Assembly (NCBI GenBank): GCA_030248295.1
Contig: JASANH010000776.1
Location: 1 to 64,000 of the forward strand
Direction: 5' to 3'
From: Mesodorylaimus sp. YZB2_4
Lineage: Eukaryota > Nematoda > Enoplea > Dorylaimida > Dorylaimidae
Length of the DNA: 64,000 nucleotides
The translations under genes were made by a program, and so were the position numbers. How positions within the stretch are numbered: position 1 is the first letter of the stretch; each line of letters starts with the position of its first letter. Shown here in pieces: positions 1 through 64,000 of the stretch. The notes below the pieces were generated by a model. The model saw only the letters and a program-made list of their open reading frames with translations, did no database searches and was not told where the DNA came from.

Positions 1-1710
1 TTGGACACTTTGGAAATAGGATCCACATGGTGTTGCAAGGAAGTCTGCCAAACAAGCAGTAATTTCATTCTAGAGCTCGGATCAGTCGCAACAAATGACG
101 GGCACGCCATATGGAGCGACTTGGACGATCTATCGAACTGCGAAGCGAATATGACAGCATGTGTGACCAAACATAACACTGTGGTTTGGAAAGAGAATGT
201 ATTTTCGCACTTTTGCCCATTGATATATAAAGAAGATGTCACGCTAAAAATAAACGACAAAGCGATCATTATTGACTCGCTACAAGCAGCGTTGACTTAC
301 GGTGGACCCAGCACACTATGCAATCAAACACACATGCATAAAACGATACAAGGTGTCTATCTACGATCACCTGCATTGACGCAACACATGACAAGCATAA
401 CAGCCTCAACTCGGCAAAAGCGACAAATGATCGATTCTCTTGACCCAGAAAACCCAAAACTGCAATACTTAGAACTCAGAATACTGGAACTCGAGCAAGC
501 GAACTTCCGCCAAGTTTGGATGGAACTCTGCAAAACAGCAGCCCGACAGTTACAGATCATCTGGCAACTACTTCGGTTGGATGCCACCCTAGGAGCAAGA
601 GCCCTATTGCAGCGCACGGACATTCACGCTGCCTTTGCAGGGGAAGCATTACTCATATGGCAATGTAAATCCGTAGCCGTAAATCGAAGTTCTCAAATAT
701 ATTGGTCATACAGGATCGATGATACCTGCTATGCAGAATTACCCGTGCGCATTGGCAATCTCACTTACTTTGTAATCCCCGGCACTAAAGACCTTACGAC
801 CCAACACACAACAATACCATGTGGTCATCACATAATCGGTAGGTTCCAGAAGAACACGCATTGGTATACCACAACCGGCCCAGCAGTAGTAACACCATTT
901 GTAATCGAACTCGCATGGAAAGACAAATCGCAACCGTTTCTGTTCGATCAACCGGCCTTGTTTCATGATCAACTACTGGGCGTCGAAAGCGTAATCCAAA
1001 TGCTAAGACACTATGCAACACATACAGGACGCATTGCACAAGCATTGGATAGAGTCATAAGATACACAGCTGATATGTCATGGAACCCCGACGCAGTGTA
1101 CCAAACTCTAAGTGGTGTAGGGAACGGCATAGGCAACGTTCTTACAGGAGCAGGCGACGGTATCGGAAAATTGTTTGGAGGTATAGCCAAAAATGGAGCG
1201 GAATCAGTAAATAAGCTGTTAGGAGGGCCACTGCATTCCATCATCACCACCGTCATAATCTTATTCGTTCTTGGAGCTATTATCTTCGCCATTTATTTGT
1301 TCTTACACTGCTATGGATGTAACAGAGACTGGCACACAGACGCGGATCACACCGACCCAGAACAAGAACCGCAGATCGCTGCATCAACACCGGATACACC
1401 GACATGCAGACTATCAGAAGGAGCCCAGACAAACTATGGACCCACGCCAGCACTAGTAGCGCACAAACCATCGGCCCCGGCGCTTCCGTCCTCAAACGAC
1501 TATAGCCATTGGAAAGGCCCAACGACACTTACCATCGCTGACTTAGTGGTCCAAATGAAACAACCAAAAAGCAAACCGCTTTACCCAGCCTTACACTGGC
1601 AGAGTCCCCGGGAGTCAGGAACACGTCAAGCACAAACTGTCGACGACGTATACAGAGTCTCAGTCTACAAAACGCGAAACCACAAACACCTTGGAGCGTC
1701 GTCACAATAA
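1..1710 (+). CDS. Envelope-like membrane glycoprotein ORF of a retroelement (5' end outside window)
   Basis: An open frame of at least 569 codons is already open at base 1, so the true start lies upstream. It is cysteine-rich in the N-terminal half and has a dibasic, furin-like RQKR site near residue 140. A predicted helical, leucine-rich stretch follows (about 150-200), then a second Cys-containing region. A glycine-rich segment repeating the pattern GxGxGIG (about 370-400) leads into a strong transmembrane helix near residues 415-437, and a polar cytoplasmic tail of about 130 residues closes the ORF. This is the layout of a type I viral fusion glycoprotein such as those captured by LTR elements from arthropod RNA viruses. 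The family assignment is inference, because no sequence search was possible. Its last bases overlap the beginning of the protease region in another frame, so it belongs to the same element as the pol remnant that follows. Confidence 0.6.
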   Translation: MDTLEIGSTWCCKEVCQTSSNFILELGSVATNDGHAIWSDLDDLSNCEANMTACVTKHNTVVWKENVFSHFCPLIYKEDVTLKINDKAIIIDSLQAALTYGGPSTLCNQTHMHKTIQGVYLRSPALTQHMTSITASTRQKRQMIDSLDPENPKLQYLELRILELEQANFRQVWMELCKTAARQLQIIWQLLRLDATLGARALLQRTDIHAAFAGEALLIWQCKSVAVNRSSQIYWSYRIDDTCYAELPVRIGNLTYFVIPGTKDLTTQHTTIPCGHHIIGRFQKNTHWYTTTGPAVVTPFVIELAWKDKSQPFLFDQPALFHDQLLGVESVIQMLRHYATHTGRIAQALDRVIRYTADMSWNPDAVYQTLSGVGNGIGNVLTGAGDGIGKLFGGIAKNGAESVNKLLGGPLHSIITTVIILFVLGAIIFAIYLFLHCYGCNRDWHTDADHTDPEQEPQIAASTPDTPTCRLSEGAQTNYGPTPALVAHKPSAPALPSSNDYSHWKGPTTLTIADLVVQMKQPKSKPLYPALHWQSPRESGTRQAQTVDDVYRVSVYKTRNHKHLGASSQ

Positions 1711-3956
1711 ATGGTAAACCAGGCGCTATGGCATTATGGGACACAGGTTCCTGCGTCACGTTGCTGGCGCATAATACATACAAATTCATGCAGTCGCTCG
1801 GAATCGCATACCCGCTATTCGCAGCACCAGACGGGCCAAAGGTAGCAAACGGTGAAGAACTCAAGTTAGCAGGAATGACAGCACTAGACATCGACATAGA
1901 AGGCCATAGGCAAACAATCGTTGCATTAGTCGCCGAAGACTTGGTGGTACCCGTAATCCTCGGAACTGACTTTCTGTATCGGTTTCCGTACGCAGCCTTC
2001 GATTTTAACAACAAAACACTGGACCTGGGTGGGGCATGGACTGTCGAGCTCAGAGGAGTCGAGCCAATAATCGACGAAGAAATTGCAAAAGTTGCGAATA
2101 CATTCACGATACCTGGGCAGCATACACAGTACTTTGTTTTGTCGGTCTCCGCCCCAAACGGCGCCACAATCATGTTTGAGCCCCATAGCAACCAGGACTC
2201 AATGGGCCTACGCTACGCCAGGACACTTTCAAAAGTCCAAGACGGCAAAATACTCGTCGAAATCACGAACGTCGGACGCACAGACACTACAGTCTACGCA
2301 AACAGTCGTATCGGTACATACAGTCATCACAATTACCAACGAAGCTGCGGTGCTAACCATTTCTGACGATCCAAATCACGAGCCGAAAATGACAAACAAT
2401 CTAACAGCACCTCAGCATCGAAAACGCGATAAGCCCGATTCGAAAGTCTACGCATGGCTAACACAAACTGTAAAATGGGATAAATCAAAAGCAACTGAGG
2501 AACAAAAAGAAACACTTTTGCAGATACTGGCAAAATTTCCATGGCTCTACGCACGCAGCAAAAACGACATTGGATTTTGCCCACTCGTTCAGCATGAGAT
2601 CGATACGGGCAATAACCCACCATTTCGACAGCCCCCACATCGATTACCACCAGTCTTACGCGAAGAAGTAGAAAAACAAATCAAGGAACAACTTGACTTA
2701 GGATGGATCAAGGTATCCGATAGCCCATACGCAAGCCCCATCGTGGTAGTCCCCAAGAAGGACAAAACTTCCGCATATGCTGCGACCTGAGACGTCTCAA
2801 CGCTCAAACGAAATTCAATGCATACCCAATGCCACGAATCGACGATCTGATCGATGCTGTCGGCGAAAGCCAGTACTTCACGTCGTTAGATCAAGCTTGG
2901 GGGTATCTCCAAATACCACTATCCGATAGTGCACAACAGAAAGCAGCATTTGTCACACACTCAGGCCACTATCAGCCAACGCGTATGGTTTTTGGACTAA
3001 CAGGGGCACCAGCCACCTTTCAGTCACTAATGGACCTCATCCTTGCTGGGATGCAATTCAAGACGTGTCTGACCTATTTGGACGATATTCTCATATTCGG
3101 CCGTACAATGCAAGAACACAGTGAGCGTCTGGAGGCCATCCTGGAACGGTTGTATGAAGCGGGACTGAAACTACGCCGTGAAAAATGTCAGTTCCTATGC
3201 GAAGAAGTGCGGTACCTCGGATATCAGATCAGCCAGAATGGTGTCCAGCCCGATCCCCAGAAAATCGAAAAGATTAAAACATGTGAGCCACCCAAAAACG
3301 CAACGGAGCTGCGATCATTCCTGGGGTTGCCAGTCTATTACAAACGTTTTATCAAAAATTTCGCATCGCTCGCTCGCCCACTGCACAAACTGCTATGCAA
3401 AAATACACCCTTCGAATGGGGGCAGCAACAAGACCAAGCATTCCAGAAAATCCAGGAGTCGCTCGTAAACGCGCCGATTTTAGCACATCCAAATTTCAAA
3501 AAACCATGGATTCTTCAAACAGATAGCTCAATCACGGGTTTGGGATCCGTACTATCCCAACCATACCCCGACGGGGATCACCCAGTGGCGCACTACGCAA
3601 GGGCACTGAACAAGCACGAAAGAAACTACGCCATATGGGAATTGGAAGCATTAGCGATCGTAGCCAGTTTGGAGTACTTCCGTACGCTATTATATGGACA
3701 AGAAATCACGGTCGTCACGGATAACCAGGCTCTTAAAAGCATCTTCGAAAAACAACACTCAAACCCACGATTGGCACGATGGGGTATGCTAGTACAGCAA
3801 TATAAGATCACGTTCCAATACCGACCTGGAAACAGAAATAATGCCGACCCCTTGTCACGACCACCAATATGCCCCACGGATCATCAGTCAGAAGAACCAA
3901 ATCAGGTCAGTGGCGGTGACATAGTGTTGACGATGAGATGCAGGTGTTTGTCATGA
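1687..3956 (+). pseudogene. Ty3/gypsy-like pol remnant: protease, reverse transcriptase, RNase H (frameshifted, no integrase)
   Basis: The order is aspartic protease (WDTGS motif near 1737), reverse transcriptase and RNase H. The RT palm motif YLDD lies near 3079, preceded by conserved SPIVVVPKK and LGYxIS-type segments, and the RNase H core has acidic residues near 3523 and TDNQAL near 3719. Domain order and motifs identify a Ty3/gypsy-type element. The frame changes twice: near 2322, where one base appears extra, and near 2770, where one base appears missing just before the conserved RICCDLRRL block. The ORF then stops at 3956 after the RNase H, and no integrase zinc finger or DDE core follows. 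The copy is therefore dead and 3'-truncated. No flanking LTR is visible because the left part is outside the window. Confidence 0.85.
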
Positions 3957-4033
3957 CAGTGGTTGAGTAGAACATGGTCGCTGCTTGAGTCGAATGATAT
4001 TCTGGTTTCTTTCTGTCAAGCAATATTTTTATT

Positions 4034-4190
4034 AGCCTGGGTCTGTGGCTAAACGTCTGTCTCACACGCTGTGCGTGCATTTACAGGGGAGGGTTCGACT
4101 CCCGCCTGAATAAAAAATGATTGTCAAATATGCGTTCCTTAGCTCTCGAGTGCGCTGTACAGTGCTTGGCTAAGGATAAAGTATGACACG
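4034..4190 (+). repeat. tRNA-derived SINE, copy 1
   Basis: The head has an A-box-like stretch (tctgtggctaaacgtctg) and, about 45 bases on, a B box gggttcgactcc inside a tRNA-like fold. The tail contains the family hallmark ctcgagtgcgc followed by a run ending in ggataaagtatgaca. The same head-tail order recurs at 7040-7165, 18371-18545 and 21817-21985. This copy and the one at 7040 share a long near-identical tail. Confidence 0.75.
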
Positions 4191-4883
4191 ACGTGATAGT
4201 TGTCAGTGTTAGGTTGATGAACTGTGCAGGTCACAGACCTTATTCGATAGAAGGTGGTCGCTTGCTTACTCGAATGCTTCATGCTGATTAGCAGAATATG
4301 TGGCGATGTTAGGTTGATGGGGCGCACTAGGTGAAGGGCGTTCAGGTCATAGTATGTCATCCCTGCTTTATAGATGACGCAAGCAGGACAATCTGAAACA
4401 TGCTTGTATGAGGGCGGCAAAGGACATGGATGCTGCGCACGAAGCAACAGAAAAAGGAAAATCAGCGCGTGAATTTGAGATGAGTCATGGTTGCGTGAAA
4501 TGGGCATTCTTTATTGCCAGAGGCTCCCAATACCCAACCCTTTTCTTTGGGGTTTTGGGCTGGCCTGTGTTTGCAGGCAGACCAACAGAATGATCGGATA
4601 TCGATCAGGCGACCGTTCTTTTTGGAGGCTGCGCTATTCACCGCTGATCCCGCCAGCATGTTGATGCCTCATTGTTCACTGATGCCTTCACTAAAATGGC
4701 TAATGGCATTGCATGTTTCAAAATATGATCCCGAAATAAGCCATTGCAAGGTGATTCCACAAATTGGAAAAGTAAGCGCAGAGTTGAAACCCGCAAAGTA
4801 TGTGTTCGATCAGCGCAATTTCGCCGTCTCCAACCATGACGCTCGAAGGTGCCTACAGCAAGGAGTGTCACACCAATAGTAAC

Positions 4884-4889
4884 TTTATT
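4884..4889 (-). terminator. Polyadenylation signal of the DHDH gene
   Basis: AATAAA on the minus strand (tttatt on plus), 67-72 bases past the DHDH stop codon at 4956-4958. Confidence 0.5.
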
Positions 4890-4955
4890 TGATACTGCCA
4901 GTGTCATTTACCCACCAATAACTTCAGACTTATTGCTTGGTTTCTCGCGCACCTG

Positions 4956-6430
4956 TCACTGCGCGTCTCCCGGATAAAGGACTCCCACTTGGCGCCGTAT
5001 TCCGTCCATGATGTCCATGATAACTTCTGAATCAGCCAGTGTCATTAGAGGACTTTCTTTCAAACCTGGAAAAGTGAGTGATCAGAGCAACGCAAAAATG
5101 TGGGGTCCTACAGCGCGCTTGGAGAAAGTTCACTCGACGCGTACATTTCGGCATAATAGTCCTTCACTATGCGATGCCAGAAGGGATCTCAGCCGCAGCA
5201 CAACAGATCTTACCTTTTAGCAGACATTCACGAACGTGTTGCAGTTCATTCATCACCCCATGGCTATCGCAATAATTGTACTCGGCATTTGGTTAAGGTG
5301 ATGGGTGAGTGATTTCTTTTGAATTGATGACTAACTTTGTGGGATGGTGGAAAACTTTTTGGACCTACAATGGACAGAAAAGCAAAGCATTTTGACGGAA
5401 GGTACCCACATAAACTAGAAACCTACCTTCAATTGACCCTTAGTTCCGAATACGGCGACCTGCTGGTCCATGATAAGTTCTGCAGAGAGCATCAATTGAG
5501 AGGCAGAGCCATCCTTGTATCTAAGGGGGATACAATCCATGATGTCCACTCCTGAAACCGTGTTAGAGTAGAAGGAAATGCCGGCTTAGTGGTTTCACAC
5601 ATTACACCTTCGGCGTTTAAGTGTCCAATGGCTGATATGGTTTCAGGACGCTGGCCATTGAATATCATGGTGGTAATCATGACCAAATAGCAGCCAAATT
5701 CCACCAGGCTGCCCCCACCCAACGCCTTCCGAAGGATACGAGCGAGCTGCAAACAACAGTTCATAGGATCCCATGTTTGACAGGTTCCCTCTAAAGCCTT
5801 GATGCACTTGTTGCAATGTTAGAACCCACAAACTCACGATACATCAACCTGCTGTCCGAAGCTGCCTTGCAGAAATCGTGGTTTTCCGATACTGCCATCC
5901 GAAAGTGAATGTCTGACGTCATCATAAATTGGGAAAAATCGAGACCAGTAGCCTTCCATGAGAAAGAGACCTTTCTCTCGTGCCAATTCGCTTATTTCTC
6001 GAAGTTGCTTCCAATTCGTGGTCATGGGCTTCTCGCAGAGGACAGCTTTGCCGCCGTTGAGAGCTTGTAATTGCAATTGGGCAGGATGCAATGTATCGAT
6101 GTAGACAATATCCATGAATAAAACAGCAAATTTGGGTTTGAGCTAAACGGTAGCTTGCGTGCTTACCAACTTCAGGACAGTTGGCGATCTGGTCATAGCC
6201 TCCGAACGCATATTTAACTCCAAACTTGCTCCAAGCGAATTCCTCAGCTCGCTTCAGATCGCTGACGGCCACTGCGACGATCTGAAGAAGCAATGTCACA
6301 ACCGAAGTTTTTTATATTTGAAATGCAAACGTACTTCATGCTCCCCTGTTGGCAGTAATTTAATTGCATTCGCCAAATCCAAAGCGATTTTGCCACAACC
6401 AATGGAACCCCATCGTATAGTTTTGGACAT
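4956..6430 (-). pseudogene. DHDH: Trans-1,2-dihydrobenzene-1,2-diol dehydrogenase-like (Gfo/Idh/MocA family), with two lesions
   Basis: Seven exons can be joined: 6335-6430, 6167-6281, 5843-6111, 5608-5746, 5427-5551, 5214-5364 and 4956-5065. They give 334 residues, the usual length of the family. The start codon is followed by a Rossmann motif (RWGSIGCGKIA). Next come the NADP-dependent family signature CEKPMT, the block LMEGYWSRFFP with the conserved substrate-pocket residues, and LGGGSLVEFG. The C-terminal helix region ends in GVLYPGDAQ. Family members oxidise trans-dihydrodiols and some sugars in the cytosol with NADP. Two defects are seen. The acceptor of intron 2 reads gg instead of ag (6112-6113), and an in-frame TAA lies at 5293-5295 within otherwise conserved sequence. 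Everything else, including all phases, is intact, so this is either a very young pseudogene or two base errors. Confidence 0.82.
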
Positions 6431-6817
6431 GTTGTTGCGGAGGGTCAGGAATGGCGCCTTTAAAATAATAAGCATCTAATAGCTCTAGCAATCACTGCCA
6501 CCTATCATCTACCAGTCGGATGCTGGTGCGTGTATTCGCTGCTGATGCTTGTTTGGCGCGAGTTTCATCATGCTCATGCTCATGCTCATGTTTTACCACA
6601 TCATCAAACGCTCGGACGGAGGAACGACGGAGGGCAGAGGAAAGACGGATCAGAATTGGGAAATACTGTAATCAGTCTTCCTTCCGACAAAGAACTCAGC
6701 GAGAGGAATCCTATCCGATCCGCCAGCCTCGCTTGTACTAGGGCGGGGAGAGCTCCAGAGAGATCAACCAAACCCTACGTTCTTCTTATCCCACAAACAT
6801 CCATGCACACTTCTTAC

Positions 6818-7000
6818 TTCGTCCTAGCTTGAAATTAACCGGTTCTCCTCGATCACGACTCGAATCAAACTTCTTCCCGTCGGCCGATGTTCCGGTGTAA
6901 TGAACGTGGCAGGTATCGCCCCAGGCCGGCTCTGCTTCTCCTTGGCCTTCTTTCAACACGATCTTGCACACTTGAACACAATGCCTGCGACCAGAGGGCC
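6818..7000 (-). pseudogene. Isolated FKBP-type peptidyl-prolyl isomerase exon
   Basis: The minus strand reads KIVLKEGQG, then [11 protein letters not shown], then [13 protein letters not shown] and VNFKLG. This is the N-terminal half of an FKBP domain, up to the point before the VIKGW motif. A donor-like gtaaga follows at 6817, but no downstream FKBP exon could be found between 6480 and 6817. Upstream of it lies a SINE copy (7040-7165). An FKBP needs about 108 residues; only about 55 are present. I read it as a stranded exon copy. Confidence 0.65.
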
Positions 7001-7039
7001 AATTTTCGATCAAATTTTAAAAATGTGATCGCAAGGGGC

Positions 7040-7165
7040 AGCTTACAGGAGAGGGTTCGACTCCCGCCCCGGTACAAAATAATTGTCAATCATGTCTTCC
7101 TTAGCCCTCGAGTGCGCCTTATGGTGTTTGGCTATGGATAAAGCATGACATGACATGATATGATT
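7040..7165 (+). repeat. tRNA-derived SINE, copy 2 (5'-truncated)
   Basis: This copy begins just before the B box (gagggttcgactcccg). It continues through aattgtcaat, cttcctta and ctcgagtgcgc to ggataaagcatgaca, matching copy 1 almost base for base. The A-box half is missing, the typical 5' truncation of a retroposed SINE. Confidence 0.7.
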
Positions 7166-7516
7166 ACCTACATCACGTCATATAAAGGCTGTCTTGGTAG
7201 TGCGCATGCTAGCCCCTCGAAACGGAGTCACAATCCTGTAACTGCCACGACATAAGCACCGCAGGCATCGCTGTGCTCTTCGTGAGTGTTATCCCATCTT
7301 TGTAAGATCGATCTCTACTCGGAGTCACCATTAGGTACCGTGTGTTACAGTAGCAACCTCAGAGTTAGGCATTGAAGCCTACATGGAATACGAACACTAG
7401 TACGAGCACTTACTATCAGGTCGGGCAAGGTGACGTGAGACTGTGAGCCACCTGTTCACCCGCTGTTGTTGCCGCGACCTGGGCCACTGGCTCACGCGAA
7501 TATACCTAGTTACGCT

Positions 7517-7747
7517 CTACATGTAGTAATGGTCAGATACGGACAAGTTAGCTTGTATACCACTTTCCTGCACAGATGTGACGGCGGATAGTAGGTTTAT
7601 GGACATTTCGTCCCGTCTTTCACCCTCTAGTATCGTCGAAGTACCTAGTGGCGATGGGCATAGCCTCTTGTAGTCGGCGTGCTTAACTAGCTGCTCAAAA
7701 GCATCGGTAACGTTGGCCGGCTGAGCAAAGGCCAATGCGGCGATCAT
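7517..7747 (-). pseudogene. MULE-type transposase fragment (possible)
   Basis: The minus-strand ORF begins ALAFAQPANVTDAFEQLV, which resembles the conserved segment after the catalytic core of FLYWCH/MULE transposases (ALAFvp..V..aFe.L). Nothing else of the protein is recognisable on either side. Weak assignment. Confidence 0.3.
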
Positions 7748-8782
7748 GCGAGTCCATCAGGTGAACTCGTGGTCATTTTCGTATCGCATCTTCATTGAGG
7801 ACTTTTCTCCAAATCGCCTGAGAGAGATGCAAGAAGCATTTCGTGCCGCTAACTGACTGAAAGACTGCAAGGCTTGAATGCCGGCGATTTCAAAATATGA
7901 CATCACCTTGAGCAGGTGGATGAAGGCTTTTGAAGTAACTTGACGCATGTGGAATGATTGCGCCGTGATTGAATACATTTGCTGAAAGAGCCGCGGTAGT
8001 CTTCGACAGTCTGCGGGAGCGGAGGAGCACCAACAATGTCAAGATCCCAGCAAGGTCGAGATCCTTATCCTGATCCCGACATTGGGGCACTGGGACTCTG
8101 CGTATACATATAGACATATAGACATAAGCAGCGCAGCATCAGCTCAAATCGATGATAACGATAGTGGCTCAGGCTGACCTTGATGGACGTGCATGTTTTT
8201 TTCTTTGTTTTTGTTTGTAGGCTCCGTGTGTATGCGTACAATGGGGGCGAAATAGCCGGGGGGGGGGCGAAACGGCGGGGAGTCGCACCTCTACGACTGG
8301 TCCAAAAATCTTTTGTTAACTGTCACAATAAAAGAACAAAAAATTGCAGTGAAAAAACCTGCAGCCTGAAGTAAAGCATGATGAACAGTGTCATCCTTGT
8401 CACCGATATGATAGATATCCGATATCAGATATTGCATGCACAGAGCAGCCGGTCAACGAGGATCATCTGAATAGTACGGTTTGTCATTGCATGTAGACCC
8501 AGTATAAAATATCGACAGTAAAATTACCGGTCATGGCAACAATACAGCGTGAACAAGTGGCAGGTGGCATTCTGTGATGCGAATCGACTGTGTACTCGCG
8601 CATGCCTTGACTGTGTATATATCGCCGCGAGTACCTAGTGCGCATGTCCGCCCAGTGTGCAGAAATGCCTTCGATTAGCATGCCTACTGCCAGTTTCAGA
8701 GCCCAACCGACTGACCTGGTGGATGATCTAAGCACATCAGACGCGGTGCGGTCGGCAAGTCGGTGATTCGAAGTTGTCCACA
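7748..8782. other. Gene-free spacer with a G10 run
   Basis: No credible coding exon. It contains a run of ten G at 8258-8267 and AT-rich sequence with gatatccgatatcag near 8413. The stretch up to 8782 must hold the promoter and 5' UTR of the MSP-domain gene, but no TATA box stands out. Confidence 0.4.
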
Positions 8783-9559
8783 ATGACTGCAGAACAGAAA
8801 AGGCAAAGGGGACAGAAAGAAGATGCGAACGTGGCTGGTGAGGAAGGAGGCGCGTTACTGTTTTATGGTCCCTATGACCGCCAGCAAACGGCGCAATTAA
8901 AATTAAATAACGTTACGCGTCGTCCTGTGGTTTTCCGTCTCAAATGCAACCGCCCGTTGCATTTTCACATCAAACCGAGCGGCATGGGCGTACTGCAACC
9001 TGACCAAACTCAAACGCTATCGATCGTCGCCTCGCCTCGCGCCAATGAAATCGAAAACTGCGCTATGTTGTTGGAATTCGGAACAGTGGCCGAAGATAAA
9101 CGCAAAGACAAGAATAAAGACAAAACCGCGCCGAAACCAGCTATCGATCCCGTTTCTGCTTGGAATCGAACGCCTCATGGACGAATGAATAAAATAGCTA
9201 TTCCGTACGTATGTCGGGGTCAGGCTCTTTTAGTGGCTAACAATCCATCACTCACAGCAGTCCAGTCCAGTGCATGTTGGGATTCTCCTTGTAGGACCGT
9301 TCATAGCTCAGTTCTTTGCAGAATCGAATTCGGTCCAGACGCGGTAGGCGACGACGAAGCGCAAATAGTGGGCATCTTGATCACCAAACCCATGATGGCC
9401 GTCAAAGGTGGTGTGATGAAACGAATGTATCATCGCGTCCGTAGGCGTTATCCGGACGTCTGGTACATTTTCGTCATATCCCTGGCTATGTTCTGCATGG
9501 CTGCCTGCGGCATCGGCGTCGTTTTAGGCATGATATTCAAACAAAATAAAGGAGAATAA
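8783..9559 (+). CDS. MSP-domain, tail-anchored membrane protein
   Basis: The ATG at 8783 is the first in frame. Residues about 22-140 form a major sperm protein (MSP/VAP) immunoglobulin-like fold: LLFYGPYDRQQTAQLKLNN, VFRLKCNRP, then PSGMGVLQPDQTQTLSI. A hydrophobic helix (WYIFVISLAMFCMAACGIGVVLGMIF) six residues from the end would anchor it in the membrane with the MSP domain in the cytosol, as in VAP proteins. Residues 141-179 coincide with a perfect GT-AG intron candidate (9205-9321, 117 nt, divisible by three). That part is Cys-rich and unlike the MSP fold, so the mature protein is probably 219 residues rather than 258. The stop codon overlaps an AATAAA (9555-9560). Role inferred: membrane contact or sperm-type cytoskeletal tether. 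Confidence 0.8.
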   Translation: MTAEQKRQRGQKEDANVAGEEGGALLFYGPYDRQQTAQLKLNNVTRRPVVFRLKCNRPLHFHIKPSGMGVLQPDQTQTLSIVASPRANEIENCAMLLEFGTVAEDKRKDKNKDKTAPKPAIDPVSAWNRTPHGRMNKIAIPYVCRGQALLVANNPSLTAVQSSACWDSPCRTVHSSVLCRIEFGPDAVGDDEAQIVGILITKPMMAVKGGVMKRMYHRVRRRYPDVWYIFVISLAMFCMAACGIGVVLGMIFKQNKGE

Positions 9560-9717
9560 ACAAAAGTGCCGCGCGATTTGTAAATTGTCTTTCCTTGATC
9601 ACAATTGGTTTATCAGGACATTAGATTGTCAGATTGTGTGGCTGGTCTAACGATAAGTGATATGGCCAAGACGTGCGGTTTATGTTCACCCAGCGAGTAG
9701 TCTTTCAGCTTACTAGG

Positions 9718-9862
9718 CTTAAGCCCAAAGTATAGTTGGATGCGATGCGTCAAAGGAGCGTTCGATGCGACACTTTTTGGTCAAGTGACAATGTGAAAAA
9801 GGTGCCTAAAACGTCGCATCGCAAGCTTATTTGACGCATCGCATCGAACTATACTAAGCTAG
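9718..9862. mobile_element. MITE, copy 1 (family also at 31738-31880)
   Basis: Terminal inverted repeats read agtatagttggatgcgatg on the left (from 9729) and catcgcatcgaactatact on the right (to 9855). They are bordered by ttaagc/aagcta. The internal sequence gtcgcatcgcaagcttatttg is shared with copy 2. No coding capacity. Confidence 0.75.
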
Positions 9863-10146
9863 GTGACTCATTGTTGAAGAAGATCGCTTCACCCCTGTGT
9901 CGCGAACGCGAGCTAAGATCAAGGGCGTCTCAGCCCAGGCATGTTGGGAATGTGAAGTGATAATGTAAAGGTGGTGATAGAAGATTCGAGAGATCATAGG
10001 GTAGGGGTCGTTTTATGTGAAGCGAGTGTACGGTCGTTTATCAAGTACTCTATCGAAATATAACCTATATAAATCAAATCAACGTGTGATTCTGCCGTTC
10101 CGCTATATCAACTTCCACTGCGCGATCAATCGACGACAGAATTATT
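9863..10146 (+). mobile_element. Putative 5' LTR of a second retroelement
   Basis: This stretch leads up to a primer-binding site and has a TATA-like tatataaat near 10068. I could not find a matching 3' LTR in the window, so the left border is not defined and the LTR call rests on the adjacent primer-binding site. Confidence 0.35.
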
Positions 10147-10156
10147 TGGTAGCAGA
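10147..10156 (+). other. Primer-binding site for initiator tRNA-Met
   Basis: tggtagcaga is the exact complement of the 3' end of eukaryotic initiator tRNA-Met including CCA. This is the usual minus-strand priming site right after a 5' LTR. Confidence 0.5.
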
Positions 10157-10630
10157 ACGTGGTTGATTGCGGCTATCAACGATATCAACGATGGCGGTCG
10201 TTGCGGCGAGGCTTCGAAAACAGCTCGCCCCTCGACGCCTAGCCCTTCGCCACCTACTCGACGCAAAACCTAATTTGGCAGTTATCAATGAAGGAACTTC
10301 TGAAACAGTCGGGTCCTCGTGTGTACACACTGAACCAACTGCGTTGTGGTGTGAGGTTCGAATCAAGCCACGCAGCCCAGGTACTGGAATAGTTTATTGT
10401 ACAAGTCCACTACGCCGGACCTAGGGACTCACGCAGGATCAAAGGAGCCAGCTACAAACGTCGGGTCGTCGAGGAATACTGATCGAGACTGACTGATCCC
10501 CCGGGCAATGAGCAGGGCCTTTATATAGGCGATGCCCGGGTCCAAGGACTAGTCATATCAATCCCTCGCATGTTAGGAAAACCAGTCAGCTCGGCCTCTT
10601 GGCCTCGCTCGGTCCTGACCAGGGAGGGAG

Positions 10631-10742
10631 ACAAATAGTCTGCGCCTCCCGTGCACACTAGATGTCTGACAAATAGTCCGTGTCTCGTGTACACGCTAGA
10701 TGTCCAACAAATAGTCTGTGCCTCGTGCACACTAGATGTCCT
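10631..10742. repeat. Three tandem copies of a 38-bp unit
   Basis: Units start at 10631, 10669 and 10707. Each begins acaaatagt and ends with actagatgtc or gctagatgtc, differing at a few positions. They lie in the leader between the primer-binding site and the gag-like ORF, and the ORF's ATG is inside the last unit. Confidence 0.8.
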
Positions 10743-11224
10743 ATGCAAATAGGACAACCACTGAAGGCACCTATTACACTTCTCATGAAAGCGACAAGTA
10801 CAAGGCCCGCTTGCGAGCGCTTTTCGAGGGCTATAAGAACATGTACGACGACTACACGAACGCTGTGGACGATGCCGACTCGGCTGAGTTCGTTACTGAA
10901 AGTGAGCAATTCGCCCAAATGGAGATCGAATACAACTTGGCAATCGCTGATATTGGCTGCTTTAAGAATCGGGTGATCGAGAAAGAAGAACGCCAGCTGA
11001 AGGCCAGGCTGGAAGAGGCCAAAGTGAACGCGGAGATCGAGCGAATTCAGGTGCAGATACGACTGCAAGAAGAGGAACAAAGAATGAGGTGGGATATGGA
11101 GCGAATCGAACAGCAAGCTCGAATAGAATGTGAGCGCGTCGAACAAGAAAGTCGTAGCAACCAAGCCGTAGACAACCAAGTTGGTATGAATCAAGGCCGG
11201 GGTGGCGTACATCTCAGGCCCTAA
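10736..11224 (+). CDS. Coiled-coil gag-like protein of an LTR element (fragment)
   Basis: 162 residues. Residues 20-75 (LRALFEGYKNMYDDYTNAVD and onwards) resemble the helical N-terminal part of BEL/Pao gag proteins. Residues 78-150 are an uninterrupted charged coiled coil rich in E, R and Q. Together with the tRNA-Met primer-binding site 580 bases upstream, this suggests the start of gag in a truncated LTR element. No zinc knuckle and no pol follow. It could instead be an unrelated coiled-coil host ORF. Confidence 0.4.
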   Translation: MSYANRTTTEGTYYTSHESDKYKARLRALFEGYKNMYDDYTNAVDDADSAEFVTESEQFAQMEIEYNLAIADIGCFKNRVIEKEERQLKARLEEAKVNAEIERIQVQIRLQEEEQRMRWDMERIEQQARIECERVEQESRSNQAVDNQVGMNQGRGGVHLRP

Positions 11225-12299
11225 TGCCAGACTCTGTTCGTTCTCCTACGTGGTCTTGAGTAAGTTCAGACCCATGGCTAAAGCCACCAAGACGCATGGT
11301 ATGAGGAAACGTTGAAAATCAGGCACACGTCTCGCTTTGCCCACTGGAAGCGCTGAAATTCGAAGATTCAAGCTGGTTACATAAACCCAGGCTGTGATAA
11401 AGCTGTTTTTTTCACTTTCTGTAACAAGGCACCCAACTGAAGAATTTTTAGGCTGAAACCGCGTGCCTTGTCTGGCGGACTTCTTTCCGCTTTTACGTCT
11501 TAAAGCAAGCATTGATCACTAAATGACACTTTTAGCTAGAATTCTGGCTTTTGGTAAAATTCATTCTTACCAAATTCGATGGACCTTCCAACTGTATTTT
11601 AAGCCAAACGTTCGTTGCCCCGAACCAGCTTGGTTCCTGAGTGCCCTTCGTCAGCTTCTCGAGTCACTTGGTTGTAACCTGAATGAGTAAGACAAGCACG
11701 AAGTCAACACGTCGATCAATAATGTGGACAAACACTTGCCTCTTCCAAACTTCCACAAAGGGGACTGTAATGCTCGACACCCAGCGCTGACTTGACGCTG
11801 TCCGCACGGCGTAAGAATCGCTCCAACAAAGAGATACGTTTTTTCACGTCCAACTCATCGCTTCTATTCGACTAGTATATCTCCGCCACCAGCCCGTAGT
11901 CGGCCGTTAGTTGAGCTTAGGGAAGCAGTCCTTCACCAGAGTCATCAGCGCCGACGTGGTTGACGAAACAACTCCTCGTTCACTGATCGATTTCCTTGCC
12001 GATAACATGCGAGAGGCTGAGCGTAAAAAAGCAGCAACATTCTTGTGGCATCACAAATTTTGCTCTGTGAAGAATGGTCTTCGTAAACATGGTCGCATCA
12101 AGAGTGAATAACTAAATGCATGCTCTTGCACTAGAGTGAATAACTAAATGCATTACTGGTGCTATGTTATGTTAACAAGACCTCGGACAACTTTACAATA
12201 TGTAAGTAGTGCCAGACGCAGAGCCATCGGATACACGTCATTGTTGTGCGCGGTCTCGGTGGTGTGCGGTAGGATTGACATCAGTCTGTGTTCGCGAAG
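11225..12299. other. Spacer with one small minus-strand ORF
   Basis: A minus-strand ORF at 11246-11512 (88 codons) is basic at its N terminus and has one hydrophobic helix near its end (FLIPCVLVALAMGLNLL). It could be a small membrane protein, but nothing identifies it. The rest, including a 66-codon plus-strand frame near 11911, shows no domain. The repeated phrase gagtgaataactaaatgca occurs at 12102 and 12134. Confidence 0.35.
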
Positions 12300-13391
12300 A
12301 TGGCTCCAATGCGGCTCGGCAGGTTGGTGGACGGCGAGCAGTCGTGGCCGTGGGTCTGGTTGATCGTGTTGGTCGTGTGCTTGGTGGCGACAGTGCCGTT
12401 TATCGTTCACCTCTGCGCCAAGAAAGAGAAGGAAAAAAAAGGCAAGAAGAGCGAGGAAGCCGAGAACCAGGAAGAAGGTGAGGGCGAGGGTGGCGGTGAA
12501 GGCGAGGGCGAAGAAGGCGAAGGCGAAGGCGGAGACGCATCGGCAGTGGCGACTGAAGCCAGCACGGCAGCCGGCAAGAAAACCTCTGGCAAGAAGAAAG
12601 GCAAGGGCAAAGGTAAGCGTGATACCTTAGTTAGGGCTTGGTCTCAGTCCCACCTTTCACACGTCCCACCAAGGCACTTTTTAGGTCCCAAAGGGAAGAA
12701 GAAATCCTCACCGAAGAAGGCAGCCGAAGAGGAGGAGGGCGAAGGACCGGGAGAGGCGTCGGCCGTCGCCAAGAGTGCGGTTTCGGGAAAAGCAAGCGCC
12801 AAGGTAAAACCAGGATCTGAACATTGTTTCCTTCGCAGTCATCCTCCTTTTAGTCGGGAAAGGCAGGATCTGAGAAACAAGAGTCGGAGAAGCAGGTGTC
12901 GGAGAAACAGGTGTCTGAGAAACAGGCGACAGAAAAGCAAGGGACGAAGAAGACGGGCAAAGCGTCGCCCAAAGGAAAAGGAAAGAAAGCAGCAGCCGCC
13001 GATCCAGCCCCTCAAGAAACGATGGCCATGGCTCAGTCGAATGTGTTCGACAAATCGACCGCCAAGGTATGAGCTTCACATACCGTACTAAAAACGCGCT
13101 ATCTCACGGGTCTCCCTTTTAGGGATCGGGGGAAGATACGGGCGAAGGCGCCTATCTGTCTCTCATGCCAGCGTCGTCCCCAAAGAACAAGGTAAGCTCC
13201 CTCTGACTGAGAGTCGACGGCTGTTCTCATCCTTACTGCTATTCTAGAAAGGCGGGAAGAAGGCCGCGGCGCCTGCAATGTCGGAAGCTCCGCAAGCAAC
13301 GTTGGCGGCGGCACAATCGAACGTGTTCGATAAGCCAGGCGGCGGACAAACCAAGAAGCCATCCCCGAAAGGAAAGAAAGGCAGGAAATGA
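12300..13391 (+). CDS. Single-pass membrane protein with long Lys/Glu-rich cytoplasmic tail
   Basis: Five exons: 12300-12612, 12685-12803, 12854-13066, 13123-13191 and 13248-13391. Introns are 50-72 nt, all GT-AG and in phase, giving 285 residues. The start is chosen because aagATGg fits a Kozak context and puts the transmembrane helix (WPWVWLIVLVVCLVATVPFIV) at residues 20-40. The rest is low complexity: K-rich, then a GEGEG(E/G) run, then lysine-rich blocks. In exon 3 a four-residue unit SEKQ is repeated, and the motif AQSNVFDK occurs twice, in exons 3 and 5. There is no known domain. The lysine-rich tail could bind membranes, nucleic acid or cytoskeleton. Similar architecture recurs in the genes at 23213, 30280, 32762 (-) and 55830. 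Confidence 0.8.
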
Positions 13392-13509
13392 TCATCCGTG
13401 CGATAAAGCCGCTGTTCGAATGCTCGTTTTGCGTGCCTCTGTGCTGTGTACCAGTGATCTCTGTGTCTCTGCGATGTCGACTCGTGTGGCTTGGCTTGCA
13501 GCTGGCATC

Positions 13510-14310
13510 ATAGCACACAGCCCTCACATGAATGCAGCGATTTACGTAGTCCATCACCTTCGCAGTCTCGCAACATACTTTTGATCAAATTTCGGTATGC
13601 AGCCGTCGGAAAAATCTTATCGCAATGAGCGCACGGACGCACAACGTAGCAAACGCCCCTGTAAATCAAAAGAGTTAGCCACAACGCGGCATTTCTCGTC
13701 ACCTCGCGCATTTGCTTTCGAAAATGGCTAGACGTCAATTCGACAAGACCACCGCCCAAGGCGTTTTGTGGGAACACCGAAAATACAGCCTTGATCTTGA
13801 CTATTCGACAGATATGTTATGACTCCTGAAAAGGAAGGATGACTAATGGGCATGCTCCACGACTCGAACACTACTCACTCCTCCCTTCGACATAATAGTC
13901 AGCAAGGCCATACACCCGTTGTGTTGATAAGGACAAAGTAGACCGAACGATAGAGCACCAAATGCCATCGTGCTGTCGAGAAAGAGTCGCTGCAGATGAT
14001 GAATGGTGACCAGGTTTGATAATCCGTAAAACAAGAGCAAGGCGGCAGTGGCGCAAGTGTAACGCTTGCTGTCCGAACGCGCCAATCATCAGGCACGCAA
14101 CAACAACGGCCAGCGTGTAGACTCCAAAGCCCCGAACCAGTGTGCTCGTCCCGATACCACTTGGCAGGATCTGACGGGATGCCGTATTTTCAGCGTGGTA
14201 TGGTCGCACCCAACAAACGGCTATATTGAGCTGGGTGGCACTGCATGGAAACTGCGCCAGTATTGTCATAGCCATGTAACAGTATGGCAGTGTTCTCCAA
14301 TGCCTCATGC
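13510..14310 (-). pseudogene. ABCA-type transporter relic (part of one membrane domain)
   Basis: On the minus strand a membrane segment (VYTLAVVVACLMIGAFG) is followed, in a frame one base later, by AALLLFYGLSNLVTIHHLQR and a further helix. Downstream comes VFSVFPQNALGGGLVEL. This order matches the second-half membrane domain of ABCA transporters, where an LLLYGW segment is followed by the hallmark IFPxFCLGRGLIDL. The frame change near 14045 and a stop (taa) just before the FPQ exon show it is broken. No nucleotide-binding domain exists nearby. The call is by pattern only. Confidence 0.5.
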
Positions 14311-15048
14311 AGTACAGACTAGGCTAGTCTGCATTGCACATAGTCACGCGCCTATCCCTACAAATGTACAGTAGACTCGCACTTTTCCAGGCTTCGTGTG
14401 TCTGCTTTTCGTGCATGTGACTGCAACATCGACAGCTGGGGACCAGACTCGGAGCCAGTCCCTGATCTGTTTTTCATATGCTCTTATCCCCAACGGCCAC
14501 ACCATTGAAAGTAGCAACCTAAATTCTATCCCCGACCCCTGACCGTCCCCTTGCAGTGTCATATCCCCAGTTCAGATACCAGGAAGCCCTCCACGTCCCA
14601 AGTTCTCCTGGTCATCAAGGACACACAAGGTCTCGGAGAACTGCACTTCATTTCTTTCACCACACGTTCAAACAGAATAGCATCCACAAATTAGCATGAC
14701 AATAGATGCACACGAGCTGTTCAGCATCTGAATCATCAACACCGAAACACACCTCTTATCACTGACCAATAATCTATCTCATCGTAAACTACACCATCAG
14801 CGTCACACGCCATTAAGGTGCTTCGTAAAAGACAAAGTGCTCAGGACAAATTCAATCAAATTACTACTGTTCATCAAAAAATAAGAACCGTTGAAGAAAA
14901 GAGCAATGAGCAAAGCCCACAAAAGCTGACCTTAAATACTCTAAAATCAGAACAAAACTACTGGTAAATGATCAAACCAAAACGCAGACATACGCCACGC
15001 CTGCAAGCGAAATTTAAAAATCCATTTTTCTCTTTTACAATTCCCACC
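14311..15048. other. Gene-free spacer
   Basis: AT-rich after 14650. No conserved coding signal, tRNA or obvious repeat seen on either strand. Confidence 0.4.
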
Positions 15049-15746
15049 TTATTCCTTCTTCTCTTGCGTTTTCTGCTTCTTAAAAACGGCACTTTGTCCA
15101 ATTGCTCGCGGGCGATATCGCTGGCCTGTTTCACTTTCGATTCCACGATGCCGTGGTACTGATCGATCTGAGGTTGACGCAATTCGTATACCTTTGGCAA
15201 AGTAAATAACCCGACAAATGCTAGAAAGAAACAGAACCTTACCAAACCCATATTCAAGACAACAAAGCCTCCTTACCCAAAATGACCAACGCCGTGCCCT
15301 ACAAATAAGCACCGACGTACGTCAACGCCCACAGCAGCAACGCAAATTTTAGTGTATCGCATAAATCCTCCACGCAAAATTGACGCCTTAGTTGATGCAC
15401 TAAATCTTTCGTATACTTAAAAAATACGTCGACTTGCTCGTGCACATAATCCTGAGGCAGATCCAGGTTTTGCTCCAAAAACGGTCTAAAAATTCAACCT
15501 TGCATCAGCCATTGCCACACCCGATCAAATCTGACTTACTGGAACGGATTCTTATTCTCCGTTTTCTGCACCTTTCCCATAACGCCGGCATGCGTTCGAT
15601 AACCCAGCGCCGCGATCAACACCAACAAACCCAAATACGAACCGACTGTAATTATATTGAAGACGGCCAAGCATATCAGTAAGGCCAATGTCCACCGAAG
15701 ACCAATCCCGATTTCTTCACATCTCGCCAATAAATCAAGTCCAGCA
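15049..15746 (-). pseudogene. Reticulon-domain gene, damaged
   Basis: Three exons (15540-15746, 15277-15485, 15049-15220) spell a reticulon homology domain. It has DLIYWRDVKKSGLVFGG, the first hydrophobic hairpin, QKTENKNPFQ, then the loop with RRQFCVEDLCDTLKFALLLW. The second hairpin (GLFTLPKVYELRQPQIDQY) and a basic tail follow. Reticulons shape tubular ER by wedge-like hairpins. Defects: a one-base shift right after VFGG (about 15690), an in-frame TAG after LTYVGAYL in the middle exon, and a probable one-base shift in the tail. In the alternative frame that tail ends EKKE with a typical ER-retrieval look. Introns are retained, so it is not a processed copy. No 5' exon was found. Confidence 0.7.
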
Positions 15747-15982
15747 CTAAAAAGAAAAACACATTAGTCACTCCTCAAACCCTGTTGCCTCTTTCTGCCA
15801 CCCTGCACACAATCGCAGATCGAATTCATTTACAGCCTTATTATTCAGATTTCTTAGCCCTAGCAATAAGAATAACACCATCAGCCCTCGTCAACAAGAT
15901 TAGCTCATCGCCTAATTCAATACAGCCTCAATCAGTAACGCCATCAACCGTCCATAAACCCTTATACAAGGCCCTTATACCC

Positions 15983-16386
15983 TTATGCAGATGCTTGTAT
16001 ATAGCAAATAAGGTCGAACCAAAGGGGTCTCGCCTTCTCTTGATTCCATTCGGCCAACGCTTTATCCGTCGATTCTTCATTGCTTGTCGGCGATATTCTT
16101 CGCAGTCCAACACAGATCATCCAATCCGTCAAATTCGTCGCGTTCCTGATAGCAGCGATTAGAAGCTTTTCTTTTTGCTCGCTCTCCAACTTTGGCCCAG
16201 GGCTTGACATGCCTTGTCAACTTTCTCGAAATCAAGTGACTCCATATTTATGACTGGGATGACGTAGAAACAGTATCGAACCGATGACTCATTGGTGCCC
16301 TGTCCAGGACATGTCATGGATCCGTGACCAACCAAGAACGAATGCGCTACCAGGGCTGCAAGGAGCAACATGCAGCACATCACCAT
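15983..16386 (-). pseudogene. Secreted C-type lectin fragment with a frameshift
   Basis: The ATG at 16386 gives a signal peptide (MVMCCMLLLAALVAHSFL). CPGQG..SSVRYCFYV and KVDKACQALG follow, the start of a C-type lectin domain. The reading then continues one frame over with KLESEQKEKLLIAAI and TDWMICVGLRR, the lectin core. The switch near 16205 looks like one missing base. The domain ends early at 15983, before the last two cysteines and the WND-type motif, so it would be truncated even if the shift were an error. It lies 240 bases upstream of the reticulon relic on the same strand. Confidence 0.55.
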
Positions 16387-16501
16387 CTCGTGCGGGACCC
16401 CAGAAAAGGGAGAAGTAATAGGCTGGCAATCAGCAAGTGATCCTCTTGGCACAGTAATGTTATTGTGGGCCCCTCTGCGCCATGGAACAAGGTGTGCTTA
16501 C

Positions 16502-16792
16502 TCGCATCAAAATGGGCGCATATTGTTCTAAGGTATGCGGGAAGCTGCGATCTAGAAATTCAAGGGTTCCCAAATGCTTCTGGGCTATGATTCACTCCCA
16601 GAGCTTTTCAGAGGTCCCTCGGATCCTGAATCTCTCACCCCAGTCTACAACTGCATTGCATATATTTGGATCACTGATAATTGTTTCTTGACTATAGAGG
16701 CAATCCATTTCGCCTTTGCCTATCAGCTCTTTTAATCTCCCTTCCCACGATGCTACTTTGTATTTATCCCGCTCAGATTTGCGAAGCCTAGT
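16502..16792 (-). pseudogene. Unidentified exon with in-frame TGA
   Basis: An acceptor (ttcttacag) opens a frame reading TRLRKSERDKYKVASWEG onwards to GTSEKLWE. A TGA follows, and the same frame then continues coding-like (IIAQKHLGTLEFLDRSFPHT) to a good donor gtaagc at 16501. The sequence looks like a real conserved exon in which a tryptophan codon has become TGA, but I do not recognise the family. Confidence 0.35.
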
Positions 16793-16974
16793 CTGTAAGA
16801 AAGGGCAGAGGGCATGGTTTTTGATAATTGAGAGCATGAGAAACAAAATTTATCCAACTTGCAACTCCATATTCATGCCCGCACGCCAAACAATCACAAT
16901 ACACAGTAGCGTGCCAAACAGGACCTTTTCGACTTAAGCTACAGTAGTCACAACAAGAAGTGCACTAGAACCTA

Positions 16975-17732
16975 CTAGTGGCCCTGAGCACTAGTGGCTA
17001 CAATGTTGGATGGAAAGGGAGACTGGGGAGTGCAGTCCTGGGCGAGGTAAGTGCACCCGTCCGCAGCCTTGTATTGTCTCAGCGTGCAACCCGCTGCTAC
17101 GCTGTCAAACTTCTCGAAAGGCGGGCACGGATGCTGTGGTTGGGCGTTGGGGCACTCGACAAAATACGAGGAACAGCCATCGACATCGGTGTACGAGTGC
17201 AAAGCACAGTCGCGAGAGATCATTGGCAGAGGAGCGAGTGGACAAGCTGAAAAGTGACGGCATTATAGCAGAGCACTATTGTGGTCATCACGTTGGACTA
17301 GAGACGATGGACCCAACAACACTGATCGGAGGAGGTCGATAGGAAGACGAGTCCCCGTCGGTCACTAGTGAGGGATGACCAGGTTTCAGCACCCCCGTTC
17401 GGCAGCACCATGTTTACCAGGCACGCTGCCGCATCGCTGCATGCACTCGGCCTCGGAGTCGAATCGGTTGTCGTTGCCCATGCAGCCTCCGTACACGAAC
17501 TGGTTGCACCGCCCTTCGTCGGCATCATAGTACCACTTTCTGAAGTAAGCCATGCAAATGCCTGTATTGGGCGATAGACGACATTGTCGCACAGTTGTCT
17601 TGGGTGGCATGGGCTCACTGGTGGCCAGCACCGTCTGAAAGGTAGAGAGAACATAACGGTCATCTATGGCGAGGCAGGGCAGCCAGTCCAACTTACAAAA
17701 GCCAAACATAGAGCCAAGAAGAAACGAAACAT
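16975..17732 (-). CDS. Secreted Kunitz-domain protein with two Cys-DGC repeats
   Basis: Exons 17697-17732, 17418-17634 and 16975-17246 join in phase to 174 residues. A signal peptide (MFRFFLALCLAF) is split by the first intron. Residues about 25-80 form a Kunitz/BPTI domain with its six cysteines (CRLSPNTGICMAYFRKWYYD, then FVYGGCMGNDNRF and CMQRC). The P1 position, read from the GIC-M context, is methionine rather than the trypsin-type K/R, so elastase- or chymotrypsin-like targets are more likely. The last exon adds two similar units of the form C-L-x-(S/Q)-Y-x3-DGC-x-Y-x3-C, a cysteine motif I do not recognise. If the second intron is retained the protein stops at 17386 after the Kunitz domain (94 residues), so two forms are possible. 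Confidence 0.82.
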
Positions 17733-18370
17733 TTTTGAAGGCTTTGGGTGAGCACGGAAAGAATGCGAGGAGAGAAGCTGCTGATGAGAGTTCTTTCAGG
17801 AAGTATATATACTTGAGGAGGGATTGGGAAGACGCAAAGAAAACAAGTTTTGTTTGCACTTTTGACTAAACTATCGGCTGGTCGTACGAAAACTGGTGGC
17901 TGTGACGCAGGCGTCACGCAGCAGATTCTGGGTTTGTGCAAAACACAAATGTGCGGGCCTAACGATGCTGAATCAAGTCTGACAGCGATGTTCACTGAAT
18001 ATTCAGGCAGTATAATTCGCTTTGCCTAATTTTCTTTGTCCTTTAAGTGTTTAGGTGACAATGGACCGGATGCAGCTACCATAACGGCATAAACGTGTGG
18101 GCTATCGCCTGGGGGGGGAAGTGTCGATCAGTTTCCTTTTGAGTACTAAGGGACCTAACGTTCAAGTTTGCTGTGGTGCACGAAAGCCCCCTCAAAGACT
18201 TTTCGTTAGTTTGTCGGTCATCGACAAATGAGAAGGCCATTTGAAATTCGATCGTTTCGGCAAAAGTCGGCAAACCAACTTACTGATGATTATAAATAGA
18301 ATACGAGTATAGTTGGGATGGGCTACTAATGGCTTTTCATGACCGCAGTTGGCGTTTCCCAGACAGAACG
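17733..18370. other. Spacer upstream of the Kunitz gene
   Basis: Promoter side of the Kunitz gene, with a G8 run near 18111 and nothing coding. Confidence 0.4.
17804..17811 (-). promoter_or_regulatory. TATA box of the Kunitz gene
   Basis: tatatata about 75 bases upstream of the ATG at 17732, in minus orientation. Confidence 0.45.
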
Positions 18371-18545
18371 ATCTACCTTGCCGGGCTTGGCCTGGTGTGC
18401 TAGGCGTCTGCCTCTCACGCCAAGTGCTCAGTTACGGGCGAGTGTTCGACTCGCGGCCCAGTAAATCAGTGACCTGCGTGCCCGATGTGCTTCTTCACCC
18501 TCGGGCCTCGAGTGCGCTAACGTTTGGTAATGTTATAAAACAGGA
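18371..18545 (+). repeat. tRNA-derived SINE, copy 3
   Basis: A box in ttggcctggtgtgctaggcg, B box in gtgttcgactcgc, and tail with ttcacc..ctcgagtgcgc followed by gtttggtaatgttataaaac. Closely related to copy 4 at 21817. Confidence 0.75.
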
Positions 18546-19418
18546 ACAAGGAGTGACAGATTCTTTTTTACCTGGGTCCCTGCACACTTGAATACTTGAA
18601 GTGATCTAGTTGACACGTCTGATCTTGCTCTCCGAGACAATAACGATAAGAATAATTTTACAAGAGGTCTACACCTGGCACAAAAGACTGAAATTAGAGG
18701 CAGGCTAGTTCAGACTAGAGGCACCCTTGCCTTTTTTAGGAAATGTTTGTGAGTCCGAGCGGCCCAAGTATCGCGCCTGGGACTTCCAACTCGTTTTGCC
18801 TGCCTGCCATTGTCTGTATGATAGCCAGCCAGCAGTCGTGATATGATAAGCGAGGCGGTAAGGTGACCAGCTCTCGTGGCAGCTTCCCCCCGTGTGTCTC
18901 CACTAGGAGCACGTCCACACGAGGGCATCCGTCCCACGATGATACTGGGCGAGAAGAAAGGGACCTCCCCCCTGGTGTTCGAGGACGTTTCCTGATCCTC
19001 TACTCCTTGGGCCCGCCACTTGACGATACCCGGTGAGTCGCCCAGAGCCAGGTGAGCAAGGCCAGCGACGGACCTGCTAAATTGCCGTCGAAGACTGGTT
19101 CCCATTCTGATAACGGGCTTACGAGAGAACCTATTTGACTAACTGCCCGGGCCCCGATACTCTAGAAGTCAAATAGTCAAATAGGCTCCTTCTTTAGAAA
19201 ACTGCCGTCCTCAGCCGGAACAGAACTGCGGCCTCCCAGTCGGGGCTGCTGACCCAAGCAATGCGGGGCAAACGCCTAGACCAACTGATCGCGAGCCGCC
19301 GCCGCTCTAAGACACTCTTGACTGTTTCTGTGTTAAAATGGTTTAGCTCATTTTGTCTTCCTCAGCACACCCGTCATCGGACCACGCACAGCACACGACA
19401 AGGTACATCACTCGATCA
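18546..19418. other. GC-rich spacer with a hairpin
   Basis: No recognisable gene. Near 19130-19185 cctatttgact and agtcaaatagg form an inverted repeat around the GC-rich core gcccgggcccc. This is a possible remnant of a small inverted-repeat element. Confidence 0.4.
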
Positions 19419-20983
19419 CTAACGGCCGTGGTGCTTGGAGACGTACTTCTTAAGCATGTCGACGACTTGTTCCATGGCCGATCGATTGGCGTTCTTCGAC
19501 ATGCACGCGTTGGCGATCTCGGCCAGCTCGGGCGGCATTCCACGCGGCGGGTCGACCCTCTTTCCTTCGTGCAGATACTTCGTCACGGCGCGCACGTCCA
19601 TCTTCTGGCTGTTGAAGTACTGCTCGTACGGATTGCGGCCCTTGTTGTACATCTGAAGGACAGGGTGTGCATTTCAGGCCAGCACGTCCAACAGAAGCAC
19701 TCACCTCGAGGATCACGATGCCGAAGCTCCACACGTCGCTCGATTTCGTCCACTCGCGCGTCTGCAACGGCTCAGGCGGCATGGAGAAGGCGGGCAGCTT
19801 CCGCTAGGTGGCGAGTTCGTGGTGATCCGGGAACATCCTCGACAGGCCAAAGTCGGCGATCTTCACGACTGTCCGGTTGCCAACCTTGTGCGCCAGGCAG
19901 TTGCGAGAAGCGATGTCCCTGAAAATACCGCCTTTGCAAACGATGGCGAAGCGTAGCCTCGGCTCACTGTGGATGATGTCGCGCTCGTGAAGGTATTGCA
20001 TGCCCTTGGCCGCGTCCAGTAAACCTCGCGCTTTGCCCTCTTCCGTCAGCTTGTCCTGTTCCACCAGCTTGTCCAGCGATCCGGCTGAAAAAGGGGCAAA
20101 AATGATATTTGAGGAAGCCTAGGGCCAGTCCGCTTACCATTGCAGTACTTGAGGATCAGTTGCAGCTGCGGCGCACCCGACGGTCCGGCACCGAACGAGA
20201 CTCCGCGGATGGTGCCGACGTTCTCGTAGTCGAGCAGGCTTATGATCTTCGCCTCGGCCAGGCACTCCTTGCGATCTTCCCCCGTCCCCCGCTGTCCCCC
20301 GTCAGGATCTTCACGGCCACCGTCTCCTCTTTTCCCTTCCGACCGGCCGGCAGCAGCTTCGCACGCCACACTTGGCCAAAGTTTCCCTGAAACGATGAGC
20401 GCATTAACTTATTTGGGGCTCCTTTAGTCCAACACGAGAACTCACCGCGCCCAGCTGCTTCTCGAGTTTCACGCGCTTCGGATCGATCAATTCGAACTAG
20501 ACCATGACCGGAGTCACCAACTCGCAATGGCCACCTTTTGTCACGGGATCCTGCGTGTGGTAGTAGTGGGCCAGCAGTCCTTGCAGAGTGTTGAGCACGG
20601 GGCCATCGAACTTGTACTCCTGAAACGCCAACATTCAAATCGGGACTGCTGTTAGGGCTGCCTTCGAAAGGCTTTGATCCCTCTGCACCCTCAGCATCAG
20701 TGCGAGTCACTTACCCGCTGTCGCTCGCCGAACTTGAAGTGCATGATTTCGTGATTGTGGTTCACTCTGAGCACAGTTCCTCCGTCCGATCCGCGACGCA
20801 GCAGGAAGTCGCCCTCTTTCTTCAGCAAATCGACCACGAATTGTAGCTGCAGGTCTCGGTAGAAGATCTTGTCGATGCCGAGCTGGAAGCGTAGAAATCG
20901 CACAAAAAATTGTCCAAGCTTTATCAGGTACTTACCGTCGCGTCCGACTTTTCGCTCGTGTTCGTGTGCGATGCATGCGACAT
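19419..20983 (-). pseudogene. SH2-tyrosine kinase (Fer/Fps-like), several lesions
   Basis: Seven exons: 20936-20983, 20715-20882, 20446-20619, 20138-20386, 19968-20084, 19705-19918 and 19419-19652. A 16-residue leader precedes an SH2 domain (LLKKEGDFLLRRGSDGG with the phosphotyrosine-binding Arg of FLLR; HFKFGERQR; LLAHYYHTQDPVT). The kinase domain follows: glycine loop NFGQVW, VAVKIL, catalytic RDIASRNCLA, KIADFGLSR and SDVWSFGIVILE. The order SH2-kinase without other domains is that of the Fer-like cytosolic kinases expanded in nematodes. Defects: TAG at 20497-20499 between SH2 and kinase, TAG at 19804-19806 in the activation segment, one base short in a G-rich run (about 20276-20305), and one base short at the 19968/19918 junction. 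All catalytic motifs survive, so decay is recent or the lesions are sequence errors. Confidence 0.8.
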
Positions 20984-21704
20984 GGCCAAGCCGAGCTCCA
21001 ACAGTCTCGAACTGGTTTAACGACAACCGACTGCACTCGATGACCAGACTCGGTTCGAATGACGTCTTAGCATTGGCTACAGTACTTGGAGTGGGAGAAT
21101 GCAAAGTGAGTGGCCACGCGGTCGTCGCTGATTGGTCGGCCATGATCGAAGGCGCGTGCGAAGTAAGCCCTGACCACAACACCACAGCCTTGAAACGAGA
21201 CCTGCATGAGCAAGGTCCACAGACGACAGCAATGCTGTGCTGCGCTCACACTAATCTGCTCGACTGGCATTTGTCATATGGCAACCTCAATAACCCACCT
21301 TGCCTGAACATGGCGACGCTCCAGTGGGGGAACTGGCCCCCTAAACGAAGGGCTGGTGGTGCCTGGAAGTCAATGGTGATTTAGAATCATCCACTGTCTC
21401 GCACTGGTCCCCCAGGAAAGTCTGTTTGGTGAGTGAGCGACCCTCTTGGCACTGTTATCGCCAGTGCGCAGTGTGACGTCATGAAATGAGCTGTGCTGGG
21501 TCCGAAGAATTATCGTTTTCAGCCATTGAAATCAAGAGAGCCTGCAAGTTAACGCTAACTGAGCAGCTAACTCGTTAACTTGGCAGCTCATTAACTGACC
21601 AGTTAAGGATAACTGACTGAGGTTTCTGAGTAGGGTTCAGGAGGGCACTTATAAAACTACCCAGTTAAGACATTAACCGCAAAGATAAATGATAGTTAGG
21701 CGAA
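20984..21704. other. Spacer with gttaac-rich stretch
   Basis: No gene seen. From 21547 to 21680 the words gttaac, cagttaa and ttaactg recur many times in both orientations, a degenerate palindromic repeat. Confidence 0.4.
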
Positions 21705-21731
21705 GTCGCATCGAACTATACTTCCAGCTTA
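21705..21731. mobile_element. MITE fragment, right end only
   Basis: gtcgcatcgaactatacttccagctta matches the right terminus of the MITE family at 9718 and 31738. It preserves the outermost bases better than copy 1 does. Confidence 0.6.
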
Positions 21732-21816
21732 TTGTTAGCTGTTTCATTTACGTGTGGTTCTACATATGCAATCTGAAAGAATACCACAACATATGTATCC
21801 TGAGGATCGATGCGAT

Positions 21817-21985
21817 GATTTACCGGCCTCGTGGCCTGGTGGGTTAGGCGTCTGCCTCTAACGCCAGGTGCGCACTTACGGGCGAATGTTCGACTCGCGG
21901 GCCGGTAAATCATTTTGAGTAAAATGTGTCCCTTCACCCTCGAGTGCGCATAAGCGTTTGATGATGTGGTAAAACATGTGGCCCC
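21817..21985 (+). repeat. tRNA-derived SINE, copy 4 (best preserved)
   Basis: gatttaccggcc (21817-21828) and ggccggtaaatc (21900-21911) are perfect 12-base complements. They close a tRNA-like fold containing an A box (gtggcctggtgggttaggcg) and a B box (atgttcgactcgc). The tail carries cttcaccctcgagtgcgc and ends near gtggtaaaacatg. Confidence 0.8.
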
Positions 21986-23212
21986 ATTCTGCGGCTAGGT
22001 ACTGGAAAACTCGGTCCCAATAATCCACTCTAACGGTGGAACGGCCATCAGTGATCATACCTTTTTCATAAATAAGCCATGGGGAATTGGGAAGGGACCT
22101 TCAAATGTGCACATCCTCGGCTTCGAAGATAATATATATGCTTGATAATGGCGTCAAAAAAAACTCGCCAATCTCAAGATCTTAGAATGTGGACTTAACC
22201 AAAGGCTGAAGAGCCTTGGCCGCATGGCAAGCAAGAGCTGCACTTTGTCAACAGGTAATGAAAAATTTACCGCCACTGTGCTGCAGGATAGGCGTATGAA
22301 CAGTACATACGCAGCTTCAGCTACTATGCTATCATAAAGTACATGCTGATCACCAAGTTTTTTGTTTGCTAGTTTGTGATATAAGTCATACTAACTAGCC
22401 ATCATTAGAAGAATCGTTCTTAACCCTCTGGGGTAACCATACCGGTGATGTTGGCGGTTACCTCATGGGTTAACCATGCCCAGCCCGTGCCCCCGTGAGG
22501 GGACCCGGATACGAGAGCCTCACCCCATAAGGGCTTTCCTCCTTCATCGACCCTGGAGGGATAAAGGGTGAGCCTCCCACCGCCAGGCGTGCAAGGCGCA
22601 GAGAGAACTTTACCACATTCACAGACGGCCAGAGTTAACCTCGTGGCCGACCAGTTTCCAGCTCTGCCAGGCAAACTGTGACACACGCCTATCATCGCTG
22701 CACCACCCAGGCGACCTATAATCAATCTGACCGGGCCTCATTACGGATGCAGTTTTATGTCCAATTGCCGATTCGACAATAAAGAAATTTAGGAACGTAA
22801 TCGACCACCGCCACTGAAAAATAGAGCAATTTTTTGAGACTGATCTGTTGGACAATTGATATCACTTTCACTTGAAAAAAATGTCCATGGTATTAAATCG
22901 TGGTTGGGATAAAGTGCGACGCTAGTCACAAAACCGCAGGCACGCTTTATTATGCAGTATTGTTAGCCGTTCTTTAGGTTTCATGTCTATAAACTGCAGA
23001 ATGGCCTTTGATCCGTCACTCAGGAGGCAGATGGCGAAGATCGATTCCAAAAATTCGAGGTGTGTTTCTTATCTCGCATCTCGCAGGACCCTGACTGAAC
23101 TTTACACCTTTATAATACTTCTGTACAGTCATACTCATATACCTCCCAGTGTCGGTACGCTTGCAGTGAGTGACGTGACTCGGCCAGTGGCGGCTGTGTG
23201 TTGGCGTTCGGC
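21986..23212. other. Gene-free spacer
   Basis: The GC-rich part 22430-22730 contains several hairpin-prone words (ggttaaccatgcc, agggtgagcctccc) and looks repeat-derived, but I cannot name it. No coding exon recognised. Confidence 0.35.
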
Positions 23213-24014
23213 ATGGCACCTGCTGACAGGGGTATGGTGGTCAGTAGTCAGCCAAACAGAAACTTATTGACGACAACCGCAGTCAAACCTGATCAATCTA
23301 CGCAATCAGATGGTGCGCATGGCAGCTTTTAAAATTTATTTACATTCGGATTGGGCTGCGTCGTTTTTTTCAGGGCACACTCCTTCCTTGACCATTCTCA
23401 TTGCTTCCATTGTTTCCGTTGTGTTCGTAGTGCTATTGGTCATCGGAGGCATTCTCTTTTTCCTCCATCGTCGACGCAGATTACGCGTTGACGCGAAAAA
23501 GAATGAGATTGCGAGACTTCGAAAAAAGAAAGCGGTTAAGGGGAAAAGCAAGATGGCTGTCAAGCAGGAAGAAGAGCCGTCCATTATCATCCCGACCGAC
23601 AAAGATCTCGAAATTTCGCCCCCTGGCCAAACTTTGGATCGACTTTACGCACTAAAGTTAAAATCTGGTCCTGAAACAACGTCAATGCCGAGCGATGGAA
23701 CACATGGTAAAGCTGCTGGGGAGAAGGCGTCTGCGACAATAATCAAAAACTCAAGTTCCGTTGCAACCGAAACGAAAACGTCTCGATTATTGGCTTCGAC
23801 GGGCAAAGAATGTTCTGTGCAAGACCCGAGTGTCAGAGAGAAAAAATCGCTGATCATTGTGGCTGGGGCTCTCGCTGATCTACTCGTCAAGTCTAAGTCA
23901 GCGCCACCCCCTTACAAAACAGCATCGAAGAGTCCCTCGCCGAATGTGCCGGTTGCGTGTCCGACTAAGAAAGGTCCGTTTTTGAAGAAGCAAGCACTCG
24001 TGATGAAGAAGTGA
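23213..24014 (+). CDS. Single-pass membrane protein with basic cytoplasmic tail
   Basis: Two exons (23213-23312 and 23374-24014) joined over a 61-nt intron with a tttttttcag acceptor, in phase, give 246 residues. The spliced start MAPADRG is preferred over the in-frame codon at 23310, which would place the intron in the protein. A polar N terminus of about 36 residues precedes one strong helix (LTILIASIVSVVFVVLLVIG). Arg-rich (HRRRRLR) and Lys-rich stretches then form a stop-transfer signal and a tail of about 180 residues. No domain is recognised. PSIIIPTD in the tail resembles PSIMITD in the receptor gene at 55830, hinting at a shared docking motif. Confidence 0.75.
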
Positions 24015-24764
24015 TATCGAGATCGGGAAAGACTTCTTGCCTGGTTTAAGCTCTAATGTCTGCTTTGTCTTATTTCGAAGGCTTACACAAGTGCAGTGAG
24101 GCTTGTTTATAAATGACAAAAAAGCGTCATCGGCAAAAATGGAAGGAGTTGGGATATGGCTCGCGAGAGACACATAAACATTCGACCGCTTGCTGGGTTA
24201 GCTTAATCTTGACTACGGGCGGTGCACAGAGGCATAGCAATAACTAATAAGCATATTGACGCACTGTAGACTATGTAAACGACCATATCCAATAGAAGGT
24301 GACCACACAAGGTATACAGCCCGAAATCGTGCATGGGTTTTGTCACCGGCATTTCCAGGCGCTCGACATTCCCCACCCCCCCCCCCCCACGTTTCATCCA
24401 CACAGTAAATACTGTACAATAACTAACGTAAGACGGTGGTTTGTCAAAGCGCATGCCAGGGCAAAGCTGTTGCCATGATATAAGAAGTCTCTGTAAATTG
24501 TGATAAACTAGACTACATTTTTAACTGCATCATCGCGCGCATTTACAGCATAATAGATGTACTCTGTTTGAACCAAGTGCGAAAACAATACGCTTCTAAA
24601 TCAGGTTTGAGGCAACAGGATCGAAGCGCAAAACTGCACAAATAAGAGAGCTCTAGGTCGGTCTGGGCTAGCTTCTGCTATCATCAAGTATACATAGAGA
24701 AAGCGGCCCTGTTGTCATTCAATCCATCTTCAGACGGAGTCCATGCAGCACTGGTTTGGCTAAA
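24015..24764. other. Intergenic, with a C13 run
   Basis: Nothing coding seen. A run of 13 C lies at 24376-24388. The last 120 bases are the presumed promoter of the GMC oxidoreductase gene. Confidence 0.4.
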
Positions 24765-27281
24765 ATGCTAAAATCTTTAACAGTCGTTGTGGCAATAGCG
24801 GCTATCGCATACTATTGCTTGAAAGGAGGTTATGGCAATGCCAGGGTCAGAACTCCTACCGAACTGAACAAGACCTATGATTATGTTATTGGTAATGCAA
24901 GTGTGGAAATTATGGGTGATAAAAACTGTTTTGCAGCGTGCAGTTTTCAGTTGGTGGTGGAACAGCAGGATGCGTTTTGGCTGCTCGTCTTTCCGATGAC
25001 CCTTCAGTCAGTGTCCTGCTACTGGAAGCAGGGGAGGAAGAAGACTACTATTGGTTCTCGCACATTCCAGCACTGGTAGCTCATCTGCAAATGAATGACT
25101 TCGATTGGCAGTATCTGACCGAGCCACAAAGGTACTGTTGTGGGACATTGCAACAGAAGGTGAGTCGGTCGGTTGCTCGCCAGTTAAGCACACGTTTCAG
25201 TGCTCTTTCAGCAAGCCCGATGGCCTCGTGGTAAAGGTCTAGGTGGGTGCAGTACGCATAATTACGTCAACTACGTCCGCTGTAGTCCTAAGGACTACGA
25301 TCACTGGGCGCACAATCTAGGCAACAAAGGCTGGAGTTATCAAGACCTTTTGCCGTATTTCAAGAAAATGGAAAAGTACGAGATTGACTATTTGCAAGGC
25401 CGAACCGATTACCACGGCTACGATGGACCCATGAAGGTGAACATTCCTTTTCGCACCCCCCTAGGAGAAGGAATGCGAGAGGCTCTGATTGGTGCTGGTC
25501 ATAAGTTCGTGGACGACACTAATGGAAAAGAGTTCGAAGCATTCAGCTACGCCCAGTACAACGTGGACAAACACGGAAGACGAATGAGCGCTGCCAAAGT
25601 GTACTTGAGACCCGCTATGGAGAGACCTAATTTGCACGTAATTGTCAACGCACATGTGACCAAGGTAAGAAAAACAGAGGAGGCTTTTCTGGTTCGCCCA
25701 GGTATTAGACTGATGCACGAAGTAACACCCCAACCTGGTGAGCGAACCGCACTGATGTTACGAGGATCTTTATTCGAGGCAGGCAAACTCAGAAGGCTGC
25801 CCTCCATAACACACCATTTATAGACTAATGTAGTCGGTGAAAGCGCACAGGTATCAGGTCTAAGCTGGTCGGCCCAGATGAACCAGCAGCAATAGAAGAC
25901 TACTGGCAATGCGATTTGTATGTCACCGGATAAGCGATTGTGGGGTGGTAACAGGGAGGCTATACAGTGAAGTCTGCAAGTATCAAAAGCGTCTTTCCTA
26001 GTTGGGTGTATTGCCTTTATACCGGGTTTTTTACTCTGCGCAAGGAAATGCAAGGATTTGGTCCTGCACAACGGACCCTAATCTATTGTATGTATTAGGT
26101 CCTTATAAACAAAGTGCCGAAAGGTCTCGTGGCCACTGGTGTCGAGTATGTGCATAATGACAAGAAGTACGTCGTGCAAGCAGCGAAGGAAGTCATCGTA
26201 TCCGGTGGTGCAATCAATTCTCCCCAATTACTACTCCTGTCCGGCATTGGACCTAAGAAACAACTGGAACAATTCTATATTCCTGTGTTGGTGGACAACC
26301 CGGCAGTCGGCTCCAACTTAGATGACCATATCTCAGTGTTCCTGCAGTACAGGACCAACGAAACTGGCCTCACGGATGGGCACTTACTGCACACCTGGTT
26401 CGGGTATTATAAGTCTTTGGCGCAGTACTACCTGTTCGGAACAGGTAAGCCTAAATCGTGACATTACAGAGCGTGCATTATGCCTTCTTTTAAGGCGCCA
26501 TGACGAAACCTGGATCTGAGATAATGGGATTTTCAAATACTGGTCTACAGCCTACGAATGTGGCCCAGCTGCCAGATATCCAGTTATACATCTGCAATCC
26601 GTACCCCTGGGTGGATCACTTGATGCATCTCACTCCAGAGGTAAGCCATCCACTGACCCCTCTCTGACCGCCGTTTGCACCTAATTTACATGCAGACAAC
26701 GAGAGCCCGATCAGTCAGCCCGGACGAAATCAGTTTTGTCATAAACGTTATTCTCTTGCATCCAAGTGATAAGGGAGAAATCCGCCTCAAGAGTGCCGAC
26801 CCCTTCGATCACCCAGTTATCGAGCATGATTACCTAAAGAGTGATGTCGATGTGGACGTGTTAGTCAAAGGATTGCGCATGCTTATGGAAGTTACTAAGC
26901 GTCCAGAACTCGAAAAGTTCGATATCCAGTATGGCGAAGCAGCTCCAGTGCCCGGCTGTGAAAAATATGAGCTATTGTCCGAGGATTATCTCAAATGCAA
27001 CGTGAGGAACCGCGCTTTGACCCTTTACCATCCAGTTGGAACGTGTCGTATGGGAAAGAAAGGAGAGAACAGCGTGGTGGATAGCGAACTCAGGTGATCT
27101 GGGACAAATAATTTCCTTTTCGAGAACACCATTACGTTTTAGGGTGCATGGGGTGGATGGCCTTCGCGTTGTCGATGCTTCGGTCTTCCCTGATCAGGTG
27201 TCTGGCAACACCCACGTCCCCGTACTTGTGGTGGCCGAGAAGGCAGCTGATCTGATAAAGAAGGGTCAACAGAAGCATTGA
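24765..27281 (+). CDS. GMC oxidoreductase (glucose/choline dehydrogenase family), membrane-linked
   Basis: Seven exons: 24765-24891, 24951-25159, 25212-25664, 26099-26444, 26495-26640, 26696-27093 and 27143-27281. All splice phases agree and give 605 residues, the normal family length. An N-terminal hydrophobic helix ([16 protein letters not shown]) acts as signal or anchor. FAD binding: [15 protein letters not shown] and [12 protein letters not shown] signature 1 is around [18 protein letters not shown] and signature 2 is [16 protein letters not shown]. The catalytic base region is [11 protein letters not shown] and the C-terminal active-site Asn/His pair is in [15 protein letters not shown]. 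Members oxidise alcohols or sugars with FAD, passing electrons to oxygen or quinones. The substrate cannot be told from sequence. No lesions seen; the 434-nt intron 3 is the only long one. Confidence 0.93.
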
Positions 27282-28014
27282 AGGCAACGATGAGATGTGG
27301 TACATTGAAATGAAACTGATTGGCAGGCGGCACTGCCCTTATCGCTGTTGCAGCACGTATACTAGCCGCAGTTCAAAGTTATACGGTTGTCGCACTGAGA
27401 CTTCTACTCGCCGCAGACGCCTACATATGTTCTATTTTTCTTTTCAAAGAATTCACAATCAACTCTTAACACTAAGAATAGGTCCACCCGCGTGGAACTA
27501 ATGTCAAGGGACGAGACAATCCTGGCCCCACGCAAAGAATTCATTGTACCGTAGTACATCGAAGCACTACACCGAATCGTAACAGTTTTGCAGACAAATT
27601 CGATTTGTTGCCTTGCCAGTCTTTGATCTAAAAATACTCAAAAATTCCCCTCAAATATGTCACCTTGTTTTTGAAACGCCCACGCGCTGTTTAACCTTCG
27701 CTCGCCCAGTTTCGATACTCAACCCATGTGTTGTGTACGCTCGCCTATTGTACGTCAGATTTCATGCCTGGGCAGTAACTTCCGCAGTTATACCACTCAG
27801 ATAATGTGCTGTAGTGGACGCTCGTAGCATTCACTTCGCCCTCGCAGTGTCAAACTCAAGATAAGTGGCAGGCGGCACGCGCATACTAGGGCATGCTGAA
27901 AATGTCCCACACATTGTTGTAAACATCGAGAAAGTGCGGGGTTAGAACGTGTTTCTCTCGTGAGTTTAGGAATATTTAAACGGCGCAAAACAGCCTTAGG
28001 CCATATCGGGGTGG
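27282..28014. other. Intergenic
   Basis: No gene, RNA or repeat recognised. Confidence 0.4.
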
Positions 28015-28022
28015 TATATAAG
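28015..28022 (+). promoter_or_regulatory. TATA box of the first mucin/PAN gene
   Basis: tatataag, 95 bases upstream of the ATG at 28117. Confidence 0.5.
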
Positions 28023-28116
28023 TATATGGTGGGGAGGATACGGTTAATACAGCTCGTTTAAGGCGACTTCTCTACTCTTACGTCACTTGTTATTTCTCTC
28101 AGCTTGGACTACTAAG

Positions 28117-29272
28117 ATGGCTAATTTTCGGTTGGTATTTGCCCTGGCATGGGCCACGGTGGCCGTTTCTTGTAAGTAATATTGTACTGCTAGGTGGCCT
28201 AGGCTGTTTCTTATGATTCTGCCATGAGGGCCTCGAGATATCTTTCCAAAGAGTGAAATGTCCACGCCTAATAGCTGAATATTTTTGCTTCAGATGCGGC
28301 CAAACTCATCGATCCAGCCAAATGTCAAAACGGATGCAAACTGGACGAAGATTGCGTCCTGTATTCCGAGTGCAAGCTGTTAGACGTTAAGGACCCGTGC
28401 GGTTTTTGCGTGTGCCGCGAGGGATATCGAGCTAAAGGCAACAGATGCCTGGAGATCGAGGGTTACAGTACAAGTACAACCAGCACTACAACTACCACGA
28501 CTACGGAGTCTACGACTACGAGCACGACTCCCCCTACCACAACTACCGAAGAGACTACAACGGAAGCGACCACCACAACCACCACGACCATTCCCACTAC
28601 GACAGGCACCACGACACAAGGGCCACCACCTATTCCAGACCCTGTTTACTGCCCGGACTTCGCATGCTCAGTTGGACCGCCAGCAGGCAACGACGACGAT
28701 CCAATGGTGGTCAGGAGCAGACTTGTCGAATCCAGCGACAACAATCCGAGCTGCAAACGTCAGTTGGTCATTCAACCTCGTCCGTGCAGCCTCCAAGGCG
28801 GTGGCGCCTGTTATGGTATCTACTGTCTCAACGTCAGCCCTGGCAACGACTATTGCATTTGTCCCTACTATAAAACTGACCGGCAGTGCGCTGTTGATAA
28901 GCCAGGGTCGTGTGATGCGGCCGCAGGTACAAGAGTCTCTCCCTGACTTCTGCCACTGTTAATATACCCCATTCCTTTTTAGGCTCTGTTTCCGCTGGCT
29001 TCACTCAACTACAAAATAAGCGTTTGCGAAATCCTTCTAACAAAGACAATGGAAGTGTTTATGGCCGTCACTTCGCTCCTACTCTGAGTGACTGTATCAA
29101 ATTGTGCCAATGGTCGCAGGGCGCATGCCGTTCTGTTAACTATGGTCCTATTGGTGGTGTGAACGTGTGCGAAATGATGAGCACAGCTGCCACTGATAAG
29201 AATTTGTTATCTAAGTGGTTGGAACCAGCTGAAGGTTGGCAATACGCCCAGGTGGCCCAGGCGTTCTTGTGA
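28117..29272 (+). CDS. Secreted Cys-rich / Thr-mucin / PAN-like protein, paralogue A
   Basis: Exons 28117-28171, 28294-28926 and 28983-29272 give 325 residues. A signal peptide (MANFRLVFALAWATVAVS) is cut by intron 1. A compact cysteine module follows (CQNGCKLDEDCVLYSECKLL, then CGFCVCREGY), the pattern of EB/antistasin-like inhibitors. About 60 residues of Thr, Ser, Pro and Glu come next, a mucin-like O-glycosylated stalk. A second cysteine region (CYGIYCLNVSPGNDYCICPY) precedes a C-terminal PAN/Apple-like domain: SDCIKLCQWSQGACRSVNYG, then VNVCEM and EGWQYAQ. PAN domains bind proteins or sugars. Probably a cuticle, gut or gland surface protein. Its paralogue at 34387-35558 has the same exon lengths within three bases and the same total length. 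Confidence 0.85.
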
Positions 29273-29627
29273 TTTCACCAGCTTTAACCCTGTCCATCTT
29301 TTATGCATTGTATCTACGCGTCGAGTGTTTGGCACTATGATTTCTGTGGCAGATGACAATGACAATAGAAACCCGGTTAGCGGGCATACATTGCGTGATA
29401 TCAAGCGTTTCTGGGTGTAGCCATAAACATTGCCTGATCCGCTAATATTTGGCACCTGACCTCTTTAGATTCACTCATGAGATATAGGTTTCGTAACACG
29501 ACGTACGCATTTGTTATGCTGGCTCTGCCCTCATCGTGAGTCTGGCCGAGCTAGGTGTCTGCTTTCCAAACCAGACTTTTTAATACTGGCATCCGCAGTC
29601 AATTGAACACTAGCACGGCAGTGGTGC

Positions 29628-30085
29628 GATACTGACAAGGGAACATCGTCAAAAGTTAAGTAGTACTTTGCAAAACCAAAAATCGTAATTTGCTCCTTGG
29701 TGCAAAAGAGCTCCGCGCAAAATATTAGGGGCATCTGGCCAACTGGTTAGGAGTAGTCAGTGCTCAAAGGCAAGAGAAATTTTTGAATTCGTCTAGACTT
29801 TTTGGGGTTATTCTTCAAAAAACCCGATACCCGCGTGTTGGAAGTTTAAACTCGAAACCTGAAACCCGAAAACTACGTTGGAAAGAACCCTTCGTATTTT
29901 TCTCAACGCTCGGGTTCCTCACCGCGCAAAAATTAAAAAATCCGTGGGACTTAAGGCGCTGACCATCGCTGGCCAGTTGGCCAGAGGCCCCTAATATTTT
30001 TCAGAAAGCTTTCTTTTGGCCCGGGGAACAAATAGCAAAATTTTGGTTTTTGTTAAGGTTGGTGATATTCCCTTATGAGACATGG
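29628..30085. repeat. Long imperfect fold-back (about 450 bp)
   Basis: The best-matching arms are 29719-29746 (ttaggggcatctggccaact) and 29973-30001 (its near-perfect complement). Similarity continues both inward, for about 60 bases with mismatches, and outward to near 29640 and 30080 (gacaaggga..atc against its complement). The element has no coding capacity. It may be a foldback transposon or two SINE-like units in inverted orientation; tggccaactggttagg inside the arm resembles a Pol III A box. Transcribed, it would fold into a long hairpin. Confidence 0.65.
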
Positions 30086-30279
30086 GTGCATTGAAGTCTT
30101 GCATAATACCATATAGAGAAATATATACGTAGGGAACTATAGCACTAGCTGGCATCTGCTCTACTTTACACTCGCAGTCAGCGTCAGAGCGCTAGTTAGT
30201 TTGAGTCGAGCATGAAATTGGTCCAATAGTCAGTTGCAAGTCACTTTTTCTCGCATCGCGTCCTTTCGAGCTGGTCAAA

Positions 30280-30696
30280 ATGGGGAAACCATCACCAGAT
30301 CAGAAAAAGAAAGATAAAGGCAAAGGGAAGAAGGAGGAAGAAAGTGCAAGGACCGAGACGGCGGGTGTGACCAGCACGGCGACAACTCCTGTGGTTACGA
30401 TCGGCGGAGAACGTGTTCCGGTTGTGATCATGTACAAAGGCAAGAAAGCATCCAGATCGATGGTCGCTGATTTGTTGGGCCGTGAAAAAGGAAAGGAAGA
30501 GCCATCGGAAAGTTCTACGCGCACGGCAGCCACCACCGAAATCGAACAGCTGCCTCAAACCAGGAAACCGGGCGGTTTTAGAGGATTCTCCAAGATCCAA
30601 ACGATGTTGGGCGCCTTGCTTCTGACGTTGATGATCATTGGTCTAATCATTGCTCTCGCTGGGGCTGGTCTCTACGCAACGCGTGATGACAAGTGA
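30280..30696 (+). CDS. Tail-anchored membrane protein with Lys-rich N terminus
   Basis: Intronless, 138 residues. It starts MGKPSPDQKKKDKGKGKKEE, continues with a Thr/Ser/Pro-rich middle and has one hydrophobic helix (MLGALLLTLMIIGLIIALAGAG) eight residues from the C terminus. The bulk would therefore face the cytosol. No domain recognised. It sits between the two mucin/PAN paralogues, and its composition resembles the other charged single-pass proteins of this window, though its topology is reversed. Confidence 0.65.
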   Translation: MGKPSPDQKKKDKGKGKKEEESARTETAGVTSTATTPVVTIGGERVPVVIMYKGKKASRSMVADLLGREKGKEEPSESSTRTAATTEIEQLPQTRKPGGFRGFSKIQTMLGALLLTLMIIGLIIALAGAGLYATRDDK

Positions 30697-31737
30697 TTAG
30701 TGGATATCATGGTAGTCGAGCTGCGGTGCGAGAGTACTGAAATATGTCCGGCCCATAAAGATTTCAGCGCGCTAACAATGATGCCATTGCTTGGTGGGTT
30801 TTGTTTGGGGAATAAGACATCCGATTGCGGCGAGAATACCCAAATAAAGACTGCGGCACTAGCTGATCGTGAGATATTGACAGGTAGTTGTGAACAGTAC
30901 CATCCACAAAATGAGATGGAAAAGGCTTTTGGATCTTTGGCCTCGTTCCTACCTGCCCCGCCCGACATCTCATGCAGCAGGCTGCCATCGCCATTGGTGA
31001 TTGCATATTGCTCGTGGTCTGCTCTGTCCAGCGCTATCGTCACGGAGCAGGTTCGACTTTCTAGTACCATAAAAGAAGACAGATAAGCAGAACTCACGCA
31101 ACCCTTCAATCAGAGCCGACTACAGTACTATACTTGGTGTAGATTTGATCGTTTTCGGAGAGGAGCAAGGGCCAACGCTATGTAAGCAAAGTGTTTGCGC
31201 GGAATCTGCATGCTCTAGGCGGGATACACATCGGGCTGTTTGTACTTCGATGTTATTCCGTATTCGGGGCTTAAAAATCTCACGTCCTGTGAATAGTAAC
31301 AGTAGGTTCTGCCTAATCGCCCTCTCGTCGAACCGCCAACATTGTTAGGTTCTGTTGCAAACATCATTACATATGGGGATGATATATCTTCGTATGTGAC
31401 CGTAGGTGCAACAAGACGCTGGGGATCATCATATGACAAAACTTCTACCACATCGTGTTATTGCTTAGGTATTTATTCTCAGCAGAAAATTTATCTATAC
31501 CACAAAGTTAGCATGCTCTGTAGTTCTGAAGCACACCACGTTGAGACCCAACGCGACCCTTTTCGGAGTTTCAGGTTGAATGGTGTAGGCCGATTCTGTG
31601 TGAATTCCAATTCATATCTAGCTTTTACAGCGGTTGCGGTGATGCAGTTGTTCTGGGTGTTATGAATCATGGCACATCCCCAGGGTTCAATGTCCAGTGG
31701 CGGAAGCTCACCTGGTACCATTGAATTCTTCGAATGG
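30697..31737. other. Spacer
   Basis: No convincing exon. Confidence 0.4.
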
Positions 31738-31880
31738 AAGCCCGAAGTATAGTTCGATACGATGCGTCAAATAAGCGTGCGATGCGGCATTTTGGGGTGA
31801 CCTGACAATGTAAAAAGATGCCTACACCGTCGCATCGCAAGCTTATTTGACGCATCGCATCGAACTATTCTCGCAGCTTA
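31738..31880. mobile_element. MITE, copy 2
   Basis: Left terminus aagcccgaagtatagttcg, right terminus cgaactattctcgcagctta, internal gtcgcatcgcaagcttatttg. About 80 percent identical by eye to copy 1 along its length, including the inner words gacaatgt and gtgcgatgcg or equivalents. Confidence 0.75.
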
Positions 31881-31899
31881 AGCGAATTGACAGTATTGG

Positions 31900-32370
31900 C
31901 TGTCGAACACATGGGCAGGGTTCACACGGCCCCATGATGCCGTGGGGGCACATATTGAGGTGCTTAAAGCGAAGACACCCTGGATTCCCAAAATCTAAAA
32001 TTCCATCAGGGGCCCTACGTGAGCCCATGTAAATCGCCCCCGGCACCACATGGGTCTACGTGGCTTCCAAGTGCGTTGACGGTTTACTACGTGAGCTGGT
32101 CGAGGAAGCAGGTGGTTCCCACTTGTTGCGACCTGGAAAGCATGTGTCATCCGAGGTCGACTGTACCTCCTGTAAGAACTGACGACTGAGTGGAAAAGTG
32201 TAATCGAGTGGTCTTACAGGAGTCCATGCCCACGTGGCCACTGGGTCCCCCTTGGCGACAGTATGAGATGCTTTCCCATGTATGCACCATGTGGGATAAC
32301 ATGATCCCATGTGGGACTTCGCGGGATTTCATGCCCACACGGTATCCACGTGGGCCCATCTTGGTATTTC
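31900..32370. other. Cluster of CCCAYGTGG-type palindromes
   Basis: Words such as cacatggg, ccatgtggg, cccacgtgg, cccatgtggg and ccacgtgggccc occur at least eight times here and hardly elsewhere in the window. They may be a degenerate tandem repeat or a cluster of E-box-like sites. No gene found up to 32761. Confidence 0.45.
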
Positions 32371-32761
32371 ATGGGACGAGGAATCTGGGACAGATGATAG
32401 GGAATGTGGCCGGGCTTCACTTGGCTTTACTTATTAGGTTTGACTACAGGACGGCGATAGGCGATACGAGAGCCGCTCAAGTGGGTAGAGTCGAAAAATA
32501 TGCCCAGTTCATGCAGCCAAGTCTGGTGCAGAATCGCATTGATTCATACGCGTACCTACAGTAGGTTTTTTGGTTTTGGAGTTTCCTTCACTTCGATATT
32601 CCTCTTTGAATAGCTGTGCTGTACTTGGTAGGCAGTAAAGCGGGCAGGGAAGCCACCAAAGCACACGTTCAAGAGCTCACCCAACCCAACTGAGCAAGTG
32701 AATAAGGGGAGGGGGACATTAGAAATCACAAAATCACTTGTTGCCGTCGACTCGACTTCGT

Positions 32762-33587
32762 TCACTTCTGCGGCTTGATATTCTTGACCTTACTCGCTCT
32801 TTCGGAAACCCGCTTTACAGGCGATTTCGAATCACCGCTTCGAGTCACTAAAATAACGAGCTTATTTTGCAAAAGGGGCAAAGCGAAAAATCAAAGCTGA
32901 CTTGCCTGGCTCGTCTCTGGACAGCGACAATTCAAGGCTAGCACCGACCGGCGATCGTGTTCCCGCTGGTATCGCTTTTATGGGCGATATCCTGTCGCTC
33001 ACTTCTCTCGCCGAGTGCAGTTCGAGTGATGCGGCCAATTTCACAGACCCCTTTTCGGATCTCCTTCGACTCACGGACTTCGGCTTTTCGTCTTTTGCGC
33101 CCTGTTTCGTCCTCAGATGCTTTAACTGCACGTACGAACCGGATATCGGGCAGCTGTCGTATCGCAGGTCTGGCGGAGGTGATAGTCCCGAACTTCCCTC
33201 GCTCTCGCTCTTTCTGAGTCTAAATCGAAAAACACCACGTAATAGCCCTAGAAACAGTATATTCTCATGAAGTACTCTTCCGCTGGCGTCTTTGCACGGC
33301 GATCGCTGAAATCGAATAAAAATGTCGTGGTTACGAGTCAGTCACAAAAAGTATCGACCGGCTTACCGTTTGAATGTCTTAATCGCTTCCTTGCCCGCGC
33401 TGGTTTTCCCCGGTGACGGATCTTTGAGCTTGTCATCGGCTTCATTTTCCTTGCTGCAACATCCGCACATGGCGATCGCTAGAAACAGCACGACGACACC
33501 GGCCAAGCCTGCTCCGACCAATCCTAGGCCCGGAATCAATACCGAAACTGACCCGTCGAACTCGACCACCGTCCGCACAGGTGCCAT
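32762..33587 (-). CDS. Single-pass membrane protein with long Ser/Lys/Arg-rich tail
   Basis: Four exons (33367-33587, 33276-33305, 32906-33219 and 32762-32847) give 216 residues. The ATG at 33587 is used because the upstream in-frame codon is GTG. After about 15 polar residues comes a glycine-rich helix (SVLIPGLGLVGAGLAGVVVL, continuing FLAIAM) followed by CGCC, a likely palmitoylation cluster at the membrane. The cytoplasmic tail is basic and serine-rich with no known domain. Exon 2 is only 30 nt. The last intron begins GC rather than GT (gcaagt), a rare but known donor. Its MAP start and its architecture resemble the genes at 12300 and 23213. Confidence 0.7.
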
Positions 33588-34386
33588 CGTAGACACGACC
33601 GCTCAGCCGCGCCCCTTGGAGAAGGCTACCGGAGAGAACTCGCGCGCAGTGTAAAGCAGTGTGAAATGGGTCACGCGTGTCGTATCGTTAGTGTCCATCT
33701 ACTGTACATTGCACTCTGACGACGCACATACGACGACGTGTTGCATTGGATCGATGGGAAACAAAAAGTTTCATCGATGCATGCATTAGGTTTTAAATTT
33801 TGGCTTACTGTAGCTCGTAAAATCAGCGGTAAACATGAACATGGCGGTAAACACAACATCTTTCGTGTCACGTCAAAACAGTACATATGGCAGCATCGTA
33901 TGTCCTCATCTGGCAATAAAGGAAACATGTTTGGTCAAAAATGCATGGTGATCACCTAGTACACTTCCACTTCCATGACGACACGTTTTGCAGCGACCGT
34001 CGGTAGGTAGTTAAAAAGTGCAGGTAAAACTTTGCTTGTCTTTATTCGATGGCACCGCTGAATAGGTGCTTTGAAATAGGTTCATTGAGCCTCCGCTTAC
34101 ATACACTTTGATAAGAATAACTACAGTAGCTGCATTCTAATCAATTCGTACATTTATTCCCTTCCAGAAAGCAGAGCTCGGTTTTTGTGCATTGATCAGT
34201 CCAAAAATGCTGGGGTTTCGAAAAAGTACTCAAATTTTTGCGCCAAGTTTATTGCGCCGGAAATGCTACAGCAGCACTCGTTTATTTCGCATCCATGTCA
34301 TGAGCCAACACGATTCTTGCATACTGTCTGTGTCCCTATCACCTATCTATTAGTAATGTTAAAGCTGCCGAAGTCACTCAGTAGGC
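33588..34386. other. Spacer
   Basis: No coding, RNA or repeat signal recognised. Confidence 0.4.
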
Positions 34387-35558
34387 TTAGATTGCGGGTC
34401 CCACTTGAGCATATTGCCAACCATCGGCCTTTTCCAACCACGAGGCCAATAAGTTCTTTTCGGTGGCGGCGATACTTAGCATTTCGCACACATTGGCACC
34501 ACTGATTTTACCAAAGTTGACTGATCGACAAGATCCTTCGGACCATTGACATAATTTGATGCAATCGGTGAGAGTGGCAGCAAAGTGGCGACCGTAAATG
34601 CTGCCGTTATCCTTGTCGGAGGGATTGCGTAAACGACGGTTTTGCAACTGGGCATTGCCAGTTGGAAGTTGACCTTAAATGGAAGAGCCATGGTCAGGCC
34701 GATGTGCACGCCTATCCTGCTGCCCCATGAGGCTTTTCTGGGCCGCTATTTGCAAACCACACCACCTAGCCACACCATTTAACCAATGTAAGAGCAGTGT
34801 GTCACGCACCTGTAGCCGAAGAGCACTTTCCAGGTTTGTCCACAGCACACTGACGGTCGACTCGGTAATAGGGGCAGACGCAGTAGTCATTGCCGGCCGA
34901 CTCTGTCAGACAGTAAGCTCCGTAGCACGAGCCACCACCTTTCATATTGCACTTGCGAGGAGGGATGACCACTTGTCGCTTGCAGCTAGGATTATTAGCT
35001 GCGATGAGTGCGCTGCGGACTTGCATAGGATCATCCTCCTTATTCTCCACTGGCGCAATAGCACTGCAGTCGTAATCTGAGCAAGTGACTGGCACTGGAG
35101 CGGGGGGAGTCGGGGGCTGTGTGGTGGTCCCCGTCGTGGTCGTAACTGTTGTAGTCCTGGTAGTGGCTTCGGTCGTCGAGGTCGTAGTTGACTCCTCGGC
35201 GATCGTTGTAGTCGTGGTAGTGGACGGGATCGTAGTTGTGGTCGTGCTCGTGCTCGTGGTAGTGGTCGAGTATCCCTTGACCGGATTACATTTATTACCT
35301 TGAGCCTTGAATCCTTGTTCGCAAATGCAGAACCCGCAGGTACCACCATCATTCAAGAGCACACATCTGGAATTTTTCGGACACTGGTCATCAATTTGGC
35401 ACCCATTAGGGCACTTGGTCGGATCGAACAAAGGTTTAGTCGCATCTAAAAAACATCCCAATCCGCACTGATCTCTTATTCTCCGCCCACCTCGCGCACT
35501 TACACGTCCAGCAGATCAGAGCAGACAAGAATGCGACAACGATCAAACATTGAGCCAT
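34387..35558 (-). CDS. Secreted Cys-rich / Thr-mucin / PAN-like protein, paralogue B
   Basis: Exons 35504-35558, 34810-35445 and 34387-34673 give 325 residues, the same total as paralogue A. Domains run in the same order: signal peptide (CLIVVAFLSALICW), cysteine module (CPNGCQIDDQCPKNSRCVLL, then CGFCICEQGF), a Thr-rich stalk with TTTTI/TTTS runs, a middle region (CYGAYCLTESAGNDYCVCPY) and a PAN-like domain (DCIKLCQWSEGSCRSVNFG; EKADGWQYAQ). Intron phases are identical, so A and B arose by duplication and now lie in opposite orientation 5.1 kb apart. The stalk differs most, as expected for mucins. Confidence 0.85.
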
Positions 35559-36653
35559 TTCGTCTGTTCTTTACTCTCCACGCTCAAAAAGGAAAAGACG
35601 GACTCCTTGCACGGCATTGAGACTAGCAAGTACTCTTTCTTTATACACATGCCTTTCGCCCGCGGCGTGTCACGAGACAAACAGGTACGTTCAACTTGGA
35701 CCTTGAGCGTGCCTTCCATCTTCCCACACTGTCACGTCCCAGTTGAGCAATACAGCCCGACTGGCTGTGGCCCTATGACAAAACGACGAAAATAGACATC
35801 ACTTCAACTTGCCGCTCCCACGCCACTCACTCATCCAAATGCCTAGTCTGTCACCGCCTTTCTAACAAAGCGACCAAGTTTTGTTTTACAAATTTGCTGT
35901 TTACTGCGCCCAACTTCGATGCATCCTGCTCCTCCAGGCGCAGAAACAAGGCTGGTCACGGAAATAGTACAGGCAGACGATGTTATGCCGCCATTACCAA
36001 ATACCGTCTGCCAGCGTGAGAGCCACTTCACCAAACTTCGCAAACCTTTTTCACATAGCAGCAAAGTATGCACAGTACACACGAACAGTAAAGTGCCATT
36101 GAAAAAACGAGACAATGCTCACCAGGCTGCACTCAGCAAAGCATATAACATACCAAAATAAGAACAGCATTACTCTCAGAGTACATTCACCCCTGATTGC
36201 TCTTGCAATTTAGAATGTCATAGCGACACATTGTTCACTAGCATGGACACGTACCATAAGCCCGATAAGCTCCTATGATGTCAATGCTGAATAAGTATGC
36301 GCCACCTCATATATTCTACTACATTCAAAGCATACATCACCTGAGAGCTAAAGCGCAATGTAACCAAAAGTAGAAACATTAAAAAAACATTAGGTGCTAC
36401 CAAAGTTCCATCTGTACAGTACAGCGTTCTACTGTATACTAACGCGCGCACTACCTTTTCACATTCTATTAGCAACTGCCAGTCATACCCTAAAAAATAC
36501 GAAGAAAACTCAATGACAGTTACTAAACGCCACTAACACCACAGCGATAAGATCTGTTCCAATTTTGGTTATAGACACATTTTATGAAAAATAATCAATA
36601 TTCCAAAGCCAGTGAAAACCAAGAGATTCGAAACTCACTCTTCCTTTCCCCGT
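35559..36653. other. Intergenic
   Basis: AT-rich, no gene recognised beyond the promoter of paralogue B. Confidence 0.4.
35640..35645 (-). promoter_or_regulatory. TATA box of paralogue B
   Basis: tataaa on the minus strand, 82 bases upstream of the ATG at 35558, a spacing close to that in paralogue A. Confidence 0.5.
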
Positions 36654-38952
36654 TTAATACCTCAAAACCTCGCCAGCCAAAAGCCAGTGAAAACTGGCCA
36701 GCATAACCGAGGCTCCTATATACCGCAAACGTGGCATAACAACCGCGGCCGATCCAGTCCTTGCCTCGGGCGCATTCTGATCCAAAGTCGTAGCATTGTA
36801 CACGAATGGATCGCTATTGCCAGCATCGTTCACTGCTCGTATGTCGAACGTGTACAACGTATTCCAATGCAAATGATCAACCGTATACAAGTTGGAATCA
36901 GCTAAAAGAAACATTGTTTCCATCTTTTTTTTGACCCAGCCACAAAAACATACTTACTTTTGTTAAAAACTTTAGCTCGCGATTCGCTCAATGTCGTCTT
37001 TCTCTCCACTTCATCAACATCCTTGATATCGTTGAAGTTCACGTACCGTATTTCGAATTGAATTACAGGTGGATTATCCGGAGTCACCATGGAGACTACT
37101 TCCTTGATCTCGAACTGAATGTAATTCCTTCCCGCACCTTTGAATGCCACTTGTGGTAACTCAGGCGGCACTAAGATTAGGAAGAAGTACTTTAAAATCA
37201 AATTTGAGGCCCGAGTAACCACAGAACGCTTACGAGCTTTCTGCAAGGTGAATGACATTTCCTTCTGAAATAAACTGTCTTCAGTCTTAACTCGACAATG
37301 ATAGTTTTTGACATCGAAATCCGCATCGTTCAAATCGCTGATCTAAAATTTCGAAAAAATTCCTACTCCCAGCACAACTACCTTAGACTTCACCTAGGTC
37401 ACTCACTGTCAACGTAGCAGATTGTTGTTCAATATTCTGCTCAATATTAAATCTTCCCTCGTTGGTTAATGGGATTTCATCGGCGAAAAATTCGAATGCA
37501 GTCACGCGCGGATTTGAGTCGATTACTCGGCACGGCAAGTTCACCTTACGCTCCAATATACCGTATCTTTTCATATTATCTTGCTCGAATACTGGCGGAA
37601 CTAAAAAGCAAAAAAACCCAAATTCAATATGCACTTTAAATGCATCTTACCAATCCGACTTCAGGCCAACCAATAGCGAAGTGAATAACGTCTGGCTTCC
37701 ACACCCTCACAGTCAGGGCGCTCTCCAGACGAGACCTCGACTCGTGACCAGGTAAGTCATTTAGTGTAGTGTGCTTTGCCCTCACATTTGGTGATACTAT
37801 GGTAAAAAAGAACAGGAACTTACATTGTAGATTAATCTTGACATGTTTCTCCGATCTGAACACAGTATCATGTTCTGAATGCGTTTCGACAGCTATGCAA
37901 CGAATCACCGTATCCCGCTCGGCCATAGTCAACGGCTTGATTACAACTTTAGGCCCGATCACGTCGTACCGCTCTGGCAAATTGCTGTTGTTCTTAAACA
38001 GAATAATTGTATCGACATGAGCGTTCGCAATGGCTGGCCTTGAGGCGCAATCAATTTCCAACGGTTCCCCCAGTCGACCTGTCTCTTCTTCATTGATGTT
38101 TTTGAAACCAGGTTTCCCTTAACAAGTAATATAAGGCCAACAAAGTTCAATGCTAAGCAAATCAGGGCATTACCATAAATTATTACGCGAACCGTGCTCG
38201 ACACGACGGCGCCTTCATACTTGGCTTCGCACTTGTACAACTTTCCCTTCGCATCGAGCGAGGCATCTCTCGCATTCAACATCAAGAGAAGCATTTTTCT
38301 CGTTCTTCCCGATAATGTTTTTGTATAAGCTCTGAAGACACAAAATCTGCTTACATGCTGCACATTCGACTGGCCATCTGCTCAAGTCACTCCGACCAGT
38401 CTTTCCCCATAAGTCTGACCTTTGAAAAACCCAAAGCCAGCATCCGAAACATTCGCCAAAGTCAAGGGGGGGGGGGGGGTCAGCTGCAAATCTCCTAGTC
38501 TGGTCGTGGTTTCCAAAAAGAAGGGAAGGTGAGTCAAAATTCTCTGAAAATTTTTGTGTTTCGTGGCTTTTAGAAAACGGGGTTGAAATTTATCGATACT
38601 TCCATCGATTATGAGATTTATCGATTATTAAATTTTACGAAAGGTCTCGAGCGGGCGGCGTATTGATCCTCCATCCCGTGTCGGATACTGCCCGCAACAC
38701 AGCATTGTCACCAATCAAAGACCAGTTTAACTTACGGTTCCAGAGGGCTAGTAGAAATTGTCGTCTCGTAGTCGTCGATCCATCTCAATTCGTCGGCCTT
38801 CGTATGATGATCGTTTTCTTTGGCTTCGAACGTGCATGTGAACGAGAATGTATCACCAACACTAAGTATCTTTGGCCGTCCTTTTAAATTCGGTTCGATG
38901 ATAACCCGCGGATATTCGGCAACCTCTGCCGCCACTTCTTCGGCAAGTGGGC
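36654..38952 (-). CDS. Ig-domain / FN3 cell-adhesion protein, probably GPI-anchored
   Basis: Recognised exons: 38736-38952, 38173-38331, 37824-38117, 37407-37600, 37234-37342, 36958-37170 and 36654-36901. Ig domain 1 has GDTFSFTCTFEAK and ELRWIDD, ending with KLYKCEAKYEG. Ig 2 has GEPLEIDCASRP and VIRCIAVETH. Ig 3 has RKVNLPCRVIDSNP and NYHCRVKTE. A fibronectin type III unit follows (PPELPQVAF, IQFEIRYVNF, YTFDIRAVNDAGNSD). The C terminus is a moderately hydrophobic segment (YIGASVMLASFHWLLAGEVL) typical of a GPI signal. A small exon between 38340 and 38470 is uncertain because a G14/C14 run (38466-38479) interrupts it. The acceptor at 38952 needs an upstream phase-1 exon with the signal peptide; the best candidate is at 44063-44129. 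Likely role: neural or epithelial cell adhesion. Confidence 0.8.
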
Positions 38953-41900
38953 CTAAAACAACAACAGTCTTGCTACAAACAAGATCAGCCAAGTTGCCAA
39001 GGGGACTAAAACCTATGCAAATTCAAACTATCGGTAAACGACGTTATCCCTTTGCTCCTTTATTGTCTCTCCAACACGACTCACTCACGAGGAGAGATAC
39101 ATTCACAGGTTCCTCTTGACAACTTCTCCGACTGACAATGAGCTCAAGCCTATATCCGCGTACTTTCGACTTTGCTTCTGCACGTTTTTATCGTTGAAAC
39201 TTACAGTACACTTTGCCTAGAATGTGACGGTGCAGACAAATCTGCAGTATCCTCTGCAAGGCAGGCACACACTTCCACCAAGCCACATTTCGATTTTCTC
39301 ATGCCAACATACTGTAGCACCCCATTCCCCAATATTAGCTTGACTCCTCGCAACACGCCTCGCTCTTTCGTTTTACTGCCTGACACTACACCTTGTTATG
39401 ACCAATCTCCAAACCATTCAACACTTCACTAAGGTTTATTCGAGCGGAACTTTTTAACGACTAGTCAGCCGATGTTCGTTGAGTATTTATGACGAATATG
39501 ATTCAATTGCCACTTGCCTCGTAATTGCCTTTACTAACGAGTGTGAGCGCAACCCGTATTCGTGTTTATGACCATTTATGGTCCCTCCCCTCTCAACATT
39601 CCACTAACATTTATGGAGTCGCTAGAGCGACGGTCCTTGTGAGTCAAACCCTCTTTCACAGTAATGCCTAGCCAGGCAATCAATAAATGCCCGTGACTCT
39701 CGCCGCTCAAAAAAGGCAGCAACACATGCCCATCACCGTGACTCAAGTTCGTCTCCAGAGCAACGGTCCCAGAGGATAGCTTCCTGACTCAGGAACACGC
39801 CTTGTTTACGTTCCTGTCTCCTCCTCTCAACTATGCCCGTCCAAAAGCCGATACATGCTTAACGAAGGTAACCTCGACGAAACAAACATTGACACAATCA
39901 CTTATCGAATGTCTTCTCGAATGTCAACTCAAACACAGCTTTGTTCAATGGCGAAAAAGCGAATAGACCTATCTCCTATACTCTCCATCTGACGCCTACT
40001 CCAAAGTTACTGCTCGAGACTTCCTCTCTGTTTCATCTTCGCTCGCTCTCCACTTCAACCTGCTTGCCCTGCCTACCAGTATCGAAATACCAAAACTAGC
40101 CCAGCACAATGCATAAAATCCGTGTCGTCTCTCCATTACCACACAACGTTTACACTAATTGACAACCACGAGCACCCTGTGTCAACTTCAATAATCCTAC
40201 ATCTCAACCTGATGGACCAGCTGCCAAACATATTATCCTATCTCGCACCTTGATCAATTTGAGTACACAGGCCCGAAACTAGGCTAGCCATGTTTATTAT
40301 ATCTATCTGCGCATTATTAGCCTGGATCGTTAGCTCAGTTAGACATTCGATGCTTTCCTATATTTTGCGCTAATACGTCCTTCTCCAACCATCAACTCAA
40401 TTAGCGTCGAGGACCCGCAGGCTCCCATTCGAGGCGGCCATGCGCGAACCCATACTAATCCATATATGACCTCCAGCCGACCGTCGGTCATCTAGCACTC
40501 TTCAACAGATGCACATACAAAGAGTGGACCGTTTTCAAACCGGATACATCCTCGGCTCGTTTCCTAGACTTACAATCGATGCCCAAGCACAATGACCGTT
40601 CTCTCGCGCAGAATGAACAAATCGAAACGAACAAACATCACCGACCAAACCATGGCCAACAAGACACGCGGTCATCGATAGAAAGGTGTTCTTACGCTCC
40701 ACCCTCCCTTGTTACGCCTGTTCGAAATGCTCATCACGCTTGTGTACTCGAATAACACGTCCAATGCCCGGCTGTCCCATTTCATCAATGACAAACCAAC
40801 AATGAAAACAGCCGATCCGAGGATACTATGCCACACAATAGACCCCTTTCGCACATGCCCCATTTTCTCAACCTCCATCTTCCATCAGTTTAGATCTCAA
40901 AAACCAATTCCTTATCTGTCAGAAAATTGAAACAACTCGTGCTCGCACGATCTGGAACAGGCCATTTTTCCATCAATCACACTTCACACTTCACAATCTA
41001 CAAACAACTCGTATCAGCTTTTGCTGTTCTGCCTTGTACTTTCTTTCGCTCTACACTCATTTCGGTCTGCTCTTATCAGGCGGCCCAAGTCTGACTTCTA
41101 AACAGGAAACCCTGTCACACGACCGTGAGAACACAATTTTGTTTAGTAAATGAGCCTTGACAAGAGCATTTTACATCTCATTCTGCGATCGGAATGCATC
41201 CAGGCCCTCAACAACTTGGTCCTTCCTAAGAACTTAGTCATAGGCGCCAGTCCAATCAACATTCCTGTGACAACAAGACCCTTTGTTGGAATAAGCTATG
41301 TTGTACATAAATTAGTATTCGGTTCGCTTTGCTCTGGAATCAGTTGACGTTAGCTTCGTCCTTATCTCCACTCGCCTACGCCCATTCCCCGAGGACAGCC
41401 AGGCAATCAAACGAAAAGAGCATTCACGGCGATGCGGCTCCTATTCTCCACGTTCAAAACTGTAATCTATTATCCGTCCAAGCCACGATGGAGCCCAGCT
41501 GGCACTTACGGCCTTTCCATGCTACACTGGATGAAATGGAAAGAGTATTTCAAAAAGAGGGCTGGCCTGACTGAAAGATGAATGTTTTCCCCTTGCATTC
41601 CGCCCGGCGACCTCCTTTTTTCTCCTCTTCCAACATGTATTGCCCATAGAGAAATATCGGGCTTTACAGTCCAGCTAACAAGCCGTCCACATAAAAACTG
41701 AAGCCTCACAGCCATTACGAGTTAGAAGGGCCAAACCAACAACACCCAACCCGCATTCCTTATCGATTTCCAAGGCGCCAAGCGGTCCCCTCGTTAAAAT
41801 TGGAAACGGCGACGAGCCTAAGCTTCATTGCCAGCTTTCATATCCGTGCTCACAACTTCCCATTAACTCTCCAAACCCACGGTTGGCTGCACATAATGAC

Positions 41901-44062
41901 AAGAGCTCGGTTCGTCCTGTCACGAGAAGAAGCACATTTCAGTTATATTTTCCCCCGCAAACAACAAATGGCAACACGCTTGCCCTAAATGGTATTCGGT
42001 AGGCAACAAGAGTGTGTCGGCAAAATCAAACGGCTGCACCAGGGCCATAGAAAACGCATCCGGACAATTACTAAACTGGACCACATTCGCTTGATTCGCT
42101 TTGGGAATACAAGCAATGGTCAGTTGTTGAAAAAACCCTTATCGATCGCCGAGAGAGGATTAGACGCCAGTTAGCCGACTACTTCAGTATCAAGTTGCGT
42201 AAGAAGCCACTCGACCGGATACCTAATCGTTCCAAGTCGACTTTGCGAACTTCCGTTGGTAAGAAATAAGGACGCAATTACTTCTTCGCCCTCCTACAAC
42301 CGTCCTGTCGCTCCCATGGCTAGCGAAAATGACAAAGGCCCGCCCAGCCCAGACCGGACATGAGTTGACGAAATGATTTGAGTAAGACCCTAGCTGATAA
42401 TTTTGTCATTTATTGAATAATGGCCAAGAACTTTCGCTCTAGCTTAAAACTGCGTTAGCTGCACGCACGATTACTCGCTGACGTCCGATCTTGTCGACAC
42501 TACCATGTGCTTGTATTTCGGACGTGTCGCATGCATTAGAGGAGGGAGGGAGTTGCAATGAAGCGTTCTGCTGCGCCAATAGTGGCAACGACCGGAGAAG
42601 AGAAAGGCTCTCAGACGTTCAAACACAAACCTGAGAGAGGTCCACGAAAAAAGTCAACACGTTTGGCGTTAGCCCAACCAACAATGAGACGGTTTTCGAT
42701 GCCATTAAAAGCTGCCACCCTTCCCTTTTCGACCATGCATTTACTTCTAGACTTTCTCCTCGATCCGTACACGAAAAAAGACTATGTCATCGTACATTCA
42801 TACCACGTTGTTGTTCAGAGACACACGGGCCCCGGTGCGGAGCGGAGGAAATTTGAAACTGCGAATAGAAAAAGGGAGCAATTCTCTGCGTGCGCGCCGG
42901 AAACTACGGACTAGTTTCCACGCTCTCACCAATAGGTTATCAAGTAAATCGGTGGAGATAGATGGAATCTACTCTTGTCGTTCGTGTCCTTCCATACCGC
43001 CCGCATTTCAAAGCACAAACGACAATAGACAACAACCGTACCAACATGCAACATTCTCCCTCCCATCCCATTCGTCACTCAGGCCCGTCCAATCTATTTT
43101 CCAAAATAAGGCATATCAAAAACGGCAGGCCGCCCAAACTGAGCAGCGAATTATGGAACAAATGAGTTTCCTTAATTATGTACCTGCTAATTTTCTCGTG
43201 CATAAACTGGGCTGCCCTTCCGATTTTCTCAGTCATTAAAAGCTCTACAAACAAAGGCTCAAAAACAAAAGCGGTTTTGGCCTTGGGTTGAGAAGGAATC
43301 GATAGGAAATTGGAGAATACGTAAGCCGGCCGATTGAGTGTTCTCGTATTTTGTTACCAGTCGCTGTTTTTTATTCATGCTCGCGCTTATTTTGCCTGAA
43401 ATCCATGCCCCCTTGCCCTCTAAAGGTGAATGACGTGTCGGTTGGAAGACGATGACAAAGCAAGCACGACCTCCGACGCCCCACACACACTGTCCACCCT
43501 CTATTCTATGCATGGAAAACGAGAAAGCAAAACGAGCCTTTAAACAACGTCGCCGAGTACGAAGACGAGCGAACGCCGTTTCCAGCGAGTAATTAGACGT
43601 CGGGGCCAACATAATGCCGAGAGAAGGCAAAAAATATTGATCAAAGCTCATATATGGAAAAGCAATGGGTGGCAGTCAGAGGCACGGCCCACGACAACGA
43701 GGAAATCTTTAGCCGAAAACGCTCCACACCAAGCAAAAGCGGTAAGCTAACGCATTGCGGAACGAAATGGAAGCCAGTCAATGCAGGTTTAGCTCGGCTC
43801 AGTTTCCTTAGCCGTCTCGAAACCGGCAAATGCGAAAGGTCGCCGTGAGAAAGCGGACAAAGATAAGCATTCTCACCGAGTAGATGATTGATTAGAGTCG
43901 AAGGAGCCAAACAAGAGTCCGAAAGAAATCCGCTAATGAGACACAACTTCTTGCCAGTACAAACAGGTAAACATCCCTAGCTACAGACCTGTCAGCTCAT
44001 CACCTCTACAACACGTGCTCCAATACTCACTGTCAGGTCATAAACATAACACTGCTCCTTAC
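38953..44062. other. 5.1-kb gene-free stretch, possibly the first intron of the Ig gene
   Basis: No frame here shows domain, codon pattern or splice continuity, although it has many short ORFs. A tRNA-like A box (gttagctcagttagac) occurs near 40330 after ttattagcctgg, the same words that open SINE copy 1, so a decayed SINE may start there. Otherwise nothing is recognised. Confidence 0.4.
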
Positions 44063-44129
44063 CTTGAATTCTCAAGAGAAAGACGATGACCAATGGCAGT
44101 AGGGACGATAAGGCAGCCATCGAATTCAT
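44063..44129 (-). CDS. Signal-peptide exon, probably exon 1 of the Ig/FN3 gene
   Basis: ATG at 44129, then SMAALSSLLPLVIVFLLRIQ, then a strong donor (gtaagg), leaving one base of the next codon. The Ig gene's first recognised exon (38952) starts with the two bases needed and lacks its own signal peptide. No other minus-strand exon lies between. The link is inference. Confidence 0.45.
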
Positions 44130-45224
44130 TTTGCTTCTTGCACAGGAATTTCGACGATTGAGTCAATCAATTGAATACGGTTATTTTGTTTGACGCACCC
44201 TACCTCAGGATGAGGTCTCAATCACCGAAATTCAAGTCGAAAAGTCGAGAGAATAGCGTAAAAGTAATCGACCGATGGGACTCACACTGGGTGGCCACTT
44301 CAGAACTAAATTGTGTTGTTCAAGGTCGTTTCCACTTTACTCAGCCAAGAAAAAATTATGCCACCACCTTGTTCGATCGTCGAATGCCAACCGTGAGGTC
44401 TATTCATGCTCCGCCGTCTAAACACGACCGTTGGTTGGATACTGGCAACGCACTCGCGGGCTCGGCCTTCCCGCGGGAAGCAGCGTATAAAACATACCTG
44501 AACATCACAAAAGCAATAAAGGCGGGAATCCAAATTTGTTTGTTTGGCGCATAAAATGATAGAAATCGTCAAAGTACAAGTAGTGTGTTGTGCATTTAGG
44601 AAAATTGTTTCGTGGATTACGGCGCTTTAGCATTTGGACTCCTGAAGTAGGTAGTTTTTGTTATGTTTTGTCCGATCAGAGTCTTTTAAGGTTCTCCAAT
44701 GCCGATTGTCGGGTGGGTGGGAACTATTTAAATAGTTCGTAGGATGTCTGGCCATGTCTGGATGACGTCTTTTGCCTTTATCCCCATCATAAGTCCTACT
44801 TTTCTCGTCCATCCGGTTGGTACTTACCACAGAAAAACAGCAACGCGCACTTCTGAGCATGCAGAGTAAAAGACAGCCTTGGTTTTGCACTCTGATTGAT
44901 CTACTGTCAAAGACTACTCGTTTCGTCACCACAAAACAAAGTCGGGTTTAGTCTAGTTAGGATTCGGTGACAAGAGTCATTAGGGACGCAGGGCCTCATA
45001 GAAATCATTGACCGTGCGAATTTAATGCACCACGGCTCAAAGAATTCGGTTAGTTCCGTACTAGATTTCAACTTTTATGGCATTCCGTAAGACCGGACTT
45101 TGTTGACGTGTTGAGCGCATTAGGTCAGTGGGTATTTTATAATGCGTTAGTTTTTCTTGAAACTATTTCAAAGAAGACTGTTTCTGGGAGGCACTTCACA
45201 GTCGGCACTTCTCGAGTGGACGTA
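44130..45224. other. Intergenic between divergent genes
   Basis: No conserved exon seen on either strand; presumably holds both promoters. Confidence 0.35.
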
Positions 45225-46706
45225 ATGGTGGCTGTGCGCAGGGTCAGTTTGATTTTATTGCTGTGCCTTTTGGCCATAGTTGCGCTGACTTCAGGTAAGC
45301 ATCGTGTGGGGCTTGTGGCATGCGACTCGCCTTGCCACAGTATCATGGATAGCACAGCCAGGGTAGAATAGTTTTCCACAAAACTGTAGAGCCCACAATG
45401 ACTTTACTGTAGGCCTGTAAAATCATTGGGTCTTCTTAAAGAGAACCAGGGCTGACCAGAGGATGACTCCAGTCACAGGAGCCATTCGACTACGGACACT
45501 CTGCCTTGGGTCTCAAGCAGAGGGGATCGGTCCATACATTCGTGGTATGTCTGGATCTGTATTACTATAGGGAGTAGAGGTCAGCTTTTGCACCACGCCA
45601 GAGGCCCATGGCAACCAAGCCAACCAAAGTTTTCCGACGTAGTCCATAAGTTGATGAAACATCACACTGATAGGCTGACGCTGCAGGCTACCGATTCCAT
45701 GCAAAGGATCGATCACCAGACGAGCTTACACAGCCTCCACCACTCAATCTTTTTTTATCAGGCTTTTCCACAGGCATTTTCTATCTCACTATCATTTTAT
45801 TCCTGTTAGTTACCCAGCCAATTCTATTTTTCCTCAGGACAACAAGGAAATCAAAGGGGTCGTAATAATGTTCAACGTCGCCGCCCTCAAGGAGCCCGTA
45901 ATGGACGACAGCAACCAAATCCTAATGTTGGAAAACGTCCGTTGCGACCGCAGACTAATTTCCAACGACCACAGCAAGGACCCAATCGTGCGGGCCAAGC
46001 ACAGAGACCAGTGAATGCTCGCCCGAAACCACAAAACCATTTGCAACAACGACCAGTGCAAAATAGAGCTCGACGTCCCATAAACGTCCGCTCACAACCA
46101 CAAAATCGTCTGCAACGGCCAGCAAACGTGCCGAACCGTCAAAGAGGCAACTTTGGTAAGACAGTCGCAAGTGTCGGGTTGCCATGGGACCCGAGGCGCA
46201 AGTGCTTTTCGGGTAGCCAAATACATGTGTAGGTCCTTTTCCTCCCCATACTCCGCCCACCAGAAAAGAGCGAAGTTCAGTTTCCCTAACAGCCAGCCAG
46301 CAGTGGGGCCTCTTGGACACACGGAATCTCCCCCTCTCCACTTAGACTACTCCACATGAGAGCGCCCTGCAATTGACACTAGTTTCCTCAGACAATGACT
46401 GGAGGTCTTTGAACCCTGACAGTGGTCGACAGTTAACATTGTCCGTTTGGCTTCCGTCTTTCCGCTCGGAGCACCTCAGCCCCCATCTCACCTGGCTCGC
46501 CCACAGACTGCCGCGCAGGGCCAGCGAGCGTTTATGGTTTTCCGAACCAGGGACTGAACTGGGATCCAGCGCGTCTCTTCCAAGCATAACTTGCAGTGGG
46601 TGGGTGGTATACGGCTGCAGTATATGAACATCACTTTCCAGGTAACCAGCAAAGGCAGGTCAATAATAATCGTCGTTGGAATGGACGCCGTGGCTTTGGA
46701 GGCTGA
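45225..46706 (+). CDS. Secreted Gln/Arg/Asn/Pro-rich repetitive protein
   Basis: Three exons: 45225-45294, 45838-46155 and 46642-46706, all phase 1, giving 150 residues. A clean signal peptide (VSLILLLCLLAIVALTSG) is followed by about 126 residues made almost only of Q, R, N, P, G and a few V, A and L. Loosely repeated units occur, such as RPQTNFQRPQQGPN, RPVNARPKPQNHLQQ and RPINVRSQPQNRLQ. The C terminus is NNRRWNGRRGFGG. There is no cysteine and almost no acidic residue, so it is strongly basic. No family recognised. Comparable compositions occur in secreted structural or glue proteins and in proline/arginine-rich antimicrobial peptides; both remain guesses. The long introns (543 and 486 nt) are unusual for this window. 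Confidence 0.75.
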
Positions 46707-46987
46707 ACAAGCAAATAAAACCACAGCAGTTCCGCATAGCTTCAAAATGTACAGCCAGGAAGTTGGTGGTGGCGTTTTTTGGACCGTGATTCATGTTTGG
46801 ATGAATCGTGCACTTTGCTTTTCGGGCAATATTCTATGCTTAGGTCAGTAATCGCCAATATTCTGTAACACAACTTTAGGGTCCATTCCATGTACAGCAC
46901 TGTCTATGTCTCCAGAAAAAGGCAATTTTTCTACGCATGATGCAATTCATAACTCGCTATGCGCAAACAGACACACTATATACAATA

Positions 46988-49900
46988 TCACGCAAACGAT
47001 GGCCCCGAAATGGGGCTACTTGCATTTTCTCTTTCGATGATTGTAATGGCATTGTAATAGGCAGCAATGTCGACAACGTGCCCATCATCCACGGCCTGAA
47101 TAAGGTTGGACAAAGTATGACGCAATGCACTAAAGTCAGGTCTCTCGTCTGGATTCCGATGCCAGCAGGTTTTCATAAAATCATAACTGAAATGAAAACA
47201 GTTTTATGCCACTTTTAGTGCGGAGACCTTGACATTAAAAATGATTGGACTGGTTTTGAACAGTGGGCGTGGACAGTTGTACTAAAGACGATATCATTAT
47301 TTAAAAGGGCGATTTGGGTTGCAGTTTCGAAGAATGTCGTAACTTTTAGACTTCGCCTGAATGCAGTTCTAAATTCCCCTTCTTTCATTCTCTGATACTG
47401 GAGTTGATAGTCGCCTATTTGGTTTTATAGTCAGCCCGACACGCTATGGACACCCGTATTCCAGTCTCGCAGTCATTCTGAGACATATCCACAAATAAAG
47501 ACACATACGTACAAAAACTTGAGCCTTGAACGAGATTTGAACCCGGGTCTCTGGGATCAGCAGTCTAGTGTGCAACTATGAATGCATACCAAGACTCTCA
47601 GGACCGCATGTCCATACAAGCAAGTGTGAGCGGACATGGTCGCCTAACGTATCCCTTAATTTTCCGGTCAGTCTATTTCTACCCACTTACATGATATCGG
47701 GGCACGATTTCGGTTTGGTTAAGCGCCCACCACTCTCCAAAAACTGCCGCAATTCTATGAGCATAATATCCTTATAAGGCTGCTTGCCTCGTGTAAGCAA
47801 CTCCCAAATGACAACCCCGTAGGACCACTGAAAATGTACTGTATGACTTTCGCAAATTGTAGACCACCCCCATGAACTCCTTACCACATCACTTTTGTTA
47901 GTCCACTCTAACTTGAGTATGGTTTCTGGTGCCATCCACCTGACTGGTAGCTCGAATGTTCGCGTAGCGTGATACGAGTCCGTCTCGCTGATGTCACGAC
48001 ACAGGCCAAAGTCGGAGATTTTGACAGTGAGAGAAGAATCCAGCCTATATGACACAGTACAGTACTGGTAGCGGACTAATTTGATATTGCCTTGTTACTT
48101 ACATGCAATTACGTGCAGCTAAATCTCGATGGACTAATTTCAGCTTATGCAGGTAGTTCATTCCGTCCGCGATTTGGATACAAAAATCCAAAATACGACG
48201 AATTGTCAGCTCCTGAGAGACATGATAGCAAAATACTGTAGGTGATAAGGTGACGGGAATTATGCATGTAATTTAGTCCTGTGAGTTGTGCGCTATTGCT
48301 GCTCGTGTTGATGATATCTGTGTGATCATGTTTATTCTGGGCAGCTCTTGCGCTGACATGAGTGATGTAGTAGGTGTGTTTGGCCCGTGAATAAAATAAT
48401 AGTGCTGTTGTGGAGTGTTTTTAGGCCCCCCGCTCCGCGCGGTACCTTCTCCCCTGTAGGGCTATCCAGCCTATCACAATATCATAGTCATTTTGATTAT
48501 GAAGTATCACAGCATTAAACCAGGGGCTGTACACTCTGACCAGGGGCCTTCCGTACTGATTGTGATTGAGGACACCAAACACTACTTGCCTCTGCGCTTC
48601 ATCAACACTAAACACACAGTTATGTTCTGTAGAGGCTCGTCTGGCAATCGGTTCTCTGCACAGAGCCAGCAGCTGGATGTATGGACAGAGTTGCAAGATT
48701 CGATGGCTGCTGTGGGTTTCTGGCTTTGGGACAAAAGCTCCACCATCCTCCCTCGACTTACATTCTTCGAATCAGAGACGAAAGTGAGCAAGTTGTCCTT
48801 TTGCATAAATGGCAGTACGATCATAGGCAACTGATTCAAAAAGCAAATTCCTGTCAGGTGCAGGACGTTCTGATGACGAAGATTCTCCATGCGACGGCCT
48901 TCCAAAATGAACTGGCGGACATTGGTAGCTCCATCTGAAGGAAATAAGTTAGCTGGAAAAACATAAAGGACAAGACAAGCTTGCCATGTAAACGCTTGAC
49001 CGCCACTTCTGATACTTGGCCGTCCTTTTTCACAATTGCTCGTTGAACGATGCCGAAATGACCTGCGAGCGAGAGATTATTGTGCCCTCATTTACGTTGT
49101 GATTGTGAGTTCAGACCCTCTACAGACATCAGTGAGACCCCGCAAAGACGATTCCCAATCATCTCGACCTAGGCTTGTGAGATGGTTACGGCTAAATTTA
49201 CAGTTAAAATATTTTTCCTAGCACATCAGGTCAGTTTACCTTCTCCAATAATCTCTTTGAACTCGAGGTGCTCCACACTGATAATGTACTTTTGGTCCAC
49301 CATATTCTTCAAGTCGGCGTACAGAGCAGCATCGACCATTCCGATGTACTCGTCCTTATTTTTACATATGGGGCTTGTACCTGAAGGAGGAACTGCTGGT
49401 CCTAACCTGGTCCTTGCCCATCAATACTGTGCTGAACTTACTGACGGCGTCGCTACTCGAAGTGCTCAAATGTCTCGTATCCAAGGCCAGTCTTAATTTG
49501 TCTGCTTCCTTTTTTCGACGCCAGAAGAACACAATCAATGATATCATAAGGGCGAAGATAAGGAGGATACCGACTCCTATGCCGACCCCCATCTTTATGG
49601 CACGCTTGTCAGCCCTCTCCTTTTCGCTTTCTTTCGTCTCGACCTCCTCAGTCGACTCGGCTTCAGTCGGAGCGCAGTCAGGATTCAATGCTCGTGCCAC
49701 AGCCGGTTTTAGGGCAATGCGATCAGCATCGATTAATCCCCAATTGGCTTTCTGATCAGAGGCGTTCGGGTAAAGCCAAAGGGGATCGAATGCGTATTGG
49801 TAAAAGTATCGAATACCAGTTTTGTGATGAGCGCCACAAATGAGGTGGGCTATTAAATCTGCTTGGTCAGTAGCATTACCAACTATCACATCAGGATTGC

Positions 49901-51141
49901 CTTTCTTATTCGAGCCACTCGTATAGGGAGAAGTTCCCTTGCCTGCCGATGGCCACCCAGCACCGGCTATGTACACTCGTTTCACTGTATCATCGATGCT
50001 CTGCGAGATACGTTTAATGTAATTGAATGTGTCGACCACTCGAGTAAAGCCTAGGACGTGGGACCGGTCAGCTTCCACATTTACTGTTGCGATATAAGCG
50101 TCCAAATAAGGTGTCCATGGCTGATCGAATAGAAGATTGTACACGTCGGCTGTCGTAGTCACATTAATGCGAGGGCTTGTCGAATTAGTGACCAGGTTCT
50201 TGACAAGCTTTAGAGCATCGATTACAAAATCAGGTTCCTTCAAGTACCTCTGTAAGTCGTTGTAGCCGACACTTATAGCCGAGATATGGGATATGTTGGA
50301 TCCATCTGCAACAAAGTTGGCATAGAATTTTGGTGGATTGCCATGTACTGATGGCCCATCGTTCCACCTCGGGGAGTGTTTTGCAGGCCTGAGCAGGTGC
50401 TCATTTCGGTAGGATTAAGAAATACTGTAGAAACAGAGCAAAAAACAGGAGCCCGAGCGGGAGCCGAGCTCGCCCCCTGAGGAGTACTGGTCCAGTGCAC
50501 CACCATAATTGCCGCGTTTTAGACAAATTTTCAGATGGAGGCGTTAGGTGGTATTCTCAAGAATAGGTGGCACGCGCACAATATGTTCAGGTAGATAAAG
50601 CGACTAAGAATAAGGCTCATACAATGCATACTCGTCCTTTCCACAAATGGAACCACTCATCCGCACACACCTTACCAGTGAAAACTCCTTCCAATTCTTC
50701 ATACTGTCGTCGAAATTCCGTCTTATTACGTAATGATAATCCGAGGATTAACTTTTTTGCTAAAGCGGACGTTGCTCCGACAATGATCTGTCCAAATTGG
50801 CAATACATTTCGGGCACATATATCTGATGAGCGATTCGAGAAATATTTCTCAGATCCTCCATCACGTCAGTCTCTGACACGCTCAAACAGTCGGTCGATC
50901 GACGGAAGGGCACGTAAGTCACGCCCCATAATGGCTCCTTGAACCAAACCATACTCTCATTTAGTTTCACATTGCTGGCTGATACGAAATCAAAAGAATA
51001 ATGGTCATACAAGGATGAATAATACGAATTGAAGGGGGCAGGGGCCCACGGTGGGACGATGCTGGACTGAGTGTGGATACCCGTAATCAGTAATTGCCAT
51101 AAGTAAACACAGCACAGTTGCCATCGATAAAAATAACTCAT
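46988..51141 (-). CDS. Receptor tyrosine kinase with GH17 pseudo-glucanase ectodomain
   Basis: Nine exons: 50671-51141, 49442-50388, 49240-49380, 48985-49062, 48762-48934, 48103-48212, 47885-48044, 47691-47827 and 46988-47186. They give about 804 residues. Signal peptide 1-25. Residues 72-390 are a GH17 fold ([71 protein letters not shown]). The acid/base Glu (family VGNE or VGSED) is Asn here, and the nucleophile Glu (family ETGWPS) is Gly, so no hydrolysis is expected. TM 423-446 is followed by RRKK. Kinase: GEGHFGIV, VAVKRL (K542), FILEGRR (E557), [38 protein letters not shown]; all catalytic residues are present. One extra base in an A4 run (plus 50328-50331) shifts exon 2; removing it restores every phase. 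Intron 4 is GC-AG. Confidence 0.85.
47520..47615 (-). repeat. tRNA-like SINE fragment in an intron of the receptor kinase
   Basis: On the minus strand a B box (cccgggttcaaatctcg) follows ctagactgctgatcccagaga, the look of a tRNA anticodon-to-T arm. About 45 bases before it is a poor A box (ttggtatgcattcatagttgc). No proper acceptor stem closes, so it is not a functional tRNA. It differs from the SINE family above. Confidence 0.45.
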
Positions 51142-52900
51142 ATTTCCAGTATTTATACTCCACAATTTTACCAAACACTAAATCAGTAAAACCTCTTTCA
51201 AACAATAATTATCAAAGGTGAGAGCGCACATTGCGCCGTGATGATTCTGGCAACGCCCGTAAGATTGTAGTATTAGATTGTACGGAACACATTCTATTTC
51301 GAGCAGCGCGCCTTTCCGTCCTCAAGTGCCAGACAGGAGAGAAGAAACGAGTCTTTCTAGACGGCACCTAAATGGGTAGAATGGTGTGCATTGAACAAGT
51401 TCGACAATTTCGCCTCTGGCCATATTCTGATATGAAAAAGCAGTTCGATGAAAAAAAGTGAGCGACAAACAAAGCGAGCAAATGTAGGCGATGTAATCTT
51501 TACAAGTTTACAGATTATGGCAGGTTTAGAGTAGTTTTATCTGGTATTGATACCAACAAGACACATTTCTGGCAAGTCTAACTGGGTTGTGTCACGACGA
51601 TCTCGAGTAGCCGACTAATAGACGTCCAGCACTGGTACTGGTACACCCATACTGGTCACTTCATTATTCCTTAGTGTTTAGGCATACTCTGAGTACGATG
51701 AAGGTAACTCAATGTGTTGGTCACTAATTTTACAGTATGTTCCGTCGAGGCTCTGACTCATCGTCAGCAGCAACAGTGGAAAAGACCAAAGCATGCAGTA
51801 TACTAGCACAGTAGTATATCGGACTGAAGTTAGGTTGATCTGGTTAACAGTGCCTGTCGCACTGCCGGCACTGCTAACCAGATTCACGAGGAACGCGCAC
51901 ACGTTCCTCGTGAAAAAAGAATAGCAGATCCTGTGCATCAGGATGAGCGAGCTATCAGCAATTAGTGCAAGAAGACCCTGGGTGGGAAAATCGAAAGTAA
52001 AGCGGCGTCCCCATTGCACCTCGGCTGATCGGCTGCCGACTTTAAGCGAGCCAGCCGAGCTGTCAGCTGAGCTGAAGTGCGTTCACATTGCATATCTCGG
52101 TTGGATCAGCTTGCGGCTGGCTCAGTTTTGCGGCTTCTGGTCATCTCAGTTCAGCTGGGTCGTTCATATTAGAAGCCGCGACGCCGATTGAAACATTCTG
52201 TCTGCTTTTCGGCGGGCTCGGCTGAGGAACTCGGTTTGCTCGGCTCGCAGAAAGTTTCCCACAATCAAGACTACTGCAGAGAATCATCATCGTCAAAATC
52301 AAAGGAAGAAAGCTAAAACATGGCTGCTATTGGTCTGCTGAACGAAGAGACATGACCTATGCACAACCAGTTGCATCAGCTTATCTTCAGCATCACGGAC
52401 ATACCAGCCACGCATACGTGCACTGACGAACTAGCACATTTTTTAACTCAGTAGACACATGGGGTATTAGGTCGACAGTTCTATCTTCAATGATCAGAAT
52501 GAGAAGGAAGTAATGGAACTAAATAGGTAACAGGTTTGCTAGAGTCGGTTCCACCACTGCCATTTTTAGTAATACTCGCATCGATGCATATGCTGGGCAA
52601 CTCTACTGCAGTTGCTCGTTTCTAAATTCAATTAGAGTGCCGTCTGTAAATCTTGAATCACACTGTTTCTAGCGGACTTCCTCGAGACAATTTCTCTAAT
52701 GACCGCTTTACTGCTTTCATTCCGCAGCTGTCCCAACAATTACACCGGTTTACACTATCTATGGGGGCAGGATATAACCCTCAATGGACATCTAGTGTGT
52801 CCCTGAGCTTCGTCAAGTTTGGTCGGTTCCTTGCAGACCTGTCGTCAACGGTTGCTCCAAGAAATTTCATCGTGCCTGCCGAAGCTACTCATCTCGCGGA
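51142..52900. other. Intergenic
   Basis: No gene. Between 52020 and 52260 cagctgagctg, ctcagttcagctg, ggctcggctgag and gctcggctcg make a patch of related inverted words. It may be an old element. Confidence 0.35.
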
Positions 52901-53938
52901 ATGGCTGCGGAAGACCCGCTCAACACGATAACCCACGAATTGAAGCAGCTCGAGCTTCAAAAGCCGGATCCGAAAGCGCCGATGGGAATCACGGTGGACG
53001 AGAAAGGCGGCAGCGTGATCATCCAAGTTGTGAAGGACGGCTCCGTGGCGGCCAAGGGTGGCATCCAAGTCGGCGACATCGCCATGTGTTTGAACGGTCA
53101 AACCATAACCAAGAGGAGCGACTTGGCGCAGGCGTACTCGTCGATCAGTGGTGCGGGCGCGTTGGTGGTTGCGCGTCGAAGGGCCTCGCCGTTGGAGCAG
53201 CCAGCCATGCCGAGTGGAAAAGAACGCAGGCCGAACTACGAGTATCACCTGCAAAGGTAAGTTTGGGTCGAGAGTCCTGGCAAGCCGTGCACACTTTCCT
53301 GGCTTTCAGATTCCGTAGATCGACGCCGGAGGAGCTGGGAATCGAGTGGGACGTGAGCGATGGTGTGGTCGTCGCCAAGAGCGTAGCCATTGGTGGACCT
53401 GGCCACGTGTCGGGCCTGATGGCGGAGGATCGCGTGTTGGCCGTGGGCGAAGAAGTGATTCGGGACGCCGACCACTTGAAGACCGTGCTGACCGGAGCCA
53501 AGGGAGTCCCCGTGGACGTCCTGATCGAGAGACAGCAAGGAAAAACGCCACCTCCTCTACCACCGCCACCAGCGCAGGTACGAGTAAGCCCTTATGTAGT
53601 TTGTCCGAGATTAAATTCCTATCAATAAAGTTTCTTGCCAGGCACCTGCTGCCAAGTCGACCCCTCCGCCTGCCCCGGCTCCCGAACTGACTCTGAACAC
53701 TTCGCTCAACTTTCAATCGGTGCGAGCACCAGTGGCGGGGGATCCGTCTGCTGGAATCGACCCTCCTCCAGAAGACGTGCAAGCAATCGCGGACGAGTGG
53801 CGAGAGAAGATGGTCGAGAAGATCAAGGTGATCCCTCGGGACAGGTCCAAGTCAGACAGGCGTGTCCAGATCTTGCCCAACATTTCCATGATACCTCTCA
53901 GGAGGGACACGTCCAAGTCGAAGACGGCCAAGCAGTGA
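52901..53938 (+). CDS. Two-PDZ-domain adaptor protein
   Basis: Exons 52901-53256, 53310-53577 and 53642-53938 give 306 residues. PDZ 1 (about 27-95) has MGITVDEKGGSVIIQVVKDG, GGIQVGDIAMCLNGQTI and a weak carboxylate loop. A linker RRPNYEYHLQRFRR follows. PDZ 2 (about 123-190) has LGIEWDVSDGVVVAKSV, GLMAEDRVLAVGEEVI and VPVDVLIER. Proline runs (PPPLPPPP, PPPAPAP) and a basic C-terminal tail of about 60 residues follow. The canonical GLGF loop is degenerate in both PDZs (PMGI, ELGI). The RRP..Y linker followed by FRR is, as far as I recall, typical of an expanded nematode PDZ family. It probably assembles membrane proteins through C-terminal peptides. No lesions. Confidence 0.85.
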
Positions 53939-55829
53939 TGGCTGATTCCATGTTCAGGGCTTGCCGCGAGTGCGCGATGTCTACGCTTGTTCTAAAATGC
54001 TGCTTAGGTGACGTGGAAATGCGCGTGTTGGTACTTGTGAGAAAAAATGGCAAATCTGTGATCGCGATTTTCTGATTCTGTGAGTCGTACTCGGATGTTC
54101 TGGTAGGTAGGAAAGTATGCAGTAGTGTCCAGATAGCGTAGCGTGGCGGCCCATATACAGTAGAGCCGAAGAACGAGTCAGAATCCAAGTGTAACTAGTC
54201 CTGGCAAGCGTTGGAGGGAGGTTGACCTCGCTATGGGCTTCAGGTAGTGCAGGAATCAAGAGGTTTTCCGCCGTTGGACTATTTTCTGGTGGTGCTCCTT
54301 GGGGTGTACTCCTTCTCTTTTTCAGCCTCCGTTCTCCAGCCATTGAAGAACATATGATATGTGTGATCATTACTTTTGAGCTGGGGGTGACGTGTTGTGA
54401 TGAGCATACAGTACCTATCCCAGGCTCCTTCTGTGCGACTCTGTGGACCCATATGGCCGTCCGTGGAGTCACAGTCACTCGTTTCGCATGGTGCTCGCTG
54501 GACGATATTGGTGGACTATTTTCCGCTGACTCCAGTTACGGAGTCCTGGACTTGGCTATTCCCTGGTCCCTTCTCTCACTAGTCCGTCTGATCCCTGCTT
54601 TCTCAGCCTGACTAACCAGGACCATTTTCCAGAGTCTCTTAATTGAAGGTGCCTCACTTTACGCGGGAAGCGTGTGGTCACGCTCCTTTTAAGGAGGAGA
54701 TAATTTTAATAGGCATGGATTTTTCTCGGGCATATTGGTGCATTCGTTCAGGGAACTGGTCCGCCTCTCCTAGAGTCGGGGCCGCACGAGACCGAGACCG
54801 AGAGCGAGATCGAGCGTTTGGTTTGGTTTGCAGGCGTTGGTATTCTGGGTATCGAGCAAAGCGAGATATTGGCACTTGGCCATTCACTCAGCATTGGCAC
54901 AGTCCCAAAAGCCCGAGGACCTGAAAGGTCTCTGTGCGATAAAATTACTCGATAGACTGATCTATCACACAGCCAATATCGAGCGTATGCAGCCAACATG
55001 CTGTGAAACCTCCAATCGCTATAAGTGGACTGTCACCCGGTTGGCCAAAATACGACCATCAGGAGCATCCACCTTTTGAACAGGGGATTTTCGGGCCAAA
55101 CAAGTTAGAAATATTTGCGCACATATCACACAGAATACCTAAATCAGAAGTGCAACAACAGCAAAGGGAAACGGTGCCATTACAGACGGAGGGGGGGGGG
55201 GGATTATGGATAGCCCAATAGTTTGAGCGATTATAGGAAGTTCCACAGCATGTTGGCTGCATACGCTGGACGATCTCGCTTCGGCAAACCTAGGCTGGCC
55301 CATGGTAAAATGATTAGACCCTCTCCCGTGCGTTCCTGGCTGAAATGACACCCGCAGTCCAGCCATAAGCACGCTGGGCCGGGACTGGCTTCTGTGATGT
55401 TCAGGGAATTAAGCCATGGCTCACTTGGAAATAAATCTGCAGCGTTGTATGTCTATTACACCCTTGGCTTGGAACATCGCAGATATGTGTGACTATGGCG
55501 GAAAGCTTCCTCAAGATTTCGCAATATGTGAATTCTAGTCAAAACATGCTAGCCAAGGCTGAAGAGCATGGCGGTGCAAAGCTTTCCAAATTGCAAACGA
55601 GCTGGCGGTGACTCTAATTATTTTACGGATATCAAATACCGTATTCTTTGAGGACGACCATGCCCAATCTCAAGTAAGGTCGGTTGAAGATTTACAATCG
55701 GTACGGTGTGTTATAAAAGTGGTGCTTAGATAATGATAAGCGGCTCAACGCAGCAAACATTACAGTGTATACTGTGCTGTGGCTGCACGTGTGCTGACAC
55801 CAGTTCCATCATTCGATTGTCTGTGGTGA
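53939..55829. other. Intergenic with a purine-rich microsatellite and a G12 run
   Basis: gagaccgagaccgagagcgagatcgagcg near 54788 is a hexamer-like microsatellite, and 55191-55202 is twelve G. The inverted repeat listed separately spans 54983-55266. Nothing coding seen. Confidence 0.4.
54983..55266. repeat. Inverted repeat, 27-bp arms (one mismatch), about 284 bp overall
   Basis: 54983-55009 (gcgtatgcagccaacatgct and onwards) and 55240-55266 are complements with a single mismatch. Weaker similarity extends a further 15-20 bases on each side. It looks like a MITE or foldback with a 230-base centre that includes the G12 run. Confidence 0.65.
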
Positions 55830-57338
55830 ATGATGGCGGCTTTGGTGCGCCTCTCTCGTGTGGCCCTCCTCGCTGGCTGTTTTTGGCTCTCACTCATGCT
55901 GGGGGGGAGTCAACGGTTTAAGTGCCAAGACGTCGGCAAGAAACATGCAATCGAGTATGAGCCTGGAAAATGCCTGTACGCCCGCATGATCGGAAATCTT
56001 TCGAGTCGGATGGAAGTGGCAATGGATGGGTGCGCCAATCTAACCAACGATGAACACGTCTGGATGATGGCAAAACTGGACTCGACGTCAAAGCTCGACG
56101 CACTACTCGACGACCAGGACGTGCAGCAAGTCATCGTGCAATCGCTCTTGAGCGTATTTTGGCTGGGTGTGGTGCGAGACGAAGATGATGCCGCAAACTC
56201 GACCGATCTATCCAAGTGGCGATGGGTGTCTGACAGCAGCACATTGCAAGACTTCCCACCTCCGCGTCAATGGTGGGACCCGTCGTCCCAGACAGCGGAT
56301 GGATGCATGCTGGGCTTCGGGATTTTGGTCGGTCCAATCGAAGACAATAAATACACGATCAAATGGAAAAACGTACCGTGCGATTTGGACGACAGCATGG
56401 TGGAGAGCCTACGAAAATTCGAGCCCCTGTTGGTCTGCGAGTCGAAGCTGCTTGGCTTACCGAGTACCAATCCTCAAATCAGCGGGTCGACTGCCAATCC
56501 TCACACCAACGGGCCGACTGCCAATCCTCAAATCGGCGGGCCGATTGGGCAGAAGAACGAAGACAGTTTCGATTGGCGATGGGCTTTGCTCGGTGGCTGC
56601 GCGCTCGTCGGCGTCCTCGTATTCGCTCTGCTTCTCACGGTCTGCGTGGTGCGTCGTCGTCGTCAGAAGAAACTATACGAACTGGCGATCAAGAAGAAAG
56701 CCCAACAACGCAAGCAGGCGGCACAAAAAGGCAAGCAGGCGGCCCCGAAGAAAGCATCCGTTGCTGCAGCGGAGAAGATGCTGCTCACATCACAAACGTG
56801 CATCGCTGACAAAGGAGCCAAGGTCAAGGCGAGCCCAAGTCCCAAGCCGAAACAGAGCGAGCCAGCCAAGGTGGAAGAGAATTTAGAGGACATGAAGACT
56901 CTCAAAACGACCCAAGTACGGATGGCGAAAGGACAACCTCCTTCGATCATGATCACGGACCATCAATCAGCCATGGACACGGAAACGAAGCGATCCCTGG
57001 CCAAGTCACCCAGCGTCAAGAGGCCCATCAACATGACGCTCTACACGTCCCACTGCCGGATCCCATCGGCTCAAGATCGCATGGGCTACATGAGCATGGA
57101 TCCGCGCACTTTGCCGGCGCCTCGTCAGAACAAGACCATCCTCAAGTCGACCGCAGAAAACTCGAACCCTTCGTCAGGCAGCGAACCAGCCGTTGGACTG
57201 AAGCACGACCCGACAATTGTGCCCAAGCCCGCCGCTCCCGAATCCCGTTTCGTTGGGTCCCGAACGCGCACAACCAAGCATGGAGTTCCGCGGTCGAAAA
57301 TGGCTCATGGAAACCAAACTGGTGATGTGTTGATGTGA
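55830..57338 (+). CDS. C-type-lectin-like transmembrane receptor with long basic tail (intronless)
   Basis: 502 residues in one exon, exceptional among its neighbours. A second ATG three bases on is equally possible. Signal peptide: VALLAGCFWLSLMLGG. Residues about 45-215 fit a C-type lectin domain: C near 48 and 68, VFWLGVVRDEDD, KWRWVSD, PPPRQWWDPSS, GCMLGFGI, YTIKWKNVPCD and LLVCES. No clear calcium-binding EPN/QPD or WND triad is seen, so sugar binding is doubtful. A linker of three 9-residue repeats (NPQISGSTA-like, 27 nt each, about 56465-56545) precedes the helix WALLGGCALVGVLVFALLLT. The tail of about 235 residues starts VVRRRRQKK, is lysine/alanine-rich, and carries PSIMITD, similar to the protein at 23213. 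Possible role: surface recognition. Confidence 0.75.
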   Translation: MMAALVRLSRVALLAGCFWLSLMLGGSQRFKCQDVGKKHAIEYEPGKCLYARMIGNLSSRMEVAMDGCANLTNDEHVWMMAKLDSTSKLDALLDDQDVQQVIVQSLLSVFWLGVVRDEDDAANSTDLSKWRWVSDSSTLQDFPPPRQWWDPSSQTADGCMLGFGILVGPIEDNKYTIKWKNVPCDLDDSMVESLRKFEPLLVCESKLLGLPSTNPQISGSTANPHTNGPTANPQIGGPIGQKNEDSFDWRWALLGGCALVGVLVFALLLTVCVVRRRRQKKLYELAIKKKAQQRKQAAQKGKQAAPKKASVAAAEKMLLTSQTCIADKGAKVKASPSPKPKQSEPAKVEENLEDMKTLKTTQVRMAKGQPPSIMITDHQSAMDTETKRSLAKSPSVKRPINMTLYTSHCRIPSAQDRMGYMSMDPRTLPAPRQNKTILKSTAENSNPSSGSEPAVGLKHDPTIVPKPAAPESRFVGSRTRTTKHGVPRSKMAHGNQTGDVLM

Positions 57339-58850
57339 TGGGTGTCACGTTCATTGATGCAGGTGACTGCATGTCTCACTTGGCTTGTAAACATTCACTT
57401 GCCGCTCTGCCATTTCTTGTCCTCGTGACTATGCCTTAATCAATCAATCAACCATCAATCTTATCATGTACGATATCGAATGAGTATTTCGAATGACTAG
57501 GCGGTTATCAGCCGATTTGCTCATTTCCCTGGGAAGAGCAATGCCAATTCGTTATACTGTAGTTACTCATTATAGGAATACTCTATCAAGCACGAAAAGG
57601 TCCCACCTGGACGCAGAAACGGGGTTGAAGAAGGGGAAGTACAGTACAGTGTTTGCCATCTGCATCGTTTTCCTGATGTCGTAATTTCAGCTGGAAATTG
57701 TTTTGTGGCTGGTTGGGTTATAATGGAATGCGCCTTGGTGAAAGATACCGATCCAGAGGTGCAGCCAATGCATGCAAGGTTCACTTCTCATGCAAACGAC
57801 AAAATACTGCGTTTGTCTTATTGCCATGTGCTCTTGTCCAGTCCAGAACTCATTCCTGGCTACCAAAACAGCTTTTACGCAGACCCAGCGTGTGGACATA
57901 AAGGTCTCACAGCGGTCAGGTGGCAGTTGTTCACAACTATCTAACGGACTAGCCATGCGACGTGTGAGTGGCGTGTGAATATTTACAAATCTCAAGTATA
58001 TCTCTTTGGCCCCCTTTTTACTAGCATATCGAGTAAGAAGCTGAATGGCCGATAGTGGTGTTGTCAAATATGAGGAGGTCCTGATCGGCAGCTCGAACAA
58101 CTTTACTTCAAGAGACTATCGTTGATAGAGTTGATAGAGTGGACGAACGAGAATGCACGGTGAGATGCCATGGATGATTCTGATAAGCCAGTCCTCATAA
58201 ATGCCCTACTTCCAGCTGGCCCCGTTGGTGCAGGTTTTGGCGTCCGCCTACGAAGTGACCGACCTGATGCGTGAGTTCGATCGAGAGATGGTCTCCACAC
58301 AAATCTCGATCGTGGACGCCGCTCTGCAAATGTTGTTTCAAGTCGAAAAGCACCGAGTGACCGCCGCAAAGTCTGTCTGCTTCAGGTACCTGTACGACAA
58401 CGCCAAAGAGGGGGGGGGGGGTGGCTCAACATGGTTCAGGATGCGTCGCAGCTGCTTCTCAAGATGATTTTGGATTCTAAGCATTTCCGTCGCGCGAAGA
58501 AAGAATGAAGCTTTTTGAGTGGTCATTGTGCAATAAATGTTCTCGCTGGCTTGTGTTGTAGCGTGCTCAGAGACTTTCTTGATGATGTCTACTGACTGCT
58601 GCACGAGACTGGAACAGACTTTGCAGATTTGCATGAACATCAAAGCTCCCCAACCAAACATGCTTTGGTTGAATATTCATCCCCGTGGCATTTGCGCTTT
58701 GAAATTTGGCCAAACAAGTGGCAGATTGTTCGAGTTGTAAACTCAACTACATAAGTGGCCAATCTAGCTAGCACCATTATTCGAGTATTAGAGCATAAAA
58801 ATCATGAGCAAAATCTAATATACCAATCAGCCATCGGATAAATTTCGCTT
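57339..58850. other. Intergenic with G12 run
   Basis: A plus-strand frame at 58201-58430 has helix-like composition (LASAYEVTDLMREFDREMV) and could be an exon of something, but no start, partner exon or family is evident. A run of 12 G lies at 58410-58421. Confidence 0.35.
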
Positions 58851-61565
58851 TCACATCTTCCCGTCGAACTTCTTGAGTTGTTTCATATTCACTTTGCAAT
58901 CTTTCAAAGCCGCTAACGCTGCTAAGCGGCCAGGCGCCCCCATGACACCGCCACCTGTAATACACGTGCAATGGACCGTTAAGTAACTAAACCAAGCCAT
59001 GAAGTCACACCTGGATGCGCTCCACTGCCGCATAAGTAAAATCCGTCAATCGGTGTTCGATAACTACCGAATCCTAGCACAGGACGAGCGTGGTATAGCT
59101 GATCCAAAGACATACTGCCATGGAAAATATTCTGCAATGTGCGCAGCATAAATAACTTGTACCGCGTGCATTACACACAAATCATCAAACTCACTCCGCC
59201 GGTCAGTCCAAAGACGCGCTCTAATTCCGGCGGTGGTAGGGCCTCGTATCCAACAATGCTGCGCCGGAATCCTGGACAATAGGCGTCGATTGATTCAAAA
59301 ACTAGAAATCAGAAGACTACGTTCATTAGTTAGCTTCCTTGGGCAAAGCTTTTCTGTCCAACCAAGTTCAGCATATTCTTTCTTGGTACCATCGTCCCAC
59401 TGTCTACCATTTCTAAGGCGATACGGGGTGTATTGGGTGAAGAGATGTACAACATGGCACCCCCGCGGGGCCATCGTTTCATCCACGCTTGTTGGAATGG
59501 TCATTTCGATAAGCGGTCTGCAAAGCTGACCCAACTCCAGTCAATTAAAATCCGTTTTTACAGCCGCTTACCTGCGAGACCAATCTCCTTGTCCCGCTTC
59601 CACGAACGCATCTTGAACAGCATCCATCGATTCTGAGTTCAGATGGATAGTGGTCTGATGATGTGGCATTGGTAAATCTGAAATGTTAGGCAAGCAGGAG
59701 AAATTCGGTAACCGATCGACCGCCACATTGATCTTGGTCACTGGACTGGTGTAGTCTATACTTTTGATCGCTTTGAGAAAATCTTGGGGAAGTATGCCCT
59801 AAAACTAAGACAATATCCGATTACGAACACATCTGCATGCATAATTTTTCGTGCTTCTCCCTCCTTCAGTACACCAATGGTGATCAGAAAATGAAATATG
59901 GCTATAGTGATTACTATTAGCTGAACAATCGCGACATAGACTTTCACCTTCTGAAACTAGACCTCAGTCCGCTCTGCTGCCAAAGCAAACAGAACTCACC
60001 CCTGGAATTAAATCCAAAAAAGTAACTTGTGGTGTTGCATTTGATAAAATGCATTTCTTGGCCACCACTTCCGTTCCATTATCGAGAATGACGCAACTTG
60101 CACGATTACCATCCACCCTAATGGTTTTGACAGACTAAATAGAATAAGAAAGCCTCCTTCTAGGGTGGCAACTAAGTCGTATTGACTTACACACGATGTG
60201 AATATGTGTGCTCCGTACGATCTAGCCGCTTTAGCAATCGCTTCGCTGACTGCCCCCATGCCTCCGACAACGAATGCCCAAACGCCGGGACGTTTATCCA
60301 ATTCGCCCATAACGTGATGCAGAAGCACATATCCTGTTCCAGGCGTCTTCGGGCCGCTCATTGATCCGATAACTCCATCAGTGGCTAACGTGGCCAAAAG
60401 AGGCTCCGACTCGAACCACTTTCTAAGAATCTAAAAATGCCAAAATATTTGAGTGCGGGCAGGATGTTTATCACAAGGAAGTCTTACCTTATCAGCAGGC
60501 GATGCCATCAAGTCTATGAGGTCGCTGAATCCACGAAGGCCAATCGGAGCGACTAAAGAATAACGAGGAGTACTGTAAACTTAAAATAGCTGCGACAGCG
60601 ATGCATATACCTGCTTGGAAAACACGACCCAACTGACGTAGCTGAACAAGTCTCGTTCTCCAGTCCTGCCCATTGGACGTGATTGCGGGTGGTTCCAAGT
60701 CCAATAGTTTGTCTACAGCCGTTGACAAGTGGCTTAGCCAATGCTCATATCTTGAGAAAGCCTGCAAAGAAAAACTTTACCCTTCGTTGTCAGTCAGCAC
60801 AACAATCTACCCTACTTCGGCATCACGTTGAGAAAACTGGCCAATCGATCGCTGATTAGCATCTTGATCATTGCCTAGGAGTAACGACTTCTTGGTGCCG
60901 AGAACAGGCGTGAACGAAGTCGGATTCTTGATATGATATCGAAGGCCATGTTTCTGAAAATGTGTACGGGCTAGCTTCGAGGTCGATTCGGGTACATCAT
61001 CGAGCTTACCTTGAGCTCCAATTGGTCGATGACCACTGGGCGCAGAAGACTGAGCAAATAAGAGGCACGAGAAAATTTATAACCTATTGATACGAGTACA
61101 CCATTTGTCTGCCATGCTCAGCTGTAATAGCTTGCACTTTGCTACCTGGAATGATCTCTTCAGTCACAGCGGCTCCTCCGACAATGTGTCGCCTTTCCAA
61201 AACGCCTACGGTCATTCCGCATTTCGCCATGTAGGCGGCCTAAAAATTTAGGCAGCACTTTCATTCTAGCAGATCGTATGCAAACTTAGAAAGCAAACAT
61301 TGACAGTGCAAACTGCGTCTAGGCTACCACAAGGCACTTTAAGTGGCCACATATTTGGAGCAACTTTGCAAAACATGGACCTATTCCTCAGACCTGACCA
61401 CACTCATCATTCATTATCATAAACACGTACCGATACAAGTCCATTATGACCCGCTCCGATAATCACCACATCGTAAGCTTTGGCTGGCGAGACACTTTGC
61501 GAATGAGCCCATCGTCGTGCGCACCTGTTTTGAATCCACGAAACGAGATTTCGCCGCCACGTCAT
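58851..61565 (-). CDS. PYROXD2: PYROXD2-like FAD-dependent oxidoreductase (phytoene-desaturase-like), mitochondrial
   Basis: Thirteen small exons from 61431-61565 to the stop at 58851 join without a lesion. The N terminus ([19 protein letters not shown]) is a mitochondrial-type presequence. Dinucleotide binding is by [15 protein letters not shown] plus [17 protein letters not shown]. Family blocks follow: [72 protein letters not shown] and HLFTQYTPY. The C-terminal flavin/substrate motif is [20 protein letters not shown]. Mammalian PYROXD2 is a mitochondrial matrix-side protein of uncertain substrate. Length and motif order match the family. It is transcribed away from the INPP5A gene, sharing the 936-bp region between them. 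Confidence 0.93.
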
Positions 61566-62501
61566 ATCCTCTAAATGTCAGAGAAGACACTTCATCGATA
61601 TGCCCAGAAACCGGTGTGGAATGAAGAAACTATAAAAACAAGGCAGCTAACCTAATCGATATAAGACTGGTCGACCTCGGCACTTCAGTCTGATTGGTTT
61701 CGAGACCACACACGTGCGTGAAGACGGTGTCGAGTGACGTCAATGCCTTGCGCATTGCCTGCGCAGAGTAGGTGTTCTTGTTTGGTGCAGAGTGATGATA
61801 CGGTGCGCGCATTGATGCATTGAGTGGGAACGAGCATGGCAGTGTATCGGAGAAGCAAGCGCTGACGACGGATCAATGGCGTGCATCTAGCTATTAGTCC
61901 GGCGCCCCACGTTCGACGAGGGCTGTCGTAGCTCGAGCTAGCTGTAGCCGACGAGTGTCGTGCGTAGCTGCCACTAGCTTCGTTGAAGCCGGAAACGGGA
62001 GGCGGACCGTTAGCGGCGCCAGAGCCCCAGACGATGCGCCCTAGGCCGCGTGGCTTTTCTAATAGAACCACTGCAGCTGGTTGAAGCGATGCGGAGTAGG
62101 AGCTAGGTTGGAGATGAAACAGTCATGATAATTTTTCTAAATGATAATCATTTTTCAGAACTTCCACGACCCGCATGTACTTGCATTTGGTGAAGGCCTT
62201 TTATTATAGTTAGCTTGACGTCAGGGCGAGTAGATTTAGTAAGTTTAGGTAGCGCGTACGGGGCGCGTATGCTCAGTTGGAAGGCTGAGTATTTTCTCGT
62301 CGAGCATATTTCTATAGTTAGCTGAGCACTGCACCACTTCCTGCCTCGCGTTTCAGGCATCCCTTTTTCACATGCTCGCCTACGACGTCGTCGATGCTGG
62401 GTTTTTAGCGGTTTACGGATAAATATAGAGACCGGTTTTTGTTCTGATCACTTTCGAACTCGATAGCTTCGGCCAGTACTTGATATTTGCGCAATAGAAA
62501 T
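61566..62501. promoter_or_regulatory. Shared upstream region of PYROXD2 (-) and INPP5A (+)
   Basis: 936 bases between two divergent start codons. No TATA box near either start. CpG-containing, with ctgtagccgacgagtgtcgtgcgtagctg around 61940 as an inverted-repeat-like patch. Bidirectional promoter is inference from the arrangement. Confidence 0.35.
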
Positions 62502-64000
62502 ATGGCAGCAATGGAGAACAGCGGAAGGAATCGATTATTGTTTGTTACTGCCAACACTGGATCTTTGTTCGAAGAGGTATCACGATACTCTCCGACTCTG
62601 TTTGAATGTTGATAACTGCATTTCTATTTTTAGACTTCGAATTTAGAGACCGGTTGGGTTCGGGAACTTGTTCAGGTAAGGACAGCAGGTGGACTCTTTT
62701 GCTGTGTGTGCGAAAGGTAGACGAGGCCTCGCCTTTACTGTACCATAGTCTTGGAAGGGATGTAAGGGTGTGACAGTTTTGTGACCACTTCTAAAATAGT
62801 CCCACTTTTCGGGACGGGCTGAATCTTCCGCATTCTGTTTGTGTTTGCTGTCGTTCACTGACTACACACTGAATTTTCAAAGTGGTGTTTGCTATTTCTC
62901 AACTTACACTTCATGCTCGTTCAAAATGCGTGCGGCTTTTCGAGTGTCATTTTGAAGAATTTTGCGATCAAATTCGAGACTGCCTTATGTGTTTTTTATG
63001 TGTACGATCTAATCCGAAAACGGTGTTGGCGAATGATCGCTCGAGAAGAAGAGACATCAGTAAAAACAGAGCCTATTAGAATCTAGTTTTACTTTCGTTT
63101 TATCACATTTCCCAGTCCAGTATATTGAAGGGGTGTAGGTGGAATCGTTCTATCATAAGATGGGATCGGTGCCAGTTTCCAAACCACTGTCACCTACACA
63201 CGACTCCGGTGCAAGGCTAGTTGCCATTGACGTCAAAGTCAATATAGAATATGCCCTGCCCATTCCTACAACAACACGCCCGTTGGAAGAGGTGCTTGTA
63301 AAACACTATGAAGCTAGAAAGAACTTGAAATATCTCAAACCTACTATCTTCCAAGCTGAAACGAGCAGCCCCGCCCAGCTCAACCCACAAGCCTTATGTG
63401 TACAGTAGGTTGTCATTTACATCCTGCCCACTATTTTTTGAAAAGGCATTGGTCCTTGAAGATGTTTTCTGAGTGCACACCACTCAAATGCTGTATTGTA
63501 TCGTGTGAGTGCGCTGTATAATGAATAGTGGATCTAGCTTTCGTGTGTAATGCATTTTCTGGTTCCATTAGTCGGATCGATAGAATGGGGAGGAAGAGCG
63601 TCTTGGAGCGAGGGTTTTTTCCCATTGCCAATGTCGGCACGTTCTTTCGTTTCTTCATTAGCAATGGCCTGGGATTGACTCGCAGGCTACTTGATGAGGA
63701 GGAAATGGAATGAAGTGTCCAATCGCGACACGTTGGTCTCACTTCAGTTGAATCAGAGAAAAGTGATTTGGCTCGTGAAATGAAAAAAGCTTAGAAGTAG
63801 AAAAAATGTGCTGATTGCGTTTGTACTTTTTAGGAAGTGAAGTCATGGCAGCCCGCATTTTTTGCATTACACATGCAAGAAATTGGAGGAAAGAATTACC
63901 GAAAGTGTATGAGTCTTGTCCGAGGCTTTATTCAGTAAGTACTGTATGCATGTGGCTGGGAGCATAAGAGAGCTAGAATGACTGGATTGACTTTCCTGTC
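62502..64000 (+). CDS. INPP5A: Type I inositol polyphosphate 5-phosphatase, first three exons (continues past window)
   Basis: Exons 62502-62576, 62634-62675 and 63834-63934, each with clean GT-AG borders, read NRLLFVTANTGSLFEE, NLETGWVRELVQ and WQPAFFALHMQEIGGKNYRK. This is the N terminus of INPP5A-type phosphatases: an LLVTAN.GSLF start followed by a HxMALHxQExGGK block, whose QE Glu is part of the Mg2+ site. The enzyme removes the 5-phosphate of Ins(1,4,5)P3 and ends calcium signalling; in animals it is usually C-terminally prenylated. The remaining catalytic motifs lie beyond base 64000. Intron 2 (62676-63833) is long and contains nothing I can identify. Confidence 0.85.

Follow-up and report, generated by a model that had tools for sequence, protein, structure and literature searches.

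Receptor tyrosine kinases act by ligand-driven pairing and autophosphorylation and, to our knowledge, those of animals use a limited set of ectodomain types. The GH1 part of the klothos sits in a chain of its own, separate from the kinase; the kinase of CHRK1-type proteins is of the plant Ser/Thr type, and GH17 domains are rare in animals. In the MET-type receptors human MET and RON, the ectodomain consists of Sema plus PSI and is of a truncated plexin type, as outlined in a part of PMC6374515, and C. elegans SVH-2 was called Met-like in a section of PMC5161311. According to a portion of PMC7828330, the GH1-like repeats of alpha- and beta-klotho are catalytically inactive and bind FGF19 and FGF21; the klothos belong to FGF receptor complexes, in which a dead glycosidase provides ligand binding for a tyrosine kinase receptor. 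Tobacco CHRK1-type GH18-kinases of plants carry a glycosidase-family domain outside and a kinase inside the cell on one chain (described in a passage of PMC5485988). An animal GH17 is found in the whitefly Bemisia tabaci, in which a horizontally acquired protein of plant origin, told as exceptional in the part of PMC11800479 that treats it, is active, keeps both glutamates and carries no kinase.

The stretch analysed here, hereafter the window, comprises the first 64,000 nucleotides of contig JASANH010000776.1 of Mesodorylaimus sp. YZB2_4 (GCA_030248295.1). It holds a gene in which a tyrosine kinase, probably related to MET, follows a GH17-derived ectodomain and one transmembrane (TM) helix. 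The kinase resembles the MET-type receptors by PDB match, by a 19-row tree, though with less support in a 30-row one, and by introns shared with two receptors of the same genome, L044 and L053, of which L053 pairs with MET, whereas the ectodomain is GH17-derived instead of Sema plus PSI. The fold and a full-length profile match are shared with GH17 beta-1,3-glucanases and glucanosyltransferases (Rhizomucor 4wtp, potato 3ur8, barley-type 1ghs), but the catalytic residues present in those enzymes are lost here, in what is predicted to be a membrane receptor. In contrast to the klothos, with their GH1 domains, GH17 and kinase lie in one chain, and CHRK1 differs by its GH18 domain, its plant host and its separate origin. 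No paper in the open-licence PMC literature, nematodes and sponges included, was found to pair a receptor tyrosine kinase with a GH17 or glucanase ectodomain, and the papers found there on GH17 and nematodes have no receptor in their titles. The GH17-RTKs, as these genes are called here, would represent a class of receptor tyrosine kinase with a new kind of ectodomain, the glycosidase-kinase plan being already known in plants.

Gene structure and domain order

Coded on the minus strand and running from 51141 down to 46988, the gene has nine exons in a splice model built from the sequence; their phases are consistent, and the joined frame is open for 775 codons from ATG to TGA. The single set of nine phase-consistent exons claimed by the original prediction is borne out by this frame, and the GH17-type blocks quoted there are present in the translation. 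A spliced-alignment script returned the identical nine exons; since its query was the same 775-aa protein, this agreement is an arithmetic check only. In the protein, the GH17-like domain (residues 69 to 366 approximately) is followed by the TM helix (398-416) and the kinase (482-735).

Exon 1 (50676..51141) encodes the N-terminus and the first GH17-like part (residues 69-155, 50676..50937), which are also found in a relative, P0002. By eye, the N-terminus is hydrophobic and signal-peptide-like; in the hydropathy scan, no sequence had an N-terminal peak above 1.5. Exon 2 (49442..50305) encodes the remaining GH17-like domain, up to residue 366 (49674..50305), whose predicted fold matches GH17 structures, then an acidic linker, the TM helix and the juxtamembrane start, as in the relative P0001. 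Its acceptor, placed directly before 50305 and preceded by a pyrimidine-rich stretch, keeps the frame open, and the joint yields residues that agree with a GH17 paralogue on contig C3. The TM helix (49524..49580, calculated) peaks at a hydropathy of 2.98 and is followed by RRKK, as had been predicted; the peaks in the three receptor paralogues and P0001 reach 2.3-3.0.

The kinase is encoded by the remaining exons, beginning with exon 3 (49240..49380), which covers the juxtamembrane region, with Tyr455, Tyr464 and Tyr475 between TM helix and kinase, and the kinase start. The glycine loop and the VAVK lysine lie in exon 4 (48985..49062), the helix C region in exon 5 (48762..48934), the HRDLAARN catalytic loop in exon 6 (48103..48212), the DFG motif and the activation loop, with one tyrosine, Tyr635, in exon 7 (47885..48044) and the C-lobe in exon 8 (47691..47827). 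Exon 9 (46988..47186) contains the kinase end, a C-tail in which Tyr753-Tyr754 belong to a Tyr-Tyr-Asn motif (753-755), and the stop. From the glycine loop onward the catalytic motifs are intact, in the three paralogues as well, and the complete tyrosine kinase domain expected from the original prediction is recovered by PF07714 at residues 482-735 with an E-value of 2e-87. Seven of the introns are GT-AG and one, after exon 4 (48984-48935), is GC-AG. The matching intron has a GT donor in all three paralogues; one of these, C139b, has a GC donor elsewhere, at its first kinase intron. These GC donors count as a point against the explanation preferred below. A further frame in the window matches the MSP domain (PF00635, 2.9e-9).

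GH17 ancestry and loss of catalytic residues

The Pfam GH17 model (PF00332), a search with which had been proposed for the spliced protein, does not match the window protein at E<=1, nor the window exons, nor the three receptor paralogues (C163, C139a and C139b) at the same threshold. The paralogue on C3, in contrast, passes the Pfam cut-off (33.2 vs 28.2 bits) and shares 29% identity with the window protein (E 4e-31). In sequence searches of the PDB, the window sequence alone matched 4wtr (4.8e-5), and a five-sequence profile matched 4wtp over its full length (9.9e-21). Structure prediction combined with Foldseek comparison gave a GH17-type TIM barrel, in agreement with the profile match. In the plain Foldseek search, 6fcg alone passed E 0.001, 1ghs stood at rank 11 and the other rows among the 50 listed were mostly other glycoside hydrolases; 4wtp was not among them and leads in the VIA second look of the fold comparison only. 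Both 1ghs and 3ur8 are taken here to be GH17 structures. The original prediction had named the joint lack of a GH17 HMM match and of a TIM-barrel prediction as evidence against it: the former was found, but the predicted fold is of the GH17 type.

In a tree of GH17 domains, the four receptor domains form one group (98), which joins three secreted domains (99) apart from the 108 others, with SH-aLRT as the only support measure and a program warning of long branches that meet. This tree contains 110 of 120 database matches and five sequences of the genome; ten matches shorter than 240 aa, P0001 and P0002 were left out. Because of the Pfam match and identity of the C3 paralogue, the PDB sequence matches, the fold comparison and this tree, the ectodomain is judged to be GH17-derived.

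The residues of the active site were compared in an alignment with the 108 database GH17s as reference. The acid/base glutamate, present in 108/108 of these, is found in none of the four receptors, which read N, L, L and T; in the window protein the place is taken by Asn171 (codon 50259..50261, minus strand, calculated from the splice model). The nucleophile glutamate is present in 107/108, the sole reference without it, P0003, having Ala as in a crystallised active-site mutant. The receptors read G, D, D and E at this place, where the window protein has Gly270 (codon 49962..49964, likewise calculated); the Glu of C139b lies in an ambiguously aligned stretch, for which two alignments use different stretches. 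P0001 has Gly in the nucleophile column and no residue in the acid/base column, and P0002 is out of frame there, with an unreliable R at the acid/base place and, in the nucleophile column, a gap. In the C3 gene and its kin P0004 and P0005, the nucleophile is kept and the acid/base place is taken by D in 3/3.

Beyond these two positions, 32 columns are well conserved among the 108 GH17s (85% or more of them); the window protein keeps 17 of these, and thus the cleft is not wholly erased. Across the four receptors, the conserved Tyr-Trp pair (columns 534-535) reads YI, MG, QN and FF, the conserved Arg (column 370) reads Y, Y, Q and Q and the conserved Trp (column 402) reads S, P, P and S; these are presumably residues of the GH17 groove. 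Both Trp columns are also lost in the secreted relatives. The head is hence a putative pseudo-enzyme, with its catalytic residues lost and its conserved groove partly lost, a loss that would still be compatible with glycan binding.

A four-gene family, its kinase and its origin

Searching the whole genome with the ectodomain led to five loci: the window, C163, C139 twice (C139a and C139b, which face each other with ends calculated to be about 9 kb apart) and C3. Searches with two other members returned the same five, one adding a weak match on C110 (E 0.6). On C163 and at both C139 loci, a GH17-like exon continues into a TM helix, and tyrosine kinase exons come after it on the same strand, with PF07714 at 8.4e-84, 1.7e-84 and 1.3e-85. 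Because three further genes of the genome have the same layout, the arrangement is more than chance, and the core of the original prediction is supported, namely an animal gene for a receptor tyrosine kinase that combines a GH17-derived ectodomain with one TM helix. By layout and similarity, the GH17-RTKs can be described as a four-gene family. A piece of contig C1042 matches the last part of the C163 gene at 99.6% identity along 1.4 kb and may represent an allelic contig. The script proposed an extra intron in the GH17 exon of C163 and C139b, and an extra 43-base exon before the juxtamembrane exon at C163; both were regarded as artefacts, given the uninterrupted reading frame of the GH17 exon.

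Among the four paralogues, identity is 56-62% for the kinases and 30-34% for the ectodomains, the pattern to be expected had the heads diverged to suit different ligands. Six kinase intron positions, with their phases, are common to 4/4 GH17-RTK genes, and five of the six are found in each of the non-GH17 receptors L044 and L053, in a comparison that leans towards agreement because the window kinase was the query for all genes. Exon lengths of 110, 160 and 137 recur among the compared kinases, each with its own splice sites.

A profile search of a 5.8-billion protein set gave two matches (2/5593 candidates), P0001 and P0002, 60-62% identical to the window gene. P0002 covers the N-terminus and the first GH17 half, and P0001 the second half and the TM helix, which is kept; their ends coincide by eye with introns of the window gene. 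Both come from a 7804-base contig of the same source, most likely a single one, so this relative is represented from N-terminus to TM helix. Candidates had 0.55-1.75 times the length of 298 aa, which placed full-length receptors out of reach. Window residues 1-460 gave nothing at E<=0.001 among up to 8000 candidates of the same set. These searches leave room for distant receptors in other nematodes. P0004 and P0005 share 86-87% identity with the C3 gene.

For the kinase, the best single-domain match in the PDB is MET; the one entry scoring above it is a two-domain EGFR construct, in which two copies are summed. In the 19-row kinase tree, for which one strand was scanned and 4/16 extra loci were kept, the four GH17-RTKs group as one clade (100/98), with L044 and L045 of the same genome as neighbours (91/87), and this set also groups with L047, L053 and human MET (89/96). 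In the 30-row tree, with both strands scanned and 15/16 extra loci kept, the four again stand together (99/99), L053 joins MET (98/94) and the nearest non-GH17 row by path is L044, the grouping of the GH17-RTKs with L044/L045 and MET being below 80. Both trees were built without the partial L046 and without fragment loci of the same genes. Kinase identity to the GH17-RTKs is 49-55% for L044 and 43-47% for MET. The kinase is therefore probably MET-related, a kinship that is supported but not settled. The 775-aa protein has no Pfam match to a Sema or PSI family at E<=1, its ectodomain being GH17-like and not of the Sema/PSI/IPT type of the MET family. L044 and L045 have ectodomains other than GH17, with a cysteine spacing that is PSI-like by eye and no Pfam or PDB match to Sema or PSI.

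The host is considered a nematode because the cuticle collagen N-domain is matched 133 times in the genome and the transthyretin-like family 27 times, both being taken as nematode markers; there were no such matches in 14 control genomes, which are probably not animals and hence a weak control. No match was found to the SL1 core with up to 2 mismatches, nor to the SL2 family, for which the controls were silent as well. A single entry of GH17 into the lineage, followed by a split into a secreted and a receptor line, would explain the GH17 tree. By analogy with the whitefly, horizontal transfer is plausible. A specific fungal or plant donor finds no support so far, the nematode domains standing separate from the 108 database GH17s in the tree, in a sampling that leans to Mucoromycota because the collecting profile included a Rhizomucor sequence.

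Two readings would dissolve the receptor altogether. Contamination or an assembly chimera, with fungal DNA joined to an animal kinase, could be argued from the rarity of GH17 in animals and from contigs C85 and C163, for which no collagen or transthyretin-like match is listed. The whitefly gene, too, appears as an exception in the section of PMC11800479 concerned. This is extremely improbable: the layout occurs at four loci on three contigs with introns present, C3 carries cuticle collagens and transthyretin-like genes and C139 carries transthyretin-like genes, which makes contamination unlikely, and no close fungal or bacterial GH17 was found, identity to the C3 domain being at most 34% among the best 120 of 504 GH17 matches, P0004 and P0005 aside. 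It is also very improbable that two adjacent genes, for a membrane GH17 protein and a tyrosine kinase, were wrongly joined, as could be proposed from the frame of exon 2, which continues to a stop about 80 bases beyond the proposed donor. The intron between the TM exon and exon 3 measures 61 bp only, with a GTAAGT donor and a TTCAG acceptor, and the same juxtaposition is seen at three other loci. In addition, the C3 gene stops directly after its GH17 domain, and no kinase was found in the 9.9 kb around it (spliced-alignment scores of 42 and 63 on the two strands; one shuffle scored 42, the three paralogues 753-840).

Proposed ligand recognition and significance of the GH17-RTKs

We consider it likely that the window gene encodes a MET-kin receptor kinase with an acquired, disarmed GH17 barrel as ligand-binding head, and that it is one of four such genes. 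The architecture, the four-gene family, the GH17 ancestry, the intact kinase motifs and the loss of catalytic residues are read from the sequences themselves; expression, ligand binding, dimerisation and signalling are inferred. A receptor kinase gene, probably MET kin, would have gained a barrel of the beta-1,3-glucanase type as its ectodomain, and this barrel, without catalytic residues and part of the groove, would serve as a putative ligand-binding head. As in the GH1-derived klothos, the ligand would more likely be a protein or another non-glucan molecule than a laminarin-type glucan. Ligand binding would pair the receptors, leading to autophosphorylation at Tyr635 of the activation loop, then to phosphorylation of the juxtamembrane and C-tail tyrosines and to the recruitment of SH2 proteins. 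Because the scaffold is kept without its catalytic residues, resembling the klothos, a ligand other than beta-glucan, which may still be a glycan, is favoured.

The head could instead still bind beta-1,3-glucan, callose or a fungal-wall oligosaccharide, the receptor reporting fungi or plants. This reading can draw on the GH17 ancestry, on the top PDB matches, which are beta-1,3-glucan enzymes, and on the 17 conserved columns kept by the window protein; sugar-binding inactivated glycosidases exist among GH18 homologues (a section of PMC7828330), and diverged heads and gene duplication would suit the recognition of foreign material. We regard it as unlikely, given the changes at columns 534-535, 370 and 402 in all four receptors, in what are presumed groove positions, and the loss of both Trp columns in the secreted relatives too. 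The beta-glucan binding proposed originally is so far without support, both catalytic positions and 15 of the 32 conserved columns being changed in the window protein. The fuller version, in which a captured and disarmed glucanase on a MET-type kinase, in four genes, senses fungal or plant walls as a microbe or food sensor, is quite unlikely. An active membrane glucanase with a kinase tail, cutting its substrate and signalling, is scarcely credible: the Glu in the ambiguous nucleophile column of C139b could speak for it, but the acid/base Glu is found in 0/4 receptors, and Gly replaces the nucleophile both in the window gene and in its relative.

A four-gene class with a glycosidase-derived head would add a new ectodomain type to the animal receptor tyrosine kinases and would form a single-chain counterpart to the klotho/FGFR pairing. 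If the wall-sensor reading were true, a cell-surface microbe or food sensor would have been built from a glucanase. The GH17-RTKs also suggest that, within a single animal lineage, ectodomains were exchanged while the kinase was conserved. They may provide a tangible example, with ligands that are testable, of how an enzyme of possibly foreign origin became a receptor.

Receptor genes and their surroundings

In the window receptor gene, the intron that follows exon 4 is of the GC-AG type (GC donor at 48983-48984, minus strand), where the three paralogues have GT-AG at the same position. L046, a partial locus on another contig (C1042:1-9990), is 99.6% identical over 1.4 kb to the C163 receptor gene at its 3′ end; this contig may be allelic or a partial duplicate. 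A reverse-transcriptase-like frame of 392 aa, identified by eye on the minus strand of L009, adjoins the C163 receptor gene and extends partly past it. The C139b receptor gene is adjoined by a 341-aa frame (L011:1950-2975, minus strand) with repeated cysteine modules and a hydrophobic end, for which a Pfam search matched no family at E<=0.01.

Other kinases and frames

The window also contains pieces of a tyrosine kinase gene distinct from the GH17 receptor (19453-20710, minus strand), which we take to be FER-like. Matches of this kind are numerous genome-wide, cover roughly query positions 138-211 (about 44%) and suggest that the kinase family is large and expanded. Two other, related receptor kinases of the genome, L044 (C14:386000-394000) and L045 (C487:33500-43400), have a common ectodomain, one piece of which is 52% identical, and carry repeated cysteine modules with a CGWC core that matched none of the Pfam or PDB families tested.

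Retroelement-like frames, judged by eye to include reverse transcriptase, lie within positions 1-3953 (plus strand), together with a frame that hits PF24664, the fusion glycoprotein family of Monjiviricetes, at E 3.5e-19. Two cysteine-rich frames, at 28275-28943 (plus strand) and 34805-35515 (minus strand), are diverged copies in opposite orientation, the middle part of both being threonine-rich and mucin-like, with Pfam mucin matches under the cut-off.

A GH17 relative ending after its GH17 domain

The GH17 relative on contig C3 (531551-532372, minus strand) lacks a transmembrane segment; upstream lies a cysteine-rich, signal-like frame, putatively part of the same gene. In the alignment, the nucleophile glutamate is retained, and aspartate replaces the acid/base glutamate in this protein and in its database kin P0004 and P0005. 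The C3 protein may still be an enzyme, or may act as a ligand or a decoy.
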